Of a stretch of 64,000 bases of DNA, positions 1 through 64,000 are shown piece by piece. Source of the stretch: Duganella sp. CF402 (lineage in GTDB: Bacteria; Pseudomonadota; Gammaproteobacteria; Burkholderiales; Burkholderiaceae_D). Each line of letters begins with the position of its first letter. Position 1 is the first letter of the stretch. The position numbers and the translations under genes were made by a program. Where the stretch lies: the NCBI RefSeq assembly GCF_900109645.1, contig NZ_FOBG01000004.1, positions 310,001 through 374,000 on the forward strand, read 5' to 3'. The notes under the pieces were generated by a model. It was not told where the DNA came from and did not search any database. It saw nothing but the letters and a program-made list of their open reading frames with translations.

Positions 1-111
1 CTGCGCAACGCCATGCTGCACAACGGCTGGCAAGGCATCAACACCGAATGGTGGCACTTCGATTGCGGCGACCGCCAGCACGTACGCCAGCACTACACCC
101 GCGTGCTTTAA
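1..111 (+). CDS. D-Ala-D-Ala dipeptidase (VanX/DdpX type), C-terminal end only
   Basis: The first 36 codons are the 3' end of a gene that begins before the window. The peptide contains EWWHFD, the zinc/catalytic signature near the C-terminus of VanX-type D-alanyl-D-alanine dipeptidases (peptidase M15D), which cleave the D-Ala-D-Ala dipeptide. The stop codon (109-111) overlaps the stop of the convergent beta-lactamase gene by two bases, so the genes meet end to end. Only the tail is visible. The family rests on this one motif and the length of sequence after it, so a related M15 peptidase cannot be excluded. Confidence 0.75.
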   Translation: MRNAMLHNGWQGINTEWWHFDCGDRQHVRQHYTRVL

Positions 112-1211
112 TTTTCCAGTTGCGTCAGGATTGCGTGAGCAGCCTTTACACGAGCTGGAATCGGGTAGCTTTTATTCGCCAGAATCACGATGCCGATTTT
201 CTTCTCCGGCACAAACAGCACATACGCACCGAAGCCGCGCGTCGAGCCGGTCTTGTCGTACAAACCGGATTCCGGCTGCGGCGCGATGCGCTTGGTGGCG
301 TTAGCCTTGGAGAGCATATCGACCGAATTCCCCGCCAGCAGATTGTCCAACGAGGCAGGATACGCAAACTGCTCCCAGCCAAGACCCTGCGTCATCACGC
401 CGGTACGGAAGTAGCCGATGTGCGTACTGGCGATGGCCGGCAGTTTGGTCGGCGCGATGTTGGCCTGCACGTAGCGAATCATGTCGGCGCTGGTGGAGCG
501 CACGCCGTAGGTCTCCTCCGAGAACAGGTCGGGACGCATGCGCACCGGCTTGTCCTTGTCGTAGCCCCAGGCGTAGTTCGGCATCGCGCTATCGGGCACC
601 TTGATGTAGGTGTTGGTGAGGCCCAGCGGCGCGAACACGCGCTGCTGCATGGCGTCGGCAAAATCCTCTTTCAACGCCAGCGCGGTGAGATGGCCGAACA
701 GCCCGAGACTAGGATTTGAATACTCACGTATCTTCCCCGGTTTGGCTTTCGGCTTCCAGTTACGGAAGTAGGCCAGCATGCTGGCTTCATCGTTGGTGAC
801 AGCATCCGGAAATTGCTGCGGGAAGCCACCGGCGCTGTAAGTAGCGAAGTTGAGCACCGTGGCCTTGTCGACGGCACGGCCCTTCAGCTGCGGCATATAG
901 CGGCTGGGATGATCGTCCAGCGACAGCTTGCCTTCCGCCACCGCAATCGCCGCCAGTGTGGCGGTGAAGGTCTTGCTGATCGAACCCAGTTCGAACAGCG
1001 TATTCTCGCTGACCGGCGTGTTGCTCTCCTTCGACGCGAGGCCGTAGTTGTAGAAACTGGTCTTGCCGTTCACCGTGACGGCGACAGCAACACCGGGAAC
1101 ATCGTATTCCGCCATCACCGGCTGGATGGCTTGGTCGACAGCGCCGCGCAAATCGGCGGCGTGTGCGGAAAGGCAGAAGCTAACTGCAAGTGCAAGGGTA
1201 AGACGTTTCAA
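108..1211 (-). CDS. ampC: Class C (AmpC-type) serine beta-lactamase
   Basis: A 367-residue periplasmic hydrolase of the AmpC family, which opens the beta-lactam ring through an acyl-serine intermediate. The three active-site elements are in the right order and spacing: SISK at residues 77-80 (nucleophile S77), YSN at 164-166 and KTG at 320-322. A signal peptide ends at about residue 18 (SAHA-AD). The chosen start is TTG at 1211, because an AAGGA-type ribosome site lies just upstream and the signal peptide follows directly; the longer reading has no signal peptide at its N-terminus. It is the last gene of a minus-strand run and starts 8 bp after the aldo/keto reductase. No ampR-like regulator is adjacent. 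A non-beta-lactamase serine hydrolase is possible, but the full motif set favours AmpC. Confidence 0.88.
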   Translation of the reverse strand: MKRLTLALAVSFCLSAHAADLRGAVDQAIQPVMAEYDVPGVAVAVTVNGKTSFYNYGLASKESNTPVSENTLFELGSISKTFTATLAAIAVAEGKLSLDDHPSRYMPQLKGRAVDKATVLNFATYSAGGFPQQFPDAVTNDEASMLAYFRNWKPKAKPGKIREYSNPSLGLFGHLTALALKEDFADAMQQRVFAPLGLTNTYIKVPDSAMPNYAWGYDKDKPVRMRPDLFSEETYGVRSTSADMIRYVQANIAPTKLPAIASTHIGYFRTGVMTQGLGWEQFAYPASLDNLLAGNSVDMLSKANATKRIAPQPESGLYDKTGSTRGFGAYVLFVPEKKIGIVILANKSYPIPARVKAAHAILTQLEN

Positions 1212-1219
1212 TGTAATCC

Positions 1220-2197
1220 TTATCGGTCGACGGTGGCCATGCGTTCGGCGCTGTAGCGCGGGCCGGCCACCTGTTGTAATGCGGCTTCCAGCGCGGCCAT
1301 GTCGGCGGCGCTGAGTTGAATGTCGGCGGCCGCCGCATTCTGTTCGAGATTGCTGCGGCGGCGCGTGCCGGGAATCGGCACGATATCGTCGCCCTGCTGC
1401 ATCACCCACGCCAGCGCGATCTGGCCGGGCGCCACGCCGCGTGCGGCGGCGAGATCGCGCACCGCTTGCGCCGCCTGCATATTGGCGTCGAAGTTCGCGC
1501 CCTGCATGCGTGGGTCGAGATGGCGGAAATCGGTCGGCGGATATTCTTCCGCGCGTTTCGCGGTGCCGGCCAAAAAGCCGCGTCCCAATGGGCTGAATGG
1601 CACCAGGCCGATGCCCAGCTCACGCAGCACAGGAATGATGTCATCTTCCAGATTGCGCTCCCACAGCGAGTACTCGCTCTGCAAAGCACTGATCGGATGC
1701 ACCGCATGCGCACGGCGGATATTGGCGACACCGGCCTCGGACAAGCCGAGATAGCGTACCTTCCCCTCGCGCACCAGATCGGCCATCACGCCCACCACGT
1801 CCTCGATCGGCACTTGCGGATCGATGCGGTGTTGATACAGCAGATCGATGTAATCGGTATCGAGACGGCGCAGCGAGCCTTCCACCTTGGCGCGGATCTG
1901 TGCCGGGTCGCTGGTGACGCCGACATTGGCCCCATCGCGGATATCGAAGCCGAACTTGGTGGCGATGATCGCCTCACTGCGCCGCCCCTTGAACGCGCGG
2001 CCCAGCAATTCCTCATTCGTGTACGGCCCGTACACTTCGGCCGTATCGAAGAAATTCACACCCAGCGCCAGCGCCCGATGCAGCGTGGCGATGGACTCCG
2101 CTTCATCCGCCTCGCCATACGCGAAGCTCATGCCCATGCAACCCAGGCCTTGAGCGGAGACGGTTAATCCTTGCTTACCTAATGCACGTTGTTTCAT
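1220..2197 (-). CDS. Aldo/keto reductase (AKR13-like)
   Basis: A 325-residue cytoplasmic NADPH-dependent oxidoreductase with the TIM-barrel aldo/keto reductase fold. The catalytic tetrad is visible: D51, Y56, K81 and H123, in the contexts FFDTAEVYG, ATKFGFD and YQHRID. The C-terminal IPGTRR stretch is the usual cofactor-binding segment. The start at 2197 was chosen because AGGAG lies 5 bp upstream; a longer in-frame start at 2227 would run into the end of dacB. It sits 11 bp after dacB and 8 bp before ampC, so it is probably co-transcribed with them. The substrate cannot be read from the sequence. Confidence 0.9.
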   Translation of the reverse strand: MKQRALGKQGLTVSAQGLGCMGMSFAYGEADEAESIATLHRALALGVNFFDTAEVYGPYTNEELLGRAFKGRRSEAIIATKFGFDIRDGANVGVTSDPAQIRAKVEGSLRRLDTDYIDLLYQHRIDPQVPIEDVVGVMADLVREGKVRYLGLSEAGVANIRRAHAVHPISALQSEYSLWERNLEDDIIPVLRELGIGLVPFSPLGRGFLAGTAKRAEEYPPTDFRHLDPRMQGANFDANMQAAQAVRDLAAARGVAPGQIALAWVMQQGDDIVPIPGTRRRSNLEQNAAAADIQLSAADMAALEAALQQVAGPRYSAERMATVDR

Positions 2198-2208
2198 GTT
2201 GGCTCCTG

Positions 2209-3690
2209 TTAGTTGCGGGCCACCCAATCGACCAATGCGTCCAGCACGGCGCGGCCAGCGCCGTTGGCGACGTGGGGATCGTTGAGGATGGCGACCACGA
2301 TGCAGGGCTGGTTGCTGGCGTCCGGGACGTAGCCGGCGATGGCAATCACGCCTGTCAGGCTACCAGTTTTCAGGCGAGCGCGCTGCGCGGCTGGGCTGTC
2401 CTTGAGGCGGCGGCGCATGGTGCCGTCGGTGGCGGCGATGGGGAGGCTTGCCAGGAATTCGGGCGCCCACAGGCTTTTCAGGCCGGCTTGCAGCACGCCG
2501 GCCAATTGTGCGGGCGTGGCGCGTTCGGTGCGCGAGAGGCCGGAGCCGTTGTCCAGTATCAGGCCGTTGCCGTCGATGTTGTGCTGCTGGAGCCAGGCGC
2601 GGATCGCGGTTTCGGCACGCATGGCGGTGCTGGCGGCAGTGGCATCGCCATTGGCAGCGCTGACAGTGTTTGCGGCCAGGGGACGGCTGCCCAGCGCGGC
2701 GTCGGCTTCCAGACTTCCAAGGCTCAGGAAGACGGTGCGGGCCAGCGTGTTGTCGGATTGCTTGTTGGTGTCGCGCAGGACTTCGGGCAGCGTGCGCGAG
2801 ACGTGTTCGGCCAACAGGCGCGTGACTGCGGCGGGTGCGGTGGCTTCGCGCACCTCGCCGGTCAGCGAGCCGCCTTGCTTGCGCCATTCGGCCAGCAGCA
2901 GGCGGGCCAGGTAGTCCTGGCTATCCAGCACGTTAATGCTGGTGGACTTGGCGCAATCCTTGGGGAAACTGCCATGCAGGACGACTTCGATGCGGTCGCC
3001 TTTGCGCGCGTAGTCCGGCGAACGCCAGCCATTTTCCCATGCGGCGCAGGCGGCGTCGCTCAGCTTCATCTCCGAGCGGATGGTGACCTTGTCCAGCTCC
3101 GGCGTCATCACCAGCGACAGTTTGTCGGCGGTGGAGCGCATTTCCACTTTCAGCAGGTTGGTGTTGACCAGCGCCGCATTTGGAATCACGTTGTAGTAGG
3201 CCCACGGATATTCATCAAACGGCGGCTGCCCCGCATCCGGCCGCGTGGGCTGGAACAGCAGGCGGTCGACCACGATATCGCCCTTGATCTTGCGGATGCC
3301 CTGGTTGCGCAAGGCTTGCAGCATGTGCGACAGCGCGTCCTCGTTGAGGTCCGTGTCGGCGCCGCCGCGCAGGATCAAGTCGCCCTGCAGCACGCCGTTG
3401 ACCACATCGGCGCTGGTGCGGAATTCGGTGCGGCCGCGGAACACCGGGCCCAGCTGCTCCAGCGCCGTCATGGCGGTGAACAGCTTCATGGTCGATGCCG
3501 GCTGCATGACTTGTGTCGCGTTGTGCGATACCAGTGTGGCGTCGCCGCGCATGACGACGATGCCGGCGGCCTCCAGCGGAATGCCGGACGACTGCATCAG
3601 CCGCGTCACCGGTTCCGGCAAATCGCCGGCATGGACCAGGCCCGCCGCGCACAGCGCAGCGGCGAGCAAACTTTTAATGGAAGAAGACAT
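2209..3690 (-). CDS. dacB: D-alanyl-D-alanine carboxypeptidase/endopeptidase (PBP4)
   Basis: A 493-residue class C low-molecular-weight penicillin-binding protein (peptidase S13). It trims the terminal D-Ala from peptidoglycan stem peptides and cuts cross-links in the periplasm. Motifs are STMK at 66-69 (nucleophile S66), SDN at 312-314 and KTG at 441-443. A signal peptide covers about the first 21 residues (LVHAG). The first ATG that gives a signal peptide, at 3690, lies inside the last codons of the upstream spmAB gene, giving a 17-bp overlap that suggests translational coupling; no strong ribosome site is visible. It sits in a row with the beta-lactamase, which acts on the same chemistry. 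Confidence 0.92.
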   Translation of the reverse strand: MSSSIKSLLAAALCAAGLVHAGDLPEPVTRLMQSSGIPLEAAGIVVMRGDATLVSHNATQVMQPASTMKLFTAMTALEQLGPVFRGRTEFRTSADVVNGVLQGDLILRGGADTDLNEDALSHMLQALRNQGIRKIKGDIVVDRLLFQPTRPDAGQPPFDEYPWAYYNVIPNAALVNTNLLKVEMRSTADKLSLVMTPELDKVTIRSEMKLSDAACAAWENGWRSPDYARKGDRIEVVLHGSFPKDCAKSTSINVLDSQDYLARLLLAEWRKQGGSLTGEVREATAPAAVTRLLAEHVSRTLPEVLRDTNKQSDNTLARTVFLSLGSLEADAALGSRPLAANTVSAANGDATAASTAMRAETAIRAWLQQHNIDGNGLILDNGSGLSRTERATPAQLAGVLQAGLKSLWAPEFLASLPIAATDGTMRRRLKDSPAAQRARLKTGSLTGVIAIAGYVPDASNQPCIVVAILNDPHVANGAGRAVLDALVDWVARN

Positions 3691-4912
3691 AGGCAACCGC
3701 AATCGCAGCAAGCACGCCGGCAAAGTCGGCGATGAGGCCGCAGGAGATCGCGTAGCGCGTCTTGCGGATGCCCACCGAGCCGAAATACAGCGCGACGATG
3801 TAGAAGGTGGTATCGGCCGAGCCATTGAACACGCAGGCAAGGCGGCCGACAAAGGAATCAACGCCATAGGTTTGCATGGTGTCGATCATCATGGCTTTGG
3901 CGGCGCTGCCGCTCAGTGGCTTCATCAAGGCGGTTGGCAAGGCGTTGACGAAATCGGTGTTCACGCCGATGGTGCTGAACAGCCAGTGGAAGCCTTCCAG
4001 CACAAAGCCCAGCAAGCCCGCGTTGCGCACCACGCTGATCGCCACCAGCATACCGACCAGATAAGGAATTACCGTGATCGAGGTCTGGATGCCGCCCTTG
4101 GCGCCTTCGATAAAGGCCTCGTACACGTTGACCTTCTTGCGCAGCGCGCCGATGATGAAGCCTCCGATCACCGCCATCAGCACGAAGTTGCTGAAGACTT
4201 TGGACACCACTTCGATTTCGGATTTGGTCAGGTAGTGGGTGAAGTACCAGACCGTCGCCACGATGAAGGCGGTGATCCCACCGAGCCAGCCCACCACCAC
4301 ACGGTTGAACAGGTTGATGCGCTGGCGGATCGCCACCGCGATGATGCCGGTCATGGTCGCCACATAGGTCGCCACCATGCACGGAATGAAGATATCGGAT
4401 GGATCGGCTGCGCCGAGGATGGAGCGCTGGGCCATGATGGCCAGCGGGATCAGCGTCAGGCCGGAGGTGTGCAGCACCAGGAACATGATCTGCGCGTCGG
4501 TCGGCTCGTCCTTGTTGGGATTCAGCGTTTGCAGGCTTTCCATCGCCTTCAGGCCGAACGGCGTGGCGGCGTTGTCGAGGCCCAGCAGGTTGGCCGAGAA
4601 GTTCATCACCATATGGCCGGTGGCCGGGTGGTTCGACGGTACGCCGGGGAAGATGCGCGAGAAGAATGGCGCTATCAGTTTGGCCAGCAGGTCGATGGCG
4701 CCGGCTTTTTCGCCGACGTTCATGATGCCGAGCCACAGCGTCATGACACCGGCCAGCGGCAGGGCGATATCCATCACGCCGGTGCGTGCGGAGTCGAAGG
4801 TACCGTCGATGATGCGCTTGAAAATTTCGGTGTCGCCCAGGAAGAGGAACTGCGCCAGCGCGGCCAGGAAGCCCACCAGAAAAAAGCCAGACCAGATGTA
4901 ATTGAGCGACAT
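3674..4912 (-). CDS. Fused SpmA-SpmB nucleoside-recognition (Gate) membrane protein
   Basis: A 412-residue multi-pass inner-membrane protein. The N-terminal half resembles spore maturation protein SpmA, with the signature stretch NLLGLDNAATPFGLKA. The C-terminal half resembles SpmB, with PYLVGMLVAISV and GSADTTFYIVALYFGS. The two Gate-type domains, separate proteins in Bacillus, are one chain here, as in many Gram-negative bacteria. Its biochemical role is not established, and a sporulation role does not apply to this lineage. It is the first gene of the minus-strand run spmAB-dacB-AKR-ampC and overlaps dacB, which suggests a cell-envelope function. This last point is inference from context. 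Confidence 0.85.
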   Translation of the reverse strand: MSLNYIWSGFFLVGFLAALAQFLFLGDTEIFKRIIDGTFDSARTGVMDIALPLAGVMTLWLGIMNVGEKAGAIDLLAKLIAPFFSRIFPGVPSNHPATGHMVMNFSANLLGLDNAATPFGLKAMESLQTLNPNKDEPTDAQIMFLVLHTSGLTLIPLAIMAQRSILGAADPSDIFIPCMVATYVATMTGIIAVAIRQRINLFNRVVVGWLGGITAFIVATVWYFTHYLTKSEIEVVSKVFSNFVLMAVIGGFIIGALRKKVNVYEAFIEGAKGGIQTSITVIPYLVGMLVAISVVRNAGLLGFVLEGFHWLFSTIGVNTDFVNALPTALMKPLSGSAAKAMMIDTMQTYGVDSFVGRLACVFNGSADTTFYIVALYFGSVGIRKTRYAISCGLIADFAGVLAAIAVAYVFFH

Positions 4913-5001
4913 TTTTAGCGAGTTCAGTAGGTGATCCGTAAAGTATAGCGGGTATGGCGGCCCAAAAAGTTATAAGCTGCCGCTTTAACGTGCGAGGCGC
5001 C

Positions 5002-6672
5002 ATGAGAAGGATGCTGAAAATTTGTGCAGAGGTGCTGGCCGCAGCCGTCGTCGCGTGCACCGTCGCTCCCGCGCACGCGGGAGCCCATGCTGAGCAAAAG
5101 GTCCTTCACGCCTACCTGAGCACCGGCGAAACCGCCCTCGATCCCGCTGTCGCCTCGGACATCGCCTCTCTCAGTCTGCTGGAAAACCTGTTCGATCCCC
5201 TGCTGCGCTACGACTACACCGCGCGCCCGGTCAAGCTGATTCCCAACACGCTGGCCGCCATGCCCGAGATTACGGACAACGGCAAGACCTACACCTTCCG
5301 CCTGCGCCAGGACGTCTACTTCACGCCCGACGCCGCATTCAAGGAGGCGAAACGGCAGGTCACCGCCGCCGACTACGTCTACAGCTTCAAGCGCCTGTAC
5401 GACCCCACGCTGAAATCCCCCTGGCTCTACCTGTTTGACGGCGTGGCCGGAATAGAGGCCGTAGAGCCGTTCACCCTGCGCATCCGCCTGAAAGCGCCCG
5501 ATCCCAACTTCCTGTTCTACCTCGCCATTCCTGCCACCGGCGTGGTGGCGCGCGAAGTGGTGGAGGCTTACGGTGCGCAAGTCGGCAACCACCCGGTCGG
5601 CACCGGCCCGTTCAAGATCGGCACGTGGAAGCACAGCGACCAGATCATCCTGCTGGCTAACCGCGACTTCCGCCCGACGGAATTCAACGGCAAGCGCTTG
5701 CCACTGCTGGACCGCATCGACATCAAAATCGTCGAGGAATACCAGTCCCGTGTGCTGGGTTTCCTGAACGGCGAATTCGATTTCCTCGAACAGCTGCCCG
5801 AGTCGATGAAGGAAATGGTGCTCACCGACGACGCTAAACTTAAGCCCGAACTGGCCCGCAAAGGCATCGTCCTCGCGCCCTTTCCGGTGCTGCAGACCTA
5901 CTACATGTGGATGAACATGGACGATCCGGTCATCGGCGGCTACGGCAAGGAGAAGGTGGCGCTGCGCCGCGCCATCGCGCTGGGATACAACCGCGACGAG
6001 GATATCCGCACCATGAAGAAGGGCCTCGCGCTGCCCGCCATCACGCCGCTGCCACCGAATGTGCTGGGCTACGACGCCAACTACCGCAGCCCGGTGGCCT
6101 ACGATCCGGCGCTGGCTAATGCGCTGCTGGACCGCTACAACTATCGCAAAGGCGAAGACGGCTTCCGCACGCAGCCCGACGGCAAGCCGCTCACGCTGGT
6201 GATGCACAGCGAATCGTCCACCGTCGGCCGCCTGCGCGATGAGCTGTGGCGCAAGAACCTGAGCGCCATCGGCCTCAAAGTGGTCTTCAAGAGCGACAAG
6301 AAAACCGAAATCATCAAAGCCTCGCGCCTCGGCTCAGTGATGATGTTCGAAACGAACTGGGTGGCCGATTTCCCCGATGGCGACAACTTCTACCAGCTGC
6401 TGTACGGTCCCAACGCCGGCCGCGCCAACTACGCGCGTTTCAATCTCCCGGCATACAACCAGCGCTACGAGCAAGCCCGCTTGATGGGAGAATCACCAAA
6501 ACGCACTCTCCTGTATGATGAACTGGCGAACATCATCCACGCCTACACGCCGTGGGTATTGCTGACGCATCCCATCTCCGCCGACCTGCAGCAACCGTGG
6601 CTCAAGAATTACCGTCGCCACCCGGTGGAGTTCACCAACTGGCGCTATCTGGATATAGACGCACGACGATAA
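5002..6672 (+). CDS. ABC transporter substrate-binding protein, family 5 (peptide type)
   Basis: A 556-residue periplasmic binding protein of the DppA/OppA family (SBP_bac_5), which usually captures peptides or similar solutes for an ABC importer. A signal peptide is clear: basic RRMLK, then a hydrophobic run ending near APAHAGA. Typical family stretches follow, such as ENLFDPLLRYD, TFRLRQDV and the NHPVGTGPFK hinge segment. ATG 5002 was chosen because GAGG lies 4 bp upstream; an earlier in-frame ATG at 4954 has no such site. No permease or ATPase genes are next to it, so it is an orphan binding protein here. It is transcribed divergently from spmAB. Confidence 0.9.
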   Translation: MRRMLKICAEVLAAAVVACTVAPAHAGAHAEQKVLHAYLSTGETALDPAVASDIASLSLLENLFDPLLRYDYTARPVKLIPNTLAAMPEITDNGKTYTFRLRQDVYFTPDAAFKEAKRQVTAADYVYSFKRLYDPTLKSPWLYLFDGVAGIEAVEPFTLRIRLKAPDPNFLFYLAIPATGVVAREVVEAYGAQVGNHPVGTGPFKIGTWKHSDQIILLANRDFRPTEFNGKRLPLLDRIDIKIVEEYQSRVLGFLNGEFDFLEQLPESMKEMVLTDDAKLKPELARKGIVLAPFPVLQTYYMWMNMDDPVIGGYGKEKVALRRAIALGYNRDEDIRTMKKGLALPAITPLPPNVLGYDANYRSPVAYDPALANALLDRYNYRKGEDGFRTQPDGKPLTLVMHSESSTVGRLRDELWRKNLSAIGLKVVFKSDKKTEIIKASRLGSVMMFETNWVADFPDGDNFYQLLYGPNAGRANYARFNLPAYNQRYEQARLMGESPKRTLLYDELANIIHAYTPWVLLTHPISADLQQPWLKNYRRHPVEFTNWRYLDIDARR

Positions 6673-6676
6673 CTGC

Positions 6677-7576
6677 ATGAACCTGTTCAACCGAAGGGCG
6701 CTGGCCTACGTGGCGCACCATCCGATGGATTTCACGGTGCAGTGCCTGAAAGGCTTCCGCGCCAATCAAGGCCTGCTGCTGGCGGGCGCGGTGGCGTATT
6801 ACTCGCTGCTGTCCATCCTGCCGCTGTTGATGCTGGTGGTGGTGGCGCTGTCGCACGTGATCGACCAGCAGGAATTGCTGACCACCGTGGGGCGCTACCT
6901 GAAATGGCTGGTGCCGGGACAGTCGCAGCCCATCGTGGCCGAGGTGGCGCAGTTTCTTGAACATCGCGATCTGGTGGGCGGTGTGCTGCTGGTCAGTATG
7001 CTGTTCTTCAGCTCACTGGCGTTCACCGTTTTGGAAAACGCCATGTGCGTGATCTTCAAGCATCGCGTGGCGATCCGGCGGCGGCACTTCATGATCTCGG
7101 CCATCATGCCCTACTGTTACATCTTGTCGCTGGGCGCGGGCATGCTGCTGGTGACGCTGGTGGCGGGCAGCTTGCAGGTGCTGGGCGAGGAGAGCGTGCA
7201 GTTGCTGGGACATAGCTGGTCGTTGCATGGCGTGTCGGGCGTGCTGCTGTATTTACTGGGCCTGGCGGGCGAGGTACTGGTGCTGTCGTCGATTTATCTG
7301 GTGATGCCGGTGGGGCGCTTGTCGCTGTCGCATGCGCTGATCGGCGGTGTGACGGCGGCGCTGTTGTGGGAGGTGGCGCGGCGGATATTGGTGTGGTACT
7401 TCTCCACCCTGTCGCAAGTGAGCGTGGTGTATGGCTCGATGACCACCGCCATCATCGTCATGTTCAGCCTGGAGATCGGCGCCACCCTGCTGCTGTTCGG
7501 CGCGCAGGTGATTTCGGAGTTCGAGCGCGTCGGGCGCGGGCGTCAGCAGCGCGCGCCACAGCCTATGACTACATAA
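6677..7576 (+). CDS. YihY/BrkB-family inner-membrane protein
   Basis: A 299-residue integral membrane protein of the YihY (UPF0761, BrkB-like) family. Family hallmarks are visible: the N-terminal AYYSLLSILPLLML segment, a long polar loop, and about six hydrophobic helices to residue 280. BrkB was first linked to serum resistance in Bordetella, but the molecular role of the family is unsettled. It begins 4 bp after the binding-protein gene, so the two are probably co-transcribed. The gene ends just before the promoter of the probable 6S RNA. Confidence 0.88.
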   Translation: MNLFNRRALAYVAHHPMDFTVQCLKGFRANQGLLLAGAVAYYSLLSILPLLMLVVVALSHVIDQQELLTTVGRYLKWLVPGQSQPIVAEVAQFLEHRDLVGGVLLVSMLFFSSLAFTVLENAMCVIFKHRVAIRRRHFMISAIMPYCYILSLGAGMLLVTLVAGSLQVLGEESVQLLGHSWSLHGVSGVLLYLLGLAGEVLVLSSIYLVMPVGRLSLSHALIGGVTAALLWEVARRILVWYFSTLSQVSVVYGSMTTAIIVMFSLEIGATLLLFGAQVISEFERVGRGRQQRAPQPMTT

Positions 7577-7586
7577 ATAAAATAAT

Positions 7587-7617
7587 TTGTGCGTCGCACA
7601 AAAATCTGTGATACACT
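7587..7617 (+). promoter_or_regulatory. Putative sigma-70 promoter of the 6S RNA gene
   Basis: A -10-like TACACT (7612-7617) lies 7 bp before the proposed RNA start at about 7624. A possible -35, TTGTGC (7587-7592), is 19 bp upstream of it, slightly longer than ideal. The placement rests on the RNA start inferred from the closing stem, so it is a prediction. Confidence 0.45.
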
Positions 7618-7623
7618 ACGTTC

Positions 7624-7808
7624 AGTGGTTGAGGTTTGCAAGCAAACAGTCCCACGTCCGGCAGATGCGCCGCGCCCAGAGTTGTGTAAGTTCGATGGCG
7701 CAGGTGACGCAGAAGCTGGAGTTGTAATTCCGAATACGTTGGTCGATTTACACGTCAAGGGCACCATGCAGATAGCATGGGCGTTTGAGACGCCGCCTCA
7801 CCTGGCAG
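7624..7808 (+). ncRNA. ssrS: 6S RNA (RNA polymerase regulator)
   Basis: About 185 nt between yihY and arsB fit 6S RNA, which binds the sigma-70 holoenzyme and mimics an open promoter. The 5' end carries TTTGCAAGC followed by CAGTCC, matching the E. coli 6S pattern TTCGCAAGC...CAGTCC. The 3' end carries GACGCCGCCTCACC, whose CCTCACC pairs with the 5' GGTTGAGG to close the molecule. In the middle, TTGTGTAA can pair with TTACACGTCAA, giving the long arm. A -10 element precedes it and a strong terminator follows about 50 bp downstream. A short frame open across it has no protein-like features. The call rests on these partial matches; a covariance-model search would settle it. Confidence 0.78.
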
Positions 7809-7857
7809 ATAGCCAGGGAGACCGGTACGATTAAAGCATAGGTAATACATTGGAACG

Positions 7858-7885
7858 AAGCCCGCTGAGATGCGGGCTTTTTTTT
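7858..7885 (+). terminator. Rho-independent terminator after 6S RNA
   Basis: A perfect 8-bp stem AAGCCCGC/GCGGGCTT with a 6-nt loop is followed by a run of T residues. It lies between the 6S RNA and arsB and would end the RNA transcript before the arsB start. Confidence 0.85.
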
Positions 7886-7935
7886 CGTCTGCGATATCAT
7901 GCCGGACGAATACACTCCACAAGGGACTACGCAGG

Positions 7936-9213
<1,278 letters not shown>

Positions 9214-9214
9214 A

Positions 9215-9811
9215 GTGGATCAGCATATCAAGCCAGTGGAGCTGGAGAAGTCGTATCGCTTGTTGAATCATGGGCCGACGGTGCTGGTGTCGGCTGCGCA
9301 TGGCGGCGTTGAGAATGTGATGTCGGCGGCGTGGTCGTGCGCTTTGGATTTCGCGCCGCCCAAGGTGACGGTGGTGCTGGACAAGGCCACTGCCACGCGG
9401 CCGCTGGTAGAACAGAGCGGCTACTTCGCGCTGCAGGTGCCGAATGTGTCGCAAGTTCAGCTGACGTATGACGTTGGCCACACCAGCGCAATCGACACGC
9501 CGGGCAAGCTGACCAAAGCCGGCGTGCAGTTGTTCCGTGTGGATGGCTACGATCTGCCGCTGGTGGCCGGCTCCTCTGCGTGGCTGATCTGCAAAGTGAT
9601 TCCCGAGCCGCGCAATGAACAGGTGTATGACCTGTTCATCGGCGAAGTGGTAGCGGCGTATGCGGACGAGCGCGTGTTCAGCAACGGCCACTGGCACTTC
9701 GAAACCGCCGACCCATCCCTGCGCAGCCTGCACTACATCGCCGGCGGCACCTTCTACGCCATCGGCGACATGGTCGTGGCAGACTCCACAAGCACCCCAA
9801 AGACCAACTAA
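9215..9811 (+). CDS. Flavin reductase-like, FMN-binding split-barrel protein
   Basis: A 198-residue protein of the flavin reductase-like family (split barrel), which binds FMN and usually transfers electrons from NAD(P)H. The family pattern is seen: an N-terminal strand set ending in GPTVLVSAA, NVMSAAWSCALDFAPPKVTV, and the later CKVIPEPRNEQVYDLFIGEVVA. It starts with GTG at 9215, one base after the arsB stop, with GAGG 7 bp upstream, so the two are probably co-transcribed. A direct role with arsenic is not shown. The stop is followed within 6 bp by a palindromic repeat. Confidence 0.85.
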   Translation: MDQHIKPVELEKSYRLLNHGPTVLVSAAHGGVENVMSAAWSCALDFAPPKVTVVLDKATATRPLVEQSGYFALQVPNVSQVQLTYDVGHTSAIDTPGKLTKAGVQLFRVDGYDLPLVAGSSAWLICKVIPEPRNEQVYDLFIGEVVAAYADERVFSNGHWHFETADPSLRSLHYIAGGTFYAIGDMVVADSTSTPKTN

Positions 9812-9816
9812 CCACC

Positions 9817-9840
9817 GTCATTCCGGCGTAGGCCGGAATC
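9817..9840. repeat. REP-like palindrome, left flank of the GIY-YIG gene
   Basis: The palindrome ATTCCGGCG-T-AGGCCGGAAT is preceded by GTC. It belongs to a family seen also at 10227-10251, 15097-15176 and 32077-32133, with consensus GTCRTNCCGGCGNAGGCCGGNA. Here it points toward the GIY-YIG gene and is mirrored by the copy on the other side. Confidence 0.85.
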
Positions 9841-9921
9841 TAAGTAAGGAACAATTGAGTAATATCAGCTCAAGAATTTGAGATAGCGCGAACATTTTTC
9901 ATATCAAAGGAGATACGAAAA

Positions 9922-10215
9922 ATGGAAAAGCGGAGTTATGTGTATATTCTGGCGAGCGGCATTTACGGTACCCTATACATCGGAGTTACTTCCAATCTGG
10001 TCCGGCGTGTGTGGGAACATCGCGAGGGTTTGGTTGATGGATTCACCAAAGAATACGGCGTGAAAAACCTTGTCTGGTATGAACAGCATCTTGATATTTA
10101 TGCTGCAATCACTAGGGAAAAACAGATCAAGGAGTGGCGGCGGGATTGGAAGGTTAATTTGATACAAAAAACAAATCCCTCTTGGAGGGATTTGTTTTTG
10201 GATATCTGTGCTTGA
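9922..10215 (+). CDS. Small GIY-YIG nuclease-domain protein
   Basis: A 97-residue single-domain GIY-YIG protein. The N-terminal core YVYILASG..GTLYIGVT supplies the two signature tyrosine strands, NLVRRVWEH the conserved arginine helix, and WYEQ with REKQIKEW the following strand and helix. The C-terminal NPSWRDLF is typical of the UPF0213-like group. GIY-YIG domains cut DNA or RNA in homing, repair and restriction enzymes, but this small group has no settled role. AAAGGAGAT lies 7 bp upstream of ATG. The gene is boxed in by two inverted palindromes of one family, and its last codons form a terminator-like hairpin. Its lower GC content than the neighbours suggests transfer. Confidence 0.9.
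   Translation: MEKRSYVYILASGIYGTLYIGVTSNLVRRVWEHREGLVDGFTKEYGVKNLVWYEQHLDIYAAITREKQIKEWRRDWKVNLIQKTNPSWRDLFLDICA
10167..10199. terminator. Bidirectional terminator-like hairpin inside the GIY-YIG coding end
   Basis: A perfect 15-bp inverted repeat (10167-10181 with 10185-10199) has a 3-nt loop. It has an A run on its 5' side and a T run on its 3' side, so it can act as an intrinsic terminator on either strand. It lies within the last 17 codons of the GIY-YIG gene and before its stop codon. It also sits where it would end leftward transcription from the acyl-CoA dehydrogenase operon. Confidence 0.75.
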
Positions 10216-10226
10216 TGCGTAAAATT

Positions 10227-10251
10227 GGGTTCCGGCCTTCGCCGGAACGAC
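10227..10251. repeat. REP-like palindrome, right flank of the GIY-YIG gene
   Basis: The palindrome GTTCCGGCCTTCGCCGGAAC followed by GAC is the inverted counterpart of the copy at 9817-9840. The two enclose the GIY-YIG gene, and this one ends 4 bp before the stop codon of the converging acyl-CoA dehydrogenase. Confidence 0.85.
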
Positions 10252-10254
10252 GGG

Positions 10255-11382
10255 TCAGAGGGCGCGGGCGATCAGGATTTTCTGGATGTCGCTGGTGCCT
10301 TCGTAGATTTGGCATACGCGCGCGTCGCGGTAGATGCGTTCTACCGGGAAGTCGCTCACGTAGCCGTAGCCGCCGTGGATCTGGATGGCGTCTGAACAAA
10401 CCTTCTCCGCCATCTCGGAAGCGAACAGCTTGGCCATCGCGGCTTCTTTCAGGCAGGGCAGCCCAGCGTCTTTCATCGATGCGGCGTGCAGGATCAACTG
10501 GCGCGCGGCTTCGATTTGCATCGCCATCTCCGCCAGCTTGAATTGCACCGACTGGTGTTCGAAAATCGGCTTGCCGAAGCTTTCGCGTTCGCGCGCGTAG
10601 TTCAGGGCTGCTTCGTATGCCGAACGCGCCATGCCTACCGATTGCGAGGCGATGCCGATACGGCCGCCCTCCAGCCCGGACAAGGCGATCTTGTAGCCCT
10701 GGCCTTCTTCGCCGATCAAATTCTCGGCCGGGATGCGGCAGTTCTCGAACAGGATTTGCGCGGTGTCGGATGAGTGCTGCCCCATCTTCTGCTCAATGCC
10801 GGCCACGATGTAGCCTGGCGTCGACGTCGGCACCCAGAACGCGCTGATGCCTTTCTTGCCGGCCGCCTTGTCGGTCACCGCCATAACGATCGCCACGTCG
10901 GCGTGCTTGCCGCTGGTGATGAACTGCTTCACGCCGTTCAGCACATAGTGGTCGCCGTCGCGCGTGGCGGTGGTGCGCAGCGCGGCGGCGTCGCTGCCGG
11001 TGTGCGGTTCGGTGAGGCAGAAGGCGCCCAGCATCTCGCCTTGCGCCAGTGGCCGCAGCCATTGTTCTTTCTGCTGCGCGTTCGCATACATCATGCCGAT
11101 GCTGCATACCGGGCAGTTGTTGACGGAGATGATGGTGGACGTGCCGCCATCACCTGCCGCGATTTCCTCCAGTACCAAGGCCAGGGACACGTAATCCATG
11201 CCCGCCCCGCCCAGCTCCTCGGGCACGGCGACGCCGAAGGCGCCCAGCGCCGCCAGCTCCTTCAGCTCTTCCTTCGGGAAGTGGTGTTCCTTGTCCCAGC
11301 GGGCTGCGTTGGGGGCCAGACGCTCCTGTGCGAAAGTGCGCAAGGCGTCGCGGATCATTTCGTGTTCCTGACTCAGTATCAT
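10255..11382 (-). CDS. Acyl-CoA dehydrogenase (short-chain type)
   Basis: A 375-residue FAD enzyme that introduces the alpha-beta double bond into an acyl-CoA and passes electrons to ETF. Family signatures are visible: AFCLTEPHTGSDA at about residue 120, KQFITSG, QIHGGYGYVSDFPVERIYRDA near 335-355, and the catalytic base E361 in IYEGTSDIQ, the position used by short- and medium-chain enzymes. It is the last gene of the minus-strand acyl-CoA operon, 14 bp after the SDR gene. The exact acyl chain cannot be told; a butyryl-CoA or branched short-chain substrate is likely. Confidence 0.92.
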   Translation of the reverse strand: MILSQEHEMIRDALRTFAQERLAPNAARWDKEHHFPKEELKELAALGAFGVAVPEELGGAGMDYVSLALVLEEIAAGDGGTSTIISVNNCPVCSIGMMYANAQQKEQWLRPLAQGEMLGAFCLTEPHTGSDAAALRTTATRDGDHYVLNGVKQFITSGKHADVAIVMAVTDKAAGKKGISAFWVPTSTPGYIVAGIEQKMGQHSSDTAQILFENCRIPAENLIGEEGQGYKIALSGLEGGRIGIASQSVGMARSAYEAALNYARERESFGKPIFEHQSVQFKLAEMAMQIEAARQLILHAASMKDAGLPCLKEAAMAKLFASEMAEKVCSDAIQIHGGYGYVSDFPVERIYRDARVCQIYEGTSDIQKILIARAL

Positions 11383-11396
11383 GTTGTCTCTTCTAT

Positions 11397-12071
11397 TTAC
11401 CAGCCAATGGTTGTGCCATCGTAGTTGAGGTAAGCCGCTTTATCCGACGCGGGTAGCGTCGCCAGCGTGTTGCGGATGCCTGCCGCGCTCTCTTCTACCG
11501 AGAGATCCGCGCTTTCGCCACCCATGTCGGTGCGCACCCAGCCTGGATGGAAGGCCACGCACGTCACACCTTGCTTGCCATGCACCAGCGCCGTATCGAT
11601 CAGCACCGAATTCAGCGCCGCCTTGCTGGCGCGGTACAGCGATCCCACCGGCGAGTTACGCTCGCTCAGTGAGCCCATGCGCGACGACAGCACCGCCAGC
11701 TTGCCGTTGCCGCGCGAGGCGGCCACCAGCGGCGCCAGGATCGGCAGCAGGCGCATGGCCGCCAGCACGTTGGTGTGCATGACCGAGTTGAAGTCGGTCT
11801 CCATCGGGAAACCGTCGTGGCGCGGGCCATACACGCCCGCGTTGAGGATGGCGACGTCCAGCTCTTCGCCATCGAGCTTCCAGCCGATGCCGGCTACCGC
11901 CTCGACGTTGTTCACATCCAGCTTGTGCGGCTCGGCGCCCAGCGCCGCCAGCGCGTCGCAGTCTTCCTGCTTGCGCGCGGTGGCGATCACGCGCCAGCCA
12001 TCGGCCCGGTACTGCTTGACCAGTTCCAGGCCGATGCCGCGCGAAGCGCCGATGACCAGGGCAGTCGCCAT
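11397..12071 (-). CDS. Short-chain dehydrogenase/reductase
   Basis: A 224-residue classical SDR oxidoreductase. The N-terminal cofactor motif is ALVIGASRGIG, followed by LNAG (NNAG position), the catalytic serine region VLSSRMGS, and YRASKAAL with the catalytic Tyr and Lys. It resembles C-factor/CsgA-like SDRs by its short length and the YRASKAALN run. The start codon at 12071 overlaps the stop of the thiolase gene (TAATG), so translation is probably coupled. The substrate is unknown; its place among acyl-CoA genes hints at a hydroxyacyl or related substrate, which is inference. Confidence 0.9.
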   Translation of the reverse strand: MATALVIGASRGIGLELVKQYRADGWRVIATARKQEDCDALAALGAEPHKLDVNNVEAVAGIGWKLDGEELDVAILNAGVYGPRHDGFPMETDFNSVMHTNVLAAMRLLPILAPLVAASRGNGKLAVLSSRMGSLSERNSPVGSLYRASKAALNSVLIDTALVHGKQGVTCVAFHPGWVRTDMGGESADLSVEESAAGIRNTLATLPASDKAAYLNYDGTTIGW

Positions 12072-13270
12072 TACACCAGCTCCACTGCCATCGCGGTCGC
12101 TTCGCCGCCGCCGATGCACAGCGCCGCCACGCCTTTCTTGCCGCCGGTGCGTTTCAGTGCGCCCAGCAGGGTGACGATGATGCGCGCGCCGGATGCGCCG
12201 ATCGGGTGGCCCAGCGCGCAGGCGCCGCCGTGGATGTTGACTTTGTCGTGCGGGATGTCGAGGTCGCGCATGGCGGCCATCGGCACGGCAGCGAAGGCTT
12301 CGTTGATCTCGAACAAGTCAACGTCCTTGGTGCTCCAGCCGATTTTCTTGTACAGCTTTTCGACCGCACCGATAGGCGCGGTGGTGAACAGGTTAGGCTC
12401 TTGTGCGAAGGTGGCGTGGCCGTGGATGCGGGCGATCGGCGTCAGGCCCAGTTCCCTGGCTTTCGATTCGCGCATCATCACCAGTGCGGCTGCGCCGTCG
12501 TTGATCGAGGACGACGAGGCGGCGGTGATGGTGCCGTCTTTCTTGAACGCGGCGCGCAGCGTAGGGATCTTCTCTACCTTGGCTTTCAGCGGGCCTTCGT
12601 CCTTGTCGATGACGGTGTCGCCGGCGCGCGAGGTTACGGTCACTGGCGCGATTTCCCACTTGAAGTAGCCTTCGCTGGTGGCCACTTGCGCACGCTTCAC
12701 CGATTCGATGGCGAAGTTGTCCTGCGCTTCGCGGGTGAATTCATACTTGGCCGAGCACTCTTCGGCGAAGGTGCCCATCGAACGGCCTTCGCCGGTTTTC
12801 TCGTTGCGCGAGTAGGCGTCTTCCAGACCGTCGTACATCATGTGGTCGAACATCATGCCGTGGCCGATGCGGTAGCCGCCGCGCGCTTTTGGAATCAGGT
12901 ACGGTGCGTTGGTCATGGACTCCATGCCGCCGGCGATCACCACGTCGGCGCTGCCGGCGACCAGCTGGTCGTGCGCGAAGATCGCGGCTTGCATCGCCGA
13001 GCCGCACATTTTCGACAGCGTGACGGCGCCGGTGGAGGTTGGCAGGCCGGCTTTCAACAGTGCCTGGCGTGCAGGCGCCTGGCCCTGGCCCGCCATCAGG
13101 CAGTTGCCGAAGTAGACGTGTTCGACCAGCTTGCCGTCGATGCCGGAGCGCTCGACGGCGGCTTGAATCGCTACTGCGCCCAGGTCGTGCGCTGCCTTGG
13201 CCGAGAAGTCGCCCTGGAAGGCGCCCATAGGGGTGCGGGCTGCGCCCACGATAACGATAGGATCATTCAT
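12071..13270 (-). CDS. Acetyl-CoA C-acyltransferase (thiolase)
   Basis: A 399-residue thiolase that condenses or cleaves acetyl-CoA with an acyl-CoA. Catalytic residues are visible: nucleophile C89 in KMCGSAMQ, H355 in [10 protein letters not shown] and C385 in CIGGGEA. ATG 13270 was chosen over a TTG six bases upstream because GGAGA sits 9 bp before it. The start lies inside the last codons of aceK (8-bp overlap) and the stop overlaps the SDR start, so all three are likely translated in series. Degradative thiolase versus acetoacetyl-CoA synthesis cannot be told apart; the operon context favours degradation. Confidence 0.93.
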
Positions 13271-15083
13271 TTTCAAAGGTCTCCATGAAGGGTGGCGGAG
13301 TCACCGCCGGAATGTTGGACAGCTCCTTGTGGAAGAAGCGGATTTGTTGCGGATACGGATAAACATCTTCCACCAGCCCCTGCTCGATGCGCTGCTTGCG
13401 CGCTTGCCAGTACTCGGGCGTGAGCAGGTCGGCGTGGTGCTTGAGGAAGTACTTGCGGATCTTCGGGTTCCCCAGCAGGAAGCTGCCAAACTGCTCGGGG
13501 AAGACATCGTGTTTGCCGATCGGGTACCACGGCTCCGACGCCATTTCTTCTTCCTCGTTGCGCGGCTCGGGGATGGGGCGGAAGTGGCAGTCGGTGATGT
13601 ATTCGATTTCGTCGTAGTCGTAGAACACCACGCGCTGGTGGCGCGTGACGCCAAAATTTTTGTACAGCATATCGCCGGGGAAGATGTTGGCGGCGACCAG
13701 CTCCTTGATGGCGTTGCCGTATTCGAGCACGCCGTGTTCGAGCTGCGCTTCGTCGTGTTCTTTTTCGGTCAGCCACATATTCAACGGCACCATGCGGCGC
13801 TCGATGTACAGGTGCTTGATGATGATCTGGTCGCCCTCTTCCTCCACCAGCGACGGCGCGAACTGCTTGAGTTCCGCCAGCAGTTCTTCCTTGAAGCGGT
13901 TGCGCGGGAAGGCGACGTTGGAGTATTCCAGCGTGTCGGCCATGCGGCCCACGCGGTCGTGGTGCTTCACCAGCAGGTACTTCTGCTTGACCAGCGCGCG
14001 CGTGGTTTCCTTCGGCGGCGGGTAGAAGTCCTTGATCACCTTGAACACGTAGGGGAAGGACGGCAGCGCGAACACCAGCATCACCAGCCCCTTGATGCCG
14101 GGCGCGATGTCGAACAGGTCCGACGAGTGGCGCAGGTGCTGCAGGTAGTCGCGGTAGAACAGCGCCTTGCCCTGCTTCTGCAAGCCGAGGATGGTGTAGA
14201 TCTCGCTGCGCGGCTTGCGCGGCATCAGCGCGCGCAGGAATTGCACGTAGGCCGATGGCACTTCCATGTCGACCATGAAGTAGGCGCGCGTGAAGGAGAA
14301 CAGCACGGCGATCTGCTCCGGGTCGCACAGTACGGTGTCGAGTATCAGCTCGCCGTGGCGGTTGTGCAGGATCGGCACCACGAATGGATACACGCGGTTG
14401 CCGTTGATGCTCTGGCCGACGATGTAGGCGCCCTTGTTGCGGAAGAACAGGCTGGAGAGCACATGGATCTGGTGATTCGGCTCGATGCGGGCGTCGCCAT
14501 ATAAGGCGTTGAGGCGCGCTTCCACTTGTTCGACGTCGCGCGTCAGGTTGGCGAATTTGGCGTCGAGCTGGAAGTTGGTGACGATGCGCTTGAGCGTGTA
14601 ATGCATGCCGTCCGCCGCCGGGTAGTAGACGCGGTAGGTCGGGCGCGGTTCGGCGGTTTCGATGTACTCGGTGGAGACCACCGGGCGCACGAAGATGAAT
14701 TCATTGTGGAAGTAGCGCCGGTGCAGGATCTTGCAGCAGACCGAGTTGAAGAAGGTTTCGGCCAGTTCCGGCTGCTTGTGATCGGACAGCATGCCGATGT
14801 AGTGCAGCTTGAGTTCGCGCCACACTTCATCGCTCAGGTCGGCGGGATCGTACTCGTCTTCCAGCAGCTGCACGCATTCTGCGACGCGCTTGTCGTAGAA
14901 ATCGATGCGCGCGCGCGCGGCGGTTTGCGCCGCCGCCCAGCTGCCGCGTTCGAAATGCTGCTGCGCCTGCTGGCTGGTCGCGCGGAACAGCCGGTAGTGC
15001 TTGTCGAAGCCCTCGCGGATGGTGCGCGCGATGTCGAACGCAATTTGCGAGCGCAGCAGTTTGGGGAAGGCGGCGTGAGTCAT
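13263..15083 (-). CDS. aceK: Isocitrate dehydrogenase kinase/phosphatase
   Basis: A 606-residue bifunctional enzyme that phosphorylates and dephosphorylates isocitrate dehydrogenase, steering carbon between the TCA cycle and the glyoxylate bypass. AceK-specific stretches run the whole length: [18 protein letters not shown] near the N-terminus, [13 protein letters not shown] mid-protein, [16 protein letters not shown], and the metal-binding [14 protein letters not shown] near residue 510. ATG 15083 has AGGA upstream; a longer open frame extends into a palindromic repeat and is not real. It follows isovaleryl-CoA dehydrogenase (99-bp gap holding the repeat pair) and overlaps the thiolase gene, so it is part of the LiuR-linked acyl-CoA operon. 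Confidence 0.96.
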
Positions 15084-15096
15084 GTCGGTTCCTGAC

Positions 15097-15176
15097 GTCG
15101 TACCGGCGAAGGCCGGTACCCAAGCTGAGCTGGCTTGCCAGCGTTCCATTGGGCACCGGCCTTCGCCGGTGCGACG
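15097..15176. repeat. Inverted pair of REP-like palindromes (REPIN-like) between ivd and aceK
   Basis: Two palindromes of the same family, TACCGGCGAAGGCCGGTA (15101-15118) and CACCGGCCTTCGCCGGTG (15154-15171), face each other with GTC/GAC at the outer edges. A smaller stem GCTGGCTTGCCAGC lies between them. This is the layout of a REPIN. It fills the gap between the isovaleryl-CoA dehydrogenase and aceK genes. Confidence 0.85.
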
Positions 15177-15182
15177 GTCATT

Positions 15183-16367
15183 TTACTTGGTCTCGGCAAA
15201 CAGCTCGCGGCCGATCAGCATGCGGCGGATTTCGCTGGTGCCGGCGCCGATTTCATACAGCTTGGCGTCGCGCCACAGGCGGCCGACCGGGTACTCGTTG
15301 ATGTAGCCGTTGCCGCCCAGCGTCTGGATCGCCTCGCCAGCCATCCAGGTGGCTTTTTCAGCCGAGTACAGAATGGCGCCAGCCGCGTCCTTGCGCAGGT
15401 TGCGCACTTGCTCTGGCGTGGTGGCGCGATCACAGGCCTGGCCGACGGCATACACGTAAGCCTTGCACGCCATCATGGTCGAGTACATGTCGGCGATTTT
15501 GCCCTGCATCAGCTGGAACTCGCCGATCGGCTGGCCGAACTGCTTGCGGTCGTGGATGTAAGGCACCACCGCATCCATGCACGCCTGCATGATGCCCAGC
15601 GGACCGCCCGACAGCACGGTGCGCTCGAAGTCCAGGCCCGACATCAGCACGTTGACGCCCTTGCCCAGACCGCCCAGCACGTTCTCGGCCGGCACTTCGC
15701 AATCTTCAAACACCAGCTCGCCGGTGTGCGAGCCGCGCATGCCCAGCTTGTCCAGCTTTTGCGCGACCGAGAAGCCCTTGAAGCCTTTTTCGATCAGGAA
15801 GGCGGTCATGCCTTTCGGGCCGGCTTCCAGGTCATTCTTGGCGTACACCACCAGCACATCGGCGTCCGGGCCGTTGGTGATCCACATCTTGGTGCCGTTC
15901 AGCACCCAGCGGTCGCCCTTGAAGTCGGCGCGCAGCTTCATGCTGACCACGTCGGAACCGGCGTTCGGCTCGGACATGGCCAGTGCGCCCACGTGCTCGC
16001 CCGAGATCAGCTTCGGCAGGTATTTCTTCTTTTGCTCTTCGGTGCCGTTGCGCTTGATCTGGTTGACGCACAGATTCGAGTGGGCGCCATACGACAGGCC
16101 GACCGAGGCCGAGGCGCGCGAGATTTCCTCCATCGCCACGATGTGGGCCAGGTAGCCCATGTTGGCGCCGCCGTACTCTTCCGGCACGGTGATGCCGAGC
16201 ACGCCCAGCTCGCCCATCTTGCGCCACAGGTCCATTGGGAACTGGTCGCTGCGGTCGATTTCGGCCGCGCGCGGGGCGATTTCGGCGGCGGCGAACTGCT
16301 GCACGGCTTCGCGCAGCGCGGCGATGTCCTCGCCGTGGTCAAAAGTCAGGCCTGGGAGATGGAGCAT
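15183..16367 (-). CDS. liuA: Isovaleryl-CoA dehydrogenase
   Basis: A 394-residue FAD acyl-CoA dehydrogenase that converts isovaleryl-CoA to 3-methylcrotonyl-CoA in leucine breakdown. The diagnostic feature is the catalytic glutamate at residue 248 in [14 protein letters not shown], the position used by isovaleryl-CoA dehydrogenases; the usual C-terminal position has A in AGTSEIRR. Flavin signatures MSEPNAGSD and MWITNG are present. GAGGAAG lies just upstream of ATG. It follows liuR with a LiuR-type operator in the 65-bp gap, so it is probably the first regulated enzyme gene. The usual liuB/C/D partners are not next to it. Confidence 0.94.
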
Positions 16368-16415
16368 GTCTTCCTCTATTCGTTATTGGTTTGAAGCGGC
16401 CATGATACGCCGATG

Positions 16416-16435
16416 TGACGTTAACGTAAACGTCA
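16416..16435. promoter_or_regulatory. LiuR-type operator before the acyl-CoA operon
   Basis: TGACGTTAACGTAAACGTCA is a 20-bp palindrome broken only at one central base pair on each side. It overlaps the last codons of liuR and lies 49 bp upstream of the isovaleryl-CoA dehydrogenase start. A close relative lies upstream of liuR itself. Spaced palindromes of this kind in MerR-controlled genes bind the regulator dimer; assignment to LiuR is inference from position and repetition. Confidence 0.75.
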
Positions 16436-16822
16436 AGTCGCGGCGTGGACTTCCAGCATGCGCTTGCACTCGTCTTCGTGGGCCTGGATCTCGGCCAGCG
16501 ACATTTCAATGTCTTCGCGCTGTTGTTCCAGCGTTTCGCGGTGCTGCGCCAGCACGGCCAGGAAGCGGTGCATCTGGGCGGCCGAATCCTTGGGCGTTTC
16601 GTACATGTCGACCAGGCTCTTGATCTCGGCCAGCGACAGGCCGAGGCGCTTGCCGCGCAGGGTCAGCTTGAGGCGGGTGCGGTCGCGCCCGGTGTAGACG
16701 CGGTTGCGGCCGCCGGCGCCTTCGCGCGACGGGCTGAGCAAACCCTGGTCTTCGTAAAAGCGGATGGCACGCGCCGTAATATCGAATTCGCGCGCCAGTT
16801 CAGTGATAGTGTAGGTGGACAT
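16433..16822 (-). CDS. liuR: MerR-family regulator of leucine/acyl-CoA catabolism
   Basis: A 129-residue MerR-type transcription factor. The N-terminal winged helix starts TYTITELAREFDITARAIRFYEDQGLL, with the MerR hallmark RFYEDQGLL; a long dimerising coiled coil (about residues 75-120) follows. The C-terminus lacks a cysteine metal site, as expected for LiuR-type members that respond to organic effectors. ATG 16822 was chosen as the first methionine directly before the DNA-binding domain. It precedes isovaleryl-CoA dehydrogenase on the same strand, and matching palindromes flank it on both sides, which suggests self-regulation and control of the operon. Confidence 0.87.
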   Translation of the reverse strand: MSTYTITELAREFDITARAIRFYEDQGLLSPSREGAGGRNRVYTGRDRTRLKLTLRGKRLGLSLAEIKSLVDMYETPKDSAAQMHRFLAVLAQHRETLEQQREDIEMSLAEIQAHEDECKRMLEVHAAT

Positions 16823-16836
16823 GATGTGATGTGGAT

Positions 16837-16856
16837 TTCCGTTTACGTCAACGTCA
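16837..16856. promoter_or_regulatory. LiuR-type operator upstream of liuR
   Basis: This stretch shares CGTTTACGT and AACGTCA with the palindrome at 16416-16435 and matches it at most positions (read on the other strand), but has a degenerate outer half. It sits about 15 bp before the liuR start, where binding would block or remodel the liuR promoter. Assigned by similarity and position only. Confidence 0.65.
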
Positions 16857-17080
16857 ATGCATTGTAGCGCGAAATGCTGGGCGGTATCGTGCGACGTCAA
16901 ACCCGCTGCGCCAGCATGATAGCCGTCCTCTATGTGCCACCGAATAAAATTTGCCGCATAATTTCACTGACGTTTGCAGCGCGAGAGGATAGAATGTTAA
17001 TTAAAATATCTTATAACGTCACAATTTCGGCCTCCGATGCAGAGACTGACTTTCATGACGCAACGTGAAATAGTTCAATT

Positions 17081-17488
17081 ATGAATTCTTCTAATGAACG
17101 CGAAAGCTTTAGCCAGCGCCTGCAACAGGCACTCAAGAATGCCCACTACTCGCCTGACAGCCCGACCCGGCTGGCGCGCGAATTCAATATCCGGTTCGAC
17201 GGACGGCCGATTACCGTCCATGCGGCCCGGAAATGGCTGGTAGGCGAGGCGATTCCGACCCAGGAGAAGCTGCGCATGATCGCCCAATGGCTCGGCGTAC
17301 CGGCCGAATGGCTGCGCTTTGGCGGTCCGGAAGAAGGGGCGCCGGCCGGCGAGAACGGCAACGGCGTATCGCGCTTCGAATCGGCCGACGTCAAGCTGAT
17401 CGCCGATCTGCAGCGCCTGGACGAGCACCATCGTCAGATTGCGCGTGAATTTATCCGCATGCTGGTGCGGGTAAACTACCAAAAGTAG
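17081..17488 (+). CDS. Helix-turn-helix DNA-binding protein
   Basis: A 135-residue protein with a lambda-repressor-like helix-turn-helix in the N-terminal half (about residues 28-80). The pattern is PTRLAREFNIRF..RPITVHAARKWLVG..IPTQEKLRMIAQWLGV, in which a recognition helix is followed by the typical LGV-EWL turn. The C-terminal part, from ADVKLIADLQRLDE to REFIRMLVRV, looks helical and may mediate dimerisation. No enzyme domain is seen. Its target is unknown. A 258-bp non-coding stretch lies upstream, and a dyad AGCATG...CATGCT lies about 40 bp after the stop. Confidence 0.75.
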   Translation: MNSSNERESFSQRLQQALKNAHYSPDSPTRLAREFNIRFDGRPITVHAARKWLVGEAIPTQEKLRMIAQWLGVPAEWLRFGGPEEGAPAGENGNGVSRFESADVKLIADLQRLDEHHRQIAREFIRMLVRVNYQK

Positions 17489-17592
17489 ATATTTTTACGT
17501 AGTACTACGGAGAGATATTGACCGCTTGAAGCATGATGTGAACATGCTTTCATGAAACTGCGTTCATGCTTTGCCAAGTTTTGTTCGGACCG

Positions 17593-17624
17593 GGGCGCGC
17601 CATAGGCAGCGCCCTTTTTATTTT
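17593..17624 (+). terminator. Rho-independent terminator after the HTH gene
   Basis: GGGCGC pairs with GCGCCC around an inner GCC-ATA-GGC stem and is followed by TTTTTATTTT. It lies about 105 bp after the stop codon of the HTH protein and before the 60-residue gene. Confidence 0.8.
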
Positions 17625-17704
17625 CGCTATCTTTGCGAAATGTCATAGTTTCGAAGCGGATTTCAGGCACAATAGGGAGAGCTTATTTTTCGGGGAGTGA
17701 CGCT

Positions 17705-17887
17705 TTGAGCCGTCTGATGAAAAGCAATTACAGCAATGCCGCGCAGCTGAAAGACCTGATGACCGCCCCTCCCATGAGCGCCGCCCAGCATGCTGAAGTA
17801 ATGCGCAAACGCATTGCCCAGCGCCGCATGGTGGAAGAAGCCCGTGAGTTGAAGCGCGCCAGCAGTTCCTACGACGACAAGCGTTAA
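17705..17887 (+). CDS. Small conserved-looking hypothetical protein, 60 residues
   Basis: A 60-residue basic, probably helical protein of unknown function. A TTG start at 17705 is proposed because GGGGAG sits 7 bp upstream; an internal ATG at 17717 is the alternative. The C-terminal half, MRKRIAQRRMVEEARELKRA, is a charged amphipathic helix. The stop overlaps the stop of the converging ubiX gene by 4 bp. Coding is supported by the ribosome site and the clean end-to-end fit with ubiX. I do not recognise the family. Confidence 0.6.
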   Translation: MSRLMKSNYSNAAQLKDLMTAPPMSAAQHAEVMRKRIAQRRMVEEARELKRASSSYDDKR

Positions 17888-18480
17888 GCTTCGCCGCTAG
17901 CACCCTTCAGGCCCGCCCAGCGCGGCGCCAGAGCATGTTCGATCCCAAATAAATCGATGACGCGCGCCACCGTGTGGTCGACCATTTCCGCAATGGTTTG
18001 CGGGTTGTGATAAAAGCTCGGCAGCGGCGGGAAGATGATGCCGCCCATTTCCGTGACCGCCGTCATGTTGCGCAGGTGCGCGAGGTTGAACGGCGTTTCC
18101 CGCACCATCAGCACCAGCCGGCGGCGCTCCTTGAGCACCACGTCGGCCGCGCGCGCGATCAGGTTATCCGACAAGCCGTGCGCCACCGAAGCCAGGGTTT
18201 TCATCGAACAGGGGGCGATAATCATGCCGTCGCTCTGGAACGAGCCGCTGGCGATCGAGGCGCCGATGTCGCGCACCTTGTGCACCACATGGGCGTAGGA
18301 TTCCACTTCGCGCCGCTGCAAGCCAGTTTCCTGGTGCAGGGTGAGGACGGCGGCGTCGGAGATCATCAAATGTGTCTCGACGCCACCAATATGTTGCAAA
18401 TGCTGCAGCAGACGCACACCGTACACCGCGCCGGTGGCGCCGGTGATGGCAATGATAATGCGCTGTGGCCGATCAGGCAT
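17884..18480 (-). CDS. ubiX: Flavin prenyltransferase UbiX
   Basis: A 198-residue enzyme that attaches a dimethylallyl group to FMN, making the prenyl-FMN cofactor of UbiD decarboxylases used in ubiquinone synthesis. Family stretches are [18 protein letters not shown] at the N-terminus, [36 protein letters not shown], and [12 protein letters not shown]. It overlaps the preceding grxD gene by 8 bp on the same strand. The C-terminal tail after residue 175 is longer than the core. No ubiD is in the window. Confidence 0.94.
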
Positions 18481-18784
18481 CCAGCAGGGCTTTCAGTTCG
18501 CCCGACTCAAACATCTCGTTCATGATGTCCGAACCGCCGATGAATTCACCCTTGATGTACAGCTGGGGAATGGTAGGCCAGTTCGAGTAGTCCTTGATGC
18601 CCTGACGCACTTCCGGATCTTCCAGTACGTTCACGGTGGCAATGTTTTCAACGCCGCACGCTTTCAGGATCTGGATAGCACGGCCGGAGAAGCCGCATTG
18701 TGGGAACTGGGCGGTGCCCTTCATGAACAGCACCACTGGGGTGGAGGTCACGGTTTCTTTGATCCAAGTTTGTACGTCGCTCAT
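18473..18784 (-). CDS. grxD: Monothiol glutaredoxin, Grx4 family
   Basis: A 103-residue monothiol glutaredoxin that binds a [2Fe-2S] cluster with glutathione and hands it on or senses iron. The active site CGFS starts at C30, preceded by [22 protein letters not shown] and [14 protein letters not shown] are the family's glutathione-binding stretches. It overlaps ubiX by 8 bp. Its usual partner, a BolA-type protein, is encoded in this window at 39766-40002. Confidence 0.96.
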
Positions 18785-18815
18785 AGCTGCCTCTAGGGTG
18801 TAAAGATGTGGAATA

Positions 18816-18840
18816 CCGGCATTTTATAAGAAAATGCCGG
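18816..18840 (-). terminator. Terminator-like hairpin between tex and grxD
   Basis: A perfect 10-bp stem CCGGCATTTT/AAAATGCCGG with loop ATAAG lies between the tex stop and the grxD start. The T-rich upper stem replaces a classic T tail. It probably separates the tex transcript from grxD-ubiX. Confidence 0.6.
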
Positions 18841-18851
18841 CTGCCGTTATT

Positions 18852-21200
18852 TTACCCCCGCAGCTTGGCGAAGGCGGCCGCCATGCTGCCACCGATAGCC
18901 GGCTCGCGGGTCTGCTGCTTCTGCTGCTGGCCCATCGCGCGGCGGTCGTTGCGGTCGCCGCGCTGCTGCGGCTGCGAACCGGCTTGCGGCGCGCTGTCGG
19001 TCAGGCGCATGGTCAGGGCGATGCGCTTGCGCTTTTCGTCCACTTCCAGCACTTTCACCTTCACCACCTGGCCGGCTTTCACCACCGAGTGCGGATCCTT
19101 GACGAAGGTGTTGGACAGGGCCGAGATGTGCACCAGGCCGTCCTGATGCACGCCGATGTCGACGAAGGCGCCGAAGGCGGCCACGTTGGTCACCACGCCC
19201 TCCAGGATCATGTCCGGACGCAGGTCCTTGATTTCCTCCACCCCTTCCTTGAAGGTGGCGGTGGTGAATTCAGGACGCGGGTCGCGGCCCGGCTTTTCCA
19301 GTTCCTTCAGGATGTCGGTGACGGTCGGCACGCCGAACTTGTCGTCGGCGTACTTGGCCGGCTGCAGGCGCTTGATCAGCGCGCTGTCGCCGATCACGCC
19401 CTTGATGTCCTTCTGGATATCGCTGAGGATTTTTTCCACCAGCGGGTAGGATTCCGGGTGCACCGCCGACGCATCCAGCGGATTCTCGCCGCCGATCACG
19501 CGCAGGAAGCCGGCCGCCTGTTCAAAGGTCTTGTCGCCCAAACGCGGCACGGATTTCAGCGCGGCGCGCGAGGTGAAGGCGCCCTTGGCGTCGCGGTAGC
19601 TGACAATCGCCTGCGCCACCGAGGACGACAGGCCGGACACGCGCGCCAGCAGCGGCGCCGAGGCGGTATTCACGTCTACGCCGACGGCGTTCACGCAATC
19701 CTCGACCACGGCGTCCAGCGTGCGCGCCAGCTGGGTTTGCGAGACGTCGTGCTGATACTGGCCGACGCCGATCGATTTCGGATCGATCTTCACCAGCTCG
19801 GCCAGCGGATCCTGCAGGCGGCGGGCGATGGACACCGCACCGCGCAGCGACACGTCCATGTCCGGCAACTCTTTCGAGGCGAACTCGGATGCCGAGTACA
19901 CCGAGGCGCCCGCCTCCGACACCACGATCTTGCTCATTTTTTGCTCAGGGAAGCGCTTGAGCAGGTCTTGCGCCAGCTTGTCGGTTTCGCGCGAGGCCGT
20001 GCCGTTGCCGATCGAAATCAGCGACACGTTGTGCTTCATGGCCAGCTTGCCCAAGGTGTGCAGCGAGCCTTCCCAGTCGTTTTTCGGCTGGTGTGGATAA
20101 ATCACGGCGGTATCCACCACCTTGCCGGTGGCGTCCACCACCGCCACCTTGACGCCGGTGCGCAGGCCCGGGTCCAGGCCCATCGTGGCGCGCTGGCCGG
20201 CCGGGGCCGCCAGCAGCAAGGCTTTCAGATTGGTAGCGAAGACGTTGATGGCCTCCAGCTCGGATTTCTCGCGCAGGGCGCCCATCAATTCGGTGTCCAG
20301 ATGCATGAAGCTCTTCACGCGCCAGGTCCAGCGCGCCGTGTCGGACAGCCATTTGTCGGCCGGGCGACCGGCGTTCTTGATGCCGAAACGGGCGGCGATG
20401 CGGCTTTCGCACGGATTGTGCGGCGCATCCCACTTTGGTTTTTCCGGCTCGGTATCGAGGCGCAGGGCGACGTCGAGGATGCCTTCGCGGCGGCCGCGCA
20501 TCAGCGCCAGGGCGCGGTGCGAAGGCACGCTGGCCAGCGGCTCGGAATAATCGAAGTAATCGGCGAACTTTTCGCCTTCTTCTTGCTTACCTTCAATAAC
20601 CTTCGACTCAACAATGCCATGCTCTTGCACATATTCACGCAGCGATTGCAGCAGGGTCGCGTCTTCGGCAAAGCGTTCCATCAGGATCTGGCGCGCACCG
20701 TCGAGGGCGGCTTTGGTGTCGGCCACGCCCGGATTGTTGCCGTCGGCGGTGGTGAAGGCGTCGCGCAGGTACTTGGCGGCCTCGGCTTCCGGGTTCAGGT
20801 CCGGGTTGGCCAGCAGGCCGTCGGCCAGCGGCGCCAGGCCGGCTTCGATGGCGATCTGGGCCTTGGTGCGGCGTTTTTGCTTGTAGGGAAGATATAAGTC
20901 TTCCAGCCGGGTCTTGTCTTCTGCGTGCATGACAGCATCTAACAACTCTGGTGTCATCTTGTTTTGCTCGGTAATCGATGCCACGATACTGGCGCGGCGA
21001 TCTTCCAGCTCGCGCAGGTAGCGCAGGCGCTCTTCAAGCAGACGCAGCTGGGTGTCGTCCAGCCCCCCGGTCGCCTCTTTACGATAGCGGGCGATGAAGG
21101 GCACGGTGGCGCCTTCGTCCAACAGGGCGATGGCGGCGGCAACCTGGGCCGGTTTGGCGGCCAGTTCGAGGGCAAGACGTTGTTCGATGGAAGGCAGCAT
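18852..21200 (-). CDS. tex: Tex-family RNA-binding transcription accessory protein
   Basis: A 782-residue Tex protein, a cytoplasmic nucleic-acid-binding factor related to eukaryotic Spt6. The order is the usual one: an N-terminal helical Tex domain starting [20 protein letters not shown], a YqgF-like central domain ([20 protein letters not shown]), helix-hairpin-helix segments ([32 protein letters not shown]), and a C-terminal S1 domain at about residues 660-735 ([26 protein letters not shown]). A low-complexity Gln/Arg tail follows. ATG 21200 was chosen over a longer frame because AGGAA lies 8 bp upstream. Confidence 0.95.
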
Positions 21201-21241
21201 GTTGATGATTCCTAGACAGACAAGCCCGGAATAATACGACA

Positions 21242-21337
21242 TTGGCCGCCCAAAAGTACGGCGAACGTGGCGAAGCCCACGCTATCGGACAGGTTTTACA
21301 AGAATTACGTGAACACGAACGCTTCAATGGCGGATAA
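21242..21337 (+). CDS. Candidate 31-residue small ORF in the tex/SNF2 divergent gap
   Basis: A TTG-initiated frame of 31 codons ends in the 177-bp gap between tex and the SNF2 gene. The peptide is charged and helix-like ([20 protein letters not shown]). No clear ribosome site is visible, only GGA about 10 bp upstream. It could be a small protein, a leader peptide, or chance. I do not recognise it. Confidence 0.2.
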
Positions 21338-21376
21338 TATTGCCTGTTGCTGTTTTTGAACTATCTTTGACCAACA

Positions 21377-24300
21377 ATGCGACCTATGGATCTTACCCGC
21401 GACGACGCCCCTGCCGCCCCTGCTGCTCCAGCACCGGCTACCACACGCCCAGCGCCGCCTGCGAATCAATTGTCGTACGCTGTCGCCACGTGGCTGCAGC
21501 GTGTGGATGCGGCTGCGCATCCCAAGGCCAAGCTCACTCCGCCGCCGGTCGAGAATGACCCCAAGCAAACCAATTACAAACTGATTTATGTGATGGCGCC
21601 GACCAGCGGCGGCCGTCACGTCGCCCTGTGCCTGTACAAAGCCCGCCTGCGCCCGAACGGCGACGTGGCGGCGGCCAGTCCGGTCAGCGAGGTGTTTTCG
21701 CTGCTGTCGACGCCACCGACTTTCATGACGCAAGCCGATGAAGACCTGATCCGTTTCTTCGTCGCCATGCGCAGCGGCCAGAATTCCCAGACCGGCTCGG
21801 CCACCGAACCGCGCGGCAAAATCGGCGCGGCGCTGCTGAACATGCTGGCCGAGCAGGACAAATTGTTGTGGGCTAACTCGTGGGCCGACGTCGGCAACGG
21901 CCTGGTCTATCCGCTCAAGGGCGGCGTACTGCGCGAAGCCAACCTGGCCTGGCGCGAAGAGGGTAAGGGCCTGCGCCTCGGCTGGCAGGTCCAGCCGCCG
22001 CCGGGCGCCAAGCACGTCGGCGCCGATCAGGTCGACTACATGCTGCCGACCGATCCGCCGTGGTACATCGATAACCTGTCGTGTGGCGTGCTGCAATTGA
22101 ACCAGGGCGGCACGCAAATCCCGCTGGCCGACCTGCAAGCGCTGGTGGCGCAGGCGCCGCTGCTGACCAATAACGACAAGATGCGCGTGTCGCAGCTGCT
22201 GCTGGCGCACGGCCTGCAGGGCTTGATGCCGCTGCCGCAGCCGCTGCCGCAGCGCATCCGCGACGACGTCAAGCCGCGTCCGGTGCTGACGCTGGACGCC
22301 GCCATGCTGGCCGACGGCTCGATGCAGCGCTGGAACGATTTCGCCGTGCTGTCCTTCGACTACGACGGCGAGCGCGTCTCGTTCGACCCGTCGCAGCGGG
22401 TGGTGCGCCAGAAGGGCGAAGTCACCGAGATCATCCAGCGCGACAGCGGCGCCGAAGACGACGCGCTGGCCGTGCTGACCGAGCGCCATTTCGTCGCCCC
22501 GACCACGCTGCCGCTGAGCAGCGTCAAGGGCGGCTTGTTGCTGCCGACCCAGGCCGAGTGGATCCGTTTCGCGCGCGACGGCATCACCGCGCTGAAGGAC
22601 GCCGGCTGGAAAATCGAAAAAACCGTCAAGTACCGCTACGACACGCAGGAAGTCGGCGACTGGTATGCGCAAGTGGAAGAAGACGAGGCCGACGGCGGCC
22701 GTGCCTGGTTCGAACTGGAGCTGGGCATCATGGTCGAGCAGGAGCGTGTGCCGCTGCTGCCGGTGCTGGTGCAGTTGATCCGCAACGCACCCAATGATTT
22801 CAATCCGAAAGTCATCGCCAACCACGGCGACGAAGACCAGATGCTGGCCACCCTGCCGGACGGCAGCCGGGTGGCCCTGCCGTGGGGCCGTGTGCGCCCT
22901 ATCCTGAACACGCTGGGCGAGTTGTATTTCAGCGACAAGATCAAGAGCTCGCTGCGCATGGCAACGCTGGACGCGGCCCGTCTCGACGAGCTGGCCCGCA
23001 ATGTGGACATGACATGGACCGGCGGCGAAGAGTTGCGCGACATGGGCGCGCGCCTGAACCAGTTCGGCGCGGTCAAACGGGTTGCCACCCCGGCCGGCCT
23101 GCAAGCCACGCTGCGCGACTATCAAACCGATGGCCTGTCGTGGATGCAATTCCTGCGTGAATACGGCTTCGCCGGCATCCTGGCCGACGATATGGGCTTG
23201 GGCAAAACCGTGCAGACCTTGGCGCACATCCTGGTCGAGAAGGAAGCCGGCCGCCTGACCGCGCCGGCGCTGGTCATCGCGCCAACCAGCCTGATGGGCA
23301 ACTGGCAGGAAGAAGCCGCGCGTTTCGCGCCCGGCCTGAAAGTGCTGCTGCTGCAAGGCAAGGACCGCATGGGCCAGTTCGACCAGATCGACGAAGCCGA
23401 CCTGGTGCTGACCACCTACGCCCTGCTGCCGCGCGACGAGGAAAAACTGCGCGAGCACGATTTCCACCTGGTGATCCTGGACGAATCGCACTACATCAAG
23501 AACACCCGCTCCAAGGCGGCCCAGAGCGCCGGCCTGCTGCGCGCGCGCCATCGCCTGTGCCTGTCGGGCACGCCGCTGGAAAACCACCTGGGCGAGCTGT
23601 GGTCGCAATTCCACTTCCTGCTGCCGGGCCTGCTCGGCGACGAGAAGGGCTTCAACACCGTGTTCCGCCATCCGATCGAGCGCCAGGACGACCCGCTGCG
23701 GCGTGCGCTGCTGAATCGCCGCATCAAGCCGTTCCTGCTGCGCCGGACCAAGGACAGCGTGGCGAAAGAGCTGCCGCCGAAGACCGAGATGGTGCGCAAG
23801 GTCGAACTGACCGGTGCCCAGCGCGACCTGTACGAGACCGTGCGTCTCGCAATGGACCAGAAAGTGCGCGAGGAAATCGACCGCAAGGGCGTGGCGCGCA
23901 GCCAGATCGTGATCCTGGAAGCGCTGCTCAAGCTGCGCCAGGTGTGCTGCGATCCGCGCCTGGTCAAGTCGACCACCAAGAAGCAGCAAGCCGCCGGCTC
24001 TGCCAAGCTTGCCGACCTGATGCAGATGGTCGAGGATTTGCTGGAAGAGAAGCGCAAGATCCTGGTGTTCTCGCAGTTCACCAGCATGCTGGAACTGATC
24101 GAGGAAGAACTGGAAGCGCGCGACATTCCGTATGCCCTGCTGACCGGCGACACCAAGGACCGCAGCGCCCAGGTGGCGGCCTTCCAGCAAGGCGCGGTGC
24201 CGATCTTCCTGATTTCGCTGAAAGCCGGCGGCGTCGGCCTCAACCTGACGGCGGCCGATACCGTGATCCACTACGACCCGTGGTGGAATCCGGCGGCGGA

Positions 24301-24514
24301 AAACCAGGCCACCGACCGCGCCTGGCGTATCGGGCAGGACAAGCCGGTGTTCGTCTACAAGCTGATCGCCAAGGGTACGCTGGAAGAAAAGATCCAGGTC
24401 TTGCAGCAGAAGAAGTCCGATCTGGCGCAGTCCATCCTGGCGGAAGGCGAGTCGCAGAAAATGGCGCTCACCCAAGAGGACCTGCAGCAAATCTTCGCAC
24501 CGTTGGTGGAGTAA
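21377..24514 (+). CDS. SNF2/RapA-type DEAD/DEAH-box helicase (first copy)
   Basis: A 1045-residue ATP-dependent translocase of the SNF2 superfamily, likely acting on DNA or RNA polymerase complexes. The N-terminal 560 residues are a family-specific accessory region. The helicase core follows: Walker A in ADDMGLGKTVQTLAH near residue 605, DESHYIKN (DEAH box) near 700, and the C-terminal lobe ending YDPWWNPAAENQATDRAWRIGQ. The N-terminus begins with an Ala/Pro-rich stretch. No zinc-finger SWIM domain is seen, though related proteins often have one. ATG 21377 and ATG 21386 are both possible and neither has a strong ribosome site. The histidine kinase gene starts 4 bp after its stop. Confidence 0.9.
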   Translation: MRPMDLTRDDAPAAPAAPAPATTRPAPPANQLSYAVATWLQRVDAAAHPKAKLTPPPVENDPKQTNYKLIYVMAPTSGGRHVALCLYKARLRPNGDVAAASPVSEVFSLLSTPPTFMTQADEDLIRFFVAMRSGQNSQTGSATEPRGKIGAALLNMLAEQDKLLWANSWADVGNGLVYPLKGGVLREANLAWREEGKGLRLGWQVQPPPGAKHVGADQVDYMLPTDPPWYIDNLSCGVLQLNQGGTQIPLADLQALVAQAPLLTNNDKMRVSQLLLAHGLQGLMPLPQPLPQRIRDDVKPRPVLTLDAAMLADGSMQRWNDFAVLSFDYDGERVSFDPSQRVVRQKGEVTEIIQRDSGAEDDALAVLTERHFVAPTTLPLSSVKGGLLLPTQAEWIRFARDGITALKDAGWKIEKTVKYRYDTQEVGDWYAQVEEDEADGGRAWFELELGIMVEQERVPLLPVLVQLIRNAPNDFNPKVIANHGDEDQMLATLPDGSRVALPWGRVRPILNTLGELYFSDKIKSSLRMATLDAARLDELARNVDMTWTGGEELRDMGARLNQFGAVKRVATPAGLQATLRDYQTDGLSWMQFLREYGFAGILADDMGLGKTVQTLAHILVEKEAGRLTAPALVIAPTSLMGNWQEEAARFAPGLKVLLLQGKDRMGQFDQIDEADLVLTTYALLPRDEEKLREHDFHLVILDESHYIKNTRSKAAQSAGLLRARHRLCLSGTPLENHLGELWSQFHFLLPGLLGDEKGFNTVFRHPIERQDDPLRRALLNRRIKPFLLRRTKDSVAKELPPKTEMVRKVELTGAQRDLYETVRLAMDQKVREEIDRKGVARSQIVILEALLKLRQVCCDPRLVKSTTKKQQAAGSAKLADLMQMVEDLLEEKRKILVFSQFTSMLELIEEELEARDIPYALLTGDTKDRSAQVAAFQQGAVPIFLISLKAGGVGLNLTAADTVIHYDPWWNPAAENQATDRAWRIGQDKPVFVYKLIAKGTLEEKIQVLQQKKSDLAQSILAEGESQKMALTQEDLQQIFAPLVE

Positions 24515-24517
24515 GCA

Positions 24518-25633
24518 ATGAGCCAGACGATAGCGGAACTCCAGGCAGCATTACAGCAATCCCAAGCCAACGAAGCCCGCTACCAGCTGCTGCTCGAACA
24601 CAGCACCGAGATCAGCTGGATGGCCGACTGCGCCAGCCTTACACTGACGTGGCTCAGTCCGGCTGCCGAACGCCAGTTCGGCTACACGCTGGAAACCGCG
24701 CAAACATTGGCCGCCGGCCTGCTCAAGGACTTGCAGGCGCGGCTGGCGCGCTACGCCGAGGGCGACCTCAGCCGCCGTCGCTTGCTGCGTGAAACCGAGT
24801 TGGCCCATAGCGACGGGCGCATGGTGCCGGTGGAAATCGAATCAACCCTGATCCTTGATGACCACGGCGTACCGACCACGGTGGTCGGCGTGGTGCGCGA
24901 CCTCAGCGCGCAGCGTGAGCTGGCGGCGCAGCAGAAAAAGTTCGCCTCCATGCTGTCGCACGAATTCCGCACGCCGTTGTCGACCATCGACGGCGCCGTG
25001 CAGCGGCTGGAAATGACCGGCGCCCACCACGACGAAGGCACGCGCAAGCGCTACCGCAAGATCCAGACCGCCGTCGACCGCATGCTGGTCATGCTGGACG
25101 AGTACCTGTCGCCGGAGCGCATGGCCAGCATTGGCCGCGAGCGCCAACCGGACGAAGTCGATCCCGCCGCGCTGTTGCAGGCCGCCGCCGAGCAGGCCCG
25201 GCAACGGCGCCAGCAAGTCACGGTGCAGACCTCGGGTTTGCCGCAATGGATGCGCTGCGACCCGGCCGGCATGCGTTTGTGTCTCGACATCTTGCTGGAT
25301 AATGCAATAAAGTACACAAGCGAGAATATTCCGATAGAATTGGTGGGAAGAATTGCAACAGAAGGTGGCGTCGAATTCCTGGTGCGTGATCATGGCGCCG
25401 GCATTCCGGAAGCGGAGTTGCCGCACGTATTCGACAAAGCCTACCGTGGCAGCAACGCCGTCGGCGTGGCGGGATCAGGGCTGGGCCTGTACATGGCGCG
25501 GTCGATCGCGGACGTGCACGGCGGCACCGTCAGCGCACGGAATGTTTCTGAAAGCGGCACGGAATTTCGGATTTGGTTGCCGGTGGCAGCCAATGCCGGG
25601 AAAAGCCTTGCGCGAGAGGAAGGCAGCAGGTGA
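24518..25633 (+). CDS. Soluble PAS-domain sensor histidine kinase
   Basis: A 371-residue cytoplasmic histidine kinase without membrane helices. A short coiled start leads into a PAS domain (about residues 20-135, LLEHSTEISWMAD to VGVVRDLSAQREL). The dimerisation box carries the phospho-acceptor H148 in SMLSHEFRTPLSTIDG. The ATPase domain has N-box DNAIKYT, G1 DHGAGIP and G2 GSGLGLYMA. It is 4 bp downstream of the SNF2 gene and 75 bp upstream of a response regulator, its probable partner. The signal sensed by PAS is unknown. Confidence 0.93.
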   Translation: MSQTIAELQAALQQSQANEARYQLLLEHSTEISWMADCASLTLTWLSPAAERQFGYTLETAQTLAAGLLKDLQARLARYAEGDLSRRRLLRETELAHSDGRMVPVEIESTLILDDHGVPTTVVGVVRDLSAQRELAAQQKKFASMLSHEFRTPLSTIDGAVQRLEMTGAHHDEGTRKRYRKIQTAVDRMLVMLDEYLSPERMASIGRERQPDEVDPAALLQAAAEQARQRRQQVTVQTSGLPQWMRCDPAGMRLCLDILLDNAIKYTSENIPIELVGRIATEGGVEFLVRDHGAGIPEAELPHVFDKAYRGSNAVGVAGSGLGLYMARSIADVHGGTVSARNVSESGTEFRIWLPVAANAGKSLAREEGSR

Positions 25634-25708
25634 TAATTCCTTGGACGCAAGCTCATAGCAGGGCGGGCCTGAGCACGCTTGCGTACTAACTGATCGAATG
25701 GCGCATCA

Positions 25709-26389
25709 ATGACGCAAATACTTATCGTGGAAGACAATCTGGACTACGCCGAGGAAATGGCGGAGTTCCTGACTGAACTTGAACACGAAGTACACATCAC
25801 CAACAACGCCAGCGATATGTGGTCTGCCCTCAGCCAGGGCAATGTCGGCGTGGTCGTGCTGGACCTCGGCCTGCCGGACGAAGATGGCTTCAACGTCATC
25901 CCGCGCATGCGCCAGCTGTATCCGCAAATCGGCCTGCTGGTGCTGACTGGCCGCGTCGCCTTCGACAACCGCATTCTTGGTCTGCGCCTCGGCGCCGACC
26001 ACTATTTGACCAAGCCTATCAAATTTCCGGAATTGGCGGCGCACATTGAAGCGCTCGATCGTCGCGTCGGTCCGCAGGAAACGATTCCGGCGCCGAGCAA
26101 GTGGACCCTCAAGGTCAGTGCGCGCCAGTTGGAGTTGCAGGGCATGGCGATTACCCTCACTGAGAAAGAGTGCAATTTCCTGCACTTGCTGACGATTAAC
26201 ACCCGTCCCGTGCCGCGCCAGGTGATTGTGGCTGGCATCGGCGGTGACGATCCGGATGCGGGGCGTCGCGTGGATATGCTGGTCTACCGCCTGCGCAAGA
26301 AGGCGCGCACCGGCCTGGGTCAGGATCTGCCACTGCGCAGCGCCTACGGCGAGGGCTACAGCCTGTCCGCCAGCTTCAATTTGTCATAA
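25709..26389 (+). CDS. OmpR/PhoB-type response regulator
   Basis: A 226-residue two-component regulator. The receiver domain (residues 1-120) has the acidic pocket E8/D9, phospho-acceptor D52 in VVLDLGLPDEDG and K102 in LTKPI. The C-terminal winged helix (about 130-222) contains TLTEKECNFLHLL and RRVDMLVYRLRKKA, the recognition-helix region. It follows the PAS kinase and is its likely partner. Target genes are unknown. The gene ends one base before a palindrome belonging to the adjoining transposase element. Confidence 0.93.
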   Translation: MTQILIVEDNLDYAEEMAEFLTELEHEVHITNNASDMWSALSQGNVGVVVLDLGLPDEDGFNVIPRMRQLYPQIGLLVLTGRVAFDNRILGLRLGADHYLTKPIKFPELAAHIEALDRRVGPQETIPAPSKWTLKVSARQLELQGMAITLTEKECNFLHLLTINTRPVPRQVIVAGIGGDDPDAGRRVDMLVYRLRKKARTGLGQDLPLRSAYGEGYSLSASFNLS

Positions 26390-26423
26390 ACGGGGACAGA
26401 GCAAATCAGATTTTCTGCCCCGT
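26390..26423. repeat. REP-type hairpin, left outer flank of the RAYT gene
   Basis: ACGGGGACAGA pairs with TCTGCCCCGT (one bulged A) around a 13-nt loop. The 5' GGGGAC start resembles the tetranucleotide-led REP hairpins found next to RAYT transposases. It begins directly after the stop codon of the response regulator. Confidence 0.7.
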
Positions 26424-26427
26424 GAAA

Positions 26428-26444
26428 TTAATTGGGGACGGAGT
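26428..26444 (+). repeat. Left terminal inverted repeat of the RAYT element
   Basis: TTAATTGGGGACGGAGT here matches, in inverted orientation, ACTCTGTCCCCAATTAA at 27205-27221 with one mismatch. The two copies bracket the transposase gene, giving an element of about 794 bp. Confidence 0.75.
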
Positions 26445-26453
26445 GATGCAGCA

Positions 26454-26487
26454 AGGGTAGAATCGGGCTTCCGATCTACCCTTTTTT
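26454..26487 (+). terminator. Terminator-like hairpin upstream of the RAYT gene
   Basis: AGGGTAGAATCGG pairs with CCGATCTACCCT (one bulged A) around GCTT and is followed by TTTTTT. It would end transcripts coming from the SNF2-kinase-regulator genes and shield the transposase from read-through. Confidence 0.65.
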
Positions 26488-26496
26488 GTTATCCAC

Positions 26497-27198
26497 ATGG
26501 CACGCCTGCCCCGTTTAATCGTCCCCAATCAGCCACACCACGTCATCCAGACCGGCGCCAACAACCAGGATGTGTTCCTCGGTGCCGAGGACTACCAAAC
26601 CTTCCTCGGCTGGCTGCGCACCGCCGCCAAAACCTACAAAGTGGCGGTCCATTGCTACGTTTTGATGCCGAATCACCTGCATTTGCTGGTCACGCCGTCC
26701 GATGAAACCGGCCTCGGCCAGATGATGCAGTGGATCGGCCGCTATTACGTCCCCTATTTCAACCAAAAGTATTCCCGCAGTGGAACTTTGTGGAACGGAC
26801 GCTACAAAACCTCGCTGATCGATGCCGACGCCTATTTCATGCTGTGCAGCCGTTATATCGAATTCAACCCGGTACGCAACGGCATGGCGGCGCGGGCCGA
26901 GGATTATCCGTGGTCCAGCTACTGCCACCACGCCGGCATCCGCCCGGACGGGCTGGTGACCGACCACGCCAAGGTCTGGGAGCTCGGCAATACGCCATTC
27001 CAGCGTGAGGCGGCCTATATCGCCATCTCCGAGCCGCCGTTGACGGCCGAGGAAATCACTTTAATTGGCAAATCCCTGCTTAAAGGCTGGCCTCTGGGCT
27101 CGCAGCAGTTCCAGACTGCCCTGCAAGCCAGGGTGAAACGCCAGGTATTGCCGGCAAAACGCGGCCGGCCATTCAAAATAAAGCCTGCCGCCGAATAG
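26497..27198 (+). CDS. REP-associated tyrosine transposase (RAYT, IS200-like HUH)
   Basis: A 233-residue Y1-type HUH transposase of the RAYT group, single-copy relatives of IS200/IS605 that act on REP hairpins. The metal-binding HUH motif is H60-L-H62 in LMPNHLHLLV, preceded by PHHVIQTGANNQDVF. The helix QWIGRYYVPYFNQKY carries the candidate catalytic tyrosine. The SGTLWNGRYKTSLID and YIEFNPVRNGM stretches are typical of the group. A Lys/Arg-rich tail (GRPFKIKP) ends the protein. It is flanked by inverted TTAATTGGGGACRGAGT repeats and a REP-type hairpin. The frame is intact, so it may be active. Confidence 0.9.
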   Translation: MARLPRLIVPNQPHHVIQTGANNQDVFLGAEDYQTFLGWLRTAAKTYKVAVHCYVLMPNHLHLLVTPSDETGLGQMMQWIGRYYVPYFNQKYSRSGTLWNGRYKTSLIDADAYFMLCSRYIEFNPVRNGMAARAEDYPWSSYCHHAGIRPDGLVTDHAKVWELGNTPFQREAAYIAISEPPLTAEEITLIGKSLLKGWPLGSQQFQTALQARVKRQVLPAKRGRPFKIKPAAE

Positions 27199-27204
27199 GT
27201 CGCC

Positions 27205-27221
27205 ACTCTGTCCCCAATTAA
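27205..27221 (-). repeat. Right terminal inverted repeat of the RAYT element
   Basis: ACTCTGTCCCCAATTAA is the inverted copy of 26428-26444 with one mismatch. A further degenerate copy, ACTCCGACCCTAATT, lies at about 27253-27267, suggesting an older outer repeat. Confidence 0.75.
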
Positions 27222-27274
27222 AAAAATAAGCTTCTGAGGAAAATTTAATTCGACTCCGACCCTAATTGTTCTTG

Positions 27275-27303
27275 TTGAGGTTTACGCTGCATTGCACTAA
27301 TCT
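27275..27303 (+). promoter_or_regulatory. Sigma-70 promoter of gltBD
   Basis: TTGAGG (27275-27280) and TAATCT (27298-27303) are separated by exactly 17 bp and lie 34 bp upstream of the gltB start. This is a good match to the housekeeping promoter consensus. It is predicted from sequence only. Confidence 0.65.
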
Positions 27304-27336
27304 TGGTCTTCGAGCCAATTAGTCCGGAGTTTAGCC

Positions 27337-30300
27337 ATGAAAGCCCAAGGTCTTTACGATCCTTCCAATGAACACGATGCCTGCGGCGTCGGTTTCGTCG
27401 CCCACATCAAGGGCAACAAGAGTCACTCGATTGTGGAACAGGGTCTGCTGATCTTGAAGAACCTCGATCACCGGGGCGCCGTCGGCGCCGATCCGCTGAT
27501 GGGCGATGGCGCCGGTATCCTGATCCAGATCCCGGACCAGTACTACCGCGACGAGATGGCCAAGCAAGGCGTGGAACTGCCGCCGCCAGGCGAATACGGC
27601 GTGGGCATGGTGTTCCTGCCGAAGGAAAACGCCTCGCGCATCGCCTGCGAACAGGAAATCGAGCGCGCCGTGCGCGCCGAAGGCCAGATCGTGCTGGGCT
27701 GGCGCAATGTGCCGGTCGACCTCGACATGCCGATGTCGCCGACCGTGCGCGCCAAAGAACCGGTGATCCGCCAGATCTTCATCGGCCGCGGCGCCGACAT
27801 CATGGTGACCGACGCGCTGGAACGTAAGCTGTACGTGATCCGCAAATCGTCGGGCCACGCCATCCAGGCGCTGAAACTGATCCACGGCAAAGAATTCTTC
27901 GTGGCCTCGCTGTCGGCCCGTACCATCGTCTACAAGGGCCTGTTGCTGGCTGACCAGGTGGGCGTGTACTATAAAGACCTGCAAGATGCGCGTTGCGTGT
28001 CGGCGCTGGCGCTGGTGCACCAACGCTTCTCGACCAATACCTTCCCTGAATGGCCGCTGGCCCACCCGTACCGCCTGCTGGCGCACAACGGCGAGATCAA
28101 CACCGTGCGCGGCAACTTCAACTGGATGCGCGCCCGCGAAGGCGTGATGAAATCGGCCGTGCTGGGTGAAGACCTGCAAAAGCTGTTCCCGCTGATCTAC
28201 GAAGGCCAGTCGGACACCGCCTGCTTCGACAACGCGCTGGAACTGCTGCTGATGGCAGGCTACCCGATCGCCCAGGCGATGATGATGATGGTGCCGGAAG
28301 CGTGGGAAAACCACGGCACGATGGACGACAACCGCCGCGCCTTCTACGAATACCACGCTGCCATGATGGAACCGTGGGACGGCCCGGCCGCCCTGGCCTT
28401 CACCGACGGCCGCTACATCGGCGGTACGCTGGACCGTAACGGCCTGCGTCCTGCGCGTTATATCGTCACCGACGACGACCTGGTGGTGATGGCGTCGGAA
28501 TCGGGCGTGCTGCCGATTCCTGAATCGAAAATCATCCAGAAATGGCGCCTGCAGCCGGGCAAGATGTTCCTGATCGACCTGGAAGCCGGCCGCATCATCG
28601 ACGACAAAGAGCTGAAAGACACCTACGCCAATGCCAAGCCATACAAGGCATGGATTAACGCGGTGCGCATCAAGCTGAACGAAATCAAGCTGAGCGAAAG
28701 CCAGCTGGCGCACAACCGCGCCAAGGACAAGACCGCGCAGGGCGAAAAAGCCGTGCCGTCGCTGCTGGACCGTCAGCAGGTGTTCGGCTACACCCAGGAA
28801 GACCTGAAATTCCTGATGGCGCCGATGGCCGCCGCAGGCGAAGAAGCCACCGGCTCGATGGGCAATGACTCGCCGCTGGCCGTCATGTCCAACAAGCTGA
28901 AGCCGCTGTATTCCTACTTCAAGCAGCTGTTCGCACAGGTGACCAACCCACCGATCGACCCGATCCGCGAAGCGATGGTGATGTCGCTGGTGTCGTTCAT
29001 CGGTCCTAAGCCTAACCTGCTGGACACCAACAACGTCAACCCGCCGATGCGTCTCGAAGTGTCGCAGCCTATCCTCGGCTTCGACGACATGGAGCGCCTG
29101 CGCAACATCAGCCAGCACACCGGCGGCAAGTTCAAGTCGTACGAACTGGGCATCTGCTACCCGCTGGCATGGGGCAAGGAAGGCGTCGAAGCCTGCCTGG
29201 CCTCGCTGTGCGCGGAAGCCGTCGATGCGGTGAAATCCGGCCACAACATCCTGATCGTGTCGGACCGCTCGGTCGGCCCTGACCGCGTGGCGATCCCGGC
29301 CCTGCTGGCGACCTCGACCATCCACCAGCACCTGGTCAGCAAAGGCCTGCGCGCCTCGACCGGCCTGGTGGTCGAAACCGGCTCGGCTCGCGAGACCCAC
29401 CACTTCGCCCTGCTGGCCGGCTACGGCGCGGAAGCGATCCACCCGTACCTGGCGATGGAAACCCTGGCCGAAATGGCGCAAGGCATGCCGGGCGATATGT
29501 CGGCAGAAAAAGCCATCTACAACTTCACCAAGGCGATCGGCAAGGGCCTGATGAAGGTCATGTCGAAGATGGGTATCTCGACCTATATGTCCTACTGCGG
29601 CGCGCAGATCTTCGAAGCCGTCGGCCTGAACAAGTCGCTGGTCGACAAATACTTCAAGGGCACCGCGTCCAACGTGGAAGGTATCGGCGTGTTTGAAGTG
29701 GCGGAAGAAGCGCTGCGCCTGCACAACCTGGCCTTCGGCAACGACCCAGTGCTGGCCAACCACCTGGACGCCGGCGGCGAGTACGCCTTCCGCGTGCGTG
29801 GTGAAGATCACCTGTGGACTCCGGACGCGATCGCCAAGCTGCAACACTCGACCCGTGCCAACAACTTCTCCAGCTATAAAGAGTACGCACAGATCATCAA
29901 CGACCAGAGCAAGCGTCACCTGACCCTGCGCGGCCTGTTCGAGTTCAAGATCGATCCGACCAAGGCGATTCCGCTGGACGAAGTCGAACCAGCCAAGGAA
30001 ATCGTCAAGCGTTTCGCTACCGGCGCCATGTCGATGGGTTCGATCTCGACCGAAGCCCACGCCACGCTGGCAGTGGCGATGAACCGCATCGGCGGCAAGT
30101 CGAACACCGGCGAAGGCGGCGAAGATCCATCGCGCTACACGATGGAACTGAAGGGCATCAAGATCAAGCAGGGCGAGACGATGGCTTCGGTCATGGGCAA
30201 AGAGCAGATGGTGGTCGACATTCCGCTGCAGGAAGGCGACTCGCTGCGCTCGCGCATCAAGCAGGTGGCGTCGGGCCGTTTCGGCGTGACCGCTGCTTAC

Positions 30301-32061
30301 CTGAACTCGGCCGACCAGATCCAGATCAAGATGGCGCAAGGTGCAAAACCGGGCGAAGGCGGCCAGCTGCCGGGTCACAAGGTGTCGGAATACATCGCCA
30401 CCCTGCGTTTCTCGGTGCCGGGCGTGGGCCTGATTTCGCCGCCGCCGCACCACGATATTTACTCGATCGAAGACTTGGCACAGCTGATCCACGACCTGAA
30501 GAACGCCAACCCGCGCGCTTCGATCTCGGTCAAGCTGGTGTCGGAAGTCGGTATCGGCACCGTGGCCGCCGGTGTGACCAAGGCCAAGGCCGACCACGTG
30601 GTGGTCGCAGGCCATGACGGCGGCACCGGCGCTTCGCCGCTGTCCTCGGTCAAGCACGCCGGCACCCCGTGGGAGCTGGGCCTGGCTGAAACCCAGCAAA
30701 CGCTGGTGCTGAACGGCCTGCGTAGCCGGATTCGTGTACAAGCAGACGGCCAGATGCGTACCGGCCGCGACGTCGTCATCGCCGCCATGCTGGGCGCCGA
30801 CGAAATCGGCTTCGCCACCGCACCGCTGGTGGTGGAAGGCTGCATCATGATGCGTAAATGCCACCTGAACACCTGCCCGGTCGGCGTTGCGACCCAGGAT
30901 CCGGTGCTGCGCGCCAAATTCTCGGGCAAGCCTGAGTACGTCGTGAACTACTTCTTCTTCGTTGCCGAAGAAGCGCGTCAGCTGATGGCGCAACTGGGTA
31001 TCCGCACCTACGACGAGCTGATCGGCCGTGTCGACCTGCTGGACAAATCCAAGGCGATCTCGCACTGGAAAGCCAAGGGTCTGGACTTCAGCAACATCTT
31101 CTACTCGCCGGAAGTACCGAACGGCGATTCCATCTACCACACGATGGAACAGGATCACGGCCTGGACAAGGCACTGGACCACAAGCTGATCGCGCAAGCG
31201 AAAGCAGCGCTGGAAAAAGGCGAACGCGTGTCGTTCATCTCGCCGGTGAAGAACTTGAACCGCACCGTCGGCACCATGCTGTCGGGCGAAGTGGCCAAGC
31301 GTTACGGTCACGCCGGCCTGCCGGACGACACCATCCACATCCAGCTGCAAGGTACGGCCGGCCAGTCGGCGTGCGCCTTCCTGGCACACGGCATCACCAT
31401 CGACCTGGTGGGCGAGGGTAACGATTACGTCGGCAAGGGCCTGTCGGGCGGCCGCATCATCGTGCGTCCGAACACCGAGTTCCGTGGCTGGGCGGTGAAC
31501 AACATCATCATCGGTAACACCGTGCTGTACGGCGCGATTGCTGGTGAAGCCTTCTTCAACGGCGTGGCCGGCGAGCGTTTCGCTGTGCGTAACTCGGGCG
31601 CCACCGCCATCGTCGAAGGCACCGGCGACCACGGTTGCGAATACATGACCGGCGGTACCGTGGTGGTGCTGGGCAGCACCGGCCGTAACTTCGCGGCCGG
31701 CATGTCGGGCGGTATCGCTTACGTCTACGATCCGGATGGTGATTTCGAAACCCGCTGCAACACCTCGATGGTGTCGCTGGAGCCGGTGCTGACCACCAAA
31801 GAGCAGGCGGCGCAGAGCGAAACCTGGCACATCCAGCACAAGGATATCGGCCGCGAGTCGGACGAAGTGATCCTGAAGCGTTTGATCGAGCGTCACTTCA
31901 AGCACACCGGCAGCACCCGTGCCCGCCTGTTGCTCGATAACTGGGCCGAGAGCCGTGGCAAGTTCGTGAAAGTATTCCCAAGCGAATACAAACGCGCACT
32001 GGCCGAGATGGCCGAAGACGTGGCAAACGAAGCCGCTTCCGCTCAACCGATCGCTGCCTAA
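27337..32061 (+). CDS. gltB: Glutamate synthase (NADPH) large subunit
   Basis: A 1574-residue subunit of glutamate synthase, which transfers the amide of glutamine to 2-oxoglutarate. The glutamine amidotransferase domain begins at C16 ([10 protein letters not shown]), the N-terminal nucleophile exposed after removal of a 15-residue propeptide. The central domain, the FMN synthase domain and the C-terminal beta-helix (GGxG repeats, [16 protein letters not shown]) follow. The iron-sulfur cysteines are C1169, C1175 and C1180. It has a clear promoter upstream. gltD follows after a 102-bp gap that holds an inverted palindrome pair, an unusual insertion between two subunits of one enzyme. Confidence 0.98.
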
Positions 32062-32076
32062 AACAACGCCACTACC

Positions 32077-32133
32077 GTCATTCCGGCGCAGGCCGGAATC
32101 TAATGCATTGGATCCCGGCCTGCGCCGGGACGA
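32077..32133. repeat. Inverted pair of REP-like palindromes between gltB and gltD
   Basis: ATTCCGGCGCAGGCCGGAAT (32080-32099) and ATCCCGGCCTGCGCCGGGA (32112-32130) face each other with GTC and GAC at the outer ends, the same layout as at 15097-15176. The pair lies between cotranscribed subunit genes and would form strong RNA hairpins in the gltBD message. Confidence 0.85.
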
Positions 32134-32163
32134 CGGCTCTAAAGATTAAGAAGGAAAAATATC

Positions 32164-33627
32164 GTGGGTAAAATCACCGGCTTCATGGAATTCCAGCGTC
32201 AGGAAGAAGGCTATCTGCCGCCAGCGACGCGCCTGAAAAACTACGCGGAATTCGTCATTCCGCTGACCAACGAGCAAGCCAAGGTACAGGGCGCGCGCTG
32301 CATGGATTGCGGCATCCCGTTCTGCAACAACGGCTGCCCGGTCAACAACATCATCCCGGACTGGAACGACCTGGTCTTCCGTGGCAACTACCGCGAGGCG
32401 CTGGACACCCTGCACTCGACCAACAACTTCCCGGAATTCACCGGCCGCATCTGCCCGGCGCCGTGCGAGGCCGCCTGTACCCTGGGCATCAGCGAACTGC
32501 CGGTCGGCATCAAGTCGATCGAGCACAAGATCATCGACGAAGGCTGGGAACACGGCTGGGTCATTCCCCAGCCTGCAGCCAAGCAAACCGGCAAGAAAGT
32601 CGCCGTGGTCGGTTCCGGTCCTGCCGGCCTGGCCGCAGCCCAGCAGCTGGCGCGCGCCGGCCACGCTGTGACCGTGTTTGAAAAATCCGACCGCATCGGC
32701 GGCCTGCTGCGCTACGGCATTCCAGACTTCAAGATGGAAAAGTCGCACATCGACCGCCGCGTCAAGCAGATGGAAGCCGAAGGCGTGACCTTCCGCACCT
32801 CGGTCCTGATCGGCAAGGACTTCCCGGCCAACGTCAACAACTGGGCCAAGGAAACCATCTTCCCTGAAGACCTGCAGAAGGAATTCGACGCGGTAGTGCT
32901 GGCCGGCGGCGCCGAGCAGCCGCGCGACCTGCCTGTGCCGGGCCGCGAGCTGAAGGGCGTGCATTTCGCGATGGACTTCCTGCCGCAGCAAAACAAAGTC
33001 AACGCCGGCGACAAGCTGAAAGACCAGATCAAAGCCACCGGCAAGCACGTGGTGGTGATCGGCGGCGGCGACACCGGTTCCGACTGCGTGGGCACCTCGA
33101 ACCGTCACGGCGCCGCCTCGGTGACCCAGTTTGAACTGATGCCGATGCCACCGGAGCAGGAGAACAAGCCGCTGGTCTGGCCATACTGGCCGACCAAGCT
33201 GCGCACCTCGTCCTCGCACGAAGAAGGTTGCGAGCGCGACTGGGCCGTGGCCACCAAGCGCCTGGAAGGCAAGGGCGGCAAGGTTGAAAAGCTGATCGCC
33301 TGCCGCGTCGAATGGAAAGACGGCAAGATGAGCGAAGTGCCGAATTCGGAATTCGAAATGAAAGCCGACCTGGTGTTCCTGGCAATGGGCTTCGTTTCGC
33401 CGGTGGCCAACATCCTGGACGCTTTCGCAGTTGAAAAAGATGCACGCGGCAACGCCAAGGCCAGCACCGATGGTGAAGGCTGCTACAAAACTTCCGCAGC
33501 CAAGGTATTTGCCGCCGGCGACATGCGCCGCGGCCAGTCGCTGGTGGTGTGGGCGATCCGCGAAGGCCGCCAGTGCGCGCGCGCGGTCGACGAGTTCCTG
33601 ATGGGCAGTTCCGAGTTGCCGCGTTAA
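32164..33627 (+). CDS. gltD: Glutamate synthase (NADPH) small subunit
   Basis: A 487-residue flavoprotein that passes electrons from NADPH to GltB. The N-terminal cysteine clusters for two [4Fe-4S] centres are visible ([15 protein letters not shown] and [11 protein letters not shown]). The FAD-binding motif [20 protein letters not shown] is near residue 145, and the NADPH motif [12 protein letters not shown] near 295. It starts with GTG at 32164, supported by AAGGA upstream. A terminator follows about 40 bp after the stop. Confidence 0.97.
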
Positions 33628-33665
33628 TCTTTAGACACGGCGCTCAGGCACAGCCTGACTCCCTG

Positions 33666-33709
33666 CCGGGTACGGATGGGCGATCCCCGACCGTATCCGG
33701 TTTTTTTTT
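33666..33709 (+). terminator. Rho-independent terminator of gltBD
   Basis: CCGGGTACGG pairs with CCGTATCCGG (one G-U) with an inner GGG/CCC stem, followed by nine T residues. It closes the gltBD transcript before the mla operon. Confidence 0.85.
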
Positions 33710-33873
33710 GAAAGTACCATCTGCTGCACCGCAAGAATGTAACATTTAGTGCCCGGTGTAAATTACTGACTTGGGGTTCAGTAGTGTTGTATTATCTGCC
33801 ACTTACCCTACCCCTTTCGGGGCGCTCCAAGCAGAGATTGACCTTTCTGCACTACAATACGGCATTCCAAAAA

Positions 33874-34689
33874 ATGAGTTCAGTCGTGGCTAATCTAGTC
33901 GAAATCCGTGATTTACACTTCACCTATGGCAAGCGGGCGATCCTGTCGGGCTTGAACATGGACTTCCCGCGCGGGAAGGTGATTGCAATCATGGGTGGCT
34001 CCGGTTCCGGCAAGACCACTGTGCTGCGCCTGATCGGCGGCCAGTTGCGCCCGCAGAAGGGACATGTAAAGGTCCAGGGCCAGGTGGTGCACAAGCTGAA
34101 TACCGCCGGCCTGTATCTGTTGCGCCGCAAAATGGGCATGCTGTTCCAGCATGGCGCCCTGTTCACCGACCTGACTGTCTTCGAAAACGTCGCCTTCCCG
34201 CTGCGCGAGCATACCGACCTGCCGGAAGAGCTGATCCGCAACCTGGTGCTGATGAAGCTGCAAGCCGTGGGCTTGCGCAACGCCGCCAAGCTGAAACCGG
34301 GCGAGATCTCGGGCGGCATGGCGCGCCGCGTGGCGCTGGCGCGCTCGATCGCGCTGGACCCGGAACTGATTATGTATGACGAGCCGTTCGCCGGCCTGGA
34401 TCCGATCTCGATGGGCGTCACCGCCAACCTGATCCGCAACCTGAATACGGCGCTGGGCTCGACCACGGTGCTGGTGTCGCACGACGTCAAGGAAAGCTTC
34501 GCCATCGCCGACTATGTTTATTTCCTGTCGCAAGGCAAGATTGTCGCGAGCGGCACGCCGGCCGAGATGCTGGTGTCGACCGACCCGTATGTGAAGCAGT
34601 TCGTCAACGCGGAAGCGGACGGCCCGGTGCCGTTCCACTATCCAGGCAAGTCCCTGGCCGATGACCTGGGCCTGGGAGTGCAAGTATGA
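33874..34689 (+). CDS. mlaF: Phospholipid transport ATPase MlaF
   Basis: A 271-residue ABC ATPase that powers the MlaFEDB complex, which moves phospholipids across the inner membrane to keep the outer membrane asymmetric. Walker A GGSGSGKTT, the signature ISGGMARRVALARS and Walker B LIMYDEPFAGLDP are intact. The proposed start, MSSVVANLVE at 33874, directly precedes the first strand; a longer frame from 33784 lacks ABC-like sequence. A GTG at 33886 is an alternative. The stop overlaps mlaE by 4 bp. Confidence 0.94.
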   Translation: MSSVVANLVEIRDLHFTYGKRAILSGLNMDFPRGKVIAIMGGSGSGKTTVLRLIGGQLRPQKGHVKVQGQVVHKLNTAGLYLLRRKMGMLFQHGALFTDLTVFENVAFPLREHTDLPEELIRNLVLMKLQAVGLRNAAKLKPGEISGGMARRVALARSIALDPELIMYDEPFAGLDPISMGVTANLIRNLNTALGSTTVLVSHDVKESFAIADYVYFLSQGKIVASGTPAEMLVSTDPYVKQFVNAEADGPVPFHYPGKSLADDLGLGVQV

Positions 34690-35471
34690 GTGTGAAGAAT
34701 TGGTTGTCCAAGCTGGGCGCGCCGCTGCGCGACTATGTTGAAAGTATCGGCTTCGGCGCGCGCACCTTCGGCGCCATGCTGGGCTTGTCGCCGGGCCTGC
34801 TCAAGCGTCCGCGCCTGGTGGTCGAGCAGCTGCATTTCATCGGCAATTACTCGATGCTCATCATCACCCTGTCCGGCCTGTTCGTCGGCATGGTGCTGGG
34901 CCTGCAGGGCTATTACACGCTGAACAAATACGGCGCCGAGCAATCGCTGGGCCTGCTGGTGGCGCTGGGCCTGACCCGCGAACTGGGCCCGGTCATCACC
35001 GCGCTGCTGTTCGCCGGCCGTGCCGGCACCTCGCTGACCGCCGAAATCGGCCTGATGAAGGCGGGCGAGCAGTTGTCGGCAATGGAAATGATGGCCGTGA
35101 ACCCGATCCAGCGCGTGCTGGCGCCGCGTTTCTGGGCCGGCGCGCTGTCGGTACCGCTGCTGGCGTCGGTGTTCAGCGCTGTGGGCGTGCTGGGCGGCTG
35201 GCTGGTCGGCGTGCAGCTGATCGGCGTCGACGACGGCGCCTTCTGGTCGCAGATGCAGGGTGGCGTCGATATCTACAAGGATATTTTCAACGGCTTCGCC
35301 AAGAGCGTGGTGTTCGGCATCGCCATCACCTTCATCGCCCTGTACCAGGGCTACGAAGCCCAGCCGACTCCGGAAGACGTGGCGCGCGCCACCACCCGCA
35401 CGGTCGTGATCTCGTCGCTGATGATCTGGTGGCTGGACTTCATGATGACGGCGCTGATGTTCAGCAAATAA
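34686..35471 (+). CDS. mlaE: Phospholipid transport permease MlaE
   Basis: A 261-residue inner-membrane permease of the MlaE (Ttg2B/YrbE) family with about five helices. Signature stretches are LFVGMVLGLQGYYTL, ALGLTRELGPVITALLFAGRAGTSLTAEIG and EQLSAMEMMAVNPIQRVLAPRF. ATG overlaps the mlaF stop (ATGA), showing translational coupling. It forms the membrane core of the Mla complex with MlaF, MlaD and MlaB. Confidence 0.95.
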   Translation: MSVKNWLSKLGAPLRDYVESIGFGARTFGAMLGLSPGLLKRPRLVVEQLHFIGNYSMLIITLSGLFVGMVLGLQGYYTLNKYGAEQSLGLLVALGLTRELGPVITALLFAGRAGTSLTAEIGLMKAGEQLSAMEMMAVNPIQRVLAPRFWAGALSVPLLASVFSAVGVLGGWLVGVQLIGVDDGAFWSQMQGGVDIYKDIFNGFAKSVVFGIAITFIALYQGYEAQPTPEDVARATTRTVVISSLMIWWLDFMMTALMFSK

Positions 35472-35522
35472 GCAGCAAATAAGCAGCAAACTGCAAAGAT
35501 TAAGAAACTGAGGAAGAATAAT

Positions 35523-35993
35523 ATGCAACGCAAATCTCTGGATGTCTGGGTCGGTCTGTTCATCGTTGTCGGCGTGGCTGCGCTGATGTTCCTGGCGCTC
35601 AAGGCCGGCAACATGGGTTCGCTGTCCTTCGGCAAGAGCTACGCCGTCACCGCCAAGTTCGACAACATCGGCAGCCTGCGCCCGCAAGCGGCAGTGAAAG
35701 CCTCGGGCGTGGTGGTCGGCCGTGTGGGAGAGATCAAGTTTGATGACAAGAGCTACCAGGCGCTGGTAACCTTGAACATGGAAGAAGGTTACAAATTCCC
35801 TAAAGACAGCTCGGCCAAGATCCTGACCGCCGGCCTGCTGGGCGAACAGTACGTCGGCATCGAAGCCGGCGGCGACACCAACAACCTGGCGGCTGGCGAC
35901 AAGATCGCCCGCACCCAGTCGGCAGCGGTGCTGGAAGACCTGATCAATCAGTTCATCTACAGCAAAGCCGCCGAAGGAAAGGACGATAAATGA
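35523..35993 (+). CDS. mlaD: Phospholipid-binding MCE-domain protein MlaD
   Basis: A 156-residue membrane-anchored periplasmic protein with one N-terminal helix (about residues 8-27, VWVGLFIVVGVAALMFLALK) followed by a single MCE domain. Typical MCE sequence is FDNIGSLRPQAAVKASGVVVGRVG and AKILTAGLLGEQYVGIEAGG. MlaD hexamers receive lipid from MlaC. GAGGAAG lies upstream of ATG. The stop overlaps the mlaA start (ATGA). Confidence 0.95.
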   Translation: MQRKSLDVWVGLFIVVGVAALMFLALKAGNMGSLSFGKSYAVTAKFDNIGSLRPQAAVKASGVVVGRVGEIKFDDKSYQALVTLNMEEGYKFPKDSSAKILTAGLLGEQYVGIEAGGDTNNLAAGDKIARTQSAAVLEDLINQFIYSKAAEGKDDK

Positions 35994-36793
35994 TCCGTAC
36001 CACCAAATTCCGCCAGGCCGCGCTGGCGCTGGGCGTCACCGTGATGCTGGCCGGCTGCGCCGGTCCCAACCCGCGCGATCCGTACGAGAGCTACAACCGC
36101 GCCATGTTCAATTTCAACGATAAGGTTGACGAATACGCGCTGAAACCGGTGGCCACCGCCTACAAGAACGTGACCCCGAGCTTCGTGCAGACCGGCGTGA
36201 ACAACTTCTTCGGCAACCTGGGCGACGCCTGGAGCGCGGTCAACAACCTGCTGCAAGGCAAAGGCTCGGACGGCATGTCGGACGTGGCCCGCTTTGCGCT
36301 GAACTCGACCCTGGGCATTGTCGGCCTGTTCGACATCGCTTCGGAAGCCGGTCTGCCGAAACACAAGGAAGACTTCGGCCAGACGCTGGGCGTGTGGGGC
36401 GTTGAATCCGGCCCGTACCTGGTGCTGCCGCTGCTGGGCCCGTCGACGGTGCGCGACACCGTCGCCCTGCCGGTCGATATCTCGGGCGACATCTGGCGCT
36501 ACAAGGAGCCGACCAACGTGCGCAATATGGGCACCGCGCTGCGCGTGATCGATACCCGCGCCGGCTTGCTGGACGCTTCCACCCTGCTGGAAGACGCCGC
36601 CCTGGACCGGTATGAATTCCTGCGCGACGGCTATATGCAGCGCCGCGAAAGCCAGATCCACCCGGACGGCGACGGCCCATCGAGCAAGCGTAAAAAAGAT
36701 GACGACGCGGAAACTTCCGCACCCGTGTCATCCGAATCGGCCCCAAAAGAGTTAAACTCCGGCACACCGGCTGCAAAACCTGACAGCCAGTGA
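35990..36793 (+). CDS. mlaA: Outer-membrane lipoprotein MlaA (VacJ)
   Basis: A 267-residue lipoprotein that extracts misplaced phospholipid from the outer leaflet and gives it to MlaC. The signal peptide ends in a lipobox, MLAGC, with lipidated Cys at about residue 23. Family sequence includes YESYNRAMFNFNDKVDEY, FFGNLGDAWSAVNNLLQGK and GPYLVLPLLGPSTVRD. The C-terminal 40 residues are a disordered, charged tail. In E. coli mlaA lies elsewhere; here it is in the operon, coupled to mlaD by an ATGA overlap. Confidence 0.95.
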   Translation: MIRTTKFRQAALALGVTVMLAGCAGPNPRDPYESYNRAMFNFNDKVDEYALKPVATAYKNVTPSFVQTGVNNFFGNLGDAWSAVNNLLQGKGSDGMSDVARFALNSTLGIVGLFDIASEAGLPKHKEDFGQTLGVWGVESGPYLVLPLLGPSTVRDTVALPVDISGDIWRYKEPTNVRNMGTALRVIDTRAGLLDASTLLEDAALDRYEFLRDGYMQRRESQIHPDGDGPSSKRKKDDDAETSAPVSSESAPKELNSGTPAAKPDSQ

Positions 36794-36824
36794 CCCGAAG
36801 AACCACTCATAAGGCATACAAAAG

Positions 36825-37469
36825 ATGAACTTCATTCAAAAATTTATCGCTTTAGCAACTGTCGCCGTGGCGTTCAACGCCAGCGCCGCCGTGCCTGCCA
36901 ACGAGGCGCCGGATGCGCTGGTCAAGCGCATCAGCCAGGATGTGATCGACACCGCCAAGACCGACAAGGCCATCCAGGCCGGCGACACCAAGAAGGTGAT
37001 CGACCTGGTGGAAACCAAGATCCTGCCGTACGTCGATTTCCAGCGCATGACCGCACTGGCGGCCGGCCGTTTCTGGCGCGACGCCACCCCGGAGCAGCAA
37101 AAAGCCCTGACCGAACAGTTCCGTTCGCTGCTGGTGTTCACCTACTCGGGCGCGCTGTCGCAGATCAAGAACGAAACCGTGGAGTTCAAGCCGCTGCGCG
37201 CCGCACCGGATGACACCGAAGTCGAAGTGCGCTCGCAGGTCAACATGACCCGTGGCGAACCGATTCCGCTGAACTACCGCGTCGCCAAGGGCCCGCAAGG
37301 CTGGAAGATCTACGACATCAACGTGCTGGGCGCGTGGCTGGTCGAGACCTACAAAGGCACGTTCGCTTCCGAAATCTCGAAAGGCGGCATGGACGGCCTG
37401 ATCAAGGCGCTGACCGAGAAGAACAAGAAACTCGCCAGCAAGCCGCTGAAAACCAACGCACCGAAGTAA
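36825..37469 (+). CDS. mlaC: Periplasmic phospholipid carrier MlaC
   Basis: A 214-residue soluble periplasmic lipid shuttle (Ttg2D family). The signal peptide covers roughly residues 1-21 (ending NASAA). The conserved core PYVDFQRMTALAAGRFWRDATPEQQKALTEQFR and GWKIYDINVLGAWLVETYK, with the usual SEISKGGMDGLIKAL near the end, is clear. It lies 31 bp after mlaA and 7 bp before mlaB. Confidence 0.94.
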   Translation: MNFIQKFIALATVAVAFNASAAVPANEAPDALVKRISQDVIDTAKTDKAIQAGDTKKVIDLVETKILPYVDFQRMTALAAGRFWRDATPEQQKALTEQFRSLLVFTYSGALSQIKNETVEFKPLRAAPDDTEVEVRSQVNMTRGEPIPLNYRVAKGPQGWKIYDINVLGAWLVETYKGTFASEISKGGMDGLIKALTEKNKKLASKPLKTNAPK

Positions 37470-37476
37470 CAACATC

Positions 37477-37899
37477 ATGAACGCCGTTACCGAACCTATC
37501 GACAACCTGCAGTCGCTTACGTCCCTGACCGTGCTCAACGCCACTGCGGCGCTGGAGCGCGGCTTTGCCGCCCTCAAGGCCGGCCAGACCACGTTCGACC
37601 TGCGCCATGTGTTGACGGTGGATTCGGTGGCGGTGTCGGTCATGCTGGCGTGGCAACGCGCCGCGCAGCAGACCGGCGTCCAGCTGCAGCTGAAAAACCT
37701 GCCGCCGGCGCTGCAAAGCCTGACCAAGCTGTACGGCGTGTGCTCGCTGCTGTTCCCGACCGACGTCAAGCTTGACTCGGAAGGCGTCGCCTACCGCAAC
37801 CCGGCAGCCGACGAGTTCTCGCCGGTGGAAGCACCGGAATCGTTCTTCACCAAGAAGACCGCCGTGGAAGGCGACTCCGCCTCCCACCACCACCATTGA
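37477..37899 (+). CDS. mlaB: STAS-domain protein MlaB
   Basis: A 140-residue cytoplasmic protein. The STAS fold occupies about residues 10-100, with the conserved loop VLTVDSVAVSVMLAWQRAA. MlaB binds MlaF and supports activity of the Mla complex. The C-terminal 35 residues, ending in a run of five histidines, are not part of the domain and look disordered. It is the last mla gene; a 172-bp gap follows. Confidence 0.85.
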   Translation: MNAVTEPIDNLQSLTSLTVLNATAALERGFAALKAGQTTFDLRHVLTVDSVAVSVMLAWQRAAQQTGVQLQLKNLPPALQSLTKLYGVCSLLFPTDVKLDSEGVAYRNPAADEFSPVEAPESFFTKKTAVEGDSASHHHH

Positions 37900-37944
37900 C
37901 CTCCGCCCCACCCCGCCGCCAGGCAGTAATAACTGCCTAAATCC

Positions 37945-37981
37945 CCGGTCCGGCTCGGACCGATTGAATTTCCAATATAAT
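37945..37981 (+). promoter_or_regulatory. Hairpin and -10-like element upstream of the ABC-2 exporter
   Basis: CGGTCCG and CGGACCG form a perfect 7-bp stem (37946-37962) after mlaB. TATAAT (37976-37981), a perfect -10 match, lies 90 bp before the exporter gene, but no good -35 is at the right distance. The region may both end mla transcription and start the next unit. Confidence 0.35.
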
Positions 37982-38071
37982 TGAACGTTGCCGCAGCCGT
38001 AGCGCCGTGGCGTTCCGCAGCATCTTCCCGCGCGCCGGCCCTGCCGCCGCAACCTTATAGATAAGTCAAGA

Positions 38072-38986
38072 ATGACAGCGATCCAAATTAGCAATGTCGA
38101 GAAGCGCTACAAGTCGCTCCAGGCACTGGGCGGCGTGTCCCTCAGCATTGAAGAGGGCGAGTTTTTCGGCCTGCTGGGGCCTAACGGCGCCGGCAAGACC
38201 ACCCTGATTTCCATCATCGCCGGCCTGATCCGTCCGGATGCCGGCACGGTCAAGATCCACGGCCACGACGTGGTCAGCGATTTCCGCGCCGCCCGCAAGG
38301 CGCTGGGCGTGGTGCCGCAGGAACTGGTGTTCGACCCGTTCTTCACGGTGCGCGAGACCCTGCGCTTGCAATCCGGTTACTTTGGCCTGAAAAACAACGA
38401 TGCGTGGATCGACGAGGTCATGCACAACCTCGACCTGACCAACAAGGCCGACACCAATATGCGCGCGCTGTCCGGCGGCATGAAGCGCCGCGTGCTGGTG
38501 GCGCAGGCGCTGGTGCACAAGCCGCCCGTGATCGTGCTCGATGAGCCGACTGCCGGCGTCGACGTCGAACTGCGCCAGACGCTGTGGAAATTCATTTCGC
38601 GCCTGAACCGCGAAGGCCACACCGTGGTGCTGACCACCCACTACCTCGAAGAAGCGCAAGCCATGTGCAAGCGCGTGGCCATGCTCAAACTGGGCAAGGT
38701 GGTGGCGCTGGACTCGATGGCGTCGCTGATCCGCCGCATTTCCGGTTCGCAGCTGATCGTCAACCTGACGCACGGCGACATCAGCGATGACCTGCGCCAT
38801 CTGGTTACGCACCCGGAAGCTTCGGAGCACGGCAAGAAGTACAGCCTGCGCATCAACGAATACGCTGAAGTCGAACAGATTTTGAAACGCCTGCGCGAGT
38901 CGGGTGCCGTGATCGACGAAATGCAACTGCAACAAGCGGATCTGGAAGATATCTTCTTGCAGATCATGGACAAGGGTACCGTATGA
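38072..38986 (+). CDS. ABC-2 type exporter ATPase (YadG-like)
   Basis: A 304-residue ABC ATPase. Walker A GPNGAGKTT, the signature LSGGMKRRVLVAQALVH, Walker B VIVLDEPTAGVD and the H-loop TTHYLEEAQ are present. The closest familiar protein is E. coli YadG. The C-terminal 80 residues after the ATPase core are typical for exporter ATPases. The permease gene overlaps its stop by 4 bp. The substrate is unknown; the place between mla and bolA-murA is common in betaproteobacteria and suggests an envelope substrate. Confidence 0.92.
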   Translation: MTAIQISNVEKRYKSLQALGGVSLSIEEGEFFGLLGPNGAGKTTLISIIAGLIRPDAGTVKIHGHDVVSDFRAARKALGVVPQELVFDPFFTVRETLRLQSGYFGLKNNDAWIDEVMHNLDLTNKADTNMRALSGGMKRRVLVAQALVHKPPVIVLDEPTAGVDVELRQTLWKFISRLNREGHTVVLTTHYLEEAQAMCKRVAMLKLGKVVALDSMASLIRRISGSQLIVNLTHGDISDDLRHLVTHPEASEHGKKYSLRINEYAEVEQILKRLRESGAVIDEMQLQQADLEDIFLQIMDKGTV

Positions 38987-39750
38987 ACTTCCTCTCCGCC
39001 GGCTTCCGCACCCTGGTCTTCAAGGAGACCCTGCGCTTCTGGAAAGTAGCGACGCAGACGATTGCTGCGCCTATCCTGACCGCCATGCTGTACCTGCTGA
39101 TCTTCGGCCACGTGCTGGAAGGCCGCGTCAACGTTTATGATGGTGTCAGCTACACCTCGTTCCTGATTCCGGGCCTGGTGATGATGAGCGTTCTGCAGAA
39201 CGCCTTCGCCAACTCGTCGTCCTCGCTGATCCAGTCCAAGATCACCGGCAACCTGGTGTTCGTGCTGCTGACGCCTTTGTCGCACTGGGAGATTTTCTCG
39301 GCCTACGTGATCGCGGCGATGGTGCGCGGCATCGTGGTTGGCTGCGGCGTGTTCTTCGTGACCGCGTGGTTCGCCCACCTGTCGTTCGCGGCGCCGCTGT
39401 GGATCGTGGTGTTCGCGCTGCTGGGCGCCGCCATCCTCGGCACGATGGGGCTGATCGCCGGTATCTGGGCCGAGAAATTCGACCAGCTGGCCGCGTTCCA
39501 GAACTTCCTGATCGTGCCGCTGACCTTCCTGGCCGGCGTGTTCTACTCGATCCATTCGCTGCCGCCGGTATGGCAGGCGGTATCGCATTTGAATCCGTTC
39601 TTCTACATGATCGACGGCTTCCGTTACGGCTTCTTCGGCCAGTCCGACGTCAATCCGCTGGTGAGCGTGGCCATTGTTGCGGCCTTCCTGGTGGTGCTGG
39701 CGTTCCTGGCGATTCGTTTGCTGCGCAGCGGTTATCGTTTGCGCCACTAA
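38983..39750 (+). CDS. ABC-2 type exporter permease (YadH-like)
   Basis: A 255-residue membrane protein with six hydrophobic segments of the ABC-2 permease family. Signature stretches are SFLIPGLVMMSVLQNAFANSSS, FLIVPLTFLAGVFYSIHSLPP and NPFFYMIDGFRYGFFGQSD, which match E. coli YadH. ATG overlaps the stop of the ATPase gene. The pair forms a complete exporter. Confidence 0.92.
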   Translation: MNFLSAGFRTLVFKETLRFWKVATQTIAAPILTAMLYLLIFGHVLEGRVNVYDGVSYTSFLIPGLVMMSVLQNAFANSSSSLIQSKITGNLVFVLLTPLSHWEIFSAYVIAAMVRGIVVGCGVFFVTAWFAHLSFAAPLWIVVFALLGAAILGTMGLIAGIWAEKFDQLAAFQNFLIVPLTFLAGVFYSIHSLPPVWQAVSHLNPFFYMIDGFRYGFFGQSDVNPLVSVAIVAAFLVVLAFLAIRLLRSGYRLRH

Positions 39751-39765
39751 ATTCAAGGACTCATC

Positions 39766-40002
39766 ATGCCTACTACTCCAGAACTCATCCACGGCTACAT
39801 CTCGGCCGGTCTCGAATGCACCCACCTCGAAGTGGAGGGCGACGGCCAGCATTTCCAGGCCGTGATCGTGTCGCCGGCGTTTGCCGGCAAGCGCCCTATC
39901 CAGCGCCACCAGCTGGTGTATGCCGTACTGGGCGACCGCATGCGTGAAGAAATCCACGCGCTGTCGATGAAAACCCTCACCCCTGACGAATTCCAAGGAT
40001 AA
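39766..40002 (+). CDS. BolA-family protein (IbaG-like)
   Basis: A 78-residue BolA/YrbA-type protein. The family core is visible: [23 protein letters not shown] and [27 protein letters not shown]. Such proteins bind monothiol glutaredoxins and share an iron-sulfur cluster; GrxD is encoded at 18473-18784. Position just before murA matches the ibaG-murA arrangement of other proteobacteria. It starts 15 bp after the permease stop. Confidence 0.93.
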
Positions 40003-40004
40003 GC

Positions 40005-41255
40005 ATGGACAAGCTTCTGATTCAAGGCGGTAACCGCCTGCAAGGCGACATCACCATCTCCGGCGCCAAGAACGCGGCACTGCCTATCCTGTGCGCGGGC
40101 CTGCTGACCTCCGGCGACGTCGAGCTGTCCAACGTGCCGCACCTGCACGACGTGTCCACCATCCTCAAGCTGTTGAGCGAGACCGGCCTGAAAGTCACGC
40201 AGGACGGCGACAAGGTCACCCTGAACGGCAGCGCCATCACCAAGCTGGAAGCGCCATACGACCTGGTGAAAACCATGCGCGCCTCGATCCTGGTACTGGG
40301 CCCGCTGCTGGCGCGCTTCGGCGAAGCCAAGGTGTCGCTGCCGGGCGGCTGCGCGATTGGTTCGCGTCCGGTCGACCAGCACATCAAGGGTCTGCAGGCG
40401 CTGGGCGCCGACATCACCGTGGAAGGCGGCTACATCTATGCCAAGTGCGCCAAGCTGAAAGGTGCGCGCATCGTCACCGACATGATCACCGTGACCGGCA
40501 CCGAGAACCTGCTGATGGCCGCCACCCTGGCCGAAGGCGAGACCGTGCTGGAAAACGCCGCCTGCGAACCGGAAGTAACTGACCTCGCCAACCTGCTGGT
40601 GGCGATGGGCGCCAAGATCGAAGGCATCGGCACCAACCGCCTGGTGATTCAAGGCGTGAGCGAACTGCATGGCGCCAAGCATGCTGTGATCTCGGACCGC
40701 ATCGAAGCGGCGACCTTCCTGTGCGCCGTTGCGGCCACCGGCGGCGACATCACCATCCGCAACACCCGTGTCGACATCATGGATGCCGCGCTGGACAAGC
40801 TGCGCGAGATCGGCCTGCAGCTGACTATCGGCGACAACTGGATCCGCGCGCAGATGGACAAGCGTCCGCACGCCGTGACCTTCCGCACCACCGAATACCC
40901 TGGCTTCCCGACCGACATGCAAGCGCAATTCATGGCGGTGAATACCATCGCCGAAGGCGCCAGCCGCGTGACGGAAACCATTTTTGAAAACCGCTTCATG
41001 CACGTCCAGGAGATGAACCGCCTGGGCGCGCAAATTGAAACCGATGGCAACACCGCCTTTATCAAAGGCGTGGAACAGCTGGTTGGCGCGCCTGTGATGG
41101 CGACCGACTTGCGTGCATCTGCTTCGCTGGTGATCGCCGGCCTGGCTGCGCGCGGTGAAACGCTGATCGACCGCATCTATCACCTGGACCGCGGCTACGA
41201 CCAGATGGAAGTCAAACTCTCCGCCGTAGGCGCCAACATCAAGCGAATCAAATAA
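40005..41255 (+). CDS. murA: UDP-N-acetylglucosamine 1-carboxyvinyltransferase
   Basis: A 416-residue cytoplasmic enzyme that adds enolpyruvyl to UDP-GlcNAc, the first committed step of peptidoglycan synthesis and the fosfomycin target. The active-site cysteine is C116 in [14 protein letters not shown], so the enzyme should be fosfomycin-sensitive in principle. K22-N23 in SGAKNAALP and the C-terminal RGYDQME are family marks. It begins 2 bp after the bolA-like gene, and hisG starts 3 bp after its stop. Confidence 0.97.
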
Positions 41256-41258
41256 ATC

Positions 41259-41924
41259 ATGAGCTCCTTCCAAGCCGACTCCCAGCAGCTGATTCTTGCG
41301 CTGTCGAAGGGCCGCATTTTCGAAGACACCCTGCCGCTGCTGGAAGCAGCGGGCATCACCGTCACCGAGAATCCGGAAACTTCGCGCAAGCTGATCCTGC
41401 CGACCAACGATCCTAACGTGCGCGTGCTGATCGTGCGCGCCACCGACGTGCCGACCTATGTGCAGCATGGCGCGGCGGACTTCGGCGTGGCCGGCAAGGA
41501 TGTGCTGCTGGAGCACGGCGGCGAAGGACTGTACCAGCCTATCGACCTGCATATCGCCGAGTGCCGCATGTCGGTCGCGGTGCGCAACGGCTTCGATTAC
41601 GAGACCGCCGTGCGCCAGGGCGCGCGCTTGCGCGTGGCCACCAAGTTCGTCGAGACGGCGCGCGCGCACTTCGCCAAGAAGGGCGTGCACGTTGACCTGA
41701 TCAAGCTGTATGGCTCGATGGAGCTGGCGCCGCTGGTCGGCCTGTCGGATGCGATTGTCGACGTGGTCAGCACCGGTGGCACGCTGCGCGCCAACGACCT
41801 GAAAGAGGTCGAGGCCATCATGGATATTTCGTCGCGCCTGATCGTGAATCAAGCAGCACTGAAGATGAAGCGCGAGCGCCTGCAACCGATTATCGAAGCA
41901 TTTGAACGCGCATCCAAAAAATGA
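41259..41924 (+). CDS. hisG: ATP phosphoribosyltransferase, short form
   Basis: A 221-residue HisG of the short (HisGS) type, which joins PRPP and ATP in the first step of histidine synthesis. Family sequence includes [31 protein letters not shown] and [21 protein letters not shown]. The short form lacks the C-terminal regulatory domain and needs the HisZ subunit, which is not in this window. It is the first gene of the his cluster, almost fused to murA (3-bp gap), and overlaps hisD by 4 bp. Confidence 0.97.
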
Positions 41925-43228
41925 TTACCAAGCTCGATTCCAGCCAGGCTGATTTCAAACAGCGCCTGGACACCCTGCTGGCCTTCGAAGCCAGCACCGA
42001 CGACGCGATTGAAGGCGCGGTCGGCAAAATCCTCGCTGACGTGAAAGCACGCGGCGATGCCGCCGTCCTCGAATACACCAATCGCTTCGACCGCATTCCA
42101 AACGGCGGCGCCACCGGCATGGCGGCGCTGGACGTATCGCAGGAAGAACTGCAAGCCGCGCTGGCTGCCATCCCTGAAGCGCAACGCAAGGCGCTGGAAG
42201 TGGCAGCACACCGCGTACGCGTGTTCCACGAACGCCAGAAGCAGGAACTGAACGGCTTTACCTACACCGAGGCCGATGGCACGGTGCTGGGCCAGCGCGT
42301 TACGCCGCTGGACCGCGTGGGCATTTATGTCCCCGGCGGTAAAGCCGCCTACCCATCGTCGGTGCTGATGAATGCCATTCCAGCGCACGTCGCCGGCGTG
42401 GAAGAAATCATCATGGTGGTGCCAACGCCGGACGGCGTGAAGAACCAGATGGTGTTCGCCGCTGCGGCAATCGCCGGCGTCACGCGCGTCATCACCATCG
42501 GCGGCGCGCAAGCCGTGGCCGCACTGGCTTACGGCACCGAGACCATCCAAGCCGTCGATAAAATCGTCGGCCCGGGCAACGCCTACGTGGCCTCGGCCAA
42601 GCGCCGTGTGTTCGGCACCGTCGGCATCGACATGATTGCCGGCCCGTCGGAAATCCTGATCGTCGCCGACGGCACCACCGATCCTGACTGGGTGGCGATG
42701 GACCTGTTCTCGCAAGCTGAGCACGACGAGCTGGCGCAAGCCATCCTGCTGTGCCCAGACGCCGACTACATCGCCAAGGTGGAAGCCAGCATCGCCAAGC
42801 TGCTGCCAACCATGCCGCGCCAGGAAGTCATCAAGACCTCGCTGCGCGACCGTGGTGCGCTCATCAAAGTGCGCGACATGGACGAAGCCTGCGCCATCGC
42901 CAACAGCATCGCCGCCGAACACCTGGAAATCTCCGCCGTCGAGCCGCAGCAATGGGCCGACAAGATCCGCCACGCGGGCGCCATGTTCCTCGGCCGCTTC
43001 TCGTCCGAATCGCTGGGCGACTACTGCTGCGGTCCTAACCACGTGCTGCCGACGTCGCGCACTGCGCGCTTCTCGTCGCCGCTGGGCGTGTACGATTTCC
43101 AGAAACGCTCGTCGATCATTCACGTCAGCGAAGCCGGCGCGCAAACGCTGGGCAAGGTCGCGGCCGAACTGGCTTACGGTGAAGGCTTGCAGGCACACGC
43201 CCGCAGCGCGGAGCTGCGCCTCAAATGA
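41921..43228 (+). CDS. hisD: Histidinol dehydrogenase
   Basis: A 435-residue zinc enzyme that oxidises L-histidinol to histidine in the last two steps of the pathway. Core stretches are [40 protein letters not shown] and [10 protein letters not shown], with the zinc-site regions FSQAEHDE and [10 protein letters not shown]. It overlaps hisG at its start (ATGA), and its stop overlaps the methyltransferase start (ATGA). Confidence 0.97.
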
Positions 43229-44034
43229 GTGAATGGCTTAATCAGGTCTTCTGTGAGGATGCGCTGGCCGGTCTGGCGCGCATCCCGGATGGTTCCATCG
43301 ACCTGATTCTGACTGACCCGCCGTATAACCTCGGCAAGGACTACGGCAATGCCTCGGACCAGCAAACGGTAGATGAATACCTGCGCTGGACCGAGCAGTG
43401 GATAGACGCCGCCCTGCCCAAGCTCAAGCCCAACGGCAGCTTGTACATTTTCCTGACCTGGCGTTTTTCGCCGGAGATCTTCGTCATGCTGAAAAAGCGC
43501 ATGACGATGATGAACGAAATTATCTGGGACCGCCGTGTGCCATCGATGGGCGGCAGCGTGCGCAGCTTCTCGTCGGTACATGACACCGTCGGCTTCTTCG
43601 TCGGTCGCAAGGACTACTACTTCGATCTCGACGCAGTGCGTATTCCGTACGATGCCGAGACCAAGAAAGCCCGCACGCGCTCCATCTTCATCGGTGCGAA
43701 ATGGCTGGAAGTGGGCTACAACCCGAAAGATGTGTGGAGCGTGTCGCGCCTGCACCGTGAGCATCCGGAGCGCGCCGATCATCCCACGCAAAAGCCGCTG
43801 GAGATTATCGAGCGCATGGTCAAGGCCTCGTGCCCGCCGGACGGCGTGGTGCTGGACCTGTTCATGGGCAGCGGTACGACGGCGATTGCCGCCAAGCGTA
43901 CCGGCCGCAATTACGTCGGCTTCGAACTGAATCCGGAATACTGCGCCATCATCGCCGAGCGTCTGGCGATGCCGGAGGTGCCGGCGCCGCCGCCAAAGAA
44001 ACCCAAGAAACCCCGAAGTTCCATCAACTCATAG
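43225..44034 (+). CDS. Beta-class DNA (adenine-N6/cytosine-N4) methyltransferase
   Basis: A 269-residue site-specific DNA methyltransferase. The catalytic motif IV DPPY (residues 31-34, [11 protein letters not shown]) comes first and the AdoMet-binding motif I ([15 protein letters not shown], near residue 212) comes last, the order of the beta class. Between them lies a target-recognition region; [13 protein letters not shown] is the standard motif X. The plan resembles E. coli YhdJ, an orphan enzyme. It overlaps hisD by 4 bp and precedes hisC by 13 bp, so it is part of the his transcript. No restriction gene is nearby. A Pro/Lys-rich tail ([12 protein letters not shown]) ends the protein. 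The recognition sequence cannot be predicted. Confidence 0.93.
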
Positions 44035-44047
44035 GAGCCCAAGTAAG

Positions 44048-45142
44048 ATGTCCCCCATCGCCACGCTGATCAACAGCACCATCCGCCCCGACGTCAGAGC
44101 TGTCGCCAGCTACCACGTCGCTGATGCGAGTGGTTTTATCAAATTGGATGCGATGGAGAACCCTTACCACCTGCCGCATCATCTGCGGGAGGACTTGGCT
44201 CAGCGACTGGCCGACGTGGCGCTGAATCGCTACCCGGCGGCCGCCTACAGCACCATCAAGCAGCGCATCAAGGACAAGCTGGGCGTACCGACCGGCTATG
44301 ACGTCATCCTCGGCAATGGCTCGGATGAGCTGATCTCGATCCTGTGCATGGCCTGCGCCATGCAGGACCGCCGCGCCGCCGTGGTGGCGCCGACGCCGTC
44401 GTTCGTGATGTACCAGCGCTCGGCGCAATTCGCCGGCATGGATTACGTCGGCGTGCCGCTCAAGGCCGACATGACGCTGGACCTGCCGGCCATGCTGGCG
44501 GCGATCAAGGAACACAAGCCGGCGCTGGTATTTTTATCTTTCCCGAATAATCCCACCGGCAACCTGTTCGCGGAAGAGGACATCGTCGCCATCATCAATG
44601 CGCTGGACGGTTTCGGTCTTGCCATCGTCGATGAGGCCTACGAGCCGTTCGCGCAGCAGACATTTATGAATCGCTTGCCTGAATTTCCGAATCTGGTGGT
44701 GATGCGTACCGTGTCCAAGCTGGGACTGGCCGGCATTCGCCTCGGCTACATGTCGGCGGCGCCGCAACTGCTGGCGGAATTCGACAAAGTGCGGCCTCCT
44801 TACAACATCAACGTACTGACCCAGGTTGCGGCCGAATTCGCGCTCGACCACGTGGAGGTGCTGAACCAGCAGGCAGCCGCGTTGCGCGCCGCACGCGCCG
44901 ATCTGACGGCTGCATTGGCGGCCATGCCGGGCGTGGAGGTGTTTCCGTCGGCGGCGAATTTTATCTTGATTCGCGTGCCCGATTCCGACGCCATCCACGC
45001 AAAACTGCTGTCTCACAAGGTATTAATCAAAAATGTGAGTAAAATGCACAGTGTGCTGACCAATTGTTTACGTATTACCGTGAGCACCCCGGAAGAAAAT
45101 TCCACCTTCCTCGATGCCTTCGCCGCATCGCAGGCAGCCTGA
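44048..45142 (+). CDS. hisC: Histidinol-phosphate aminotransferase
   Basis: A 364-residue PLP enzyme converting imidazole-acetol phosphate to histidinol phosphate. Features include ILGNGSDELISILCMA (phosphate-binding turn), FPNNPTGNLF, the VDEAYEPF aspartate region, and the PLP lysine in RTVSKLGLAGIRLGYM. It resumes the his gene order after the inserted methyltransferase, with its own spaced ribosome site (AGGAG about 14 bp upstream). Confidence 0.96.
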   Translation: MSPIATLINSTIRPDVRAVASYHVADASGFIKLDAMENPYHLPHHLREDLAQRLADVALNRYPAAAYSTIKQRIKDKLGVPTGYDVILGNGSDELISILCMACAMQDRRAAVVAPTPSFVMYQRSAQFAGMDYVGVPLKADMTLDLPAMLAAIKEHKPALVFLSFPNNPTGNLFAEEDIVAIINALDGFGLAIVDEAYEPFAQQTFMNRLPEFPNLVVMRTVSKLGLAGIRLGYMSAAPQLLAEFDKVRPPYNINVLTQVAAEFALDHVEVLNQQAAALRAARADLTAALAAMPGVEVFPSAANFILIRVPDSDAIHAKLLSHKVLIKNVSKMHSVLTNCLRITVSTPEENSTFLDAFAASQAA

Positions 45143-45160
45143 CACCATCGCGAGCTTTTC

Positions 45161-45751
45161 ATGAACCGCACCGCAGAAATCATCCGTAACACCAACGAGA
45201 CGCAAGTCCGCGTATCCATCAACCTGGACGGCACCGGCAAACAGAAACTGAATACCGGCGTGCCTTTCCTCGACCATATGCTGGACCAGATCGCCCGCCA
45301 CGGCCTGTTCGACCTCGAAGTCGAGGCCACCGGCGACATCCACATCGACAACCACCACACGGTGGAAGACGTCGGCATCACGCTGGGCATGGCGGTGGCC
45401 AAGGCTATCGGCGACCGCAAAGGCATCGTGCGCTACGGCCATTCCTACGTCCCGCTGGACGAGGCGCTGTCGCGCGTGGTGCTGGACTTCTCGGGCCGCC
45501 CAGGCATCGAATATCACATCCCGTTCACGCGTGCGATGATCGGCACCTTCGACGTTGACCTGACGCTGGAATTCTTCCGCGGCTTCGTCAACCACGCGCT
45601 GGTGACCCTGCACATCGACAATCTGCGTGGCACCAACGCCCACCACCAGTGCGAGACCGTGTTCAAGGCCTTCGGCCGCGCGCTGCGCATGGCGTCCGAG
45701 CTGGACCCGCGCGCTGCCGGCACCATCCCGTCGACCAAGGGCACCCTGTAA
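45161..45751 (+). CDS. hisB: Imidazoleglycerol-phosphate dehydratase
   Basis: A 196-residue monofunctional HisB (no phosphatase domain). The metal-binding histidine motifs are [13 protein letters not shown] and [12 protein letters not shown] near the N-terminus, and the later [16 protein letters not shown] repeats the pattern. Histidinol phosphatase must therefore be encoded elsewhere. Confidence 0.97.
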
Positions 45752-45760
45752 ATCATCATT

Positions 45761-46399
45761 ATGAAAAAAATCGTAGTAGTTGATTACGGCATGGGTAATC
45801 TGCGCTCGGTTGCGCAGGCCCTGCGCGCCGTGGCGCCGGAAGCCAATGTGCTGATTTCCGGTGAAGTGGCCGATATCGAATCGGCCGACCGCATCGTGCT
45901 GCCCGGCCAGGGCGCCATGCCGGACTGCATGCGCAGCTTGCGCGAATCCGGCGTGCAGGAAGCGCTGCTGGCGGCGTCGCGCAGCAAACCTCTTATGGGA
46001 GTGTGCATCGGCGAGCAAATGCTGTTTGATGTCAGTGAGGAAGGCAATGCCGCCGGCCTGGGCCTGTTGCCTGGCAAGGTGGTGCGCTTCCAGCTGGACG
46101 GCCAGCTGCAGGACGACGGCTCGCGTTTCAAAGTCCCGCAGATGGGATGGAACCAAGTCCAGCAAACGGCGTCTCATCCGATGTGGCAGGATATTCCGGA
46201 TAACGCCTACTTCTACTTCGTGCACAGCTATTTCGCCCAGCCGGAGCAGTCGGCGCACACTGTCGGCCAAACTGTCTACGGTGCGCCGTTCAGTTGCGCC
46301 GTGGCCCGTGATAATATTTTTGCGACCCAGTTCCATCCGGAGAAAAGCGCCGCGACCGGACTGCAGCTGTACAAAAACTTTGTCCACTGGAACCCTTGA
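45761..46399 (+). CDS. hisH: Imidazole glycerol phosphate synthase, glutaminase subunit
   Basis: A 212-residue class I glutamine amidotransferase that supplies ammonia to HisF. The catalytic cysteine lies in [12 protein letters not shown] near residue 85, and the histidine-glutamate pair in [10 protein letters not shown] near 193-195. The N-terminus [13 protein letters not shown] is typical of HisH. A 31-bp AT-rich gap follows before hisA. Confidence 0.96.
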
Positions 46400-46430
46400 T
46401 TTCTTTTTTTAATTTTTAACTTAAACCATC

Positions 46431-47222
46431 ATGCTGCTCATTCCTGCTATCGACCTCAAAGACGGTCACTGCGTTCGCCTCAAACAGGGCGATATGGAAC
46501 TCGCCACCGTATTCTCCGAAGATCCGGCCGAGATGGCCCTGCATTGGCTGAAGCAAGGCGCGCGCCGCCTGCACCTGGTTGACTTGAACGGCGCCTTCGC
46601 CGGCAAGCCAAAGAACGAGGCTGCCATCAAGTCCATCCTGAAAGCGGTGCAGGACTTCGCGGAAGAGAACGACCTCGATGAGATCCCTGTGCAACTGGGC
46701 GGCGGCATCCGCGACCTCGACACCATCGAGCGCTATCTGGACGCCGGCATCACCTACGTCATCATCGGCACCGCCGCCGTGAAAGAGCCGGGCTTCCTGC
46801 ACGATGCGTGCGGCGCTTTCCCTGGCCACATCATCGTCGGCCTGGACGCCAAGGACGGCAAGGTTGCCACCGATGGCTGGAGCAAAATGTCCGGCCACGA
46901 AGTGATCGACCTGGCCAAGAAATTCGAAGCCTACGGCGTGGAATCGATCATCTACACCGACATCGGCCGCGACGGCATGATGGGCGGCGTCAACATCGAA
47001 GCCACCGTCAAGCTGGCGCAAGCCGTGAAGATCCCGGTGATCGCCTCGGGCGGCCTGCACAACCTGGCTGACGTGGAAGCGCTGTGTGCGGTGCAGGACG
47101 AAGGCATCGAAGGCGTGATCTGCGGCCGTTCGATTTACGAAGGCACCATCGACCTGGCCTCGGCACAGGAACGTGCCGATGAGTTGAGCGGTGACTTGCT
47201 CGAAGAAGATACGGAAGAATAA
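46431..47222 (+). CDS. hisA: ProFAR isomerase
   Basis: A 263-residue TIM-barrel isomerase. Signatures are [39 protein letters not shown] and [14 protein letters not shown], with catalytic aspartates in the first and third. The C-terminal 20 residues ([13 protein letters not shown]) are an acidic extension beyond the usual end. The stop shares one base with the hisF start (TAATG). Confidence 0.97.
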
Positions 47223-47983
47223 TGCTGGCTAAACGCATCATCCCCTGCCTCGACGTGACCGATGGCCGCGTCGTCAAAGGCGTCAACTTCACCGAGCTGC
47301 GCGATGCCGGCGACCCGGTGGAAATCGCGCGCCGCTACGACGAGCAGGGCGCCGATGAGCTGACCTTCCTCGACATTACCGCCACCAGCGACAACCGCGG
47401 CCTGATCCTCGACATCATCGAGGCGGTGGCGTCGCAGGTCTTCATTCCGCTGACCGTGGGCGGCGGCGTGCGCGAGGTGGCCGATGTGCGCCGCCTGCTG
47501 AATGCCGGCGCGGACAAGGTCAGCATGAATTCGTCGGCAGTGTCGAATCCGCAGCTGGTGTACGACGCTTCGCAGAAGCACGGCTCGCAGTGCATCGTGG
47601 TGGCGATCGACGCCAAGCAGGTGTCGCCGGGCAAGTGGGAAGTGTTCACCCACGGCGGCCGCAAGGCCACCGGCATCGACGCCATCGAGTGGGCCAGGAA
47701 GATGGAACAGCTGGGCGCGGGCGAAATCCTGCTGACCAGCATGGACAAGGACGGCACCAAGTCCGGCTTCGACCTGGGCCTGACGCGCGGCGTGTCGGAC
47801 GCCATCAGCATCCCGGTGATCGCTTCGGGCGGCGTGGGCGGCTTGCAAGACCTGGCCGACGGCGTCAAGCTGGGCAAGGCCGACGCGGTGCTGGCAGCCA
47901 GCATCTTCCACTACGGCCAGCACACGGTGCAGGAAGCCAAGCGTTTCATGGCACAACAGGGCATTCCGATGCGCCTGGTTTAA
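47222..47983 (+). CDS. hisF: Imidazole glycerol phosphate synthase, cyclase subunit
   Basis: A 253-residue TIM-barrel cyclase partner of HisH. Signatures are [54 protein letters not shown] and [16 protein letters not shown]. Start overlaps the hisA stop by one base. Confidence 0.97.
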
Positions 47984-47993
47984 GAGAATAGAA

Positions 47994-48422
47994 ATGAGTA
48001 CTCCAAGCATCCAGCCGAAAGCGGCCTGGTTGAAAAAAATTAAGTGGGACGAGCACGGCCTGGTGCCGGTCATCGCCCAGGAAGCGGGCAGCAACGACGT
48101 GCTGATGTTCGCCTGGATGAACCGCGAGGCGCTGGCCAAGACGGTCGAGCTGGGCGAGGCCGTCTACTGGAGCCGTTCGCGCAAGAAGCTGTGGCACAAG
48201 GGCGAAGAGTCCGGCCACACGCAGAAAGTGCTGGAAATCCGCCTCGACTGCGATGAAGACGTGGTGCTGCTGAAAATCGAGCAGGCCGGTGGCATCGCTT
48301 GCCATACCGGCCGCCATTCCTGCTTCTTCCAGAAGTTCGAAGGCGACGAGCATGAAGGCGACTGGCAGAACACCGAGCCGGTACTGAAAGATCCCAACGA
48401 CATTTACAAGGCAGGCAAATGA
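47994..48422 (+). CDS. hisI: Phosphoribosyl-AMP cyclohydrolase
   Basis: A 142-residue metal-dependent cyclohydrolase for the third step of histidine synthesis. Family motifs are [32 protein letters not shown], and the metal-binding [11 protein letters not shown] with CHTGRHSCF. It is separate from HisE, as usual in betaproteobacteria, and overlaps hisE by 4 bp. Confidence 0.96.
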
Positions 48423-48757
48423 GCACCGTTCTTGACCGCCTGGCCGACGTGATCGAATCACGCAAGCCGGCCAATGGCGGCGATCCCGCCACCTCCTACA
48501 CCTCCAAGCTGTTTTCCAAGGGGGACGACGCCATCCTGAAAAAGATCGGCGAGGAAGCCACCGAGACCGTGATGGCTGCCAAGGATGCGCGCGCCGGCGG
48601 CGACAGCGGCAAGGTGCTGTACGAAGTGGCTGACTTGTGGTTCCATACGCTGGTGCTGCTGGCCCAGTTCGACCTGAAGCCGCAGCAAGTGCTCGACGAA
48701 CTGGCGCGCCGCGAGGGCGTGTCCGGCATCGAGGAAAAAGCATCCCGTAAAGAATAA
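48419..48757 (+). CDS. hisE: Phosphoribosyl-ATP diphosphatase
   Basis: A 112-residue MazG-fold pyrophosphohydrolase for the second step of the pathway. The core is [31 protein letters not shown] with the acidic metal ligands, and [19 protein letters not shown]. It overlaps hisI (ATGA) and is the last his enzyme of the cluster. Confidence 0.95.
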
Positions 48758-48770
48758 TCGGAGCCTCCGC

Positions 48771-49139
48771 GTGGAAAACTGCATCTTTTGCAAAATAGCC
48801 GAAAAGAAAATCCCTTCGACCACCGTTTACGAAGATGACGACCTGCTGGCCTTCAAGGACATCAATCCGGCCGCGCCGGTACACCTGCTGGTGATTCCGA
48901 AGAAACATTTCGCCACCTTGCAGGATGCGGCGGCTGAGCCTGAACTGCTGGGCAAGATGCTGGCGCTGGCCCCTCGCTTGGCAGAGGAAGCTGGCTGCGC
49001 TGTGGGCTATGATGCTGGCGGTGCGCCGGTGCGCGGCTACAAGACGCTGATCAACAGTGGGCCGGATGGCGGGCAGGAGGTGTACCATTTGCATCTGCAC
49101 GTAATCGGCGGCGCCCATCCTTGGCGCGGCCAGCGTTAA
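48771..49139 (+). CDS. hinT: HIT-family nucleotide hydrolase (HinT)
   Basis: A 122-residue histidine-triad protein that cleaves nucleoside phosphoramidates. The N-terminus has the zinc-type CIFCKIAEKKIPSTTVYEDDD, and the triad HLHLHVIGG lies at about residues 109-117. It starts with GTG 13 bp after hisE, with GGAG upstream, so it likely shares the his transcript. An 85-bp gap separates it from tatA. Confidence 0.95.
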   Translation: MENCIFCKIAEKKIPSTTVYEDDDLLAFKDINPAAPVHLLVIPKKHFATLQDAAAEPELLGKMLALAPRLAEEAGCAVGYDAGGAPVRGYKTLINSGPDGGQEVYHLHLHVIGGAHPWRGQR

Positions 49140-49224
49140 GCCGGCGGCTGACTACTTTTACCGTAGGGACTGCGCTTCGCTTATACTGTGGCAGCAGTTC
49201 CGGAATCAACGAATTTAGGGGAAT

Positions 49225-49431
49225 ATGATGGGTTCTTTTAGTATTTGGCACTGGTTGATCGTTCTGGTGATCGTGATGCTGGTTTTCGGCACCAAAAAGC
49301 TGGGCAACATGGGTTCGGACATCGGCAAGGCCGTCAAGGGTTTCAAGGATGGCGTGAAAGGTGCGGACGAAGACAAGCCAGCCGCTCCGGCACCGGGCAC
49401 CATCGACGTCGACACGAAAGAGAAGAAGTAA
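49225..49431 (+). CDS. tatA: Twin-arginine translocase subunit TatA
   Basis: A 68-residue membrane protein with one N-terminal helix (about residues 5-20, [18 protein letters not shown]), the conserved GTKKL hinge, then an amphipathic helix ([15 protein letters not shown]) and an acidic/Lys tail. TatA oligomers form the translocation channel for folded proteins. Confidence 0.96.
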
Positions 49432-49444
49432 GTAGCCTTTTCTT

Positions 49445-49942
49445 ATGATCGATCTCGGTCTTACCAAACTTGCTGTCATCGGCGTGGTTGCGCTGGTCGT
49501 CATCGGTCCTGAAAAGCTGCCCAAGGTGGCGCGCATGGCCGGGACCCTGTATGGCCGCGCCCAGCGCTACCTGAACGAAGTCAAAACCGAGGTCTCGCGC
49601 GAAATCGAGCTGGAAGAACTGCGCAATCTGCAGAAGGATGTGCAGGACGCGGCCCAGGCCATCAAGTCGGACGTGGAAAACTCGATTTCGAAGAACGTAG
49701 CCGAGGTGGAGGAAGCGTTCAACGATAATCCGCCGTCGTACGAGCCGGTGTCGTTCAGCCATGTCAGCACGGAAGATGTGTCGCGCAAGGCGCGCGAGTT
49801 CCGCCGCAAGAAGCTGGTGCGCAACTCGGCCATTCCCAACTGGTACAAGCAGCGCCACGGCGGCAAGCTGCATGTGACGTCGGGCGCGGCGCGGGTGGCC
49901 CGCTTCCGTCCGCGCAGCCCTACCACTAGCTCCTTCTTTTAA
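49445..49942 (+). CDS. tatB: Twin-arginine translocase subunit TatB
   Basis: A 165-residue TatB, with a membrane helix at residues 3-20, the GPEKLPKVAR hinge and a long amphipathic helix (TLYGRAQRYLNEVKTEVSRE). The C-terminal 70 residues are basic and probably flexible. With TatC it recognises twin-arginine signal peptides. tatC starts directly after its stop codon. Confidence 0.95.
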   Translation: MIDLGLTKLAVIGVVALVVIGPEKLPKVARMAGTLYGRAQRYLNEVKTEVSREIELEELRNLQKDVQDAAQAIKSDVENSISKNVAEVEEAFNDNPPSYEPVSFSHVSTEDVSRKAREFRRKKLVRNSAIPNWYKQRHGGKLHVTSGAARVARFRPRSPTTSSFF

Positions 49943-50698
49943 ATGACGACTCCTAATCCGGGCGAAGAGACCTTTATCTCTCACCTGATCGAACTGCGCG
50001 ACCGCCTGGTCAAGGCCTCGATCGGCATTGCGATCATGTGTATCGGCCTGATGATCTGGCCGGGGCCATCGCGCATCTACGACATCATTGCCGAGCCGAT
50101 GATCCGCTCGCTGCCGGTGGGCTCGAAGATGATCGCCACCGGCGTGATTTCGCCGTTCCTGGTGCCGATGAAGGTGACCCTGGTGATTGCCATCATCCTG
50201 GCCTTGCCGTGGGTGCTGTACCAGCTGTGGGCCTTCGTGGCGCCCGGCCTGTACACGCATGAGAAGCGGCTGATCGCGCCGCTGGTGATTTCCTCGTCGG
50301 TGCTGTTCATGTCCGGCGTGGCGTTCTGTTATTTCCTGGTGTTTGGGCGGGTGTTCCAGTTCATCGCCGAGTTCTCGCCGCAGTCGATTGCGGTGACGCC
50401 GGATATCGAGAACTATCTCGATTTCGTGATGTCGATGTGCCTGGCGTTTGGCGCGACGTTCGAGGTGCCGGTGGTGGTGGTGATCCTGGTGCGCATGGGC
50501 TTGGTGACGGTGGCCAAGCTGAAAGAGATTCGTCCTTACGCCATCGTTGGTGCCTTCGTGATTGCGGCGATCGTAACGCCGCCGGATGCCGTCTCGATGT
50601 TCTCGCTGGCCATCCCGATGTGCCTGCTGTTCGAACTGGGCCTGCTGGTCGCCCCCCTGTTCGTCCGCATCTCCACCGCCCCCGAAGAAAAAGCCTGA
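49943..50698 (+). CDS. tatC: Twin-arginine translocase subunit TatC
   Basis: A 251-residue six-helix membrane protein, the main receptor for twin-arginine signals. Signatures are FISHLIELRDRLVKAS at the N-terminus, the VTLVIAIILALPWVLYQLWAFVAPGLYTHEKR stretch, FGATFEVPVVVVILVRMG, and RPYAIVGAFVIAAIVTPPD. Starts with no gap after tatB. It converges tail to tail with the coiled-coil gene (stops 1 bp apart). Confidence 0.97.
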   Translation: MTTPNPGEETFISHLIELRDRLVKASIGIAIMCIGLMIWPGPSRIYDIIAEPMIRSLPVGSKMIATGVISPFLVPMKVTLVIAIILALPWVLYQLWAFVAPGLYTHEKRLIAPLVISSSVLFMSGVAFCYFLVFGRVFQFIAEFSPQSIAVTPDIENYLDFVMSMCLAFGATFEVPVVVVILVRMGLVTVAKLKEIRPYAIVGAFVIAAIVTPPDAVSMFSLAIPMCLLFELGLLVAPLFVRISTAPEEKA

Positions 50699-50699
50699 T

Positions 50700-51182
50700 C
50701 TAGGGCAAACGGTCCAGTATTCTCCAGAGCATGCCAATAGTGACGGCATGCAAGGCGAACGACACGCCGAGCATGCAAAAAACAATAGTGAATTTTGCGT
50801 CAACACGTACCTTGAGCACTTGAAGCTGATGCTTTAGCGCGACTATCTCGGCCATGACTTCTGCTTTTACGGCGTCTATCTGGGCCATGACTTCTGCTTT
50901 TACGGCGTCTATCTGGGCCATGACTTCTGCTTTTACGGCGTCTATCCGGCCCATGACTTCTGCTTTTACGGCGTCTATCCGGGCCATGACTTCTGCTTTT
51001 AGGGCGTCTATCCGGGCCATGACTTCTGCTTTGAGAACCACGACTTCACCCGGCGTAACAGTGCCTTCGGAGAGTGCGGCAAGTAGTGCTTGCGCGTGTG
51101 CATCGGCTTGATCCTGCGGTACGCCTGCCTCCGCCAATGTCTTGGCGTACTCACGTGTATCGAATTTGATGGGCATGGTCAT
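50700..51182 (-). CDS. Membrane-anchored coiled-coil protein with 11-residue repeats (CCDC90/DUF1640-like)
   Basis: A 160-residue protein of unknown function. The N-terminal 45 residues (FDTREYAKTLAEAGVPQDQADAHAQALL) resemble the head of the DUF1640/CCDC90 family. Residues 51-116 are six tandem 11-residue units of the form KAEVMARIDAV, a hendecad coiled coil. Residues 131-153 form one membrane helix near the C-terminus. The DNA behind the repeats is nearly identical unit to unit. ATG 51182 was chosen because GGAGG is 4 bp upstream; ATG 51176 is the alternative. The CCDC90 link is inferred from plan and head sequence. Confidence 0.75.
   Translation of the reverse strand: MTMPIKFDTREYAKTLAEAGVPQDQADAHAQALLAALSEGTVTPGEVVVLKAEVMARIDALKAEVMARIDAVKAEVMGRIDAVKAEVMAQIDAVKAEVMAQIDAVKAEVMAEIVALKHQLQVLKVRVDAKFTIVFCMLGVSFALHAVTIGMLWRILDRLP
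50835..51032 (-). repeat. Six tandem 33-bp repeats in the coiled-coil gene
   Basis: Six head-to-tail units of exactly 33 bp encode residues 51-116. Neighbouring units differ at only a few bases (for example AQ, GR or AR before ID). The last unit, nearest the membrane helix, has diverged to AEIVAL. Such near-identity at silent positions suggests recent expansion by slippage or recombination. Confidence 0.9.
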
Positions 51183-51211
51183 GATACCTCCCGGATTTGA
51201 TCGTAGCAGAA

Positions 51212-51232
51212 AACGGCTGTGCCACAGCCGTT
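51212..51232 (-). terminator. Terminator downstream of the DUF885 gene
   Basis: AACGGCTGTG and CACAGCCGTT form a 10-bp inverted repeat with almost no spacer. On the minus strand it is followed by TTTTC. It lies between the DUF885 stop and the coiled-coil gene start and probably separates the two transcripts. Confidence 0.65.
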
Positions 51233-51279
51233 CTCCATCGTATCGAATCACATGCCCATCGCTTTGAGCCAGCGCAGGA

Positions 51280-53196
51280 CTACTGCGTCATCAGGCCTTT
51301 GATCACGCGTACCGGCGCGCTGCCGTAGCTGAGGAATTGCTCGTGGAATTCCTTCAGGTTGAACTTTGCGCCCAACTGCTGCTTGCGCTGCTCGCGCAGT
51401 TCCATGATCTCGCTGTAGCCGCTGAAATAGCTGGTCAGCTGCACCGACGACACCTGCACGCGGTGCCATTTTTCAACCGCCTCGCTGCGCGTCTGGAACG
51501 CCTGGCGGGTCAGCAGATCAATCGCCTGCTCTTCCGTCATGCCCAGCACGTGCACGCTGTAATCGAGGATAGTGTTGGTCACGCTGCGCAGGTTCCACTT
51601 GGAATACATCAGCCACATCTCCGGCGCATTGTCGCCGTAGCCGGACTCCAGCATCATGCGTTCGCCGTACACCGCCCAGCCTTCCACCATCGCACCATTG
51701 CCGAAGATCGACTTCACGATCGACGGCGAACGGTTGGCATACACCAGCTGCGCGTAGTGGCCAGGAATCGCTTCGTGAATATTCAGGATTTGCAGGATCC
51801 AGTGGTTGTATTCGCGCAGGCTGCTCTCGGCCGCTTCCGGCGTGGCGCCATCGAGCGGCGTCACGTTGTACCAGGTGCGGTCCTGCGGACGATACGGTCC
51901 CGGCGCATCGATGCTGGCGCCGGCCACACCCGCCGCATAGGCCGGCGTCGCGCGCACTTCCAGCGGCTTGTTCGGATCCAGCGTCAGCAGGTTGTGGCTG
52001 GTGACCCAATCCTGCAAAGTCGGAATCTGGCGCTTGATCTCGTTGACGAAGTCCTCGCGCGCCACGTGGCGCGCCGACAGCTTGTCGATCACCATGCCGA
52101 TCTTGGCAAAGCGGTCGGTTGGCTTGGCGGCGCCGCCCATCGTCTTGTCCCACAGCTCGTCAGACAGCTTGTCCATATTAGCCAGCAGGTCTTCGCGCGC
52201 CGCCAGCGCTTTCTGGTAAGTCTGCTCGGCAGTGCTGGCCGATTGGATATCGTAGGCAAACTTCTGCTCATACAATTCCTTGCCAAGGCGGAAGCTGCGA
52301 CGGCCCTTGGTGTCCATCTGCTTGTCCATCTCGGTCAGGAACGCGACATAGCCATCGACCGCGTTCAGCGCCGCATTCACGCGCTGGGTGAACAACTGCT
52401 TCTCCACCGGCGTCAGGATGGACGCTTGCGCCACCTTGTCCACCTCGGTCAGCACGGTCTGCACGCCGGGCGCCTGCTTGATCGCCAGGCGGGTGTGTTC
52501 GCGGGTCGGATTGACGATGTTGGCGCGCGCCGCCTCGTAGTAAGCCGGAATGCTGGCGATGCGCTTGAGCAGCGTGCGCAGGCGCTGCGGCTGGGCCGCG
52601 TATTCGGTATTCAGGATCAGGTCGAGCGGACCGGCGACGTTGTAGCTGGCCGGATTCCATTCCCACTCGCGCAGGGTGGTCAGGCGGAAGCGGTCGCTGT
52701 CGAGCTTGTTAATCAGCAGGCCCAGGTCGGTGCGTTGCTTGGCCGACAGCTTGCTGGCGTTGACTGCGGTGAGCTTGCCCTTCCATTCATCGATGAAGGC
52801 CAGTTCCTTGTCCTGCTCGGCCTTGTCGAACACGGTCAGGGTGGCGGCAGTATCGTACTTGCCGGCGTAGATGGCGCTTTCCGAATCGATGCGCCACAGC
52901 GCGTTCAGGAACTGGTTGCTCAGGTTGTCGAACTGGCGGTCCTGCCAGCGTTCCGATGCGACCTTGAGCGCCGGCACTGCGGCAGCGGCGGCCACCGCCT
53001 TGCCCTTGCCGGAGGCTTTGGCCGTGCTCTTGCCTTTGCTGGCCTTGGTCGCTTTGGTCGACTTGGTACTCTTGGCCTTGCTCGACGTGGTGGTCTTGCT
53101 GGCGCTGTTCTTCTTGTGGTGCTGGGTGGCGCCGGCTGGTGCGGCGGCCAAAGCCGCCATCAGCGCAGCGAGTGCGAATTTTGTCTTGATCATCAT
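51280..53196 (-). CDS. DUF885 zinc metallopeptidase-like secreted protein
   Basis: A 638-residue exported protein of the DUF885 family. A signal peptide (MMIKTKFALAALMAALAAAPAGA) is followed by a Lys/Ser/Thr-rich low-complexity stretch at about residues 25-70, then the DUF885 domain (ALWRIDSESAIYAGKYD onward). The zinc-type motif HEAIPGHY lies near residue 480, followed by EGWAVYGERMM, supporting a gluzincin-like peptidase. ATG 53196 was chosen because AAGG lies 6 bp upstream. The substrate is unknown. Confidence 0.9.
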   Translation of the reverse strand: MMIKTKFALAALMAALAAAPAGATQHHKKNSASKTTTSSKAKSTKSTKATKASKGKSTAKASGKGKAVAAAAAVPALKVASERWQDRQFDNLSNQFLNALWRIDSESAIYAGKYDTAATLTVFDKAEQDKELAFIDEWKGKLTAVNASKLSAKQRTDLGLLINKLDSDRFRLTTLREWEWNPASYNVAGPLDLILNTEYAAQPQRLRTLLKRIASIPAYYEAARANIVNPTREHTRLAIKQAPGVQTVLTEVDKVAQASILTPVEKQLFTQRVNAALNAVDGYVAFLTEMDKQMDTKGRRSFRLGKELYEQKFAYDIQSASTAEQTYQKALAAREDLLANMDKLSDELWDKTMGGAAKPTDRFAKIGMVIDKLSARHVAREDFVNEIKRQIPTLQDWVTSHNLLTLDPNKPLEVRATPAYAAGVAGASIDAPGPYRPQDRTWYNVTPLDGATPEAAESSLREYNHWILQILNIHEAIPGHYAQLVYANRSPSIVKSIFGNGAMVEGWAVYGERMMLESGYGDNAPEMWLMYSKWNLRSVTNTILDYSVHVLGMTEEQAIDLLTRQAFQTRSEAVEKWHRVQVSSVQLTSYFSGYSEIMELREQRKQQLGAKFNLKEFHEQFLSYGSAPVRVIKGLMTQ

Positions 53197-53280
53197 GTGC
53201 AGCCTTGTGTCTGAAGCGGAGGAGATTATCACTAATCTGGCCGCTTGAGGCTGTTCGATACAAGCCGAATTATTCTGGTT

Positions 53281-56200
53281 TTACTTTTTTAATCCTTCTT
53301 GCAGCATCGCCAACATTTCACTGGCCGACATGCGGCCGCTGACATCGCTGCCTTCCAGCAGGCTGTCGGCCAGGTCGCGCTTGTGCTGGTGCAGGTCGAC
53401 GATGCCTTCCTCGATGGTGTGGCGCGCAACGAGGCGGTAGATGGTCACCGGCCGCAGCTGGCCCATGCGGTGGGCACGGTCCGAGGCCTGGTCTTCCACC
53501 GCCGGATTCCACCACGGGTCCATGTGGATCACGTAGTCGGCGGCGGTGAGGTTGATACCGACCCCGCCCGCCTTCAGCGAGATCAGGAACACATCGCCCT
53601 CGCCGGCCTGGAACGCATCGACGCGCTGCTTGCGGGCGGCCATCGGGGTGGCGCCGTCGAGGTATTGGTAGCTGATGCCTTGCGCGTCCAGATGTTCGCG
53701 GATCAGCGACAGGTGATCGACGAACTGGCTGAACACCAGCACCTTGTGCTTGTTGTCCAACAGGTTTTCCAGCAGGTGCGCGAAGGCCGACAGCTTGCTG
53801 CTGGCCAGCTTGAGTTCCGGCGCAATCAGGTTTGGATTGCAGCAGGCGCGGCGCAGCTTCATGATCTCGGCCAGGATCTGGATCGATTTCTTCTCTGCCG
53901 GGCCTTCGACCTTTTCGAGGTTTTCCAGCGCGGCGCGGCGCAGCGACTCGTACAACGCCGTTTCGTCGGCCGACAAATCTACTTCCAGCGTGATCTCGGT
54001 GCGCGACGGCAGCTCGGTCAGCACCTGCGACTTGGTGCGGCGCAGGATGAATGGATGAATCAAGCGGCGCAAGCGTTTGCGCGCACCGAGTTCGGCGCGG
54101 TGGTCCTGCGGCTTTTCAATCGGCGCGGCGAAGCGCAGGTTGAATTGCTCGATGCTGCCCAGCAGGCCCGGATTGATGAAGCGGAACAGGTTCCACAACT
54201 CGCCGAGGTGGTTTTCCAGCGGCGTGCCGGTGACGGCGATGCGGAACTCGCCTTTCAGCGCCATCACGGCGGCCGAGCGCTTGGTGGCGGCGTTCTTGAT
54301 CGCCTGCGCTTCATCCAGCACGATGGTATTCCACTGCACCTTGGCGAACAGCTCCGACTCCAGTTGCAGCAGGCCGTAGCTGGTCACCACCACATCGTAG
54401 GCGTGCAGGTTGCCCAGCATCGCGGCGCGGTCGCCGCCGCCAAACAACTGCATGTCGAGCGTCGGTGCAAAGCGCGCGGCTTCGCTCATCCAGTTCATGC
54501 AGACCGAGGTTGGCGCGATCACCAGCGTCGGGCCTTTCGGTGCGCGCGACAGCATCAGCGCCAGCGCTTGCAGCGTTTTGCCGAGGCCCATGTCGTCGGC
54601 CAGGCAAGCGCCCACGCCCCAATGTGCAAGACGCGACAGCCAGTTGTAGCCTTCCACCTGATAATCGCGCAGTTCCGCTTGCAGAGTGCTTGGCAATTCA
54701 GGCGTGAAGGCTTCCTGCTCACGCATGCGGGACAGGTGCTCTTTCCACAGCTTGTCCGATTTGAGGCCGCCGATATCGTCGGCCAGTTCTTCCAGCGCGA
54801 AGGAGGCCAGCGGATGCAGACGGATGCCGTCGGCGGTGATTTCCCCATAGGCTTGCACCTCTTGCAGGCGGCGGTACAGTTCATCGGTCAGCGCCATGTA
54901 GCGGTTCTCGCCCAGCTCCACGAAGCGGCCGTGGCTCTTCTCCATCATTTCGAGCAGGGTGCGCAGGTCGATCACCTTGCCCTCGTCGACTTGCAGTTCG
55001 CCGCTGGCGGCAAACCAGTCCTTGTTGCTCTTGATGGCGAGGCGCAGCTGCTTGGTCTCTACCTTGTTGGTGACGCGGAAGCTCTCGCCTTCCGGCCACG
55101 CGATGACGATGCTGGCCGGGTCCAGCTCCTGCAACTCCACCAGCAATTGCAGGCACAGGGCCGGTTGGCCCAGCAGCCATTCGCCGTGATCCTGCTCCGC
55201 CTGTTCCAGCACCGGGCACTTGGCGATCAGGTCGCGCTCCGCATCGCGTTCGTCGATCAGTTTACGGCGCGCCTGCACCGGCTTGCCGCCGATATCGGCG
55301 ATCACGCTGTCGGCGCCGTCGCCCGGCTTGTAGTAGGCGCCGTTGACCAGCGGGCGCACCAGGATCTGCATCTTCAGGCCGTGCTGGTAGGGCAGCAGGT
55401 GCAGATGCAGGCGCGTGTCGGCTTCCATCTGCTCCATGTCCGGCGCGGCGCCGCCGATATCCGATTGCACCGTCACCATCGACGAGATGGCGCTGATGGC
55501 CGACAGCACCTGCTGCTCGGCGTGCGACGGCACGTTGAGCGCATCGCCAACGATGGCGGCGATCTTGCGGTGTTCTTCAAGGATGTTCACCACACGCAGG
55601 CGGGTCGGCGTTTCCTTGGTGATGACCACCGAGGAGCTATCGTCCGGAATCGGCGGCTGCAGACGCAGTTCGAGATTGCCGGGGCTGCGCTTGACCAGCA
55701 GCTCCGGCTCGCCGGACAGCATCTCCACGCGCATGTCCGGCAGGTCGGCCCAGAACAGCAGCGGGTGGCCGACCAGCGCCGGTGCGGCGCGCTGCGGATC
55801 GATTTCGTAAGTCAGGCCGGTGGACTGGTAGCCGCGATGCGCCACCGTGATCGCTTCCGCCGCGCGGATATCCTGCGGCGTGAGGAAGTTGAACTGCTCG
55901 GACTCGAAGCGCAGGCGCTTCAGGCCGACGGCGCGGCCCTTGCTCCACAAGCCGCGCGCATCGCGCTTCTGCTCCACCGGCGAGATATCGGTCAGGCCGT
56001 TGCGGTTGTCGTAGGTCAGCAGCCACACGAGGCGCGTACTGCCCGCCGTGTCAGCGCTTGCCGGCTGCTGCAGGTTGATCAGGGCCGTGAGCTGGCGCTG
56101 CCAGCCTTCCTGCCGCTCGAACCACGTGGTCATATCCGGGAAGCCGAGGCGCGAGCGCAGTGCCTGCGCGTGAATCTGCATTTCGCTGTCGCCCAATTGG

Positions 56201-57438
56201 CCCAGCAGCGCGGCGGCCTGGCCGGCGATGAACAGATAGCCGGCGCGTTCGGCGTTCTTCACCAGATCCTGCAACTGCTCCTTGCGCTCCTGCAGTTGCG
56301 GCAGCGAGAGCCAGAAGTACAGCAGGAACTGGAACATCTGCGTTTGCAGGCCTGGTTCCCACGGCAGCGCGGACACGGTATCGACCTGCATCACGCCAGC
56401 GCGGATCTGGCGCAGCAGATCGATCATCTGGTGCACCGAGCTGTCGTGATTCTTCGGCAGCTTGACGGCGATTTCGAGGTAGGCTTCCGCTGCTTTCAGG
56501 TGGCGCGGATCGCCGCTGCGCAGCGCCGACAGCAGGTACAGATTGCCGCCCATGCCGGTGAACAGCTGCTTGCGTTTGCCGGTGTCGCGGCGCAGGGTTT
56601 TCAGCGCCACATCGAAGCCGACGATGGCGGCGCTGCCGGCGCCGCGCAGCAGCACCACAATGCTGGCCAGGTACTGGCTCTGCGCGCCGGTCGTGCGTTC
56701 CAGATAGCGCTTGGCGTCATCGAGACGGCCGCACAGCAGCGCGTCTTCCGCCATCGCCATGCGCAGTTCGCCGTTGATGTCGCCGTGGCGGCGCTGCATG
56801 TGCATCTCGCAGTACTCGCGCAGCACCGGCGTGGTGTGCGGCTCCTGCTCGGAGTGGTGCATCAGCACCGCCAGCACGTCGTCTTGCAGCAGAGGGCTGA
56901 CCAGCGCGATCATGCCCGGTTCGAACGGGCGGCCGAAGATATCGACGATAGGATGCAGCTGCGCCGCCTCGTAGCTGCCGAGGCAGAACGCCAGCACTGA
57001 CTGGATCTGCTGCGGGCCGTGGCCGCGCAAGAGGCCCATGCGCAGGCGCGCCATGCCAGCGCGGTAGCTGCGCGGCTCCATGCTGTTCCAGGTCTGGCGC
57101 ATCGGCACCAGTTCGGCGTAGGCGGCGCACAGGTCTTCCATCGCGTGGGTGCCGATGGCAGAGCGGATCGCCGGCCAGCGCAGCTTGGGATTGCAGACAA
57201 AGCCGCGTCCCGTCACCACGCTGATGAAGGCGAGGCGCTCCAGCTTGGACATGGCGTCGTCCAGCGTCGCTACCGTGTACTGCTTGCCGTCGTCGTTGTA
57301 TTCGATGCGCGCGTGGTGCAGGTGATCGAGGATGGCGGTACGGCCCATAGGCTCGCCGACCAGCGCGAGCAGCGCCAGTATCGCTTTTTCGTTGTGGGGC
57401 AGCGCGTCGAATTCAGCGAGCAGCTTGGGATCGGTCAT
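53281..57438 (-). CDS. SNF2-type DEAD/DEAH-box helicase (second copy)
   Basis: A 1385-residue SNF2-superfamily ATPase. A winged-helix-like start (DALPHNEKAILALLALVGEPMGRTAILDHL) and a long helical-repeat-like region make up the first 900 residues. The motor follows: Walker A ADDMGLGKTLQALAL near residue 945, DEAQAIKN as the DExx box, and MDPWWNPAVEDQASDRAHRMGQ in the last lobe. The motor resembles that of the gene at 21377-24514, but the N-terminal part is different, so this is not a simple duplicate. Its start overlaps the S9 peptidase stop by 4 bp. Confidence 0.9.
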   Translation of the reverse strand: MTDPKLLAEFDALPHNEKAILALLALVGEPMGRTAILDHLHHARIEYNDDGKQYTVATLDDAMSKLERLAFISVVTGRGFVCNPKLRWPAIRSAIGTHAMEDLCAAYAELVPMRQTWNSMEPRSYRAGMARLRMGLLRGHGPQQIQSVLAFCLGSYEAAQLHPIVDIFGRPFEPGMIALVSPLLQDDVLAVLMHHSEQEPHTTPVLREYCEMHMQRRHGDINGELRMAMAEDALLCGRLDDAKRYLERTTGAQSQYLASIVVLLRGAGSAAIVGFDVALKTLRRDTGKRKQLFTGMGGNLYLLSALRSGDPRHLKAAEAYLEIAVKLPKNHDSSVHQMIDLLRQIRAGVMQVDTVSALPWEPGLQTQMFQFLLYFWLSLPQLQERKEQLQDLVKNAERAGYLFIAGQAAALLGQLGDSEMQIHAQALRSRLGFPDMTTWFERQEGWQRQLTALINLQQPASADTAGSTRLVWLLTYDNRNGLTDISPVEQKRDARGLWSKGRAVGLKRLRFESEQFNFLTPQDIRAAEAITVAHRGYQSTGLTYEIDPQRAAPALVGHPLLFWADLPDMRVEMLSGEPELLVKRSPGNLELRLQPPIPDDSSSVVITKETPTRLRVVNILEEHRKIAAIVGDALNVPSHAEQQVLSAISAISSMVTVQSDIGGAAPDMEQMEADTRLHLHLLPYQHGLKMQILVRPLVNGAYYKPGDGADSVIADIGGKPVQARRKLIDERDAERDLIAKCPVLEQAEQDHGEWLLGQPALCLQLLVELQELDPASIVIAWPEGESFRVTNKVETKQLRLAIKSNKDWFAASGELQVDEGKVIDLRTLLEMMEKSHGRFVELGENRYMALTDELYRRLQEVQAYGEITADGIRLHPLASFALEELADDIGGLKSDKLWKEHLSRMREQEAFTPELPSTLQAELRDYQVEGYNWLSRLAHWGVGACLADDMGLGKTLQALALMLSRAPKGPTLVIAPTSVCMNWMSEAARFAPTLDMQLFGGGDRAAMLGNLHAYDVVVTSYGLLQLESELFAKVQWNTIVLDEAQAIKNAATKRSAAVMALKGEFRIAVTGTPLENHLGELWNLFRFINPGLLGSIEQFNLRFAAPIEKPQDHRAELGARKRLRRLIHPFILRRTKSQVLTELPSRTEITLEVDLSADETALYESLRRAALENLEKVEGPAEKKSIQILAEIMKLRRACCNPNLIAPELKLASSKLSAFAHLLENLLDNKHKVLVFSQFVDHLSLIREHLDAQGISYQYLDGATPMAARKQRVDAFQAGEGDVFLISLKAGGVGINLTAADYVIHMDPWWNPAVEDQASDRAHRMGQLRPVTIYRLVARHTIEEGIVDLHQHKRDLADSLLEGSDVSGRMSASEMLAMLQEGLKK

Positions 57439-59342
57439 GCGTGGTTCAGCTTAAAGATGTTTTGGTAGAAGTCCAGCTCCGCTTCCAGCGTGCGGATGAT
57501 GTTTTCGGCTTTGCGGAAGCCGTGGCCTTCGCCTTCCAGTTCCACGTATTCGACCGGGATGCCGCGCTTTTTCAACGCGTCGACCATCATTTGCGATTGC
57601 TGCGGCGGCACCACCTTGTCGTCCAGGCCCTGGAAGAAAATCATGGGGCGCGACAGCTTGTCGGTATGGTTGATCGGCGAGCGCTGGGCGTAGACCGCGT
57701 CGGCCTGCGCTTTCGGCGCGATCAGGTATTCGTTGTAATGCGACTCGAATTTATGCGAATCCTGGTCCAGGCCTTTGAGGTCGGAGACGCCGTAGTAGCT
57801 GGCGCCGGCCTTGAACACATCGTGGAAGGTCAGCGCGCACAGGGTGGTAAGGCCGCCGGCGCTGCTGCCGCGAATGATCAGGCGATCGGCGTCGGCCAGG
57901 CCGCGCTCGGCCAACGCCTTGGCGCCGTTGACGCAGTCTTCCACATCGACGATGCCCCACTGGCCTTTGAGCAGGTCGCGGTAGGCGCGGCCAAAGCCGG
58001 TGCTGCCGCCATAATTCACATCGAGCACGCCGAAGCCACGGCTGGTCCAGTACTGGGTTTTCAGGTTGAGCGTATTGACCGTCATGCCGGTCGGGCCACC
58101 GTGGCCGATTACGATCACCGGCGGCTTGCTGCCATCGGGGGCTTGCACGTCCTTGTTGCGCGGCGGGTAGTAGAAGGCGTGCGCGGTGCGGCCGTTGCTG
58201 CTTGGGTAGCTGATGCTGGTGGGGACAGACAGGTTGGCTTCGTCCGGCAGGTCTTCGATCGATTGCGCGAGGATTTCGACGCCTTCTTCAGTGAAATCGA
58301 TGCGTGCCAGTTCCAGCGGGATGGTGGGGCCGCCGGCCAGCATGGCGATGTAGCCGTTGGCCACGCGCAGTTCGCGGATTTCCTCGTACGGATTGGCGAT
58401 GCATTCCAGCTTGCCGCTGCCCGGCAGCAGGCGCGCCAGGCGGCTCACGCCCTTGTCGATATAGGTGCAGATGATTTCGCTGGCCGAGCGGAAGCCGTAC
58501 ATGCTGTTACCGAAGGTCCAGTGCGGAGTGGCGAATTCGGCCTCCATCGGGCACAGGCCTTCGGTGCGCTGGCGGTCGCGGCACAGGCGGTACAGATTCC
58601 ACCAGCCGCTGCGGTCGGAGACGAAGTGCAGCAGGTTATCGGGCGACCATTCGGGCTGGCAGATGGATTCCTCGGCGCCGCCGGCGATGCGGACGGGCGT
58701 AGTGAGCGTGCCATCGTCGTTAAAGTCGGCCTGCCAGAGCGTGGTGCCCTGCCACGGCATGCGCGGGTGGTCCCAGCTCAGCCAGGCCAGCGAGCGGCCA
58801 TCCGGCGACAAGCGCGGCGACGAATAAAAGTCCGCGCCTTGCACCAGCACCGTCCCGGCGCCCGAGTCGAGCGAGATCGCGCAAATCGTGTTGGTTGGCT
58901 GCGCGTGCTCGTCGTCGCCATGCAGCTCACGGACGGCGATCAGGCGATTGCGTGCGCGATCCACGGCGAAATCGGCAAAGCGCTGCTTGCCTGCCTGCGT
59001 CACCTGCACCGGCGCCTCGCCGGCGACCATGCGGTAGACACAGTTATCCTTGAAATGCGTGAAATACACCGTCTCGCCATCGACTGCGTAGGCCCCGCCG
59101 CCATACTCGTGCACCCGCGAGCGCACATTGAACGGCGCCAGAGTCAGCTCTTCGGTATTCACGCCGTGATAGCGCAGCAGCGTATTGCGCCCGGCCTCCG
59201 CCGCGCGGCCGGCCAGCCAGAAAATATCGCAGCCATCGTCCCCGCCCAGCATCAGCGACGACAACGGCGTCGCCCCGGCCGCCACGCGCGCGGCGCTGAT
59301 GGTCGAAGGCCAGGCGCCGAAAGGGGCAATAGTGTAGGTCAT
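57435..59342 (-). CDS. S9-family serine peptidase (prolyl oligopeptidase type)
   Basis: A 635-residue cytoplasmic peptidase, with no signal peptide. The first 370 residues form a beta-propeller-like region (repeated SPDGRSLAWLSWD-type blades). The alpha/beta-hydrolase domain carries nucleophile Ser in RGSSAGGLTT, Asp in FQGLDDKVVPP and His in GEGHGFRK, and HGGPTGM forms the oxyanion region. It is most like dipeptidyl aminopeptidase/acylaminoacyl peptidases. It is the upstream gene of a pair with the SNF2 helicase (4-bp overlap) and diverges from hemE. Confidence 0.93.
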   Translation of the reverse strand: MTYTIAPFGAWPSTISAARVAAGATPLSSLMLGGDDGCDIFWLAGRAAEAGRNTLLRYHGVNTEELTLAPFNVRSRVHEYGGGAYAVDGETVYFTHFKDNCVYRMVAGEAPVQVTQAGKQRFADFAVDRARNRLIAVRELHGDDEHAQPTNTICAISLDSGAGTVLVQGADFYSSPRLSPDGRSLAWLSWDHPRMPWQGTTLWQADFNDDGTLTTPVRIAGGAEESICQPEWSPDNLLHFVSDRSGWWNLYRLCRDRQRTEGLCPMEAEFATPHWTFGNSMYGFRSASEIICTYIDKGVSRLARLLPGSGKLECIANPYEEIRELRVANGYIAMLAGGPTIPLELARIDFTEEGVEILAQSIEDLPDEANLSVPTSISYPSSNGRTAHAFYYPPRNKDVQAPDGSKPPVIVIGHGGPTGMTVNTLNLKTQYWTSRGFGVLDVNYGGSTGFGRAYRDLLKGQWGIVDVEDCVNGAKALAERGLADADRLIIRGSSAGGLTTLCALTFHDVFKAGASYYGVSDLKGLDQDSHKFESHYNEYLIAPKAQADAVYAQRSPINHTDKLSRPMIFFQGLDDKVVPPQQSQMMVDALKKRGIPVEYVELEGEGHGFRKAENIIRTLEAELDFYQNIFKLNHA

Positions 59343-59469
59343 AGGGCGGCTCCAGAAAGGGTCTTTACGCGGTGCTAGGCATGATAGAGAAAGGCCAGCG
59401 AAAAAAAAAGCGGCAATTCAGGGTCAGCTCTGTCATTTGGACAGGCGGCGCGCACTTTTGATAATTCTC

Positions 59470-59509
59470 AATACCCTTCGGTATTTTCCGACGCGCGGGA
59501 TGCGATAAT
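59470..59509 (+). promoter_or_regulatory. Putative hemE promoter region with small hairpin
   Basis: In the 197-bp divergent gap, AATACC-CTTC-GGTATT (59470-59485) forms a 6-bp hairpin and GATAAT (59504-59509) is a -10-like hexamer 31 bp before the hemE start. No convincing -35 is at 17 bp, so the call is tentative. Confidence 0.3.
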
Positions 59510-59539
59510 AGCTCCTTTGAACGTCTTATATTGCCTTCC

Positions 59540-60613
59540 ATGCCACAATTTGCTCCGCTCAAGAACGACACCTTCCTGCGCGCGTTGTTGCGCCAGCCGA
59601 CCGACTACACCCCTGTGTGGCTGATGCGCCAGGCTGGAAGGTATCTGCCTGAATACCGCGCCACCCGCGCCAAGGCCGGCTCGTTCATGGGCCTTGCTAC
59701 CAATCCGGACTACGCCACCGAAGTCACGATCCAGCCGCTGGACCGCTTCCCGCTGGACGCCGCCATTCTGTTCTCCGACATCTTGACGGTGCCGGACGCG
59801 ATGGGCCTGGGCCTGCACTTTGTCGAAGGTGAGGGCCCGAAATTCGAGCGTCCGCTGAAAACCGAGGCCGATGTGCTGGCCCTGCGTGCGCCGGAAGCTG
59901 GCTCGCTCGATTACGTGTTCAACGCCGTCACCCAGATCCGCACCGAGCTGAATGGCCGCGTGCCGCTGATCGGCTTCTCCGGCAGCCCGTGGACCCTGGC
60001 TTGCTACATGGTGGAAGGCGAAGGCTCGCGCGAGTTCCACACCATCAAGAAGATGCTGTACAACCGCCCGGACCTGATGCACCGCATCCTGGAGATCAAC
60101 GCCAAATCGGTGGCCGACTACCTGAACGCCCAGATCGACGCCGGCGCGCAAGCCGTGATGATTTTCGATTCGTGGGGCGGCGCGCTGGCCGACGGCGCTT
60201 ACCAGCAGTTCTCGCTCAAATACATGCAGCAAGTGGTGTCTCTGCTGAAGCGCGAGAAAGACGGCGTGAAGATCCCTGCCATCGTGTTCACCAAGGGCGG
60301 TGGTCACTGGGTGGAAGAAATCGCCGCCATCGGCGCCGACGCGCTGGGGCTGGACTGGACTGCCAATCTGACCAAGGCGCGCGCGCTGGTGGGCGACAAG
60401 GTTGCCCTGCAAGGCAACCTCGACCCGGCCATCCTGTTCGCCAGCCCGGAACAAATCACCGCCGAAGTCCACAAGGTGCTGGATGCGTTCGGTAAAGGCA
60501 ATGGCCATGTGTTCAACCTCGGCCACGGCATCTCGCAGTTCACCCCGCCGGAGAACGTGGCGGCGATGGTGGAAGCCGTTCACAGCTACAGCAAGGCGCA
60601 GCGCGCTGCCTGA
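59540..60613 (+). CDS. hemE: Uroporphyrinogen decarboxylase
   Basis: A 357-residue haem-pathway enzyme converting uroporphyrinogen III to coproporphyrinogen III. Signatures are [19 protein letters not shown] near the N-terminus (substrate-binding arginines), [17 protein letters not shown] with the catalytic aspartate, and [17 protein letters not shown] 59540 is preferred over a TTG three codons earlier. It is followed by a terminator and then by the DnaA-box-rich gap. Confidence 0.97.
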
Positions 60614-60631
60614 TCTGATCCAGCGTTAATG

Positions 60632-60663
60632 GGGCACGCTGCGGTACAGGGCGTGCCCTTTTT
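60632..60663 (+). terminator. Rho-independent terminator of hemE
   Basis: GGGCACGC and GCGTGCCC form a perfect 8-bp stem with an 11-nt loop, followed by a T run. It ends hemE transcription before the AT-rich region. Confidence 0.88.
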
Positions 60664-60760
60664 CATTGGTGCGAACGGACTAGTCATAGCCAGTTATGCA
60701 CAAAAATTTTTGCTGTAGAAATAATAGGCAGCTGATTTTGGCTAGCCCCGGAGAGTATTG

Positions 60761-60773
60761 TAAGTAATTGATT
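60761..60773 (-). promoter_or_regulatory. IHF-type binding site
   Basis: TAAGTAATTGATT matches the reversed IHF consensus YAANNNNTTGATW at every defined position. It lies between the first and second perfect DnaA boxes, a position where IHF bending is used in known origins. Predicted from the motif alone. Confidence 0.5.
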
Positions 60774-60858
60774 ATTAACGATTAATTTCATGGTTCATAG
60801 TGCAACATTTAGCAAGGCGTAAACCTTAAGGGTAAGCTTTATGTAGTTTATTTCTTCA

Positions 60859-60893
60859 TTTTCCACAAAGTTATCCACAAAAACTGTGGATAA
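60859..60893 (+). repeat. Three-DnaA-box module, copy 1
   Basis: Three boxes in 35 bp: TTTTCCACA, then TTATCCACA after 3 bp, then the reverse box TGTGGATAA after 5 bp. The last two form a perfect inverted repeat around AAAAC. The same arrangement recurs at 61284-61318. Confidence 0.85.
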
Positions 60894-61283
60894 AAAATAA
60901 AATGACTTAGTAAACCGTGACTTAGCCATAATATTGCTGTTTTGCCTGAGCTTTATGTTGCGTTGCACGATTTTTAGGCAAAAATAGCAGGCTTGCCAAG
61001 CTAGTTATCAAAGCACAAAGCTTGGTCTGCGCATAAGTATAAAATTCGGTGTTCTTGTGCTGCGCAATATGGTGGATAAGGCCCTAAAAAGAGCTTGATT
61101 TCGTCAAAAAAAGCATCCTAAATACTTCACTTATGCACAGCTGGAGGCGAGCGAAGGTGTTTTGGGCTCTCCTATGAAGCATTTTCCAAGTTGCTGATTT
61201 TAAAGAGAAAAAATTTTGATTTTTTGCCCGGTTTACGATGATATCCACAAGCATGTCGGTGCTTTCCGGGCATTAAGTTTCCA

Positions 61284-61318
61284 TTGTCCACAAAGTTATC
61301 CACAGAAACTGTGGATAC
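61284..61318 (+). repeat. Three-DnaA-box module, copy 2, just upstream of priA
   Basis: TTGTCCACA, TTATCCACA and reverse TGTGGATAC with the same 3-bp and 5-bp spacers as copy 1. The two 35-bp stretches differ at three positions and lie 425 bp apart in direct orientation. This copy ends 31 bp before the priA start, so DnaA bound here could also affect priA expression. Confidence 0.85.
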
Positions 61319-61349
61319 ATACAGCATCGGGATTTTCGCAAGGTGCAGC

Positions 61350-63365
61350 ATGAATAATCCACGCCCTTGCTACCTGCAAATAGCGATCGATACGCCGCTC
61401 AACGCAGTCTTTGACTATCGTTGGACGTGCGAACCGGACCAGCGGCCACAAATCGGCCAGCTGGCGCTGGTGTCTTTTGCGCGGCGCGAGGTGGTCGGTT
61501 TGATCGTCGGCGTTGCCGACACCACCGAGGTGCCGGCGGATAAGCTGAAAGATGCGCTGGCGGTGCGCAGCCAGCTGTCGCCGCTGTCGGCCAAGTGGCT
61601 GGCGCTGGCCGGCTTTGCCGCCGATTACTACCAGCGCCCGCTGGGCGAAGTGGCGCTGCCCGGCCTGCCCAAGAACCTGCGCGTGCTGACCACGGTGGCG
61701 CTGGACCGCGCCATCAAGAAGCTGGCCAAGCTGGAAGTGCCGCATGATCCGGCGCCGGTCAATATGCCGGTGCTGAACGCCTCGCAGCAGGAGGCGGCGG
61801 ATGCGATCGGCGGCGCCCAGGGCTTCAAGCCCTCGCTGTTGTACGGCGTGACCGGCAGCGGCAAGACCGAGGTCTACCTGCAAGCCTGCGCCCAGGTGCT
61901 GGCGCGCGAGCCGGACGGCCAGATCCTGATCCTGGTGCCCGAGATTAATCTGACGCCGCAGCTGGAAGGCAATATCCGCGCGCGCTTCCCCGGCGTGATG
62001 CTGGCCACCTTGCACAGCAGCCTGTCCGAAGGCGAGCGCATGCTGCACTGGCTGGCGGCGCACGAAGGCAAGGCGCGCATCGTGCTGGGCACGCGGCTGG
62101 CGATCTTGTCGTCGTTGCCGCACCTGAAGCTGATCGTCATCGACGAGGAGCACGATCCTTCGTACAAGCAGCAGGAAGGCTTGCGCTACTCGGCGCGCGA
62201 CCTGGCCGTGTGGCGTGCGTGGCAGTTGCAGATTCCGATTGTGCTGGGATCAGCCACGCCGTCGCTGGAAAGCTGGCACCACGCGCAATCGGGGCGCTAC
62301 CGCAAGCTGGAACTGCGCGAGCGCGCGGTGAAGAACGCCGTGCTGCCGACCGTGAAGCTGATCGACATGGAGCGCGACAAGCCTTCCGACGGCCTGACCG
62401 CGCAGCTGATCGCGGCCATCAAGCAGCGCATGGAACGCGGCGAGCAGTCGCTGTTGTTCCTCAACCGTCGCGGTTATGCGCCGGTGATTTGCTGCGAGTC
62501 GTGCGGCTGGATCAGCGAGTGCACGCGCTGCACTTCGTTCATGGTGCTGCATCGCCCCGAGCACCGGCTGCGCTGCCACCATTGCAGCCTTGAGATGCGC
62601 ATCCCGCGCCATTGCCCGACCTGCGGCAACGTCGACCTGCAACCGCTGGGACGCGGCACGCAGCGCGTGGAGGAAGGCTTGCAGGCCATGTTCCCGGAAG
62701 CGCGCGTGTTGCGCATTGACGCCGACTCCACCCGCAGGAAGGGCAGCGCGCAGGAGGCGTTCGACACCGTGCACCGGGGCGAGGTGGATATCCTGATCGG
62801 CACGCAGATGGTCGCCAAGGGGCATGACTTCAAGCGTCTGACGCTGGTTGGCATTCTGAATCCTGATACGGCGCTGTTCTCGCAGGACTATCGCGCCAGC
62901 GAGCGCCTGTTCGCGCAGCTGATGCAGGTGGCCGGCCGCGCCGGACGGGCGGGCATTCCGAGCGAGGTGCTGATCCAGACGCGCTATCCGCAGCATCCGC
63001 TGTACGGCGCGGTGGTGCATCACGACTATGACCACTTTGCCTCGGCGCTGCTGGAAGAGCGCGAGCAGGCTGCCTTGCCGCCCTATTTGTTCCAGGCCCT
63101 GCTCCGCGCCGAGGCGCGCGAGCTGGCCACGGCGATTGAATTCCTCAACATGGCGCGCGATTGCGTCGAGCATCCGGGCATCACCATCAACGATCCGATC
63201 CCGATGACCATGACGCGCGTGCACAACGTGGACCGCGCGCAGTTGCTGGTGGAGTCGCCGTCACGTCCCGCGCTGCAGGCCTTCCTGAAAGAGTGGATGC
63301 ACGCGCTGCGTGACATGAAGAGCCGTGTGAAGTGGTCGCTGGAAGTCGACCCGCTCGATATCTAA
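61350..63365 (+). CDS. priA: Primosomal helicase PriA
   Basis: A 671-residue superfamily 2 helicase that restarts stalled forks by loading the replisome. The N-terminal DNA-binding part (residues 1-130) leads to Walker A GVTGSGKT (166-173) and DEEH (265-268). The zinc-binding cysteine array (CCESCGW, CTRCTSF, CHHC, CPTCG) sits between the helicase lobes, and QVAGRAGRAG is motif VI. ATG 61350 has AAGG upstream; an earlier TTG-type frame would start inside the DnaA-box module. It converges with the LysR gene, with overlapping stop codons. Confidence 0.97.
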   Translation: MNNPRPCYLQIAIDTPLNAVFDYRWTCEPDQRPQIGQLALVSFARREVVGLIVGVADTTEVPADKLKDALAVRSQLSPLSAKWLALAGFAADYYQRPLGEVALPGLPKNLRVLTTVALDRAIKKLAKLEVPHDPAPVNMPVLNASQQEAADAIGGAQGFKPSLLYGVTGSGKTEVYLQACAQVLAREPDGQILILVPEINLTPQLEGNIRARFPGVMLATLHSSLSEGERMLHWLAAHEGKARIVLGTRLAILSSLPHLKLIVIDEEHDPSYKQQEGLRYSARDLAVWRAWQLQIPIVLGSATPSLESWHHAQSGRYRKLELRERAVKNAVLPTVKLIDMERDKPSDGLTAQLIAAIKQRMERGEQSLLFLNRRGYAPVICCESCGWISECTRCTSFMVLHRPEHRLRCHHCSLEMRIPRHCPTCGNVDLQPLGRGTQRVEEGLQAMFPEARVLRIDADSTRRKGSAQEAFDTVHRGEVDILIGTQMVAKGHDFKRLTLVGILNPDTALFSQDYRASERLFAQLMQVAGRAGRAGIPSEVLIQTRYPQHPLYGAVVHHDYDHFASALLEEREQAALPPYLFQALLRAEARELATAIEFLNMARDCVEHPGITINDPIPMTMTRVHNVDRAQLLVESPSRPALQAFLKEWMHALRDMKSRVKWSLEVDPLDI

Positions 63366-64000
63366 TCCTGCAGCAAATTGCGCCGCGCCGTTGCGATGAT
63401 TTGCTCGGACAGCGCGCGCGTGAACGGCGTGTCCAGATTCCACGCATGCCAGTTCAGCGCTACATCGACGACATGATCGGGCGCCAGGTCGACCAGCTTC
63501 TCCTCGGCCAGCGCCGCCGACACCTGCTGCAGCGGCATCAGTCCATACGCCAGACTGCCGAACACGCACTCGCTGGCGGCTGCCGACAGCGGCAGCGTGT
63601 GATGTGGGTAGGCGCCGCGCCAGCCCAGCACCTGCTGCAGGAAGCCGCTCATCATGTCACGATCACTGACCACGGCCGGCGCCAGCTGCACCGCTTCCTC
63701 CAAAAAACCATCGCCGAACCAGTGATAGGCAAACGCCTTGGTGGCCACGCACACATAGCGCATGCGGCCCAGCGGCGTCACTTGCGGACCGTTGGCCTGC
63801 GCCTCCGTCGGCCCGGCCGCCACGCAACCGAACACGCTGCCTTCGCGCACCAAGTGCAAAGCCATGTCGGTCGAGGCCTGCTGCACATGCAACTGGCAAC
63901 GCGGCGGCGACAGCAGCGGCTGCAAGCCGAGCGGGAACCAGGTGGCAAGACTGGCCGCATCGACCGCCAGCGCAATCTCCGGCATGCTGATCTTGTTGCC
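63362..64000 (-). CDS. ArgP/IciA-like LysR-type regulator, C-terminal part
   Basis: The last 212 residues of a gene that begins beyond the window. The N-terminal helix-turn-helix is not visible; what is seen is the effector-binding domain. The end, LVDLAPDHVVDVALNWHAWNLD and ARRNLLQD, resembles ArgP (IciA), a lysine/arginine-responsive activator of amino-acid export first described as an inhibitor of chromosome initiation. GRMRYVCVATKAFAYHWF is also ArgP-like. Its stop overlaps the priA stop. A lysE exporter may lie beyond the window, which cannot be checked. Confidence 0.75.
   Translation of the reverse strand, partial: GNKISMPEIALAVDAASLATWFPLGLQPLLSPPRCQLHVQQASTDMALHLVREGSVFGCVAAGPTEAQANGPQVTPLGRMRYVCVATKAFAYHWFGDGFLEEAVQLAPAVVSDRDMMSGFLQQVLGWRGAYPHHTLPLSAAASECVFGSLAYGLMPLQQVSAALAEEKLVDLAPDHVVDVALNWHAWNLDTPFTRALSEQIIATARRNLLQD

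Follow-up and report, generated by a model that had tools for sequence, protein, structure and literature searches.

Two tandem modules of DnaA boxes and IHF sites with DARS-like cores between hemE and priA of Duganella sp. CF402

Introduction

The closest described counterparts of the locus reported here are the DnaA control sites of Escherichia coli; to our knowledge, DnaA resetting between rounds of replication has hardly been tested in other bacteria. At DARS1 (between bioD and uvrB) and DARS2 (between rppH and mutH), both read here from the MG1655 genome, the core consists of three DnaA boxes in the arrangement [> 3 > 5 <], i.e. a box, 3 bp, a second box in the same direction, 5 bp, and a third box in the opposite direction, 35 bp in all. 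The spacing is reported to be equal at both sites, with box I opposite to boxes II and III (PMC5742627; here and below, published statements are taken from those parts of the papers that were available to us), and a head-to-head interaction of DnaA with loss of ADP is the published DARS mechanism (PMC8682772). DARS2 also needs the Fis sites FBS2-3, and our scan finds a Fis match at -125 (offsets are counted from the start of the core). Its two IHF matches, at -87 (minus strand) and -71 (plus strand) and 3 bp apart, fit the IBS1-2 sites of PMC4245941, where activity was moderate after a 10-bp shift of IBS1-2 towards FBS2-3 and only partial after one of 5 bp; shifts away from FBS2-3 likewise gave only partial activity. 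Further boxes of DARS2 lie at -185 on the minus strand and at -41 on the plus strand. Around DARS1, no IHF site is matched within 250 bp even when one mismatch is allowed.

The third site, datA (between glyVXY and queG), has an exact minus-strand IHF match at -97 from an exact plus-strand box and a second exact plus-strand box at -162; these and the last box, which forms a terminal pair [> 3 <], presumably correspond to the published boxes 3, 2 and 4. It has no [> 3 > 5 <] triplet. As to conservation, the sequences and spacings of the DARS2 core, IBS and FBS are kept in beta- or gammaproteobacteria close to E. coli (PMC5742627), DARS-like sequences are kept in many proteobacteria (PMC10380432), Vibrio cholerae has them at uvrB and mutH (PMC6090056), and species with a DARS2 core positioned similarly to that of E. 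coli have been discussed (PMC4245941).

Organization of the hemE-priA intergenic region

The window, by which we mean the whole 64-kb stretch of DNA that was analysed, corresponds to C9:310001-374000 of a 6.24-Mb genome in 14 contigs (G000, referred to as the own genome). The gap between hemE and priA is 736 bp long (Table 1) and has a GC content well below that of the window (0.617); all ten of the lowest-GC 300-bp segments of the window (step 50) overlap it. It contains 11 DnaA boxes, five of them exact (TTATNCACA) and the other six differing at one position. The gap in 1000 dinucleotide-shuffled versions had on average 0.04 exact boxes (at most 2) and 0.94 boxes when one mismatch was allowed (at most 5), and no 736-bp segment elsewhere in the window (step 100) has more than two boxes. 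Genome-wide there are 64 exact boxes, including the five in the gap, against 35 for a reversed-pattern control, so that single boxes outside the gap are only about twofold over background. The exact IHF consensus (WATCAANNNNTTR) occurs once in the window, and this occurrence is inside the gap. A preliminary description of this DNA had reported an AT-rich gap of this size with five perfect boxes, at least five one-mismatch boxes and a consensus IHF site, and had placed dnaA outside the window; all of this is borne out, dnaA being located on contig C10.

The boxes and IHF sites follow one plan in two tandem copies (modules A and B), each composed of a plus-strand distal box, a minus-strand IHF site and, about 97 bp after it, a triplet of boxes. 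A 45-nt direct repeat (60848-60892 and 61273-61317) is 87% identical between its copies. Searched for non-coding RNA, the gap matched no Rfam family at an E-value of 1 or less. An ordinary promoter or terminator was considered as an account of the gap and rejected (three promoter-like matches against a shuffle mean of 1.5, and one terminator-like match against 1.1); a priA promoter may still lie here.

Table 1. Features of the hemE-priA region and related loci. Coordinates are window positions except in the last two rows, which name contigs, genomes or loci elsewhere.
Feature	Coordinates	Strand	Basis
hemE, uroporphyrinogen decarboxylase, left neighbour	59540..60613	+	TIGR01464 436 bits; ORF
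AT-rich intergenic region, two tandem DnaA/IHF modules	60614..61349	.	GC 0.404; 11 boxes with up to one mismatch
Module A distal DnaA box TTATGCACA, 165 bp before triplet A	60694..60702	+	box scan
Module A IHF consensus site, 98 bp before triplet A	60761..60773	-	exact match
DARS-core-like triplet A [> 3 > 5 <]: TTTTCCACA, TTATCCACA, TTATCCACA(-)	60859..60893	+	E. coli DARS1/DARS2 core arrangement
One-mismatch DnaA box TTATGCGCA	61028..61036	-	box scan
One-mismatch DnaA box TTATCCACC	61071..61079	-	box scan
Module B distal DnaA box TTATGCACA, 153 bp before triplet B	61131..61139	+	box scan
Module B IHF-like site, one mismatch, 97 bp before triplet B	61187..61199	-	IHF scan
One-mismatch DnaA box ATATCCACA	61241..61249	+	box scan
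DARS-core-like triplet B [> 3 > 5 <], end 31 bp before priA start codon	61284..61318	+	triplet scan
priA, primosomal replication-restart helicase, right neighbour	61350..63365	+	PRK05580.1-4 958.7 bits; TIGR00595 564.9 bits
Candidate family oriC	G000 C9:216191-220282 (L112, L113); G042:C1:2039668-2041983 (L217); G141:C1:3374451-3375828 (L328)		skew minimum and boxes
Non-priA triplet neighbours	ksgA L276, L277, L278; xerD L286, L287; proS L273, L289		flanking-protein scan

Comparison with DARS and datA

Both triplets of the gap have the three-box core of fixed orientation and spacing found at DARS1 and DARS2. The IHF sites lie on the same side of the core as those of DARS2, but 10-11 bp further from it than the -87 match. 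The distal boxes of the gap, at -165 and -153, are both on the plus strand, where DARS2 has a minus-strand box at -185, the module is without a conserved Fis site (the own Fis matches are at -215 and +154 of triplet A, with none for triplet B), and the elements are arranged in tandem, flanked by hemE and priA and near a putative origin, rather than at uvrB or mutH. The pair [> 3 >] alone reflects a general preference: E. coli DnaA binds pairs with 2-3 bp between the boxes, and does so at nrdA, polA and purH too (PMC11317965, the available text of which does not mention priA).

The box-IHF-box spacing is that of datA: -165/-98/0 in module A and -153/-97/0 in module B (the latter IHF site with one mismatch) against -162/-97/0. 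A datA-like role, in which IHF would form a loop joining the DnaA bound at the distal box to that bound at the core, trigger ATP hydrolysis and turn DnaA off soon after passage of the fork, gains from this layout and from the closeness of the gap to a putative origin, as datA is close to oriC (PMC10380432). It loses by the terminal boxes: datA ends in [> 3 <], whereas the triplet that datA lacks is the conserved part here, and we regard this role as rather unlikely. As read from its sequence, the module unites the DARS core with the loop spacing of datA, and it is distinguished by its convergent third box and by the distance of its IHF site.

That DARS is conserved in beta- and gammaproteobacteria has been published before, and we have not met the composite layout beside priA in the literature searched. 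The available parts of the published accounts of DARS conservation make no mention of priA, tandem copies or a 97-bp IHF spacing, those of PMC6090056 and PMC10218098 report no Burkholderia DARS, and a search of open-licence papers for DnaA together with the priA promoter returned none.

Conservation of the module in the family

We delimited 77 hemE-priA gaps from 80 rows, leaving out L052, L056 and L071, in which hemE was not found. Fifty of the gaps contain the triplet, with 76 triplets in total at the spacing pair (3,5); over the 77 gaps, the remaining 168 spacing pairs produced a single match each in two cases and none otherwise. Rows L006-L057, L067, L073 and L077, mostly from Oxalobacteraceae, account for 53 gaps, of which 48 contain triplets (the five near relatives without one are L021, L034, L044, L045 and L046). 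Triplets are also present in both Ralstonia gaps and are absent from the other 22, mostly of Alcaligenaceae, Cupriavidus and Pandoraea. This leaves 27 of 77 gaps without a triplet at the threshold used.

The other parts of the module keep their places as well. An exact minus-strand IHF consensus is present at -96, -97 or -98 from the triplet start in 59 of the 76 triplets, with no exact site at any other offset within 250 bp, and a plus-strand box lies between -180 and -145 in 73 of the 76, against one minus-strand box in that interval. The Fis consensus does not recur at a conserved offset over the same 76 triplets (largest count 2). In a second set, 31 single-contig genomes of the family were searched and gave 30 priA loci (G172 had none); all 30 have an upstream triplet in the orientation of priA and an IHF site with up to one mismatch at -94 to -100. 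None of 30 dnaA loci has the triplet (in 11 the sequence does not extend upstream of dnaA, and in three it does so by less than 700 bp), and it is also absent from the box-cluster stretches near parS of four genomes.

Distribution across the class and within the genome

With one mismatch allowed, the triplet pattern matches 259 of 370 genomes of the class, the own included, and the reversed control matches none; the class sampled is what we take to be GTDB Gammaproteobacteria, with Burkholderiales inside it. We located dnaA in 23 of the matching genomes, and in the 13 of these that are single contigs every triplet is at least 113 kb from dnaA, so the triplet is not a dnaA-side origin motif. 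Only four genomes of the class sample belong to the same taxonomic order but to another family, and two of the four match the triplet.

At 29 triplet loci of the class other than the own (18 genera; not independent), a minus-strand IHF site with up to one mismatch lies at -99 to -95 in 16 (11 genera) and at -89 to -85 in three, against an average of 0.19 for other 5-bp intervals; between -180 and -145 there are 21 plus-strand boxes and no minus-strand box.

The neighbouring genes bear on a simpler account, in which no nucleotide switch is involved and the boxes only serve to titrate DnaA or to place the priA promoter under DnaA control. Triplet B ends close to the priA start codon, and seven of 30 loci fetched by the triplet (six genera) adjoin priA. 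A sample chosen regardless of the triplet (30 genomes, G195-G228 minus G197, G199, G210 and G223, with no match from G208) gave 29 priA loci; in nine of them a triplet precedes the first start codon of the priA frame by 95-330 bp. All nine triplets are in the orientation of priA, and the best minus-strand IHF site is at -98 or -99 (0 to 2 mismatches). Moreover, DnaA boxes are crowded near the E. coli origin, which fits titration (PMC12371093), and genes for repair and replication are among those under DnaA control in E. coli (PMC11317965). Against control of priA, however, priA was not detected within 1.5 kb at 23 of the 30 triplet loci, and the neighbours found by scanning 40 flanking proteins include ksgA (three loci, one genus), xerD (two loci, one genus) and proS (two loci, two genera); at none of the 30 did a search within 1.5 kb detect dnaA, hemE, mutH or the tested part of uvrB. 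Simple titration would not require a fixed spacing, orientation and IHF distance. We consider this account improbable, to about the same degree as the datA-like role.

In the own genome the triplet pattern with up to two mismatches has 11 matches, with none for the control: the two in the hemE-priA gap, two on C2 (1810080 and 1811318), six at C4:72916-73736 and one weak match at C2:454075. The C2 pair (C2:1810077-1811346; L005, L253) consists of triplets that flank a response-regulator-like ORF, at a distance of about 1.24 kb from each other; both have an exact IHF site at -97, and the second triplet is found only at the looser threshold. The C4 matches (L124) are six tandem repeats resembling the DARS triplet in noncoding DNA between exbB/exbD-like and xseA-like genes (named by eye), and this array does not have the -97 IHF spacing.

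Location of the chromosomal origin

The clustered boxes, the IHF site and the AT-rich DNA of the gap resemble an oriC, and the gap has the most exact boxes among the clusters of the own genome that were examined. In Caulobacter hemE flanks oriC, a point raised in the preliminary description, which took the gap to be either oriC or a secondary DnaA-binding locus. The GC skew of the own contig and of relatives places the minimum elsewhere. On C9 the cumulative skew between 160 and 240 kb reaches its minimum at about 220 kb, about 151 kb from the gap (371 kb), with box clusters at 216208-216376 and 219186-219508; two parS-like sites with one mismatch each (204626 and 204676) lie beside mnmG-, rsmG-, parA- and parB-like genes (named by eye). 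Sampled skew is negative in six of seven stretches to the left of 220 kb and positive in all three from 220 to 300 kb; it is mixed within the window and weakly negative to its right, so that the own contig by itself is not decisive on the origin.

Two relatives have single-contig genomes. In G042 there is a sharp skew minimum at 2.040 Mb, and priA, at 1.996 Mb, has negative skew on both sides; the minimum sits on the noncoding locus given in Table 1, which has eight exact and nine one-mismatch boxes and lies 14-16 kb from parS (2025841). The skew of G141 reaches its minimum at 3.375 Mb, with priA (3.337 Mb) inside the negative arm; six exact boxes at the minimum are 2.5-5.6 kb from two parS sites, and since this skew leaves out 3390001-3424307 (34 kb beyond 3.390 Mb) the minimum could lie slightly further on. 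In G181, a member of the own genus, the stretch from 4.69 to 5.09 Mb shows a small dip near parS, after which the cumulative skew falls to 5.01 Mb. This skew is noisy, with repeated sign changes in values sampled elsewhere, and its minimum is not at the cluster near parS; nor does the 400-kb stretch reach its lowest value at the hemE-priA gap (4.949 Mb).

A main origin at the gap was rejected on account of the minima in the own C9, G042 and G141, with the lowest point of G181 also elsewhere; in addition, the box clusters at the minima of the first three are without the triplet. We hold such an origin to be very improbable. No more can be said for a secondary or backup origin, which would draw on the same dense boxes, AT-rich DNA and IHF site and on the adjoining gene for PriA, a restart protein: there is no switch from negative to positive skew at the hemE-priA gap, and the AT-rich DNA would be no more than a candidate unwinding element. 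Of the two suggestions in the preliminary description, oriC is not supported, given the skew minima elsewhere, and a secondary DnaA-binding locus is supported by boxes and IHF sites conserved in a fixed geometry in the family. It had also named observations that would together count against it, among them a skew minimum far away at dnaA and loss of the boxes in relatives; the minimum is indeed distant, but not at dnaA, and the boxes are kept.

On C10 dnaA is followed by dnaN- and gyrB-like genes (named by eye), and the region upstream of it (C10:99467-100640; L123) has a single exact DnaA box, for which reason the own dnaA is probably not at the origin and an origin there was set aside. The real oriC of the family is likely to be the DnaA-box cluster at the skew minimum, no more than 16 kb from parS (Table 1) and about 35-150 kb from the hemE-priA gap in the own contig, G042 and G141. 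In the own genome and G042 this candidate has a liv-type ABC transport operon and a putA-like gene (named by eye) in its neighbourhood, and in the own genome its two box clusters, which share ACTTATCCACAG and CACTATTTTTATAT, flank a 906-aa ORF. The origin of Cupriavidus metallidurans has similarly been placed about 90 kb from dnaA, where three perfect DnaA boxes immediately precede the skew transition (PMC2864759).

Three further observations concern the replication map of the own genome. Of its 64 exact DnaA boxes, 21 fall in 109 kb (C9:162672-271781) around the putative origin, in keeping with the pattern described for titration in E. coli (PMC12371093). Another gap, beside a glmU-like gene (named by eye; C9:232240-232577, L113), has seven boxes when one mismatch is allowed, and three pairs 12 bp apart account for six of these. 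On C2, between 1.07 and 1.26 Mb, the sampled GC skew turns from positive to negative, as expected of a terminus.

A proposed role in DnaA control

Judged from its sequence and conservation, the gap would comprise two tandem IHF-dependent DnaA-binding elements that are not the main origin and that act in a DARS-like reactivation of DnaA, a reading we place just on the probable side. Among the nucleotide-control roles such reactivation seems the most likely, with the datA-like role next, because the convergent pair of boxes 5 bp apart, absent from datA, is conserved. In each copy DnaA would bind the distal box and the three-box core, and IHF would bend the DNA between them, bringing the two complexes together. 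DnaA on the two convergent boxes would then meet head to head and release ADP, and the ADP-free DnaA could then take up ATP again and initiate the following round of replication. We infer the protein binding, the looping, and the release of ADP and its timing at the gap. Hda makes ADP-DnaA in E. coli, and as an Hda-like protein is encoded here (a 139-aa piece of 102 bits, below the whole-protein cutoff of 194.8), ADP-DnaA should form in this host too.

Several features count against this reading, namely the lack of a conserved Fis site, an IHF offset and distal box that fit datA better than DARS2, and the position near the putative origin, by analogy with that of datA. The general DnaA preference for the [> 3 >] pair, the 27 of 77 gaps in which no triplet is found at the threshold used, and the non-independence of the 29 class loci also weigh against it. 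A more speculative view, which we think doubtful, is that a widespread composite module of distal box, IHF site at -97 and DARS triplet was ancestral to both datA and DARS2, and that in much of the class one site could turn DnaA off or on depending on IHF binding. By this descent datA would have kept the 97-bp IHF loop and lost the triplet, and DARS2 would have kept the triplet, shifted IHF by one turn and gained Fis; the E. coli side consists of one locus each, and so common descent is offered as a hypothesis.

If DARS-like reactivation is the role of the hemE-priA elements, the triplet, often with an IHF site near -97, would be a signature of candidate DnaA control sites in the 259 matching genomes of the 370 sampled, and DARS and datA switches would become testable in culturable Oxalobacteraceae. 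The locus is also suggestive of a connection between the control of DnaA and priA, the gene of the restart helicase, and its analysis points to a likely real origin of the family that is beside neither dnaA nor hemE.
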